A model generated the notes under the pieces. The model was not told the origin of the DNA, ran no database searches, and saw only the letters and a program-made list of their open reading frames with translations. Shown here piece by piece: positions 1 through 34,318 of a DNA stretch of 34,318 nt. The first letter of the stretch is position 1; each line of letters begins with the position of its first letter. The DNA comes from Clostridium thermobutyricum. Lineage in GTDB: Bacteria > Bacillota > Clostridia > Ch29. Made by a program: the position numbers and the translations under genes. The stretch covers positions 1 through 34,318 of the forward strand of contig JAENYD010000025.1 in NCBI GenBank assembly GCA_016842005.1, in the 5' to 3' direction.

Positions 1-94
1 ACTAGAATTAGCGACCTTGCCCGGCCGCACTACACAAAGTTATGGACACTCCCAATGCATATTAAAAATACAGGGCGTAATCAAACAGGTTTTA

Positions 95-260
95 GGCTAT
101 GGCAGATGCGGCGATTAGAGTAAAAACTACGGCTTTACATGGAGAAGTGGGCATGATAGGCTAAGTTGCCTGGCAGAACATTGGGTGCTGCCCCTTATGC
201 CGGAAATCATGCCCACAGAGGCTCCATGTCAAGCCGCATACAAGGCACAATGCTATAGTG
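95..260 (+). ncRNA. Candidate rod-shaped structured RNA (6S RNA-like)
   Basis: This stretch folds into one long, nearly continuous hairpin. Stem segments seen directly are: 130-135 with 231-236, 137-144 with 222-229, 147-157 with 206-216 (11 perfect pairs), 159-165 with 194-201 (one bulged base) and 172-176 with 188-192. An outer helix is possible from 97-104 with 251-258 (one G-T pair) and 107-112 with 233-238, leaving an open asymmetric bubble around 113-129. A rod of about 165-180 nt with a central bubble is the known shape of 6S RNA, which binds RNA polymerase. I see no sequence signature that proves this family. It could instead be a dispersed palindromic repeat or an RNA read from the other strand, where the hairpin is followed by a T-run. 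The structure is well supported; the name is not. Confidence 0.4.
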
Positions 261-413
261 CTGGGAAAAGTCTCTTGATTTTTTCCCTACAGTATCTTGA
301 CGCTATCATATAAATAATATTTACTTGCAACCATCCTCATGGTTGGCTAAAATAGAGAATAGAAATACAATATATCAGATGGTGCAAGAAAAAAAACTAA
401 GGGGGCACTGAGA
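261..413 (+). promoter_or_regulatory. Leader region of the nucleoside transporter operon
   Basis: The leader before the lipoprotein gene holds an imperfect hairpin at 263-287 (7 pairs, A/T-rich flank) and a 6-bp hairpin at 328-345. TTGACG at 297-302 could be a -35 box, with TATTTA at 318-323 as a weak -10 after a short 15-nt spacer. The ribosome binding site AAGGGGG is at 399-405. I looked for a purine riboswitch because operons of this type can carry one, but the conserved core is not visible. The exact promoter is uncertain. Confidence 0.3.
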
Positions 414-416
414 TTG

Positions 417-1481
417 ATGAGAAAAGGTATAGGTATTATTGTTGTCCTGCTGGCATTAACACTGGTGTTTGCAGGGTGCAGCAAGGAAGCGGCCAGTTTC
501 AAGGTTGGAATGGTAACCGATGCCGGTACCATTGACGACAAATCCTTCAACCAGGGAACCTGGGAGGGGGTTCAGCTTGCTGCACAGGATTTCAATCTGG
601 AGACCAAGTACTTAAAACCCGGTGGAACAACCGAAGCAGACTATGTTAAAGAAATAAGCAATCTTTATGATGCGGGATTTAAATTCATTGTATGTCCCGG
701 ATTCAAGTTCGAGACCGCCATATTCCAGGCACAGGACAAATATCCGGATGCAAAATTTGTCCTCATTGACGGCAATCCGCATGCAGGAGACTTTGTGCCG
801 GTGGTGAAAGAGAACACTGTCTCCATATTCTTTGCTGAGCATGAGTCCGGTTTTCTTGCAGGTGTCGCAACCGCCCTGCAGTTGCAGGAAGGTGAAGCGG
901 GCTTCATAGGAGGCATGGAAATTCCGGCTGTGCAGAAGTTTAACTGGGGTTTCCAGCAGGGGCTCAAGTATGCCAATGAAAACCTGGGCACAAATATGTC
1001 CATCAAAGCAGAGAATGTCATATATCAGGGTTCCTTCGACAATGTGGCTGCGGGACAACAGCTTGCCGCCCAGATGTATGACAAAGGCGTTGATGTTATC
1101 TTCTGTGCTGCAGGAGGCGTTGGCATAGGAGGCATCAACGAAGCCAAATCCAGGGCCAAAGCCGGCGAGGAAGTCTGGATTGTCGGTGTTGACGTTGACC
1201 AGTATGCAGAAGGTATCTATGAAGGGGAGAAATCAATTATCCTGACTTCCGCTATGAAATATATAGACCAGGCGGCCTATGACATGATTAAAGCCGAGAT
1301 AGAAGGACAATTCCCCGGCGGTCAGACCCTTGTTTTCGATGCCAAGAACAATGGCGTGGGTATTCCCCAGGAAAATCCCAACCTGAGCGAAGAGGTGCAA
1401 AACCAGGTGGCAGAGATATTCAAGAAGCTGCAAGCCGGTGAAATTACAGTATCCGACCAGCAGGGGGATTTGATTAAATAA
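417..1481 (+). CDS. BMP-family nucleoside-binding lipoprotein
   Basis: This is the extracytoplasmic substrate-binding protein of an ABC importer, of the BmpA/PnrA/NupN type that binds purine nucleosides. The 354-aa product starts with a lysine/arginine tip and hydrophobic segment ending in VFAG, then Cys21, a lipobox for membrane anchoring. The mature part begins KVGMVTDAGTIDDKSFNQG, the hallmark opening of BMP proteins, and continues with the periplasmic-binding-protein fold (FVLIDGNPHAG, GFIGGMEIPAV, GVDVDQYAEG). ATG 417 is preferred over TTG 414 because it lies 11 nt from AAGGGGG and gives a clean signal peptide. A terminator-like hairpin follows and then the ATPase and two permeases, so it is the first gene of a complete transporter operon. 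The family is clear; the exact nucleoside is inferred. Confidence 0.93.
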   Translation: MRKGIGIIVVLLALTLVFAGCSKEAASFKVGMVTDAGTIDDKSFNQGTWEGVQLAAQDFNLETKYLKPGGTTEADYVKEISNLYDAGFKFIVCPGFKFETAIFQAQDKYPDAKFVLIDGNPHAGDFVPVVKENTVSIFFAEHESGFLAGVATALQLQEGEAGFIGGMEIPAVQKFNWGFQQGLKYANENLGTNMSIKAENVIYQGSFDNVAAGQQLAAQMYDKGVDVIFCAAGGVGIGGINEAKSRAKAGEEVWIVGVDVDQYAEGIYEGEKSIILTSAMKYIDQAAYDMIKAEIEGQFPGGQTLVFDAKNNGVGIPQENPNLSEEVQNQVAEIFKKLQAGEITVSDQQGDLIK

Positions 1482-1502
1482 GGCCGGAAGATGAATATTG
1501 GG

Positions 1503-1535
1503 AGAAGAGGATAGAACCACCGTCCTCTTCTTTTT
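1503..1535 (+). terminator. Attenuator-like terminator between binding protein and ATPase genes
   Basis: A 9-bp stem (1503-1511 with 1523-1531) closes an 11-nt loop and is followed at once by a T-run (1531-1535) and more T-rich sequence. It sits 22 nt after the lipoprotein stop codon. Partial termination here would give more binding protein than transporter, a common arrangement in ABC import operons. A possible new -10 box (TATAAT, 1554-1559) lies just beyond it, so the downstream genes may also have their own weak promoter. Confidence 0.65.
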
Positions 1536-1674
1536 GTTGTAAAGAATATGTAATATAATAAAAAAAGAAAATCGTGATATGCCTGTTCGTTTGTAGCCGG
1601 CATGATATTGCATGGAGGCTTGTAAAGGCAGGGTTGTTTTGCAATATTAAAAAGCAATAAGAGGGGAAGATGCG

Positions 1675-3198
1675 ATGGATTATATTGTAGAAATGCTGAA
1701 TATCCGTAAAGAATTTCCTGGCGTTGTCGCAAACGATGATATCACATTCAGGGTGAAGCCCGGTGAAATTCATGCCCTGCTGGGAGAGAATGGCGCCGGC
1801 AAATCTACTCTTATGAGCATACTTTTCGGCCTTTATAAATCCGACCGGGGTGTGGTCAAACTCCGTGGCAAGGAAGTCAACATTGCAAATCCCAATATTG
1901 CCAATGAGCTGGGCATCGGGATGGTTCACCAGCATTTTAAGCTGGTCCATAATTTCACGGTTACAGAAAACATCATCCTTGGTATGGAAATGAAGAAAGG
2001 AATTGTGGTGGATCTAAAATCTGCTGCTGTCCGTATTAAGGAGCTTTCAGAAAAATACGGCCTCAATGTCGACCCCTATGCAAAAATAGAGGATATTTCG
2101 GTCGGAATGCAGCAGCGTGTTGAGATTATGAAGATGCTCTACCGGAATGCAGATATCCTGATATTTGATGAACCCACTTCGGTGCTTACACCCCAGGAAA
2201 TCAAAGACCTGATGAAAATAATGCGCAGTCTTGTAACCGAAGGGAAGTCCATTATCCTGATTACCCATAAACTTAAGGAGATCAAAGAGATAGCCGACCG
2301 ATGCACGGTTATCCGCCGGGGAAAGCTTATAGGCACTGTGGATGTGGCTTCGACGACAGAGGAGAAGCTGGCGGAAATGATGGTGGGACGGGAGGTTAAT
2401 TTCCGGGTAAGTAAAAAAGCCTGGGAACCCGGAGAAGTCGTCTTGAGGGTAGAAAACCTTTCGGTATTGAACAACCAGAGGGTTATGGGGCTGAAGGAAT
2501 TTTCCCTTGAAGTCCGCTCCGGGGAGATAGTAGGGGTTGCCGGGGTGGAAGGAAACGGCCAGGTTGAACTGGTGGAAGCCATAACGGGAATGCGGAAGGC
2601 GGAATCCGGCAGGATATTCCTGAAGGACACCGATATTACCAATATGTCCGTACGGGACCGCATCAGGTCCAGTATGGCCTATATACCCGAAGACCGTCAC
2701 AAACACGGTCTTATACTGGATTATACAGTGGAGGACAACATGATTATGAAGGTATATTATCAGGAGCCCTTTTCAAATAAAGGCCTGCTGAATAAGGATG
2801 CCATTCACAGATATGCCGAAAAAGTCATGGATGAATTTGATGTCCGCGCCGGCCATGGTGCAACTTCTATTGCGAGATCCCTTTCGGGAGGAAACCAGCA
2901 GAAAGCCATAGTAGGCAGGGAAATCGGTCACGACCCGGAACTTCTGATTGCGGTACAGCCAACCCGGGGATTGGATGTGGGAGCCATTGAATATATCCAC
3001 AGGCGTATCGTGGAGCAGCGGGACAAAGGAAAGGCAGTCCTTCTGGTATCCCTGGAGCTTGACGAAATACTTAATCTGTCCGACCGCATTGCTATCATAT
3101 ACAACGGGGAACTGATGGGAATTGTGAATGCAAACGACACGGACGAGAACGAGGTCGGTCTGATGATGGCCGGAGTAAAGAGAGGTGTTGCTGTATGA
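1675..3198 (+). CDS. Nucleoside ABC transporter, double ATPase subunit
   Basis: This cytoplasmic subunit powers the nucleoside importer (family of B. subtilis NupO and Lactococcus NupA). The 507-aa protein has two ABC domains. The first has a full Walker A (GENGAGKST, about residues 38-46), a variant signature (ISVGMQQR) and Walker B (ILIFDEPTSVL). The second has a degenerate Walker A (GVEGNGQVE), a good signature (LSGGNQQK) and a Walker B-like LLIAVQPTRGLD in which the usual Asp-Glu is replaced. One defective nucleotide site is typical of this sugar/nucleoside subfamily. ATG 1675 follows GAGGGGAAG. It overlaps the next gene by 4 nt, showing translational coupling with the permeases. Confidence 0.93.
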   Translation: MDYIVEMLNIRKEFPGVVANDDITFRVKPGEIHALLGENGAGKSTLMSILFGLYKSDRGVVKLRGKEVNIANPNIANELGIGMVHQHFKLVHNFTVTENIILGMEMKKGIVVDLKSAAVRIKELSEKYGLNVDPYAKIEDISVGMQQRVEIMKMLYRNADILIFDEPTSVLTPQEIKDLMKIMRSLVTEGKSIILITHKLKEIKEIADRCTVIRRGKLIGTVDVASTTEEKLAEMMVGREVNFRVSKKAWEPGEVVLRVENLSVLNNQRVMGLKEFSLEVRSGEIVGVAGVEGNGQVELVEAITGMRKAESGRIFLKDTDITNMSVRDRIRSSMAYIPEDRHKHGLILDYTVEDNMIMKVYYQEPFSNKGLLNKDAIHRYAEKVMDEFDVRAGHGATSIARSLSGGNQQKAIVGREIGHDPELLIAVQPTRGLDVGAIEYIHRRIVEQRDKGKAVLLVSLELDEILNLSDRIAIIYNGELMGIVNANDTDENEVGLMMAGVKRGVAV

Positions 3199-4253
3199 AG
3201 AAGAAATTCAGCAAAGAATATATTCTGGCTTTGGTGGCAGTGGCCCTGGGCCTGGTTGCCGGTGCAATACTCATGGCCGCTACCGGGAACAACCCCTTTG
3301 CAGGTTATGTTTATCTCTTCAAAGGCGGGTTGATGAGTATTGAGCGGATTGGTAATACCCTGGCATCAGCAACGCCGCTGATTTTTACAGGTCTTTCGGT
3401 GGCCTTTGCATTCAGGACGGGTCTCTTCAATATCGGCGCCGCCGGTCAGATGCTCATCGGGGGTCTGTGCGCCACAGCCGTAGGATTAACCTTTGCCTGG
3501 CCCAAAATGTTCCTTCTGACTGTCATGGTCATGGCATCCATGCTGGGTGGTGCTGTATGGGGTCTTGTACCGGGTTTTCTGAAGGCAAAATTCAACGTAC
3601 ATGAAGTTGTTGCCACAATCATGATGAACTGGGTTGCCTACTGGACTGTTTATTATGTGGTACCGGGATACTTTAAAGGGGCATACCTGGAGACCGAGTC
3701 AAGAAAGATACCCTATGCGGCGTCATTGAAGGTAAACTGGCTTACCGACCTCTTCAACCAGTCGTATATCAATACAGGATTTTTTCTTGCCGTACTTTCG
3801 GTAATCATTATTGCTTTTGTTTTGAACAAGACCACCCTTGGTTACGAACTGAAAGCGGTGGGCTTCAACCGACATGCGGCGGAATACGCAGGTATTCATG
3901 CCAACCGGAATATAATCCTGTCAATGATGATAGCCGGTGCCCTGGCCGGTCTTGGCGGTGCGACTTTCTATGTGGGATATGCTTCAAACATACAGATTGG
4001 CATTCTACCCAGCCAGGGTTTTGATGGCATTGCCGTTGCACTGCTTGGTATGAACTCGCCGTGGGGGGTCTTCGGTGCAGCCATTTTCTTCGGCCTGCTT
4101 CATTCAGGAAAAGGTTTCATGAATGCCATGACCGAAATACCGCCGGAGATAGCAGATACCATCATTGCAACCATTATTTATTTCGCCGCTACCAGCATAC
4201 TCATTGAAAGAAGCTGGGACAGGCTGAAAAAGAGAATGGGAGGTGCAAAGTGA
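3195..4253 (+). CDS. Nucleoside ABC transporter permease 1
   Basis: This is an integral membrane subunit of the nucleoside importer, of the BPD_transp_2 type (as B. subtilis NupP). The 352-aa protein has about eight to ten hydrophobic segments. It carries the family motif FRTGLFNIGAAGQMLIGGL and the cytoplasmic loop GYELKAVGFNRHAAEYAGI, which contacts the ATPase. The start overlaps the ATPase stop by 4 nt. It pairs with the next, shorter permease to form a heterodimeric channel. Confidence 0.92.
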   Translation: MKKKFSKEYILALVAVALGLVAGAILMAATGNNPFAGYVYLFKGGLMSIERIGNTLASATPLIFTGLSVAFAFRTGLFNIGAAGQMLIGGLCATAVGLTFAWPKMFLLTVMVMASMLGGAVWGLVPGFLKAKFNVHEVVATIMMNWVAYWTVYYVVPGYFKGAYLETESRKIPYAASLKVNWLTDLFNQSYINTGFFLAVLSVIIIAFVLNKTTLGYELKAVGFNRHAAEYAGIHANRNIILSMMIAGALAGLGGATFYVGYASNIQIGILPSQGFDGIAVALLGMNSPWGVFGAAIFFGLLHSGKGFMNAMTEIPPEIADTIIATIIYFAATSILIERSWDRLKKRMGGAK

Positions 4254-4254
4254 C

Positions 4255-5202
<948 letters not shown>

Positions 5203-5220
5203 TTATTGAAGGGAAATACC

Positions 5221-5988
5221 ATGAGACTGTCAGTGGACTATGGAGATAATACAATTGAGTTTGATGTGAAATTCAGGCAGAGAAAGATTATGGCCATTCA
5301 TATCCGTATCCGGCCGCCGGATGATGGATGTCAGGGGGACTGTCCCCCTGACATCCCCGGCGCAATATGTGATGAGTTGGGTTTATCCAATAGGTCACCA
5401 GCTGATGTGGTTATATCCAATAGTAAGGAAATAAACCAGAATGTTGATGATATTTTAACGATTATTGAAGTTAAAATGTCTATTGTCTGGAATTGGAAAT
5501 TACTAGAATGTTACTCTGGTTTTAAGTTAGAATGTACTGGGAACTATAGAACTCATCAAGGAAATCCCGGATTGCTAAGATCTGATTCAATGTTGAAAGC
5601 TATTGGTAAAAGCGCAAATATTAGAGCATCAAGCTTAAAATCATCAACAATACCTATTATTATAATAGGGAATACCCCTATAACAGATAATTATTATGAT
5701 AAAGTTGACCATTTAAAAAGAATCGGCTTTATTCAAGGGTTTTGGTCAATTAATCCAAATCCAGTAAATACGTTTGAGAACATAAAAGCTACAAAAGGAA
5801 AGGGATTTTATAGGTTCGACAATTTGGATGAATTAAAAACATGTGTTTTGGGTTTGCTTTCAGAAGAAAGAAATTTCTTTTCAAGCATGAAAAGCAAGGA
5901 AGAGCTTGGCAGGATTATTGAAATAGCCAATAAAAAAACAACTTATGAAGAAAAGGCAGAAGAGTTTTTAAGAATAATAGGAGGATAA
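5221..5988 (+). CDS. Chimeric type II restriction endonuclease with YgjP-like N-terminus
   Basis: This 255-aa reading frame looks like two genes joined. Residues 1-34 (opening MRLSVDYGDNTIEFDVKF) resemble the start of YgjP/DUF45 metallopeptidases. Residues about 36-46 are encoded by a palindromic repeat. The rest is AT-rich and nuclease-like: SPADVVIS with Asp62 followed by IIEVKMS with Glu83 and Lys85 fits the PD-(D/E)xK catalytic core. The methyltransferase gene starts one base after its stop codon, so it is the restriction half of an R-M pair. The strong ribosome site (GAAGGGAA) and ATG belong to the YgjP part. No in-frame ATG lies between the junction and Asp62, so translation must apparently begin in the foreign head. 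The nuclease's own N-terminus may be missing, and whether it cuts DNA is unknown. The recognition site cannot be told. Confidence 0.65.
   Translation: MRLSVDYGDNTIEFDVKFRQRKIMAIHIRIRPPDDGCQGDCPPDIPGAICDELGLSNRSPADVVISNSKEINQNVDDILTIIEVKMSIVWNWKLLECYSGFKLECTGNYRTHQGNPGLLRSDSMLKAIGKSANIRASSLKSSTIPIIIIGNTPITDNYYDKVDHLKRIGFIQGFWSINPNPVNTFENIKATKGKGFYRFDNLDELKTCVLGLLSEERNFFSSMKSKEELGRIIEIANKKTTYEEKAEEFLRIIGG
5326..5356. repeat. Palindromic repeat, copy 1 (inside the chimeric nuclease gene)
   Basis: This is a perfect 15-bp inverted repeat around a single central T (5341). Its 25-bp core (5329-5353, starting TGTCAGGGGGAC) is identical to the core at 6981-7005. It is GC-rich in an AT-rich region, lies exactly at the YgjP/nuclease junction and is read in frame as a short linker. 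It looks like a dispersed REP-type element; how many copies the genome has cannot be seen here. Confidence 0.85.
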
Positions 5989-5989
5989 T

Positions 5990-6904
5990 ATGAGTACTGC
6001 AAATTATAAAAGGTATGGTACTAAAACAAGCTCCTTTGGTACACCTGGAAGAATTAATCATGATTCATCGGATTTTTACAATAGTAAGTTATATGAGGGA
6101 CAAAAAAAGCCTAAAAAAAGTATCAAGTATGTTGAGAATACAATTAAATCAGAAAATCTTGATAAAATATATTGCAAATCAAGTGAGATTATGGATGATA
6201 TACCTGACTGCAGTATACATTTGATGATTACTTCACCGCCATATAATGTAAAGAAAGAATATGATGAGGATTTATCATTAGAAGAATACAGGGCCTTTTT
6301 AAGAAGAGTGTTTGAGGAAACATATAAAAAACTGGTTACCGGTGGGAGGGCTTGTATTAATATTGCTAATTTAGGCAGAAAGCCATATATTCCTTTGCAT
6401 TCTTATATTATAGAAGATATGATTGATATTGGTTTTATGATGAGAGGAGAAGTTATCTGGAATAAAGCTTCAAGTGCCAGTCCTTCTACTGCTTGGGGAA
6501 GCTGGTTGTCAGCTTCAAATCCAGTATTAAGGGATATTCACGAATACATATTGATTTTTTCCAAAGATTCATTTTCTAGAAAACGAGGTAATAAAGAAAG
6601 TACTATAAAAAAAGAAGAATTTCTGGAATGGACAAAAAGTGTATGGACTTTTTCTGCTGTTAGTGCTAAATCTATTGGACATCCGGCACCTTTTCCAGAA
6701 GAGTTACCATACCGATTAATTCAGTTGTATACGTTTAAAAACGAGGTTGTTTTAGATCCGTTTTGTGGAAGCGGGACTACCTGTATAGCGGCACTAAAGG
6801 GTGGGAGGCATTATATTGGATATGAGATAAATCCGGATTATGTACAATTAGCCAATAGACGCATTATAGAAAATGCCGGGCAGCTAGATTTCTTAAATGG
6901 TTAG
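5990..6904 (+). CDS. Type II DNA methyltransferase, likely N4-cytosine (beta class)
   Basis: This is the modification half of the R-M pair: it methylates the host copy of the recognition site using S-adenosylmethionine. The 304-aa protein has catalytic motif IV TSPPY at residues 81-85 and the AdoMet-binding motif DPFCGSGTT near residue 256. The order IV, target domain, I marks the beta class. A Ser-Pro-Pro-Tyr motif usually means N4-cytosine methylation, although N6-adenine cannot be excluded. GGAGG sits just before ATG 5990, one base after the nuclease stop codon. The gene is clearly more AT-rich than the transporter and lactate genes around it, which suggests horizontal transfer. No controller (C-protein) gene is visible. 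Confidence 0.88.
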   Translation: MSTANYKRYGTKTSSFGTPGRINHDSSDFYNSKLYEGQKKPKKSIKYVENTIKSENLDKIYCKSSEIMDDIPDCSIHLMITSPPYNVKKEYDEDLSLEEYRAFLRRVFEETYKKLVTGGRACINIANLGRKPYIPLHSYIIEDMIDIGFMMRGEVIWNKASSASPSTAWGSWLSASNPVLRDIHEYILIFSKDSFSRKRGNKESTIKKEEFLEWTKSVWTFSAVSAKSIGHPAPFPEELPYRLIQLYTFKNEVVLDPFCGSGTTCIAALKGGRHYIGYEINPDYVQLANRRIIENAGQLDFLNG

Positions 6905-6972
6905 TCTTTTTTCATTATTTCATTAGACCCGAGTTCGACAGTAAACAGGCATATTTGGGACTTTAGATTGTC

Positions 6973-7013
6973 AAGGAGATTGTCAGGGGGACTGTCCCCC
7001 TGACAATCTCCTT
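6973..7013. repeat. Palindromic repeat, copy 2, possible bidirectional terminator
   Basis: This is a perfect 20-bp inverted repeat with a single central base (6993). Its inner 25 bp (6981-7005) is identical to the copy at 5329-5353. It lies between the methyltransferase gene and the convergent lactate operon and is followed by TTTT (7012-7015) on the plus strand, so it could end transcription from the left. With copy 1 it brackets the nuclease domain and methyltransferase. Confidence 0.85.
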
Positions 7014-7016
7014 TTA

Positions 7017-7032
7017 CCGGTGGCGACACCGG
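7017..7032 (-). terminator. Hairpin downstream of the lactate operon
   Basis: A 6-bp perfect stem (7017-7022 with 7027-7032) around a 4-nt loop lies just after the permease stop codon on the minus strand. It is followed by a short A-rich rather than T-rich stretch, so termination probably also relies on the adjacent 41-nt palindrome. Confidence 0.4.
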
Positions 7033-7038
7033 GACAGA

Positions 7039-8700
7039 CTAATACAGATCTACAGCCCCCATTACAATCATCATGAATACCGCTGCGGCAATGGCGTATA
7101 TGAAGCATGGCAATGCGTTTCGTCTGATGAGTTTCCCTTCAACCCCCAGTGTACCAACCGTTGCACAGGCTGCAACCACGTTGTTGACACATATCATGTT
7201 GCCTACGGCTCCGCCCAGAACCTGCAAAGATACGATTATTATATGGGATATATCCAGTTGAGTGGCTACATCAAACTGGAAGGACGAGAAGAGAATGTTT
7301 GAAACCGTATTGGAGCCGGAGATAAAGGAACCCAGCACCCCTACAAAGGGCGATACGACCGGCCAGGCTGCACCGAAGATGCTGGCAGCAGCTTTGGCCA
7401 TTGTTACCATCATGCTGTCCATCCGGGTGGGATTGATGTTGGAGTTGAGCATCAATTGTACCATGGCCACACCGAATATCAGGGCTATTGTTGCCCCCAC
7501 CAGCTGTCTGAATGTTGATTTCCAGGCCATGGATACTTTTTCTCCCGGCATACGGTGCAGGAATACTGTAATAAGTGCTACCAGGATAAATGGTATTGTC
7601 CCTGGAAGATATAAATATTTCAACTGGTAGGTAAAGGCTTCAAAACCCAGAATAGCAGGAATGGTAATAACCTGATTGTTCAGCCAGGCTTTTATGCCAA
7701 GGGAAGGGACCCGGGTGATTACAAGGATCAGGGCAATAAGGGCATAAGGACTCCAGGCCAGCCACAGAGGCATCCTGTTCTGTCCCTGGTCCCCGGCGGC
7801 AGCAGTTTCCACCACACTTTTCCAGCTGTCCTCCCACTTATCTTTATCTTCAAAGTCCCAGGATTTCTTGGGTGCCAGGAAGCCTGTTTTTGCGGCCCAC
7901 AGGACTATAGGCAGACCGATGAAGGCCCCTATCAGGGAAGGGAATTCAGGCCCCAGAAGCCATGCTGCCAGCAGGTACGGAAGGGTAAAGGCCAGGCCTG
8001 CAAAAATGGCGAAGGGCGCTGCGGCCAGCCCGGGTTTGATTGATTTTTCCTTTCCAAAGTACTTGGTCAGGAAGCAAATGCCCAGAAGAGGGATGAAAGT
8101 TCCCACAACAGCATGGGGCACAGCTACCCACCTTGTCAGCAGCAGTCTGAAAGCCTCGGCAGTCATAGGGGCATTGCCTGCAGCGAGGTTGGTGCTTAGA
8201 ACCGAGAGGGCCCCGAAAATGGGTGTTCCCACAGCCCCAAAGCTGACAGGCGTACTGTTGAATATCAGGGCTACCATGGCGGCTGCCAGAGGGGGGAAGC
8301 CCAGCCCTACCAGAAGAGGTCCCGCCAGGGCCGCAGGTGTACCGAAGCCTGCCGCACCTTCAATAAAGGCGCCGAAAAGCCATCCGATTATAACGGCCTG
8401 GATGCGGCGGTCCTTGGTCACACCCATAAAGCCTTGATTAATGACAGACATAGCTCCGCTTTGTTTCATGGTATTCAGGATTAAAATAGCACCAAATATG
8501 ATAATAAGTACGTCAAGGGCCTTGAAGGCGCCAAAAATGGAAGCGCCGGCAACAGCTTTAAGATCCATATTCCATGCGGTCAGGGCAACTATACAGGTCA
8601 AAATCCAGGCCACCGGCAAAGCTTTTTTTGCCGGCCAGTTAAAGCCCGCCATCAGAATGACAACGACCAGAATTGGCAGAAATGCCATAAATGCTAACAT
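7039..8700 (-). CDS. lctP: L-lactate permease
   Basis: This membrane transporter imports lactate (LctP/LldP family, proton symport). The 553-aa protein is the usual family length and hydrophobic throughout, about 12-14 segments. It contains the conserved block [20 protein letters not shown] followed by [16 protein letters not shown] choose the ATG at 8698-8700 because GGGAGG precedes it at good spacing; an upstream in-frame start would add 17 residues without a ribosome site. It is the last gene of the operon etfB-etfA-ldh-larA-lctP, 80 bp after larA. Confidence 0.94.
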
Positions 8701-8780
8701 TCTATAATTCCTCCCATCATTTAGAATTATACTATCTTTTCTTGTCAGCAAATACGCTGCTGCGGGATAAGGAAGCCTGT

Positions 8781-10058
8781 TTATTTGCTCACAATGACCG
8801 AGACACCATCGGGAATAACGGTAATCTTGCTATTTTTGTTATTAAGGAGCTGCCCGGCCATTTCTACTGCTGCTTCAACAGTGGGCGCCCATTTCATGTG
8901 CATGTTTTCCACCATCTCCCGCGAGGCGGAAGTAACCATAATGACGTGATGCTTCAGCAATATCCTGGCCAGTATTTGCGATTCCCACTGGTCCGGGATG
9001 GTTTCGCTGGCCGGCCGTTTCAATATTTCATCCATGACATCCTGTATAGATTGTGCCCGGGCAAATGTGTTATAGAACGCATCTCCTCCGTGTCCGTCCG
9101 AACACTCGGACACCACAATTATCACTCCGCCTTCATTACAGGTTGCCTCGGCGGCGGTCATGGACTTTACCGATTGATATATGTTCTGGTCAAGGGGATA
9201 ACCCCCGTTGGTAGTGATTACAATATCAGCCGGTCTGGCTTTTACCTTTGCCAATTGCATTACAAACTCACAGCCCCTTTTATGCGCCTTTTCATAATGA
9301 CCGGCAAAGGCTTTAATTACTTTTTTATTCGCATCTATTACTACATTGAGGATAAAGGCCAGTTTGGACGCTTCAGCGGCATAAAGCATATCCTGGTGTA
9401 TAGGATTGCCTGAAAGAATACCTGTACGGGCCTTCTCATGGCCGATAAACGCAGCACAGTGATTGGCAAGAATAGTTTCTTTGCTGGCTATGCCCGGCAG
9501 AACACTTTTTCTTCCCCCGGAAAAACCCGCAAAGAAATGGGGTTCAATGAAACCTTCGGCAACCAGCAAGTCCGCTTCCAGGGCCAGCCTGTTCAGGATC
9601 AGATCTCCCCCTGAGGGCAGTACCCCCACCCTGACCATACTGTATTCGTCAAAAGCATTGTGAATGACGATATGTTCATTATCTGCTATTTTCTCGCCAT
9701 ATTTCTGCCTCAGTTCGTCTCTGGTAGTTGCCCGGTGATAGCCGGTGGCCACCAGAATGGTTATGTCGGATTCCGGGTTTCCTTTCCTTATCTCTTCCAG
9801 GAGCAGGGGCATGGTGATATGGCTAGGTACGGGGCGGGTATGGTCACTTGATATGACTACCACCTTTCCCTTTCCCTTAGCCAGGTCCTGCAGAGGGGGA
9901 GATGCAATAGGCCGGGCCAGAGCTTTTTCTACGATTGCCGTTTCTGCGTCTTCCCGGATGTATTCATGGGCCTTTGAAACAAGAATGTCTTCCAGCCTTT
10001 CCTCGTGAATATCAAGGGATAGGCCTTCCCGTCCGTAAGGCAAGAATACTTTAACCAT
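8781..10058 (-). CDS. larA: LarA-type nickel-dependent lactate racemase
   Basis: The gene encodes a DUF2088/LarA enzyme expected to interconvert D- and L-lactate using a nickel-pincer nucleotide cofactor. The 425-aa product shows [24 protein letters not shown] and [19 protein letters not shown], which hold the family's conserved His, Arg and Lys positions. The ATG at 10056-10058 is preferred; the ATG 9 nt earlier overlaps the ribosome site GAGAGGGG. It lies between lactate dehydrogenase and lactate permease, which supports lactate over the other 2-hydroxyacids this family can act on. The cofactor genes larB, larC and larE are not in the window and must lie elsewhere if the enzyme is active. 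Confidence 0.88.
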
Positions 10059-10076
10059 GTCAATCATCCCCTCTCT

Positions 10077-11492
10077 TTAAATGTCAATAAGCTTGCCGGG
10101 GTTCATGATATTGTTGGGGTCAAAGGCCACCTTGATTTTTTTCATCAATTCCAGTTCAGCAGGACTGCATACAAGGTCCATGTATTTTTTTCGTTTGGAA
10201 CCTATACCGTGCTCACCGCTGATGGTACCGCCCAGTTTCTTTGTTGCCTGATACAGTTCCATCAAAGCTTCATCCTCTGTTTCATACCACTCCTCCATTG
10301 TAAAATCAGGGTTTTTGACAAGGGTGGCATGAAGGTTTCCGTCTCCCGCATGACCGTACACAGGGATCTGAATGTCATACTTTCCGGATATTCTCTCAAT
10401 CTCAGGCATCAGGTCGGGAATGGATGCTATGGGCACAACTATATCTTCAAGGCTCTGGTGAGGGCTGTATACCTTGAACGCTTCCGCAATGTTTCTTCTG
10501 ACACTCCAGACCCTTTCCTGAGTTGTGTAGTTGTCTGCTATATAGACTTCTATGGCTCCCCCCTCGAAACACAGTTCACCGATGATTTCAGCCTCTTCTT
10601 CAATCTGCTCCGTCCTGTTACCGTCAACCTCGATCAGCAGCATTGCCCCCGCCTTCTGATAGGGCAAATGTTCATTGAGATAACGGCAGGATGTCTGTAC
10701 CGAGAGTTTATCCATAAACTCAATGGAGGTCGGAATAACCTTGCCTTTGGTCATGATTTCAGGCACCATGGCAATAGCTGACCGGACGTCTTCAAAGAGT
10801 GCCAGCAGGTCAATCTTGACCGTGGGCATAGGCAGCAGCTTGATTATCGCCTTTGTTACAACCCCCAGGGTACCCTCCGAACCAACCATAAGCTGTTTCA
10901 GGTCATAGCCGGTTACATCCTTAACCAGTTTTCCTCCCAGCTGAACAATCTCGCCGGTGGGGGTAACCACCTCCAGACCCATGACATACCGGCCGGTAAC
11001 ACCGTATTTGACCGCCTTGCCTCCGCCGGCATTTTCTGCAATATTGCCGCCGAGATAACAGGTCTCCACACTCATGGGATAGCCGGCAAAGAACAGGCCT
11101 TTCTCCGCCACCAGTCCGTTCACGTCATTGGTTACCACCCCGGGTTCCAGCACCATCATCAGATTGTCATAATCAATCTCAATAATGCGGTTCATTTTTT
11201 CCACCGAGAGGACAATACCACCAAACTGAGGGATGGCGCCCCCTGAAAGACCGCTGCCGGCCCCCCGCGGGGTGACAGGTATCAACCGCTGGTTGGCCAG
11301 TTTTATGATGTCTGCCACTTGTTCGGTAGTGGTGGGAGTTACAACAACTTCCGGCATGCGAGCATATTGATTTACAGGCGTTTCATCGTGGGAATAGGCT
11401 TCAAGCTTTTCCTCATCGGTTATTACATTCCTTTTACCTATCAGGGCTATTAATTCTTCAACGACTTCTTTTGTGACAGGATTATATTTCAT
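10077..11492 (-). CDS. lctD: FAD-linked lactate dehydrogenase (LctD/GlcD family)
   Basis: This enzyme oxidises lactate to pyruvate and passes electrons through FAD to the partner Etf. The 471-aa protein has a PCMH-type FAD domain (about 45-225) with the pyrophosphate loop [12 protein letters not shown] (about 74-85). The C-terminal FAD-oxidase domain has [12 protein letters not shown] and [14 protein letters not shown]. Length and context match the Ldh subunit of the Acetobacterium woodii Ldh-EtfAB complex. Its ATG overlaps the etfA stop codon by one base, so translation is coupled. D- versus L-lactate preference cannot be read from sequence, and glycolate is an alternative substrate, but permease and racemase neighbours favour lactate. 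Confidence 0.9.
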
Positions 11493-12493
11493 TATTTACC
11501 AACCCCCTCTGCCAGTTTCTCGTTCAACCGGGGAACAACTTCAAACAAATCACCGACAATACCAAAATCAGCCACCCTGAAAATAGGGGCATCCGGGTCT
11601 TTGTTGATGGCGATGATGGTATCCGATGTTTTCATGCCGGCCAGATGCTGGATGGCTCCCGAAATGCCAATTGCCATATATAGTTTGGGGGTGACCGTTT
11701 TACCGCTAAGCCCCACCTGGTGGGGATAAGACATCCACCCCCGGTCAACTACTTCCCGGGAAACACCTACCGATGCTCCCAGCCTTTCAGCCAGTTTTCT
11801 CAGGAGAACAAAATTATCTGCTTTCTTCAGCCCTTTTCCTCCTGAGACCACAATATCCGCATCCTGGAGGTTCACATCTTCTTCCCCGGTTTTCCTGAAT
11901 CCTATCCTCTCTACACGGCCGTCAATCCATCCGGGATTGAATTCAACCTGAACAACTACTCCTTTTCTGCTTTCGTCCTTTTCGGCAGGTCGGGTTGACC
12001 TGGGCCTGACAGTTGCCATTTGAGGCCGGTGTTCAGGGGTTTTGATGGTAGCAAGGATATTGCCGCCAATAGCCGGTCTTGTCTGCAGCAGATTGCCGGT
12101 TTCTTCCTCAATATCCAGACCCGTGCAGTCGGCTGTCAAACCGGCATTTATCCTGACGGCCAGATAGGGCATCAGTGTCCTGCCGCTGGAAGTTGCTCCG
12201 GCAATGATAATTTCCGGCTTGTGCTGCTGGATCAAATCTTCCAGTACATTGGAGTAATTTTCTACGATGAAATGCTCCAGTGAGGGATGTTCTATCAGAT
12301 AAACCCTGTCCGCACCTCTTAAAATCAATTCCCGGACATCATCCCTGTCAACATTGTATCCAATTAATACCGAAGCAAGTTCGGACCCGAGTTTGTCGGC
12401 CAGTTTCCGTCCTCTGGTCAGCAGCTCGTAGGACACCGTTTTTACTCTGCCCTGACCTGCTTCGGCAATGGTCCATACCCCGACATAGTTCAT
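11492..12493 (-). CDS. etfA: Electron transfer flavoprotein alpha subunit
   Basis: This is the large Etf subunit. It binds FAD and shuttles electrons from the lactate dehydrogenase. The 333-aa protein has the N-terminal Etf fold and the C-terminal FAD domain with [37 protein letters not shown] and [10 protein letters not shown]. It contains a single cysteine (about residue 122) and so has no N-terminal ferredoxin domain, unlike EtfA of the characterised A. woodii lactate complex. GGGAGGG precedes ATG 12493, 12 nt after etfB. The missing iron-sulfur domain bears on whether this complex bifurcates electrons in the same way. Confidence 0.93.
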
Positions 12494-12505
12494 ACATATC
12501 CCTCC

Positions 12506-13303
12506 CTATACAATTTCTTTTTCCTTGATAAACTGCAGCAATTGGTCAACAGCCGCTTCCAGGCTTTCCTCATCAGTGACCCTGAGTATGGTGCCACCCC
12601 TTGTCACTTTGGGGGACTCGATTTTTACCACCCGTGTAGGCGAACCCTTCAAACCTATCTTCATCTGGTCAATGTCCAGATCCCTGGCTGCCAGTACCGG
12701 GATATCGGTATTTTTGGCTTTTTGTTTGCCTCTGAGGGTGGGAAGCCGGGGGTAACTGATCTCTTTTACTACTGTAATGAGTGCCGGCAAGGGCAGGCGC
12801 AGTGTTTCATACCCCTCTTCCACCAGACGTTCCACCGTTATGCATCCGCTGTCCATCTCCACGATTTTGCTGGTATAAGTGGATACGGGCAGGCCCAGGA
12901 AGGAAGCTATTCCCGGTCCTACTTGTCCGGTATCACCGTCAGTGGCCCTTTCGCCGGCCAGTATCAGGTCAAAATCCCGGATTTTTTTTATGGCCCGGGA
13001 CAGTGAGAATGAAGTGGCCCAGGTATCCGACCCGCTGAATTCTTTTCCGGAAATCAATACTGCCTCATCGCATCCCATGGCAATGGCTTCACGCAGCGCC
13101 TTATGCGTCGACGGAGGCCCCATGCTGATTACCGTCACCTTTCCACCGTATTTTTCTTTCAATTGTATGCCGGTCTCAATGGCATACAGGTCCAGGGGGT
13201 TTATGATGTTCTCTATTCCATCGCGGATCATGGTCCCTGTTTTTTCGTCCATTTTTACGTTGCTTGTTTCGGGTACCTGTTTAATGGGAACTACAATATT
13301 CAA
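12506..13303 (-). CDS. etfB: Electron transfer flavoprotein beta subunit
   Basis: This is the small Etf subunit and the first gene of the lactate operon. The 265-aa protein starts MNIVVPIKQVPETSNVKMD and carries LAGERATDGDTGQVGP, with Asp122-Gly-Asp-Thr125. In bifurcating Etfs this DGDT...GP loop accommodates a second FAD, where simple Etfs hold AMP; that is family knowledge, and bifurcation here is inference. Translation starts at TTG (13301-13303), 7 nt after GGAGGG; no in-frame ATG or GTG near the ribosome site offers an alternative. Confidence 0.92.
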   Translation of the reverse strand: MNIVVPIKQVPETSNVKMDEKTGTMIRDGIENIINPLDLYAIETGIQLKEKYGGKVTVISMGPPSTHKALREAIAMGCDEAVLISGKEFSGSDTWATSFSLSRAIKKIRDFDLILAGERATDGDTGQVGPGIASFLGLPVSTYTSKIVEMDSGCITVERLVEEGYETLRLPLPALITVVKEISYPRLPTLRGKQKAKNTDIPVLAARDLDIDQMKIGLKGSPTRVVKIESPKVTRGGTILRVTDEESLEAAVDQLLQFIKEKEIV

Positions 13304-13398
13304 GTTTTATCCCTCCTAACCGGATTTTTATTGTTATGACTGCAAGGCTGTTAAACCACCTCCTGTCTTAGTGGATTCTATCTGTCCCGATTAGTATA

Positions 13399-13427
13399 AT
13401 ATTATAAAGGTCAGACCAATATGACAA
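13399..13427 (-). promoter_or_regulatory. Lactate operon promoter with embedded GntR operator
   Basis: On the minus strand TTGTCA (13422-13427) serves as -35. The -10 is either TAATAT (13399-13404, 17-nt spacer) or TATAAT (13401-13406, 15-nt spacer). Between them lies TGGTCTGACCT (13408-13418), which matches the FadR/LldR-type GntR operator consensus TGGTnnnACCA at all but the last base. A repressor bound here would block RNA polymerase. The GntR gene just upstream is the obvious candidate, relieved by lactate as in LldR systems. The leader to the etfB TTG is about 95 nt. Confidence 0.7.
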
Positions 13428-13784
13428 TATATTCTCCAGACATTTGCAGATTCCTGCAGAATTTAAAATTTTCTTTCAATTATTTTTTATCCCGTGCAAT
13501 CATGTGGACATTTCTGTTTGCTGGGATGTGAGATGCGGGATGATTGATGCGAGAACTCCGGGGGATGCAGAAAACCCCGATGATAGAAGCTTCATTTTTG
13601 TATAAGCCTGGGGAACTGCCCTTCTGACATGAATGATACTGTCCTTTGAAGAGGTCCAAAAAATAAAAAAGAGCATACCGCTAACCTCTGCAAAACATAA
13701 TCCGCATCAAGAAAAGTGGTATCACCCGGTGAATGCCATTTCTGCCTGTGCCGGCCCGTGAAAGAACCGGACCTCCGGTATCCG
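13428..13784. other. Intergenic region between lactate operon promoter and regulator gene
   Basis: I found no convincing gene here on either strand. The only structure noted is a short hairpin (13766-13770 with 13775-13779, 4-nt loop) just after the regulator stop codon on the minus strand. It is followed by TTCTTTC and could be a weak terminator for the regulator gene. Confidence 0.4.
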
Positions 13785-14495
13785 TCACTTTATTCTTTTT
13801 TTAATCAGGTCTTCAACATAGTCTAGGTGATTTTTCATCTCTTTCACAGCTTTTTCACTATCTCCTTCTTTTAAGGCCTGGTATATGTTGCGGTGTTGAT
13901 TGATGAAATTCATCATGCTGTCCTTATCCGAAACCAGTTTCGTTCTGGTATTTTTGATGTGAAAGTCCATTGCCTGGGAAATTGCCATCATTACATCGTA
14001 AAGCACCTTGTTTTTACTGGCCCGGGCAATGGTATAATGAAACATCCAGTCTGCCTTGACGCTGCGGTCTTCGTGGCCGGTGCTGTTGGTCAGGATGTCT
14101 ATATAATTGTTTATTTCCCTCAGCTCATCAGCTGTTATCCGTTCTGCCGCAAGGCGGACACAGCCGATTTCCAGTATCTTCCTCAGTTCAAGCAGTTCCA
14201 GGGCAAGATTCTCCTCCAGCATTAACACCAGGGATAAGGGCTCCAGGTCTATTGAATCCCCGTTGTCCCTGATGAAAGTCCCCTCACCCGGCCTGCTTTC
14301 AATAAGACCTATCATCTCCAGAACACTGAAAGCTTCACGGATGGAAGCCCTGCTGACATGCAACTGTTCTTTGAGTTCCCTTTCGGAGGGCAGTTTGTCT
14401 CCTTTCTTAAGCCTACCGCTGTAAATCTGCTCTTTTATTTGATTGATTACCTGTTCGTATACCTTGATATTTTTTATCGGCTGAAAGCCGTCCAT
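13785..14495 (-). CDS. GntR/FadR-family regulator, likely lactate-responsive
   Basis: This is a DNA-binding regulator of the FadR subfamily, expected to control the lactate operon as LldR does. The 236-aa protein has an N-terminal winged helix (about 10-75, with KLPSERELKEQLHVSRASIREAF) and a C-terminal FCD ligand domain. DWMFHYTIA, NQHRNIYQAL and MKNHLDYVE carry the Asp/His set that usually holds a metal and a small carboxylate. ATG 14495 lies 7 nt after GGAGG; the longer frame upstream has no ribosome site. It is transcribed in the same direction as the operon and ends about 480 bp before it. The best operator candidate is in the operon promoter at 13408-13418. The inducer is inferred from context. 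Confidence 0.87.
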   Translation of the reverse strand: MDGFQPIKNIKVYEQVINQIKEQIYSGRLKKGDKLPSERELKEQLHVSRASIREAFSVLEMIGLIESRPGEGTFIRDNGDSIDLEPLSLVLMLEENLALELLELRKILEIGCVRLAAERITADELREINNYIDILTNSTGHEDRSVKADWMFHYTIARASKNKVLYDVMMAISQAMDFHIKNTRTKLVSDKDSMMNFINQHRNIYQALKEGDSEKAVKEMKNHLDYVEDLIKKRIK

Positions 14496-14739
14496 ACTGA
14501 TACCTCCAGAATGCAGTAATAGATACCACAACAAAATTTGTATCAATGACCGCGTGGGTTTCCCGGGACATTGAAAAAATTACCTTAAACCTATATATTT
14601 ATTTTATGACAGATTGTATAAAAATTCTACATAATAATTTATTTCGTGGAGTTTATACCCGACAAAAAGCCTGAGCATTATTCAAGTTTAACAAAATGCC
14701 GGAAGAAGAGATGCAACGATGGCATGGACAATATCATGA

Positions 14740-14808
14740 CATCATACCCACAGGCATAGAGGAGGTCGGATGCAAAAACTCAGACAGAAGATATCGGGAT
14801 GCTTCCGT
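14740..14808 (+). pseudogene. Possible IS66-type transposase C-terminal fragment
   Basis: An open frame bounded upstream by a stop codon reads RMQKLRQKISGCFR at 14767-14808. This resembles the conserved RM-K-KQKISGCFR block near the C-terminus of IS66-family transposases, and similarity is lost after it. No ends or rest of the element are visible. It could be chance, but the match is specific enough to record as an insertion-sequence scar next to the defence operon. Confidence 0.35.
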
Positions 14809-14821
14809 GCTTTTCTTAGAG

Positions 14822-14849
14822 TTTACTTTTCACTGAATTATGTTAAAAT
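14822..14849 (+). promoter_or_regulatory. Promoter of the HEAT-like/Wadjet operon
   Basis: TTTACT (14822-14827) and TAAAAT (14844-14849) are separated by 16 nt and lie about 35 nt upstream of the first gene. The rest of the gap back to 14496 holds only the transposase-like scar and AT-rich sequence. No operator was recognised. Confidence 0.5.
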
Positions 14850-14884
14850 AGTACCTGAAATATTTATGAGAGTAGGTGTTATTG

Positions 14885-15469
14885 TTGTACAAAGATTTGT
14901 TGACAAAAAAGTTCTTTGAAGATAATCCAGTAAAGGATATTACTGCCCAGCAACTTGTATACACTCAAATTCAAATCCCTATGGTCTCTGAATTCGTGTC
15001 TGATTTTGTACGCAAGTATGACAACAGAGCGGATGAAGAAAGAGAAAAACTCCTTCATGAAAACGATCCTGATGTACTCCTGAAAATGTTAAGAGGCAAG
15101 TGTGATGTTATAAATCATCACCTTCTCCATCAGAGAATACTGGCACACGAGGAAATTCTTCTGCCCAGAATACTGGAAATGTTCAAAACCAGCCTAAATC
15201 CGGTATTTATAGAAAATACCGTCAAAATACTTGCCAATACAAAAAAGAACTATTCGGAAGATTTGCTGAAAATGCTTGATGAAATAAGGTCACCTTACGC
15301 AATGTCCCTCGTCTGCATTACACTTGGGTTTATTGCCGATGAAGAGGCAATCCCGGTATTGATGGAAAAATTCGAGTATTTCAGAAAACTTTATCCGCAA
15401 GAAAATTATGAGCAGGGTCCTCTTCATGGTTTAATAAAATTGTATGAGCGGTTTCATTATCAGAAGTAG
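14885..15469 (+). CDS. HEAT-like helical protein preceding Wadjet genes, function unknown
   Basis: I do not recognise a named family. The 194-aa product appears all-helical. Its second half contains repeated helix pairs of HEAT/armadillo type (LLPRILEMFKTSLNPVFIEN, EDLLKMLDEIRSPYAMSLVC, EEAIPVLMEKFEYFRKLYP), a fold used for protein or DNA contacts. It has no signal peptide or catalytic motif. The start is probably TTG 14885 (or 14882), 8 nt after AGAGTAGG; a GTG at 14876 overlaps that site. It ends 18 nt before jetA, in the same direction and behind the only good promoter, so it is probably co-transcribed with Wadjet. Whether it is an accessory of Wadjet or a bystander is unknown. Confidence 0.7.
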   Translation: MYKDLLTKKFFEDNPVKDITAQQLVYTQIQIPMVSEFVSDFVRKYDNRADEEREKLLHENDPDVLLKMLRGKCDVINHHLLHQRILAHEEILLPRILEMFKTSLNPVFIENTVKILANTKKNYSEDLLKMLDEIRSPYAMSLVCITLGFIADEEAIPVLMEKFEYFRKLYPQENYEQGPLHGLIKLYERFHYQK

Positions 15470-15487
15470 TTTTATAAATGTGGTGAT

Positions 15488-16972
15488 ATGGATATGGATG
15501 AAAGACAACTCAGGCCCATTGTGGAGGCTTCATATTTGACTGCGGGTAATGCCTGGAGGTACCGGGCCATACTAAGGTACTTTTTTACCCAGCATGAAAG
15601 GATGAGGTATTACCTGTTCCCTGAAGAGGTCCTGGAATATTTGCGGAAGTATTCTCACTTTACGCAATATACCGAGGAGCAGTTACAGCAGGACCTGGGT
15701 CAGCTGGTTGAATGGAAGAATCTGATCCCCCGGCAGGATATGGGGAAAGTCCGGACTATTGAGGAGTTTAAGAAAAAACGGTTCCGCTACCAGTGTAGCC
15801 CTTATACGGTTGAGATTGAGCGGATGGTGAGAGGCCTTGAACAAAAAGGGGATGCTTTTGGCGGTTCTTTGGAAAAGAATCTGTTCGAGCGGATCTATGG
15901 GTTGCTGAACAGGCTTACCGGTGCAAAATTTTTGCATGACAGCACTCCTGAGACGGTTTATGGGATATGGGAGGAACTGTTTGATAATTTTAAAAAACTC
16001 ACGACCAATGCCAGTGACTACCTGGCCCATTTGGAAAGCGAGAAGGTTGAAGAGATGATGATGACAGAGGCTTTTTTAGTCTACAAGGAGTCTCTGACCG
16101 AATACCTGCGCAATTTTATGACGGCCATGCAGCGGTCTTCATATAAGATTGAAGCGTTGCTGGGGCAGGTGCAGCCTGAATACATATCCGGCTTATCTAA
16201 AATTCTTGCCGGTTATTATTTCAGTATACCACGATTGGAGGACAGCCCGGACAGGGATACGGTTATACAAAACTACCAGACCCAGTGGCAGGGCTTGGAG
16301 TCGTGGTTTTTGGGCTATGGCGGCAGGGAAAGTGACATGGTGTATTTGCAGAATACGACCAATGAAACTATCAGACGGATGACCCGTTATGCCCAGAGGC
16401 TGGGGGAGAAGCACCACAGTTTCCGGAGCAGGAAAAAGGATTACCTGCACCTGGCCGGGATGTTTGGACAGTGCAGGGATATCAAGGAGGCCCATGAGCT
16501 TTCGGCCTGCGCCTTCGGTGTTTTTCACACCCGGCATATTTTTGCTGATGTCAAGAATACGGAGGATATATACGTAGATCCCTGGGATATAGAACCTACG
16601 GAGATTATTATTAACCCGCGCATCCGCAGATATCATCCCAAGACGAGACCGCAGGCCGTAGTCAGTTTTTCACAAGAGAAGAACAGCCTGCTGGAGGAAT
16701 ATTTAAGCGAGAAGGAAGCGGAGCAGAAGCTGATCGAAAAGATATCGGTGGACAGAGGGATTGTTTTAAGCAAGTTGCATGGGGCAGATCCATATATCAG
16801 AAAGACGCTTTTGAACTGGATCACCAGGTGCATGGGGGACAAAGAGCTTAAGGGAAAGACGGAAACGGGACGCAAGATCAGGCTGGTGGTTTTGAGTAAC
16901 AGGGAAATCAGCATAGAATGGGATGACGGTGTTCTGGTAACACCGGATTATGCCTTCGAATTTTTGGATTAG
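15488..16972 (+). CDS. jetA: Wadjet type II JetA (TIGR02677/DUF2397 family)
   Basis: JetA is the kleisin-like subunit that closes the SMC-like ring of the Wadjet anti-plasmid complex. The 494-aa protein fits the length and layout of TIGR02677: an N-terminal winged-helix-like region (RPIVEASYLTAGNAWRYRAI, TEEQLQQDLGQLVEWKNL), a long helical middle, and a C-terminal part ending in a basic segment (GRKIRLVVLSNREISIEWDD). It is the first of four contiguous genes in the standard order A-B-C-D. The ribosome site (GTGGTG) is weak, so it may depend on coupling from the upstream HEAT-like gene. Assignment rests on gene order, size and recognisable sequence style. Confidence 0.85.
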   Translation: MDMDERQLRPIVEASYLTAGNAWRYRAILRYFFTQHERMRYYLFPEEVLEYLRKYSHFTQYTEEQLQQDLGQLVEWKNLIPRQDMGKVRTIEEFKKKRFRYQCSPYTVEIERMVRGLEQKGDAFGGSLEKNLFERIYGLLNRLTGAKFLHDSTPETVYGIWEELFDNFKKLTTNASDYLAHLESEKVEEMMMTEAFLVYKESLTEYLRNFMTAMQRSSYKIEALLGQVQPEYISGLSKILAGYYFSIPRLEDSPDRDTVIQNYQTQWQGLESWFLGYGGRESDMVYLQNTTNETIRRMTRYAQRLGEKHHSFRSRKKDYLHLAGMFGQCRDIKEAHELSACAFGVFHTRHIFADVKNTEDIYVDPWDIEPTEIIINPRIRRYHPKTRPQAVVSFSQEKNSLLEEYLSEKEAEQKLIEKISVDRGIVLSKLHGADPYIRKTLLNWITRCMGDKELKGKTETGRKIRLVVLSNREISIEWDDGVLVTPDYAFEFLD

Positions 16973-16984
16973 GGGAAATGCTGA

Positions 16985-18175
16985 ATGAATGAACATGGTT
17001 TTGATGAGATAGCCAGGGAAGCGGCGGCCTCTCTGCTGGAGAATTTCTGGGTTATTCGTGAAAAGGAACCGGAGCTCTATCAGAAAATCCGGGAGCGGGA
17101 AAGTGTTTTGCGCAATTTCTTTTTAGAGAAGCTGGGATTTAATCTGGTCATACATCGCATGTTTAGCAGGATAGAAAAATTTCCGGTTGAACCGGAACCC
17201 TGGATGGGTATCCAGGAGTTTAGAGAGTTAAGGGACTATGTGCTGTTCTGTTGTATTCTGGCATATATGGAAGGGAAGACAATTGATGAACAGTTTCTTT
17301 TATCTGACCTTTGCGAGGAGCTTGCAGCCCTTTATCCCGGAGAAGAAGGTCTGGACTGGACCCATTATGAACACAGGAAGTCTTTGGTGCGGGTTTTGCA
17401 GTTCGCTGCCGAACTGGGACTAGTCAAGCTGGTGGATGGCGATATCGGGGAATTTAACTATTCCGAAACAAGTGAAGCCCTGTATGAAGTGCCGCTGGTA
17501 TCCAGATATTTTTTGCGTTCGTTTCCCCGGGATTTGACGGTCATCGAACGGAAAGAAGATTTCCTAAAGATTGCGGCCGGGACGACGGAAGAGGATGAGA
17601 ATACGGGGCTGAAGCGCCGACACCGTGTTTACAGACGACTGTTTCTTTGTCCGGTTATGTATGCCGGGGGGCCGGAGGACCCGGATTTTTTGTACCTTCG
17701 AAATTATCGCAACAGGATCAGGGATGATGTGGAGAAATACAGCAGTTTTCAGTTTGAGCTTTTTAAAAACTGTGCCATGCTGACCCTGTCTGAGAACAAG
17801 AAGATGTACAGTATCTATCCCGATAACAGGGCTATTTCGGACATCGCCCTGCAATTTGCCGGGATTATCAGGGAGGAGAAGGAGGCCGATGATATCCCTC
17901 TGCAGTATGACGGTTCCCTGTGTTTGACCCCTGTTGATTTTGAAAAACGGGTTGGATACTGCAAAGAAAGGTACGGAGCAGGCTGGAGCAAGCAGTACCG
18001 GGAGGCCCCGGTACACGAAACCGCCCGGGACCTTTTGGAGCTTCTGATGGACTGGCGTATGGCCTCACAGGAAGAAACAACCGGGGTGATAAGCCTGCAT
18101 CCTTTGCTGGCCAGGACGGTAGGCAGGTATCCGGGTGATTTTGAAGCGGGAGGTGAAAGGGATGCAAATGAATAG
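16985..18175 (+). CDS. jetB: Wadjet type II JetB (TIGR02678/DUF2398 family)
   Basis: JetB is the small KITE-like partner of JetA in the Wadjet SMC complex. The 396-aa protein matches TIGR02678 in size and style, with REAAASLLENFWVIREKEPE at the start, a winged-helix-like region around WTHYEHRKSLVRVLQFAAEL and the conserved-looking RRHRVYRRLFLCPVMYAGG. AGGGGA lies about 8 nt before ATG 16985, 12 nt after jetA. Its end overlaps jetC by 14 nt, so B and C are translated together. Confidence 0.85.
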   Translation: MNEHGFDEIAREAAASLLENFWVIREKEPELYQKIRERESVLRNFFLEKLGFNLVIHRMFSRIEKFPVEPEPWMGIQEFRELRDYVLFCCILAYMEGKTIDEQFLLSDLCEELAALYPGEEGLDWTHYEHRKSLVRVLQFAAELGLVKLVDGDIGEFNYSETSEALYEVPLVSRYFLRSFPRDLTVIERKEDFLKIAAGTTEEDENTGLKRRHRVYRRLFLCPVMYAGGPEDPDFLYLRNYRNRIRDDVEKYSSFQFELFKNCAMLTLSENKKMYSIYPDNRAISDIALQFAGIIREEKEADDIPLQYDGSLCLTPVDFEKRVGYCKERYGAGWSKQYREAPVHETARDLLELLMDWRMASQEETTGVISLHPLLARTVGRYPGDFEAGGERDANE

Positions 18176-21100
18176 ATGGCAGCTTCACCGGGCTGGTATT
18201 CTGAATTTCTGGTATTACGATGAGGAAGAATTTCATTTTGCCGATGGCAAGCTTCTGCTCAGGGGGAATAACGGGTCGGGAAAATCCGTAACCATGCAGA
18301 GCCTTATTCCTTTACTCCTGGACGGGAAGAAGAGCCCTGAACGTTTAGACCCTTTTGGTTCCCGGGCCCGGAAGATGGAAGATTATCTTTTGGGAGAAAA
18401 GGATGTAGTGGACAGGGAGGAGCGTACAGGCTATCTGTTTCTGGAATATAAAAGGGAGGGGCTGGAACAGTACCTGACAACCGGAATAGGACTTAGAGCC
18501 AAAAGGATGAAAGGGCTGGAGTTCTGGGGTTTTGTTATTGCGGACAACAGGCGGCTGGGTCATGATATTTTGCTGTATAAAGAGGAATATAACGGGGAGA
18601 CGGGTAAGGAAGAGAAGATACCCCTGACCAGGAACGAACTGGAGAACCGTATCGGAGACGGGGGACGGGTTGTTCAGACCCAGGGAGAGTATATGGAGTT
18701 GGTCAATCGCTACATCTTTGGTTTTGAATCCTCAGAGGGTTATGAGGAGCTGATCAAGCTTTTAATCCAGTTGAGAAGCCCCAAACTTTCCCGGGAATTC
18801 AAGCCCACGGTTATCTATGAAATACTGAACGAATCCCTTCCCGCTCTTTCGGATGAGGAGTTGCGGCCACTTTCGGATACCATTGAAAACATGGATCAAA
18901 CAAAACAGCAACTGGAGCAACTGCAGCGTGACCAGCGTTCGGTGAACAGGCTGTGCAGGCAATATGACCAGTATAACCGTTTTGTTTTTATGGAAAAGGC
19001 GGAAGCTTTACTGAATGTCCATAATGATGTCCTGAAATATGGCCGCGAAAAAGAGGAACTGGAGCGGGCCCTTGAGGAAAACCGCCGAAAGCTTGCGGAA
19101 AAGAACAAGATGGTTGAGGAGTTACACCGGGAGGAAGCCGTCCTGAAGGAAGAAAAGACGGCCCTGGAAAGGCATAAGGTCTTTTCGGTGGAAAATGAAA
19201 AGATGGAGACCGAAAAAAGACTGGAAAGGGCCCGGGATCAATATGCCCAGAAGGACCGGAATCTGATGAAGAAGAAAAGGGATGAACTGAAACTTCGGCA
19301 GAATATTGCCCAAAAGGAGGAAAAGATTGACCAGCTGGATAACAGTATCGCCAGCATACTGGGAGAAATGGAACTGAAGGCCGGAGAGGCAGGTTTTGCA
19401 GGACACGGGCTGGCTGCAGGGGAATTTACTGCCTCATATAAGAAAGAGTATGTTTTTGACCTGTGGAGGAAGGATGCCGATGAATACAACAACAGGCTGG
19501 AAGCTGTCCTCAAAACACTAAGGGAGCAAAACAGGGCTGTAGAAAGGTACAAGGAGGCTGACCGGGAGCTGGCTGAAGCCCGAAAAATACTGGATATTCT
19601 GCGGAATGATGAGCGGAAATGGTATGACCTGTTTGAAGAAGAGAAGGGCAGAGTCTTGACGGCCATTTACCAGTGGCAGAAGGGGAATAAAGAACTGAGC
19701 CTGGATGAAGGGGCTATGCAGGAAGTATCCCGTTGTTGTGGTCTTCTTTATGACGAGTATACCTATGAACAGGTCAAAAAACCTGTATTACAGGCATACC
19801 ATGTTTATTCCAAAGCCCTGCAGGAAGAAAGGGCCAGGTTCCAGAGCAGGGTGGAAGAAAAGAAAGCTGCTGTGGAATGCAAAGAAGCTGAACTGAAGGA
19901 CTGGAAGGCTAAAAAGGAACCGGAGCCCGACCGGCACCCGGACACACGGACGGCTAGGAGTCGTCTGGTCCAAAAGGGGATCCCCAATATGCCCTTTTAC
20001 AGGGCTGTAGAATTCAGGGATAATATCAGTGATGAGCAGAAGGAGCGGCTGGAGGCCGCCATTGCACAGATGGGATTGCTGGATGCCCTGATTGTTCCTG
20101 AAAAACACCTGGCTGAGGTTGATGAAAACGACAGGGTGATTATACCCCGGCCTAAGTTTATGGCCCATACCCTGGCTGATTTTCTGTGTCCGGCCCGGTT
20201 TGAAGATACAGGGATAACTCCGGAAGATATTGACAGTGTGCTGCGCAGCGTCCTTTTAGAGGACGCTGAGGATGGGGTAACGGTTATCGACGATAAGGGA
20301 AAGTATCGCCTTGATATCCTCAGAGGGCATGCACCCGGGCAGGAGGCTTCCATCTATATCGGGCAGGAGTCCCGGAAGGCGTACAGACAGCAGACGATTG
20401 ACCGCTTAACAGAAGAACTGTGTATGCTTATGTCAGAATTGGAAAAATTAGAGAAACAAGAAAAGCTGCTGGGGGACAGACTGGATATGCTTGAAGAGGA
20501 ATACGATCGCTTTCCGGGAGATCAGGATGTCCGGGATGTCTACCGTAATTACCGGGAGATTTGTGAAAAGATTGAGATACGTCAGGCTGAAGTCGGGGAA
20601 AAGAACGAAAAGGTGAAAGAGAAACTGGAAGAGTTGAGGAAGGTTCAGAATGCACTGCGCAGGATGGTTGAGGGAATGACTATTCCCCGTGAAGAAGAGG
20701 ATTATGAGCAGGCCCGCGGGCAGATGCGGGTGTATCTCAAACTGCTGCAGAAACTGGAACTCACCTACAAGGATTATACCAATAATGCCGGTTTGCTTAG
20801 ACAGTACCAGGAGAATCTTGATGATATCATCCTGGACGTTGATGAAATCAAGGGTGAATTGAATGTCCTGTCCGGTGAGATCGAGCAGTACGAGTTTAAG
20901 CTGGTTATGATAGAAGAACGGCTGAAGGAGATGGGAGCCGAAGATGTCAGGCTGAAGGTCAACCGGGTGCAAACACGGCTGGATGAGATTGCATACGAAA
21001 TCCCCAAATGCCAGAAAGAAGCCAATGATTTGGAATACCTGATAAAAGATACGGACAGGCAGTTGTCCCGTAATGAGATTATGCAACAGAATTACAACAG

Positions 21101-22349
21101 GCTCTATACGCTCTGGGAAAAGGTTTTCAGGGAGGAGCTCAGGCTTGGGCTGGTTAAAGATGCCTGGCTGAACGGGCAGGATGCTGAGTTGCCGGCAGAT
21201 GCGCTGCTTAAACTGGCCAGGCAGGCTCTGCAGCAATATGGAGAGCTTAAGAATGATCTGGACAGGGATAAAGTGGCTGCCGGTCTTAACAGAGTTTTTT
21301 TTCAAGAGCAGGGAGTTTTGGTGGAATACCGTCCCACACAGGAAGAAAGCGGGGAGATAAGCGCTGAGTGGGAAGGCCTTCCGGAAAGGGAAGAAGATAA
21401 TCAGCTCATGCGATTCCGTTTTGAGGAACTGCCGGCAAAATCCAGGCGTATCCAGCTGCTCTTGGAGTATGAAGGCAAACGGGTAAGCCCCTACTTCGTA
21501 CTTAAACAGCTGGATGATGATATAGAACTGCAAGAGGCCATTCTCAGCGAGAAAGACCGCCAACTCTATGAAGAGATTATTATGAACAGTGTGGGCAGGA
21601 TTATACGCGGCAGGATAAACCGGGCGGAGCAGTGGGTCAAGCAGATTGACGGGCTGATGTCCCAGCGGGATTCATCCAGCGGACTGACGTTTTCCCTGCG
21701 CTGGAAGCCCCTGACGGCCAGCCGGGAAGATGAGCTGGATACCAGGGAACTGGTAGACCTTTTGCGGCGGGATCCCCGGCTTATGAAAGAAGAGGATATG
21801 GAGAGGATCACGCGGCATTTCAGGTCGAAAATAAACAGGGCCAGAGAGGTCATGGTGGAAAAAGGCTATGGAGAGACACTGCACCAGGTCATCAAGGAGA
21901 TGCTGGACTACAGGCAGTGGTTTGCCTTTACCCTTTATTATCAGAAAACGGGTGAACCCAAAAAAGAGCTGACAAATAACGTTTTTTATACCTTCAGCGG
22001 CGGGGAGAAGGCCATGGCCATGTACATTCCTCTGTTTTCGGCAGCCTATTCCCGCTATATGGAGGCGCGGAAGGATGCACCCTTTATTATCTCCCTTGAT
22101 GAGGCCTTCGCCGGGGTAGATGAGAACAACATCCGGGATATGTTTGACCTTCTGGAGAAACTTGGTTTCAACTATATCATCAACTCCCAGTCCCTATGGG
22201 GTGATTATGATACGGTGTCATCCCTGTCCATCTGTGAGCTGGTGCGACCCAAGAATGCGCCCTATGTAAGTGTGGTCCGTTATCTCTGGAACGGAAAGAC
22301 AAGACGGCTTTTACTGCCTGAGGAGTATGTGGAGGCTGTTGCCAGATAG
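18162..22349 (+). CDS. jetC: Wadjet type II JetC, SMC/MukB-like ATPase (TIGR02680 family)
   Basis: JetC is the motor of Wadjet: an SMC-like ATPase thought to extrude DNA loops so that the partner nuclease can cut small circular DNA. The 1395-aa protein has a Walker A (GNNGSGKS, 35-42), two long charged coiled-coil arms and a central hinge-like globule near residues 600-740 (around IPNMPFYRAVEFRDNI and GLLDALIVPE). The C-terminal head has the ABC signature FSGGEKAMAM (about 1279) and Walker B IISLDEAFAGVD (about 1310-1320). All ATPase motifs look intact. ATG 18162 follows GGGAGGTG; an in-frame GTG 27 nt upstream has no ribosome site. Confidence 0.92.
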   Translation: MQMNRWQLHRAGILNFWYYDEEEFHFADGKLLLRGNNGSGKSVTMQSLIPLLLDGKKSPERLDPFGSRARKMEDYLLGEKDVVDREERTGYLFLEYKREGLEQYLTTGIGLRAKRMKGLEFWGFVIADNRRLGHDILLYKEEYNGETGKEEKIPLTRNELENRIGDGGRVVQTQGEYMELVNRYIFGFESSEGYEELIKLLIQLRSPKLSREFKPTVIYEILNESLPALSDEELRPLSDTIENMDQTKQQLEQLQRDQRSVNRLCRQYDQYNRFVFMEKAEALLNVHNDVLKYGREKEELERALEENRRKLAEKNKMVEELHREEAVLKEEKTALERHKVFSVENEKMETEKRLERARDQYAQKDRNLMKKKRDELKLRQNIAQKEEKIDQLDNSIASILGEMELKAGEAGFAGHGLAAGEFTASYKKEYVFDLWRKDADEYNNRLEAVLKTLREQNRAVERYKEADRELAEARKILDILRNDERKWYDLFEEEKGRVLTAIYQWQKGNKELSLDEGAMQEVSRCCGLLYDEYTYEQVKKPVLQAYHVYSKALQEERARFQSRVEEKKAAVECKEAELKDWKAKKEPEPDRHPDTRTARSRLVQKGIPNMPFYRAVEFRDNISDEQKERLEAAIAQMGLLDALIVPEKHLAEVDENDRVIIPRPKFMAHTLADFLCPARFEDTGITPEDIDSVLRSVLLEDAEDGVTVIDDKGKYRLDILRGHAPGQEASIYIGQESRKAYRQQTIDRLTEELCMLMSELEKLEKQEKLLGDRLDMLEEEYDRFPGDQDVRDVYRNYREICEKIEIRQAEVGEKNEKVKEKLEELRKVQNALRRMVEGMTIPREEEDYEQARGQMRVYLKLLQKLELTYKDYTNNAGLLRQYQENLDDIILDVDEIKGELNVLSGEIEQYEFKLVMIEERLKEMGAEDVRLKVNRVQTRLDEIAYEIPKCQKEANDLEYLIKDTDRQLSRNEIMQQNYNRLYTLWEKVFREELRLGLVKDAWLNGQDAELPADALLKLARQALQQYGELKNDLDRDKVAAGLNRVFFQEQGVLVEYRPTQEESGEISAEWEGLPEREEDNQLMRFRFEELPAKSRRIQLLLEYEGKRVSPYFVLKQLDDDIELQEAILSEKDRQLYEEIIMNSVGRIIRGRINRAEQWVKQIDGLMSQRDSSSGLTFSLRWKPLTASREDELDTRELVDLLRRDPRLMKEEDMERITRHFRSKINRAREVMVEKGYGETLHQVIKEMLDYRQWFAFTLYYQKTGEPKKELTNNVFYTFSGGEKAMAMYIPLFSAAYSRYMEARKDAPFIISLDEAFAGVDENNIRDMFDLLEKLGFNYIINSQSLWGDYDTVSSLSICELVRPKNAPYVSVVRYLWNGKTRRLLLPEEYVEAVAR

Positions 22350-22361
22350 GAGATGGGTTAT

Positions 22362-23720
22362 ATGGATCAAAAGAAGCTTCTCAAGGAAGCGGTAAGATTT
22401 TTTCGCTCCGAACAGGGTTTAAGAAGACTGATGAACGGGTTTATCAAAAACTACCGCAGTCTGGGACGCGTGGGTGGTACGGTAAAACTTAGCAATATGA
22501 CACCCCGGGAAAGAGAAGCGCTTTCTGGTCTTTTGGGTAAAGATTACAGCCGTCAAACATCGGCAACCGTATCGGTAGCAAAATTTGGGAAGAGTCTGGA
22601 AAAAACCAGGTTTGCCGGTGTGAACCTGCAAGAATTATTGCTGGCTTATGCGGACAGTGAGGTTTTAACAAAGGCTGAAGAGAAGGAAAGATATAACGAA
22701 AAGAGAGAAGCCTTTTTCCAGAGGCTTCTTAACAAGCATCCTCACCCTCTCTGTCAGGAATGGCTTGAGCATATTCATGCAAGGGGCAGCGGTACGCGGG
22801 GCATAAATATTATGTATGACCGGGACCCCGGGCTGCTGGAAAAACAGTTGAACAGGGTACTGAAAGCGCTGGCTGCAGCCCTTATGCAAAAAGAGGCGGG
22901 AGAATTCCGGCGTTTGCCGGTTTTTGCAGGAAAAGTAGCGAATGACCCCCATGCCTTTGACCCCGGGACCGACCAGGGCAGGATGCTTATTAATGCCCTG
23001 CGCTTTATCCGTTCTGCCAGGGAAAAGAATTTTCAGCACTATGACCTGCAGGGGACCGAAGCAATGACTGAACTTCTGGCCTATTTTGGTATTCTGCGGG
23101 ATGACCTGCATAATTATGTTACTTGCACCGGAATTGTACCTCTTGAAAAAGAGCGGTCACAGCCGGTTGGTTGGTGGCAGGAGGCCTGTCAGGCGTGGAC
23201 AACATTAAATCTGCCCTTACGGGAAATTGTCAGGTATGCATCCTTCCTTCCTGTTTATAGTGAAAAGGTGAATGTTGTCTTTGCTGTGGAGAATTCAGGC
23301 GTTTTCTCGGAAATCATTGACCATTTTCAAGCTGGAGACTTTTGCCCTCTGCCGCTGGTTTGTACTAACGGACAGTTTAAACTGGCAGCATTGTATCTTT
23401 TTGATGGTCTGGTTAAAAACAGGACTTTGATATATTATTCGGGTGATTTTGATCCGGAAGGATTGCAAATGGCCCAACGGTTATATGAGAGATATCCGGA
23501 GCAACTCAGGCTGTGGCGTTATGGGACAGCAGATTATGAAAAATGCCATCCGGAGATAACCATTTCTCCGCAAAGGTTGCGGAAACTGGACAATATAGAA
23601 ATACCTCCTCTGATTTCTACGAGGGAAATGCTTCGGAGCAGGGGTAAGGCCGGTTACCAGGAACATATTCTGCAGCAACTGATTGGTGACATAAAAAATA
23701 TTTATTACAGAATATCCTGA
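22362..23720 (+). CDS. jetD: Wadjet type II JetD, Toprim-domain nuclease (TIGR02679/DUF2399)
   Basis: JetD is the nuclease subunit of Wadjet. The C-terminal half holds a Toprim fold: VFAVENSGVFSEI with the catalytic Glu near residue 307, and YYSGDFDPEG with the Asp-x-Asp pair near 360, both complete. The N-terminal half (KLLKEAVRFFRSEQGLRRL, SGLLGKDYSRQTSATVSVAK) is the DNA-arm type region of DUF2399 proteins. ATG 22362 lies 9 nt after AGGAG; the ATG at 22353 touches that site. It ends only 55 bp before the tRNA-Thr remnant where the phage element begins, so it is chromosomal rather than phage cargo. No strong terminator is visible after it. Confidence 0.9.
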   Translation: MDQKKLLKEAVRFFRSEQGLRRLMNGFIKNYRSLGRVGGTVKLSNMTPREREALSGLLGKDYSRQTSATVSVAKFGKSLEKTRFAGVNLQELLLAYADSEVLTKAEEKERYNEKREAFFQRLLNKHPHPLCQEWLEHIHARGSGTRGINIMYDRDPGLLEKQLNRVLKALAAALMQKEAGEFRRLPVFAGKVANDPHAFDPGTDQGRMLINALRFIRSAREKNFQHYDLQGTEAMTELLAYFGILRDDLHNYVTCTGIVPLEKERSQPVGWWQEACQAWTTLNLPLREIVRYASFLPVYSEKVNVVFAVENSGVFSEIIDHFQAGDFCPLPLVCTNGQFKLAALYLFDGLVKNRTLIYYSGDFDPEGLQMAQRLYERYPEQLRLWRYGTADYEKCHPEITISPQRLRKLDNIEIPPLISTREMLRSRGKAGYQEHILQQLIGDIKNIYYRIS

Positions 23721-23774
23721 ATTGATAACAAATATTGTGTCTATCATTATGGGTTGTGAGTATATCGTTAGAGG

Positions 23775-23823
23775 TGGAGCCAACGATGGGACTTGAACCC
23801 ACGACCTACGCATTACGAGTGCG
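23775..23823 (-). other. Attachment site: 3' fragment of tRNA-Thr(CGT)
   Basis: On the minus strand this is the 3' part of a tRNA. It has four anticodon-stem pairs around the loop CTCGTAA (anticodon CGT, Thr), a variable region, the T arm GTGGG-TTCAAGT-CCCAT, the acceptor strand CGTTGGC, discriminator T and an encoded CCA (23775-23777). The D arm and 5' acceptor strand are absent; the sequence upstream of 23823 is unrelated. This is what a tRNA-integrating element leaves at one end, so the core crossover probably lies within these 49 bp. Confidence 0.85.
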
Positions 23824-23830
23824 AATCATG

Positions 23831-23911
23831 CCCTTTTGTAACTTTTAGCAGATTGTCGCAACCCTTGATAATGCTTGATTTCTTCGATTTACCCTTTTGC
23901 ATCTTTCAGTA
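23831..23911. repeat. Direct repeats, putative integrase arm sites
   Basis: Two 20-bp copies (23831-23850 and 23892-23911), both starting CCCTTTTG, match at 16 of 20 positions and lie 61 bp apart between the tRNA remnant and the integrase gene. Repeats of this spacing beside an attachment core are typical of integrase arm-binding sites. The role is inferred. Confidence 0.5.
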
Positions 23912-23959
23912 TTTTTTGGGTACTATTCATAACTTTAGTACCCAAATAGTACCCAAAAA
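23912..23959. repeat. Inverted repeat array after integrase, arm sites or terminator
   Basis: Arm 23912-23925 (core TTTTTGGGTACTA) is the inverse of 23947-23959 (TAGTACCCAAAAA, 13 pairs), and an extra copy of AGTACCCAAA occurs at 23937-23946. On the minus strand the structure follows the integrase stop codon directly and ends in T-rich sequence, so it may terminate integrase mRNA. The three copies could also bind integrase. Confidence 0.5.
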
Positions 23960-23960
23960 T

Positions 23961-25199
23961 TTACGCTTGTTTCTGATCAGTGGGTGAATTCTTTTTGAAA
24001 ATGCCCTCCATAATGTCCGCAGCTTGCCTGTCTGCACTCTGTAGAACATGAGAATATACCCGCAAGGTAACATCGGGGTTTGCGTGTCCCATACGCCCGG
24101 CAACCGCCCGGACGTTTAGACCTTCATGGATAAGTATGGTTGCAGCCAGGTGCCTTAAGTCATGAAAGCGTATATGCGGGAGGTTATGACGCTTTAAAAA
24201 CTTATTGAATATGCTTGTGACGCTATCAGGGTGTATTATATAACCGTCCCATGTCGCAAATACCCATTCTGGGTCTTCCCATAAGTCACCTTGTTTTACC
24301 TTTTCTTCTTTTTGCCATAAGTCCCCAATTTTAATCTTTTGTTCAAGTTGCCATTTCCGGTACTGCTTCAGTAATTGAACAGTAGAAGCCGGAATTGCTA
24401 TTTGTCGGACACTGGACCTTGTTTTAGGCGGTTTTATCCGTACCCCTGTTGCCGGAGTATACTCAACTGATTGTTGTATATGTAAAGTACCATCATCCAA
24501 GTCAATATGTTTTTTCCATTGCAGGGCGACGAGCTCTCCACGCCTACAGCCGGTCACAAGAGCCAATTCAATTATTGCCCGATACTTCAGGGGTTCTGTT
24601 TCTAATGCTGCCAGAAGTTTTCGGATATTGCCCTCGTCTAGTTGAGGCATTTCTTTTGACGTTATTTTTGGGGGTTTCACTTTTTCACAAGGGTTTTCTT
24701 TCAGCAGGCCCCACCGGACGGCATCAGCCAGCATTGCACTCAATACCCGGTGGTAATACTGAATTGTGGAATTCGAAAGTCTTCCGCCCCTTCCGTCTTC
24801 CCTTATGCCATCCTCCTGCAAGTTCCCATAGAACTCCAATAAGTGCATAGGCTTCAACTGTTCAAGTTTTAGGTGTCCCAGGGCTTTTGCAACCCGTCCT
24901 TTCAATATTCCTTCATAGCGCAGCTTTGTTTTATTCGCTAAAGATTTACCATGTTCTTCAATCCATTTTTCAGCGAAAGTTGAAACTGTAAAATGTGATG
25001 GCTCAAAGTAAGTACCTCTTTGGACCGCTTCTTCAAATAAAGTCGCCTGCCGCTGGAGTTCCTTTTCTCGCTGCCGTTCTGTCAATCCTGGGTCCAGCTT
25101 GACTGTCTTTGTACGCTTTAGTTTCTTACCATCAGGTGTATAGCCAAGACTTACAGTTATTCGGTATGAATTTTCACCTCGTTTACGGATTGATGCCAT
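23961..25199 (-). CDS. int: Tyrosine-recombinase phage integrase
   Basis: This enzyme catalyses site-specific integration and excision of the element at tRNA-Thr. The 412-aa protein has an N-terminal arm-binding domain (SIRKRGENSYRITVSLGY), a core-binding SAM-like domain and a C-terminal catalytic domain. The catalytic set is Arg in TGCRRGELVALQW, His-x-x-Arg in FHDLRHLAATIL, His in GRMGHANPDVT and the nucleophile Tyr in LRVYSHVL. ATG 25199 follows GGAGG at good spacing; this ribosome site lies inside the end of the upstream gene, whose stop codon is one base before the ATG. Integrase expression is therefore tied to that gene. Confidence 0.95.
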   Translation of the reverse strand: MASIRKRGENSYRITVSLGYTPDGKKLKRTKTVKLDPGLTERQREKELQRQATLFEEAVQRGTYFEPSHFTVSTFAEKWIEEHGKSLANKTKLRYEGILKGRVAKALGHLKLEQLKPMHLLEFYGNLQEDGIREDGRGGRLSNSTIQYYHRVLSAMLADAVRWGLLKENPCEKVKPPKITSKEMPQLDEGNIRKLLAALETEPLKYRAIIELALVTGCRRGELVALQWKKHIDLDDGTLHIQQSVEYTPATGVRIKPPKTRSSVRQIAIPASTVQLLKQYRKWQLEQKIKIGDLWQKEEKVKQGDLWEDPEWVFATWDGYIIHPDSVTSIFNKFLKRHNLPHIRFHDLRHLAATILIHEGLNVRAVAGRMGHANPDVTLRVYSHVLQSADRQAADIMEGIFKKNSPTDQKQA

Positions 25200-25200
25200 G

Positions 25201-26019
25201 TTAGTCGCCTCCTGTTTTTTTATTTTTACTCTTTCGCTGGTTACGCTGGTTACGTTTTTTAAGTGTTTCATAACATGTTTTACTACATGTTTTTGCGTTT
25301 ATCCTCCTCATATTAGGTCCAAGACAGACAGGGCAAATCCTTATACTTTCCTGTAGACAAATGTAAAAATATAAATATAAAGCCGTTAAAAGGTTTGGCG
25401 GTTCTAGGAAAGGTTTTCTTAATCTAATCTTCGCGTCTCCAATTTCCGCTAATGAAGTTTTTACTATTTTTTCATTCCCTATAGATAGATCCTTAATTCT
25501 TGATGCGATCTTTCGCATAATATAACGGAATCCTGTATATGAGAATACTTCTGTATTCATTTCTACATCTCTTATTGATTCTTCTAAAAAAACTTCTGGA
25601 GAAAACTTATTATTTTCAAATACATTTATAACAGTTAATGATTTATCAAAAATGAACTTTTCAACTTTAAGCCATTTTTTTAGATCATCAATACGAGCAT
25701 TTTGCACTTGCTCATTTTTTTTCCACAATTCTGTAATTTTTGCTCCTTCCTTTATGAAATCCTCAACACTTTCATGGTCACCACTTGAAACAAGGAACCC
25801 AAATTTTTTAACATAATCAAGTATTTCAGACTTGTTAGCTCTTTTCTTTCTGAATATTTTGATTAATTCAAAAAATGGGTTGTCAATTGTATTGCCTTTG
25901 TTACTTTCGAAATTTATTTTATGTGCATTGCTTTGCCCCTGACCAATAAGATAGCCCTTTTCCATACTAATTTCCTTATAAACTTCATTGTAACAAATCA
26001 AACCAAAACAAATATTCAT
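25201..26019 (-). CDS. Unknown protein with C-terminal zinc-finger, coupled to integrase
   Basis: I do not recognise the full 272-aa protein. The C-terminus has Cys-x-x-Cys (ICPVCLGP) followed 14 residues later by Cys-x-x-x-Cys (KTCSKTC) and a very basic tail. This is the treble-clef/CGNR-type finger seen at the end of some transcription regulators. The larger N-terminal part is helical, charged and AT-rich. The gene is expressed with integrase: its stop codon is one base before the integrase ATG, and the integrase ribosome site lies within its last codons. It occupies the place where a phage repressor usually sits, so a regulatory role is plausible but unproven. Confidence 0.75.
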   Translation of the reverse strand: MNICFGLICYNEVYKEISMEKGYLIGQGQSNAHKINFESNKGNTIDNPFFELIKIFRKKRANKSEILDYVKKFGFLVSSGDHESVEDFIKEGAKITELWKKNEQVQNARIDDLKKWLKVEKFIFDKSLTVINVFENNKFSPEVFLEESIRDVEMNTEVFSYTGFRYIMRKIASRIKDLSIGNEKIVKTSLAEIGDAKIRLRKPFLEPPNLLTALYLYFYICLQESIRICPVCLGPNMRRINAKTCSKTCYETLKKRNQRNQRKSKNKKTGGD

Positions 26020-26074
26020 AATGTCCCTACTTTCTCCCCATTTATAGTATTTTAATAGGGATATTCTTTATTAT

Positions 26075-26104
26075 ATTATATTCCTAGGATATGACATAAG
26101 TCAA
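26075..26104 (-). promoter_or_regulatory. Leftward promoter for zinc-finger/integrase genes with palindrome
   Basis: On the minus strand TTGACT (26099-26104) and TATAAT (26075-26080) are 18 nt apart. An 8-bp perfect palindrome TCCTAGGA (26082-26089) lies between them, a typical operator position. A longer imperfect inverted repeat (TAGGGATAT ... ATATTCCTA) flanks the -10 region. The divergent Cro-like gene starts 30 bp away, so its product is the likely binder. Confidence 0.55.
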
Positions 26105-26133
26105 ATATTTTTTTGGGAAGGAGATAGAGTTAA

Positions 26134-26337
26134 ATGAATATCAGAAATTACCTACAGGAACAGGGGATTAGTATACTTGAGCTTTCACGAAATGCAAAAA
26201 TTGCACCTTCTGACCTATGCCAAGCTTTGGACGGTAAACGCCCTTTTTTTCCAAATTGGCGCAAGAGGGTTGCTCAAGCACTCAATATACCCGAGGATGA
26301 ATTATTCCCCGAATATACCCAGAAGGAGGGGGAATAG
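26134..26337 (+). CDS. Small Cro/XRE-like DNA-binding protein
   Basis: The 67-aa protein is little more than one helix-turn-helix: YLQEQGISILELSRNAKIAP and SDLCQALDGKRPF, then a helix with NWRKRVAQALNIPEDELFPE, typical of XRE/Cro proteins. AAGGAG precedes ATG 26134. It is the first rightward gene, divergent from the integrase operon, and probably controls the switch between the two directions. The AT-rich gap at 26082-26104 holds its likely operator. Confidence 0.75.
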   Translation: MNIRNYLQEQGISILELSRNAKIAPSDLCQALDGKRPFFPNWRKRVAQALNIPEDELFPEYTQKEGE

Positions 26338-26580
26338 ATGCCTAAATTACTTATTTCGGATGCAGCGAAGTATTATCAAAATCGAGGGGATACGGCCATC
26401 ACAAAGCACTTTTTATACTCCGGCTGTCGTGCTGGAAGACTTCCGCACTATAGGGCCGGCGTCAGATATATTATTGATACTGATGAGTTGGACAAGTATC
26501 TGCACGAAATGTTGAGCGAAAGTATTAACAAAATTTCTAATGATATCCAATATGGCCAACTGCGGCGAGTTAATCCGTAA
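26338..26580 (+). CDS. Excisionase-like/HTH small protein
   Basis: This 80-aa protein starts immediately after the preceding stop codon. It reads as a winged-helix of the MerR/excisionase type: LLISDAAKYYQNRG, then CRAGRLPHYRAGVRYIIDTDELDKYL, the pattern of Xis and helix-turn-helix_17 proteins that bind att-site DNA. Such a protein would steer integrase toward excision. A general DNA-binding adaptor is also possible. Confidence 0.65.
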   Translation: MPKLLISDAAKYYQNRGDTAITKHFLYSGCRAGRLPHYRAGVRYIIDTDELDKYLHEMLSESINKISNDIQYGQLRRVNP

Positions 26581-26605
26581 AGTGTAAAGGTGGTGTGGGC
26601 ATGAA

Positions 26606-26725
26606 ATGATTAAAAAAGTTGGGGAAATGAAGGTCAATTTGCGTTCACATAACATTCACGGTCGACTACAAATTGCAATTCTTCGGGCTTATCGGGCATT
26701 CTTAACGGCAGAGCAAAATAAATAG
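26606..26725 (+). CDS. Small phage protein of unknown function
   Basis: A 39-codon frame begins ATG 26606, about 10 nt after AAAGGTGGTG, and ends at TAG 26723-26725, filling most of the gap before the replication gene. The peptide (MIKKVGEMKVNLRSHNIHGR onward) is basic and likely helical. No family is recognised. Position, ribosome site and lack of overlap favour a real gene, but it is short. Confidence 0.45.
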   Translation: MIKKVGEMKVNLRSHNIHGRLQIAILRAYRAFLTAEQNK

Positions 26726-26746
26726 GGCGTAGGGCGGTGGTGCGAG

Positions 26747-27619
26747 GTGGCGGATGGATATATAAAGATTTATCGACAAGTAAGGCAACATTGGACGTAT
26801 AAGAGGTCTGAGTATTTTCACGCTTGGTTTGAAATGCTGGCCTGCGCAAAATACACGCCAGAGCCGGAAACCAGGCTTATTGAAGGGCAGTTAGTTACAA
26901 TCAATTACGGTGAATTCGTATTTGGTAGAACAAGCTGGAGTAAGCGTTTAAATATTCCCGAAACAGTCTTACGAGGGTTAATCCAAAAACTTGTAAGGGA
27001 CGGCATGATTGAGCTAGTTGGCAGATATAATAAATGCACTGTATACAGAATTCAGAATTACGGAAAATTTAACCAGCGAACCGACCAGCAAACTAACCAG
27101 CAACAAACACTAGATAATCAAGGCATTGAGGGGTATAGTGACCAGCAGATTAACCAGCGATTAGCCAACAGGCAGCCAGCAGGCAACCACACTCAAGAAA
27201 GTAGAAGAAAAAGTAGAAGAATCAAACAATTTATAAATGACTCTTTTCGTGAAATTAAAAATTTCAGACAAAGGTATGACGATGAAACTTTACAATTAAT
27301 CGATGACTATTTAGACATTCTGCGGACGACACGGGTCAGCAATAGAATAAGTGACAGCGTTATCTGTAAAGTGTACGAGCAAATGTCTAAATATCCAGTT
27401 ATTGTCGTTAAATACGCATGCAATACAATCATTAACAACCCGGCTTTACACAGCAAGAAAGAAAATTATTTCTTTGGGATTATGAGAAATACACAAGCCG
27501 ATGAGGCGGCTGAAAAATTACGGAAGTATGAGGCCGAACAAGCAGCAGGACCCGTAAAGCCTAATCCACAGTATATGAGGTTAAAGGAGTTGGTTAACCG
27601 TGGAAGCACAGGAATATAA
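26747..27619 (+). CDS. Phage replisome organiser/DnaD-like replication protein
   Basis: This 290-aa protein is probably the origin-binding or helicase-loading factor of the element. Its N-terminus (GYIKIYRQVRQHWTYKRSEYF, GQLVTINYGEFVFGRTSWSK) followed by a winged helix (LNIPETVLRGLIQKLVRDGM, ELVGRYNKCTVYRIQNYGKF) is the pattern of Firmicutes phage replisome organisers. A Gln/Asn-rich linker and a helical C-terminal domain follow. It starts at GTG 26747 and overlaps the primase-helicase gene by 20 nt, so the two are coupled. The C-terminal domain is not clearly a standard DnaD domain. Confidence 0.75.
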   Translation: MADGYIKIYRQVRQHWTYKRSEYFHAWFEMLACAKYTPEPETRLIEGQLVTINYGEFVFGRTSWSKRLNIPETVLRGLIQKLVRDGMIELVGRYNKCTVYRIQNYGKFNQRTDQQTNQQQTLDNQGIEGYSDQQINQRLANRQPAGNHTQESRRKSRRIKQFINDSFREIKNFRQRYDDETLQLIDDYLDILRTTRVSNRISDSVICKVYEQMSKYPVIVVKYACNTIINNPALHSKKENYFFGIMRNTQADEAAEKLRKYEAEQAAGPVKPNPQYMRLKELVNRGSTGI

Positions 27620-29438
27620 GCAACGACTAGGCGATAGGGCAAGGGATATTATCGCTTATGGGTTAGGGCTTGACAAATACCGACCATCAAGGAATGAAGC
27701 CCTTTGTCCCTTTCACCGAGAGAAAACACCGTCATTGAAGTGGGACAGCAAGCATTATACCTGGAAATGTTTTGGTTGCGGGGAAACGCTGGATATATAC
27801 AGATACCTAACCGAGTTTAAACATATGAGCTTTCCAGAAGCGGTCCGGGAAGCCGCAAATATGGTGGGTGGTGAAGTAAAATTGACGACATATAAGCCGG
27901 TCACTGAATACCGAAAACCAAATATTGAAACATGTGATTTAAGCCAAGAAGCAATTCAGTATATGGCAAGCCGGAAGATATCGCTGCAAACCCTGAATGA
28001 TTGGAGAGTGAAACAAAAGGTCTGGAACGGTAAGGAATGTTTTGTTTTTCAATACTTTGACGATAATAACGAATTGCAATTCGTTTCATATAGGGAGATT
28101 AAAAAGGGCGGTCTAAAAGGCGGCTGCGAGAAGAATACAAAGCCTATCTTGTGGGGTATGTGGCATATAAATAGAAAAAAGCCTGTGGCTATCGTTGAGG
28201 GCCAGCTTGACGCTATGTCGATATGGGAAGCGGGATATAAGAATGTTGTTTCGGTTCCTTCCGGCAGCAATAATCTTTCATGGATAGACCATTGTTGGGA
28301 TTGGCTACAGGATATTGTTGAATTTATCGTATGGGCTGACAACGACCTGCCGGGGCAGAAAATGGCTAATGAATTGCAGATAAGGTTAGGTAAGTACAGG
28401 ACTAAAATAATCACACATAAGCGCAAGGATGCAAATGAGGTTTTGTTTTATGAGGGTAAAGAAACACTGCTGGAATTTATAGGTAATATTATAGAGCAAA
28501 CACCTGCCGGAATAATTAATATGTCGCAGGTGGATTATACCGGCGTAAAAAATAAGGTTGACGAAGGGATACCGACAGGTTTTTATCAACTGGACAGTAC
28601 GATTGAAGATTTACAACCTGAGCAATTGACGGTGTTGGTTGGTAGGAATGGAGAGGGTAAGTCTACTGTCATATCGCAAATTATCTGTAATTGTATAGAT
28701 AACAGGATTCCAGTATTCCTCTATTCCGGAGAAATGTCCACCCAAAGAATTTTGAATTGGCTTTTCAGACAGGCTATTGGAGACGAAAAGGAATACCTGG
28801 AGTTTGTCAAAACCAAGTACAGGCTCAAAGCCGATATAAGGCCGGCGGCATTGGAAGCGCTAAAACAATGGATAGCGGACCTATTTTTCACATTCGATAA
28901 ATCAGTGCTAAATATCAGGAAGGACACAAAAGACCTATTCGATGTTATGTCGGTGGCCGCCAGGCGGTATGGATGTAAGCTTTTTATAATCGATAATCTC
29001 ATGTCTGCTCTGGAAGAAACTGCTGACAGTATAAACGCAGATCAAAGCAATTTCGTTCAGCAGTGTAAAGATTTTGCAGAAAATTACCGGGTTCATGTAA
29101 TTCTCGCCACCCACCCCAACAAGATAAAGGGACGTGGGGAGAAGCTTGAAAAGGAAGATATTAGCGGTTCCAACAATATTCCAAACAAGGCAGACGTGAT
29201 TATATCAATCGAACGGCAGTTTAAGAATGACCGGGATTGTGATGCCAAATTAAGGCTATTAAAAGACCGAGAGGAAGGCCGATACACAGAAGTAAAACTT
29301 ATTTTTCAGGAAACGACGAAACGGTTTTTAGAGTTAGAAGGCGACAAGATAAGACCCATTAATTACAACTGGCGGCAGCATCTTGAAAATGAGGATTGGC
29401 ATGAGGTTGATATTGAGGAAAATGCTTTACCATTTTGA
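27600..29438 (+). CDS. Bifunctional phage primase-helicase (T7 gp4-like)
   Basis: This enzyme unwinds DNA and makes primers at the element's replication fork. The 612-aa protein has, in order, a CHC2 zinc finger (Cys36, His39, Cys57, Cys60), a Toprim primase core (VEGQLDAMS with Glu200 and Asp204; WADNDLPG with Asp247 and Asp249) and a DnaB/RecA-type helicase with Walker A GRNGEGKST (348-356) and Walker B LFIIDNLMSA. All key residues are present. It starts at GTG 27600 after AAAGGAG (27583-27589). The fusion lets the element replicate with little help from host DnaG and DnaB. Confidence 0.92.
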   Translation: MEAQEYKQRLGDRARDIIAYGLGLDKYRPSRNEALCPFHREKTPSLKWDSKHYTWKCFGCGETLDIYRYLTEFKHMSFPEAVREAANMVGGEVKLTTYKPVTEYRKPNIETCDLSQEAIQYMASRKISLQTLNDWRVKQKVWNGKECFVFQYFDDNNELQFVSYREIKKGGLKGGCEKNTKPILWGMWHINRKKPVAIVEGQLDAMSIWEAGYKNVVSVPSGSNNLSWIDHCWDWLQDIVEFIVWADNDLPGQKMANELQIRLGKYRTKIITHKRKDANEVLFYEGKETLLEFIGNIIEQTPAGIINMSQVDYTGVKNKVDEGIPTGFYQLDSTIEDLQPEQLTVLVGRNGEGKSTVISQIICNCIDNRIPVFLYSGEMSTQRILNWLFRQAIGDEKEYLEFVKTKYRLKADIRPAALEALKQWIADLFFTFDKSVLNIRKDTKDLFDVMSVAARRYGCKLFIIDNLMSALEETADSINADQSNFVQQCKDFAENYRVHVILATHPNKIKGRGEKLEKEDISGSNNIPNKADVIISIERQFKNDRDCDAKLRLLKDREEGRYTEVKLIFQETTKRFLELEGDKIRPINYNWRQHLENEDWHEVDIEENALPF

Positions 29439-29458
29439 TTTGAAAGGGGTTCACGATT

Positions 29459-29773
29459 ATGGTATGCGAAAACAAGGACAAAGTTTTTACGATAAAAGTT
29501 GATAAATGCTGCCTGGTATTATCGCAAGCGGAGTTGATGAATTGCCTGACGGCAAAACCGGAACTTTTTGAGCAGGCCATCAGCAGGGGAAAGGGATTAC
29601 AGCGGGCGCAAGCTGTGGAATGCAGGCTTAACCAGATTGACCGCTGGCAGTTGTACGAATGGTTAAAAGGGAACCGAATTCCCGGCGATGTTGCTTCCCT
29701 TGTGGAAACAATGAACACAACCGAGCTTCGGGAAGGCGTAATTGAATTTCTTTTAGCTGAACGTAATGCATAA
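29459..29773 (+). CDS. Hypothetical phage protein
   Basis: The 104-aa product is mostly helical with no recognised family; it ends TELREGVIEFLLAERNA. AAAGGGG precedes ATG 29459, 20 nt after the primase-helicase. An inverted repeat at 29777-29806 follows the stop codon. A role in replication is only suggested by position. Confidence 0.6.
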   Translation: MVCENKDKVFTIKVDKCCLVLSQAELMNCLTAKPELFEQAISRGKGLQRAQAVECRLNQIDRWQLYEWLKGNRIPGDVASLVETMNTTELREGVIEFLLAERNA

Positions 29774-29776
29774 GAA

Positions 29777-29806
29777 AAGGAGCAGGCCCGAACTCCCCCG
29801 CTCCTT
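29777..29806 (+). terminator. Weak hairpin after 29773
   Basis: AAGGAGC (29777-29783) pairs with GCTCCTT (29800-29806) around a 16-nt loop. No T-run follows, so it is at best a weak or factor-assisted terminator separating the replication genes from the late regulator gene. Confidence 0.35.
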
Positions 29807-29837
29807 CCGTTGATACCCACTCTATTTTAGCAAAAAT

Positions 29838-29847
29838 GGGGGGGGGG
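29838..29847 (+). repeat. Run of ten G before the ArpU/RinA-like gene
   Basis: An uninterrupted G10 tract ends 7 nt before GTG 29855 and forms the gene's ribosome binding site. Such runs slip readily during replication; a length change here would alter ribosome-site spacing rather than the reading frame. Confidence 0.8.
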
Positions 29848-29854
29848 TGAGAAA

Positions 29855-30364
29855 GTGGGTTATATCAGGCGACATGAAATCGAAATATTATTGCGTAACT
29901 ACCAGGGCATAAAAGCTATGGCGGAAAGCTTGAGATTAGAACTTCAATCAGTTTCAGCCGAAAGCCAGACAGATGTGATCGAAAGTTTCATGTTTCATAG
30001 AAACTTCGATGCCCTTCCGAAGGGCAAAAATACCATTACCGATAAGACCGGTAATATTGCATCAAGACCGACAAAGATGGATACGAGGGCAGAGATTGCA
30101 AGAGAAATATCCGGGGAACTCTTCCTTTTCAGCACAGTTTTGCAGAAAATGGATATCGCCCTTAATACATTAAGACCAAGCGAAAAAGAGATTATTGAAT
30201 TGCGGTACTTTAAAAATCTTACTTGGATACAAATTGCTGATAGAACCTTAGTAAGCATAGGCAGTGCTCAGCGATGTAGAGCCGAAGCCATGAAGAAGAT
30301 AACGGTAGTTTCCCGAATTTCGATTGATGACTATAACAGACTTATCGAAATATTAAATCTTTGA
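29855..30364 (+). CDS. ArpU/RinA-like late transcription regulator
   Basis: The 169-aa protein resembles the sigma-like late activators of Firmicutes phages. An acidic helical N-terminus is followed by a C-terminal sigma-70 region-4-type helix-turn-helix: LRPSEKEIIELRYFKNLTWI then ADRTLVSIGSAQRCRAEAMK. Such proteins switch on packaging and structural genes. Start is GTG 29855, directly after the G10 tract. A sigma factor for other targets is possible. Confidence 0.65.
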   Translation: MGYIRRHEIEILLRNYQGIKAMAESLRLELQSVSAESQTDVIESFMFHRNFDALPKGKNTITDKTGNIASRPTKMDTRAEIAREISGELFLFSTVLQKMDIALNTLRPSEKEIIELRYFKNLTWIQIADRTLVSIGSAQRCRAEAMKKITVVSRISIDDYNRLIEILNL

Positions 30365-30402
30365 ATAAGAAAATGAATAAGGAGGGTGGTGAGTGAGAAC
30401 GA

Positions 30403-30672
30403 ATGTCGGCTAAAATGGTGGCAGGAAGAATGGGGTTAAAATGGGGCAAAGGGACAAAAAGGTTGGTCCGGAAGGCGCAGGAACTCGGATATGAATTAAA
30501 ATATAAGGAAGGGAATATCATTATGCGATTCGTTGGTCATTGCCCGCCATATCAAAAACGGGTTGGCCCAATCCTGAAAGCCATCAGGGAGAATAAATAT
30601 GCAGTAATTCAGTACCTTAAATATTTGGAGACCATGGAGGAAGGAGGAAAATCAGAAGATGAATCTCTTTAA
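30403..30672 (+). CDS. Hypothetical small basic phage protein
   Basis: The 89-aa protein is basic at the N-terminus (GLKWGKGTKRLVRKAQELGY) and may bind nucleic acid; no family is recognised. An in-frame stop lies just upstream, so ATG 30403 or the ATG at 30415 must be the start; GGAGGG is somewhat distant (30381-30386). It overlaps the next gene by 14 nt. Confidence 0.5.
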   Translation: MSAKMVAGRMGLKWGKGTKRLVRKAQELGYELKYKEGNIIMRFVGHCPPYQKRVGPILKAIRENKYAVIQYLKYLETMEEGGKSEDESL

Positions 30673-31126
30673 ACGATTCAAGGCATCGCAGAGGCCCGAT
30701 GCGGTAAGTATGTCTGAGAGCGAACATGAAACAGCGATAGCGAATGCAACAATGGACCGTTACGATATTTTGGATTTCTTAAACGGCGAGAACGTTCAGT
30801 TGATTGACGGCGAGACCGAAGAACTAGAAGCATGCGCTTACGAAGAAATAATTGCTGGATTGGAGTTATATCGCCAGCAGGTTCAGGAACATGGCCAGAA
30901 TGATTATATTAAGTCTCTTCAACGTGAAAGCAAGTTTGATGCCTTTGAAAGCGCAGCATCTCAATTGGTAGCGGGGTTTGATATAAGCTTATCGAAAATT
31001 AAAAGTATGCCGGAAAATGTTTTGCGGCAATGGCTAATCCGATACATTGAACAACTTGCCAGGGCAAAACGAAAGACCGAAAAGTCGATCGTATTTACAT
31101 GCCAGCATAATGGAATTGGATGGTGA
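30659..31126 (+). CDS. Hypothetical phage protein
   Basis: The 155-aa product is acidic and helical with no recognised domain. AGGAGG precedes ATG 30659 at good spacing inside the end of the previous gene. It is followed after 4 nt by a possible small coupled gene. Confidence 0.6.
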   Translation: MNLFKRFKASQRPDAVSMSESEHETAIANATMDRYDILDFLNGENVQLIDGETEELEACAYEEIIAGLELYRQQVQEHGQNDYIKSLQRESKFDAFESAASQLVAGFDISLSKIKSMPENVLRQWLIRYIEQLARAKRKTEKSIVFTCQHNGIGW

Positions 31127-31130
31127 TCGG

Positions 31131-31331
31131 ATGGGCAGTGGTTATGTGATGCGTCAATGCACGTCTAATTATATGAAATCTCGCCAGATGGGAAAGATGA
31201 AGGCAGCGAGAAATTCCAGATGGGGTGGCGGGAAAGGGCTGCCCCTAGAGGGAAATATAAAAAAAGGAGTGATGGCAAATGCTGATAATGCCCCAAAAGT
31301 CACCGGAATTGGCCGCCGACAGGATTTATAA
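31131..31331 (+). CDS. Possible small coupled phage gene
   Basis: A 66-codon frame starts at ATG 31131, 4 nt after the preceding stop, with GGTGAT upstream. The peptide is basic, Met- and Gly-rich (SRQMGKMKAARNSRWGGGKG) and of no known family. It overlaps the next, better supported gene by 53 nt. It may be real through translational coupling or a chance frame. Confidence 0.35.
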   Translation: MGSGYVMRQCTSNYMKSRQMGKMKAARNSRWGGGKGLPLEGNIKKGVMANADNAPKVTGIGRRQDL

Positions 31332-31944
31332 CGGTTGGATAGACTCGCTCGTCGAACACGAAACGAAAAATGACAAGCGGAAAAAGCTCTATCAACCCCT
31401 CATCCCGTGGCCTGAATTTGACATCAGCGATATGGTCGAGAGAACCCGGAAATTAGCTTATGAATATTTCGAGGAAAAAAAGTCACAATGCCAGAACCTA
31501 AAAGGAACCGCTGATACCTGGGAGGCTGAAGCAGTCGAACGGCTGAAACGCAATTTTCTGTATTATCTTGGCGATGAGAAAGACGCCGAACTAAAGCATA
31601 AGATTGAAAAGCAGGTATGGGCCTACTGGCCGGAAACAGCACCACCGCCCGACTTGACACCAGAGCAGATAGAAAAACTTCTTGAGTTGCAGGACAAGGC
31701 TGATGGGTTGATGGAAAGCCTGGCGCAGACGATAAAGGACGCCTTGGGTGAAATTTTGCGCACAATAAGCGAGGAAGCCGAAATCGTGAAGGATACAGCA
31801 GCCGCCGGGAGACGGCTTATAAGTAATCAAGCCAGTTGGTTCAAATCCGAGTTATTTTATCAAATTATCGACAACGGCGCAGGCCCTTCCCCTCTCAAAA
31901 AAAGCAGAAGGCCCAAGCCACGTGGGTGGACAGATGTTGAGTGA
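31279..31944 (+). CDS. Hypothetical phage protein with helical C-terminus
   Basis: The 221-aa protein has no family I recognise. It opens with a region rich in charged residues (LIPWPEFDISDMVERTRKLA) and has a long helix-rich second half (residues about 125-195), ending in a basic Pro/Arg tail (KKSRRPKPRGW). ATG 31279 lies about 10 nt after AAAGGAG. It is followed by a strong GC hairpin. Neither terminase nor portal motifs are visible. Confidence 0.6.
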   Translation: MLIMPQKSPELAADRIYNGWIDSLVEHETKNDKRKKLYQPLIPWPEFDISDMVERTRKLAYEYFEEKKSQCQNLKGTADTWEAEAVERLKRNFLYYLGDEKDAELKHKIEKQVWAYWPETAPPPDLTPEQIEKLLELQDKADGLMESLAQTIKDALGEILRTISEEAEIVKDTAAAGRRLISNQASWFKSELFYQIIDNGAGPSPLKKSRRPKPRGWTDVE

Positions 31945-31967
31945 AATTGTTAACACCCACCTCAAAC

Positions 31968-31999
31968 CCCGGGAGCGGGCGGGCACTGCCCCTCCCGGG
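31968..31999 (+). terminator. Strong GC hairpin between phage genes
   Basis: CCCGGGAG (31968-31975) pairs perfectly with CTCCCGGG (31992-31999), with an inner GGGC/GCCC helix. It lies between a gene ending at 31944 and one starting at 32027. Only ATAAAACTTT follows, so it is not a classic T-run terminator; it may slow polymerase or protect the mRNA end. Confidence 0.45.
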
Positions 32000-32026
32000 A
32001 ATAAAACTTTGAAAGGATGATGAGTT

Positions 32027-32341
32027 ATGAACGCTGAACAGGCATTAAAGAATTTGAGTGTAAAAGCAGAGATATTAAATAAAAATCTCCAGGAAGCTTC
32101 AGAGAAGCTTCTGACGGAAACCTCCCTTGATGGGAAAATAAAGTTGTTACACGATTGTGAGCAAAACATCAGAGCATATAAGCAAAATACTGTAAATTCA
32201 TATAAACCGATTAGCCGGGCGCTGGCACACAAAGGATGCCGGATTGCTGACAGTACAATATTGGAAATGTGTTTTGCTGCTGTATCGAATCCAAGCGCTA
32301 TGGAAAGCTTGAATTATCTCTTAACAGGTCGGACCACTTAA
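32027..32341 (+). CDS. Hypothetical phage protein
   Basis: The 104-aa product begins with a helical, coiled-coil-like stretch (LKNLSVKAEILNKNLQEASE) and ends with a compact helical part. No family recognised. GAAAGGATGATGAG precedes ATG 32027, downstream of the GC hairpin. It is followed by the proteasome-like/fibre fusion gene. Confidence 0.55.
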   Translation: MNAEQALKNLSVKAEILNKNLQEASEKLLTETSLDGKIKLLHDCEQNIRAYKQNTVNSYKPISRALAHKGCRIADSTILEMCFAAVSNPSAMESLNYLLTGRTT

Positions 32342-32400
32342 AGTTGGGGGGCTATTGTGCCTCCTCGAATATTAAATTGATTTGAAAGGATGTGTTTAAA

Positions 32401-33369
32401 TTGACGATGGGTATCGGGTTCATCATAAATGAGTATGCGTTTCTTGCCTCGGATAAACGGACTACAAACTTGAATCCGGACGGAAGTGACGGGGAACGTA
32501 CGGATGGAGCCTGTAAGGTATTTCCCCTCTCCGAAAGGACCCTCGTGTTTTGTGGCGGCATAGTGCAAGTAACAAAACCATTGAGCCGGAAGTTAATTCG
32601 GGAATTCGGCAGAAAAGAAAACCTTGATTCTATAGACTTCGAGAGGATAACTACACTATGTCGGGAGCAATACGAGGCGTTTATGTCCCGGGTGGACGAC
32701 AAACTCAAAAATTCACCCTGGCTCCGGGATTTCGTTTTATCGGTTATCGTCGTCGACAATGTTGTTAAGCCCAGGCTCATAAGGTTTGACGTTGAAGATA
32801 ACTTTAAACCGATAATACAAACCGACCAGGGGGCCCTATGTGTGAAATCAGCGATTGATCCCGAGGAACTCTGGCCTGAAATCCAGAGGATTGCTGCCAA
32901 AATGAGCGGGAACGGGAATATGGATCCCATTAAATTCATTGATGCCATTTTTAGTCAAGCATCGAAGATGGACGGTGCAATCTCTTATGCTCATGACATC
33001 TTCCAGATTGCCCCACCACCAGCAAAACAAGGAAAACAAGGCTTGTTTTTCCAAAAAATCACTGGAGGAACGATTACGGCGACAATACGCATGACTAGCC
33101 CGATTATAACAGGCGGCTCAATTTCCGTTGATACTGATATGACCATAGGCAGAAAGTTATACATACAAACAAGCGATTTCACTGATGGTATTTATTTTGA
33201 TACTTTCAGTGGTGATAGTTTGACAGTTGACCCTGGTGGTGCTTTAAAGTACTCTTCTCATTTCTGGGCCCATGGTATCCATGATTTTAACGGCGATAGC
33301 GGGTCTTTCGGCACAGCGGATGGGAAAACAGTAACTGTAAATGACGGAATAATCACAAGCATAGCTTAA
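32401..33369 (+). CDS. Proteasome-like Ntn-hydrolase domain fused to phage fibre-like tail
   Basis: The first ~170 residues read like a proteasome beta/HslV subunit. If the initiator Met is removed, Thr1 leads into MGIGFIINEYAFLASDKRTT with Asp17, Lys18-Arg19 and Thr21 in proteasome positions. Then CKVFPLSERTLVFCGG places Lys38 where catalytic Lys33 sits, with five extra residues before it. FVLSVIVVDNVVKPRLIRFD fits the next strands. The last ~110 residues are Gly/Thr/Ser-rich beta repeats (TGGTITATIRMTSPIITGGS) ending TADGKTVTVNDGIITSIA, as in phage tail-fibre or baseplate proteins. TTG 32401 gives Met-Thr and lies 10 nt from GAAAGGA; GTG 32392 would add three residues and is only 2 nt away. 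A virion-associated self-processing or proteolytic role is inference; the domain could be inactive. Confidence 0.6.
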   Translation: MTMGIGFIINEYAFLASDKRTTNLNPDGSDGERTDGACKVFPLSERTLVFCGGIVQVTKPLSRKLIREFGRKENLDSIDFERITTLCREQYEAFMSRVDDKLKNSPWLRDFVLSVIVVDNVVKPRLIRFDVEDNFKPIIQTDQGALCVKSAIDPEELWPEIQRIAAKMSGNGNMDPIKFIDAIFSQASKMDGAISYAHDIFQIAPPPAKQGKQGLFFQKITGGTITATIRMTSPIITGGSISVDTDMTIGRKLYIQTSDFTDGIYFDTFSGDSLTVDPGGALKYSSHFWAHGIHDFNGDSGSFGTADGKTVTVNDGIITSIA

Positions 33370-33407
33370 AAAAAGAAGTTCAGCAACATGATTAAGGGGT
33401 TGATAGT

Positions 33408-33584
33408 ATGCCTGGTAAACTGACGAGAGCGGAAAGGGAAACAATAATCCGCTTCGATGAAGCAGGTGAAACCGCTGAATTTCCGAAAAAATTAATTACT
33501 TTACGGTCAAAAACAGTGAAAAAGGAATTGACGGAAGAACAACGTCAAAAATTGACCGAAAGAATATTACAAAATCAATTCTAA
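33408..33584 (+). CDS. Small phage-associated protein
   Basis: A 58-codon frame starts ATG 33408, 8 nt after AAGGGG (33394-33399). The peptide opens MPGKLTRAERETIIRFDEAG and is charged and helical. Proteins with this opening recur in Firmicutes prophages and plasmids, but I know no function. It may share a message with the fusion gene 38 nt upstream. Confidence 0.6.
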   Translation: MPGKLTRAERETIIRFDEAGETAEFPKKLITLRSKTVKKELTEEQRQKLTERILQNQF

Positions 33585-33814
33585 GCTGAGAAACACGGTT
33601 AGCGTATGGGAAAAATGAAATTTTAATTTCAAAGTAATGCTATGGTATGCCTAGGGTATTATTCCCCTTAAAAATGCCCTTATTTAGTGCGAGATCGCAA
33701 AATAAAATTGAAATGAGGTGTTCTAATGCATATTTTCAGGTATCCCTGATGGATTCAGTTACGGCCATAAGGTATAATGCTATTAGAAAGTATTACCAAG
33801 GAGGCGAATGTATT

Positions 33815-34288
33815 ATGAAAAAATTTGTTACAGGCTTTATAATTGGCGCCCTATTGTTCGGCATAATCCCGACTAATGCAGCGATACAGGAATATATACT
33901 CTACAAGGCAGATTACAAAGTAGTTATAAATGGTATTGAATATGTCAATGAAGAACTACCGATCCTGAATTACAAAGGCAGCACCTATGCACCTTTCAGG
34001 AGTATATTAGAGGCAGCAGGCTTAAATGTAAACTGGAATGCTGAATTAGGACAAGCAGAGGTAACCGGAGCATCTGAACCGATGACGATGGAGGAGGGTG
34101 GAGATATGAGCGATATGCAGACATATAAGGAAAACGGTTATGATGTTGTTGTTGAGGATGGAGTTGAGTATTACCCGATGAAATTAATTTTAGACAACAT
34201 AAGGTCCAATGGGTACGATATCATATATGATAATGTAACTGATGCTTGTTTTTTAATAAAGTTTAATACTACTCCGTCAAAGTGCTAA
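33815..34288 (+). CDS. Secreted copper-amine-oxidase-N stalk-domain protein
   Basis: The 157-aa protein is exported: MKKFVTGFIIGALLFGIIPT followed by Asn-Ala-Ala is a signal peptide with a likely cleavage site. The mature part contains one stalk repeat of the copper amine oxidase N-terminal type (VVINGIEYVNEELPILNYKG, YAPFRSILEAAGLNVNWN), common in cell-wall proteins of Firmicutes, and then a partial second repeat (VVEDGVEYYPMKLILDNIRS). ATG 33815 follows AAGGAGG; the frame extends further upstream without a ribosome site. TATAAT at 33773-33778 may give it its own promoter. In a prophage it would be a lysogeny-expressed surface protein; that role is inferred. Confidence 0.75.
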   Translation: MKKFVTGFIIGALLFGIIPTNAAIQEYILYKADYKVVINGIEYVNEELPILNYKGSTYAPFRSILEAAGLNVNWNAELGQAEVTGASEPMTMEEGGDMSDMQTYKENGYDVVVEDGVEYYPMKLILDNIRSNGYDIIYDNVTDACFLIKFNTTPSKC

Positions 34289-34318
34289 TATGTGTAAGTA
34301 ATTAAGGCCGAGGGCGTC

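Follow-up and report, generated by a model that had tools for sequence, protein, structure and literature searches.

Fuchs et al. (2021; PMC8665760) defined 22 new subfamilies of proteasome-like proteins. One of them, Firmicute Cluster 4 (FC4; representative WP_076223917.1), is restricted to Firmicutes and has C-termini similar to phage tail proteins; its function is unknown, no model of it was given, and the gene contexts of the new homologues were uninformative. According to the same survey, proteasome homologues other than proteasome beta and HslV carry no propeptide. Phage- or prophage-borne proteasome-like proteins are further represented by PPH (about 140 residues, without helix H2; PMC8665760), by AAH and by the family PHROG_1040 (‘peptidase HslV family’).

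Here, we analyse a protein of the same general kind encoded on a 34,318-nucleotide contig of Clostridium thermobutyricum (JAENYD010000025.1, assembly GCA_016842005.1), this whole stretch being hereafter called the window. The window protein and FC4, compared by description only, have in common their occurrence in Firmicutes, a proteasome-like domain and a tail-like C-terminus. The window protein fits that description and is thus not a new kind of protein. An earlier note on this DNA had called a virion protein with a built-in self-activating hydrolase unusual; the fusion has a precedent, as FC4 homologues with phage-tail-like C-termini had already been reported (PMC8665760). However, whereas FC4 came without informative contexts, element and prophage contexts as well as a fold model can now be added. 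The features of the locus are collected in table 1.

Table 1. Features of the window element and of the gene encoding the N-terminal nucleophile (Ntn) domain fused to a fibre-like region (Ntn-fibre gene). Coordinates are those of the window.
Feature	Position	Strand	Basis
attL, 3' fragment of tRNA-Thr	23780..23823	+	identical 44-mer inside intact tRNA-Thr, contig C55 (attR side)
Tyrosine integrase	23961..25271	-	41% identical to sister-element integrase
DnaD-like helicase loader	26747..27619	+	PHROG 2514, E 1.2e-23
Primase-helicase	27600..29438	+	68% identical to sister-element primase-helicase
Sigma-like phage transcription regulator	29855..30364	+	PHROG 36, E 2.4e-13; 36% identical to L072 10501-11091
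Shine-Dalgarno-like AAAGGA	32385..32390	+	10 nt before TTG 32401; read directly from sequence
Ntn-fibre gene	32401..33369	+	322 aa, TTG start, Met-Thr N-terminus; ORF listing, translation, homologues with equal start
N-terminal proteasome-type Ntn domain, about residues 1-205	32401..33015	+	AlphaFold2 and Foldseek
Thr1 codon, putative nucleophile exposed by Met removal	32404..32406	+	Thr/Ser in 12/12 homologues; aligns with proteasome beta mature Thr1
Asp17 codon	32452..32454	+	at least 90% of 12 homologues
Arg19 codon	32458..32460	+	at least 90% of 12 homologues
Lys38 codon, equivalent to proteasome Lys33	32515..32517	+	invariant, 12 homologues
Gly52 codon, equivalent to oxyanion-hole Gly47	32557..32559	+	invariant, 12 homologues
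C-terminal fibre-like region	33016..33369	+	KITGGTITATI..GGSISVDTDMTIG segments, TADGKTVTVNDGIITSIA end; alignment with homologues' C-termini
Secreted stalk-domain (Cu_amine_oxidN1) protein, adjoins Ntn gene	33647..34288	+	PF07833, E 2.9e-7

The open frame of the gene extends from 32392 to 33369 on the forward strand. The earlier note had placed the start at TTG 32401, from which the product begins MTMGIGF (MTMGIGFIINEYAFLASDKRTT), and this choice holds: the ribosome-site distance given in table 1 shrinks to a gap of only 1 nt at the upstream GTG (32392), and both of the closest relatives also begin with Met-Thr (MTCGIGF and MTMGLCM). A longer product from GTG 32392 is ruled out by this spacing and by the homologue starts. 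Methionine aminopeptidase removes the initiator Met when Thr or Ser follows, so that no propeptide would be needed to free the N-terminus.

Counting the Thr after Met as residue 1, the window protein displays Thr1, Asp17, Arg19, Thr21, Lys38 and Gly52. In an alignment of twelve very divergent relatives (mostly 10-30% identity), Thr or Ser follows the Met in every case and the equivalents of Lys33 and Gly47 never vary, while Asp17 and Arg19 are near-invariant, the exceptions being Glu for Asp in L080 and Ala for Arg in L073. The conservation of the Thr1/Asp17/Lys set, which the earlier note had named beforehand as the test of its assignment, is thus borne out across these relatives, and a putative Thr/Ser nucleophile of proteasome-like Ntn hydrolases occupies its predicted N-terminal position. 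The 14 residues between Lys38 and Gly52 equal the Lys33-Gly47 spacing of the proteasome, the segment before the Lys being therefore 5 residues longer. At the position of proteasome Ser169, the window protein has Ile (alignment read by eye), so that part of the classical proteasome hydrogen-bond network is changed or absent. In a loose form, the motif also arose when the domain was shuffled (41 of 200,000 shuffles), and it recurred once elsewhere in the window, among 200 open segments; taken by itself, it is thus suggestive, a lead only, and the observation is settled by the profile, fold and conservation tests. A chance motif is ruled out by the profile and fold evidence, as follows.

Using an alignment of twelve phage-type relatives, into which no proteasome or HslV row entered, AlphaFold2 produced a confident model of the N-terminal domain (pLDDT 91.0, pTM 0.87); the single-sequence model was uninformative (pLDDT 34). 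Its elements are arranged in the Ntn order, i.e. strands, two helices, strands, two helices and a strand. Compared with the PDB by Foldseek, the model gave 1023 matches at E <=0.001 (best E 4.8e-9), and the best 50 of these 1023 were without exception proteasome subunits or HslV, with probability 1.00 and TM of about 0.5-0.65. Among viral models (BFVD), the fold search retrieved phage proteins, some of them named proteasome beta or HslV. These results bear out the proteasome-type Ntn fold that had been proposed from the sequence by eye and whose absence the earlier note had named as a refutation.

The profile evidence leads to the same superfamily. Indeed, a profile built from the twelve domains and searched against PDB chains found proteasome beta (E 8.5e-11) and yeast Pre3 (beta1; E 3.7e-9), the alignment spanning almost the whole domain and setting profile position 2 over residue 1 (Thr1) of the mature chain. 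A profile from the three closest sequences only was too weak (archaeal proteasome beta, E 0.2), so that the sequence link to the proteasome rests on the wider family. Individually, seven of the twelve members matched the Pfam Proteasome family (PF00227) at E <=0.1 (best 8.8e-8), with 30.1 to 32.5 bits for L056, L057 and L058 (cut-off 22.4), whereas the window protein alone had nothing significant in Pfam, PHROGs, NCBIfam or PADLOC, and no PF00227 match. The membership of the N-terminal domain in the proteasome superfamily is thereby confirmed, by fold and by sequence profile. It is not HslV proper, for which no Pfam or NCBIfam match was obtained, the one PF00227 gene of the genome being located on contig C45.

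Compared with 20S proteasome beta and HslV (PF00227), the window protein has the same fold, with Thr1, Asp17, Lys33 and Gly47 in equivalent places, but differs in having no propeptide, a fibre-like C-terminus, no conserved Ser169 and no match to the Pfam family. Unlike PPH, it has both helix pairs in the model and a C-terminal stalk.

The remainder of the protein, about the last 118 residues, is of another nature. Its alignment with the C-termini of homologues reveals a common module (GG-S/N-I-x-V-x-T-D/N-M/A-T-I-G), with the strongest likeness between the window protein and an L094 paralogue (40%) or L073 (35%). At its end, the protein has a weak match to the C-termini of proteins from Vibrio phages (57% over 35 aa, E 0.3); it also resembles the end of a phage-type protein that a related clostridial genome encodes beside a terminase-like gene (48% over 62 aa). 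Most relatives have phage fibre-like C-termini: in the PHROG scan, homologues' C-termini matched PHROG_32308 (unknown function; 2e-9 and 1e-12) and, weakly, tail-fibre families, whereas the C-terminus of the window protein itself matched neither. Accordingly, ‘fibre-like’ is a fair term for the family and an indirect one for the window protein. The phage fibre-like C-terminal part announced by the earlier note stands.

Searched on its own against phages, plasmids, viral contigs and genome contigs, the window protein gave weak C-terminal matches or none, and no close relative was found in the phage and plasmid records searched. A full-length relative is present in another clostridial genome (L036/L055; 29%, E 2.5e-16) and a closer one in a Tepidanaerobacteraceae genome (L072; 57% over 243 aa); profile searches added L056, L057, L058, L073, L080, L081, L089, L090 and L091. 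The hosts of the relatives are clostridial genomes, and the family is rare: among 391 genomes of the class, 8 had a match at E <=0.001, window included, some of these matches being weak.

Several architectures were encountered along the way. Two Ntn-fibre paralogues stand in tandem in L094 (7169-8407 and 8719-10026), one of them matching PHROG_1040 (E 0.0012); in the first, four residues (MKKI) precede the Ser aligned with residue 1, so that this paralogue would either need removal of a short propeptide or be inactive. In L091 / L095 (4707-8267), an Ntn domain (MSMCIIITDNNGIIMAGDSR...) opens a 1186-aa protein in which a long, seemingly helical C-terminus replaces the fibre. L092 (1501-2169) and L064 (967-1671) encode proteins of about 220-234 aa that lack a fibre and begin with MTYCAAW and MSTVLAY; these look like further family members outside any obvious prophage. 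In L073, a 241-aa protein (13983-14708) encoded before the terminase matched the N-terminus of connectase MJ0548 weakly (PF09894, E 0.0013, below cut-off).

The window gene lies in an integrated element. The 44-base tRNA-Thr fragment at its left end has a sole other copy in the genome, within the intact tRNA-Thr of contig C55; no att repeat was found inside the window, the partner site being the one on C55. The window contig ends at 34318, the element being split by this contig break toward C55, where the 4.6 kb preceding the tRNA-Thr are occupied by small ORFs together with one for an excisionase-like helix-turn-helix protein. Structural genes were not seen in the visible parts of the element. 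Directly left of the tRNA-Thr fragment, the window also contains a complete type II Wadjet operon (JetA2, JetB2, JetC2, JetD2; 15488-23720).

Some neighbours of the gene recur elsewhere. The stalk-domain protein also adjoins the Ntn-fibre gene in L073 (10768-11577, PF07833 1.3e-37) and L056 (5865-6506, by eye), and the tape-measure protein of L084 seems to contain a comparable stretch; the stalk-domain protein may be a partner in function or a passenger common in phages. Near the Ntn gene, both the window (33408-33584, matching PHROG 1709) and L072 (9888-10133) encode a small protein bearing an ETIIRFDE motif.

L072, the sister element, is complete and measures 11.9 kb, bounded at tRNA-Lys by perfect 50-bp repeats. 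Besides the Ntn-fibre gene, it carries an integrase, a primase-helicase, a sigma-like gene resembling late regulators, small ORFs and one excisionase-like ORF, but no recognisable capsid, terminase or tail gene. It thus has the features of PICI-like phage satellites (compact size, tRNA integration, integrase and replication genes, no structural genes seen), and we read both elements as satellite-like. A decayed prophage is possible as well, but the compact gene order common to two genera and the intact repeats argue against it. Unlike PICI-like satellites, these elements carry a fibre-type enzyme, and neither a terminase small subunit nor another hijacking gene was identified here; searching the literature for satellites that have both fibre and primase genes yielded none. 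Other contexts are more phage-like or mixed: in the L073/L082 prophage, also present in IMG/VR, the Ntn gene is located between helicase and terminase-portal genes; in L096 and L094 it is near sigma-factor or integrase genes; in L083 and L084 it comes directly after the tape-measure gene. Membership in an ordinary tail module is unsupported at the window locus, and the earlier claim of a virion protein exceeds the evidence, as no structural genes were seen with the gene in L072 or in the visible parts of the window element and only two relatives adjoin tape-measure genes.

From these observations, a function can be proposed, namely that the protein is a proteasome-superfamily enzyme of a mobile element (phage or phage satellite) borne on a fibre stalk. 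Translation would begin at TTG 32401, and the host methionine aminopeptidase would strip the Met, leaving Thr1 as a free N-terminal nucleophile in a propeptide-free enzyme; the charge-relay and oxyanion site would consist of Asp17, Arg19, Lys38 and Gly52. The beta-rich C-terminal stalk may oligomerise the enzyme, dock it onto virion or tail-assembly proteins, or both. In activity, the protein would be a peptidase or amidase (or acyl-transferase) specific for one or few substrates, and not a general degradation machine; the enzyme would be made late in the life cycle of the element, and its target could be a virion protein or the cell surface. What the computation establishes of this is the fold, the conserved site, the fusion and the mobile setting. 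Several points count against this reading: the Ser169 equivalent is Ile, Arg19 is missing in one relative (L073), proteasome subunits are inactive until assembled (PMC8665760), and a fibre stalk may be incompatible with a ring. Taken as a whole, we give this explanation about an even chance.

Proteasome alpha subunits are inactive homologues that make structural use of the fold (PMC8665760), and the window domain might likewise be a catalytically dead module that provides a phage fibre only with an adaptor or oligomerising head; the loss of Arg19 in L073 and the residues preceding Ser1 in the L094 tandem relative agree with this. However, early loss of Thr/Ser1 would be expected of dead homologues, whereas this residue and the Lys33/Gly47 equivalents persist in all twelve divergent relatives, including at the codon right after the start Met, which makes a purely structural role decidedly unlikely. 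If the domain is active, its chemistry might be that of a connectase-like protein ligase or transpeptidase, attaching peptides to proteins of the virion or surface rather than degrading these. Connectase, a homologue of the proteasome, does ligate proteins (PMC8665760), and an enzyme with one site on a stalk fits modification better than bulk degradation; but the connectase-type two-helix insertion was not seen, the segment before Lys38 being only about five residues longer, and no sequence relationship tied the protein directly to connectase. We hold this chemistry to be highly improbable.

An intracellular moron, i.e. a protease of host takeover, interference or protection that never enters the virion, with the fibre part as an oligomerisation stalk only, would account for the company of early, regulatory or integration genes, outside the tail module, in the window, L072, L055, L073, L094 and L096. 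We consider it a real possibility though somewhat unlikely, given C-termini like those of phage fibre and tail proteins (PMC8665760) and the post-tape-measure position in L083 and L084. For the proposed stalk-borne enzyme, virion contact would in turn require a helper phage, since neither the window nor L072 shows capsid or tail genes alongside the gene. In a more speculative version, which seems to us rather improbable, a satellite with an enzyme-tipped fibre places a self-activating proteasome-fold hydrolase on helper-phage virions or remodels helper tail proteins. If true, such a satellite would shift helper adsorption or assembly to its own advantage.

In any case, what is new here is that the fibre-fused kind of proteasome homologue is tied to prophages, to a compact element of satellite-like type and to a position after the tape-measure gene, and that it has a confident fold model with an intact site. 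Whether a Thr/Ser-dependent Ntn hydrolase is carried on phage or satellite particles, and what it may cleave there, has thereby become a testable question.
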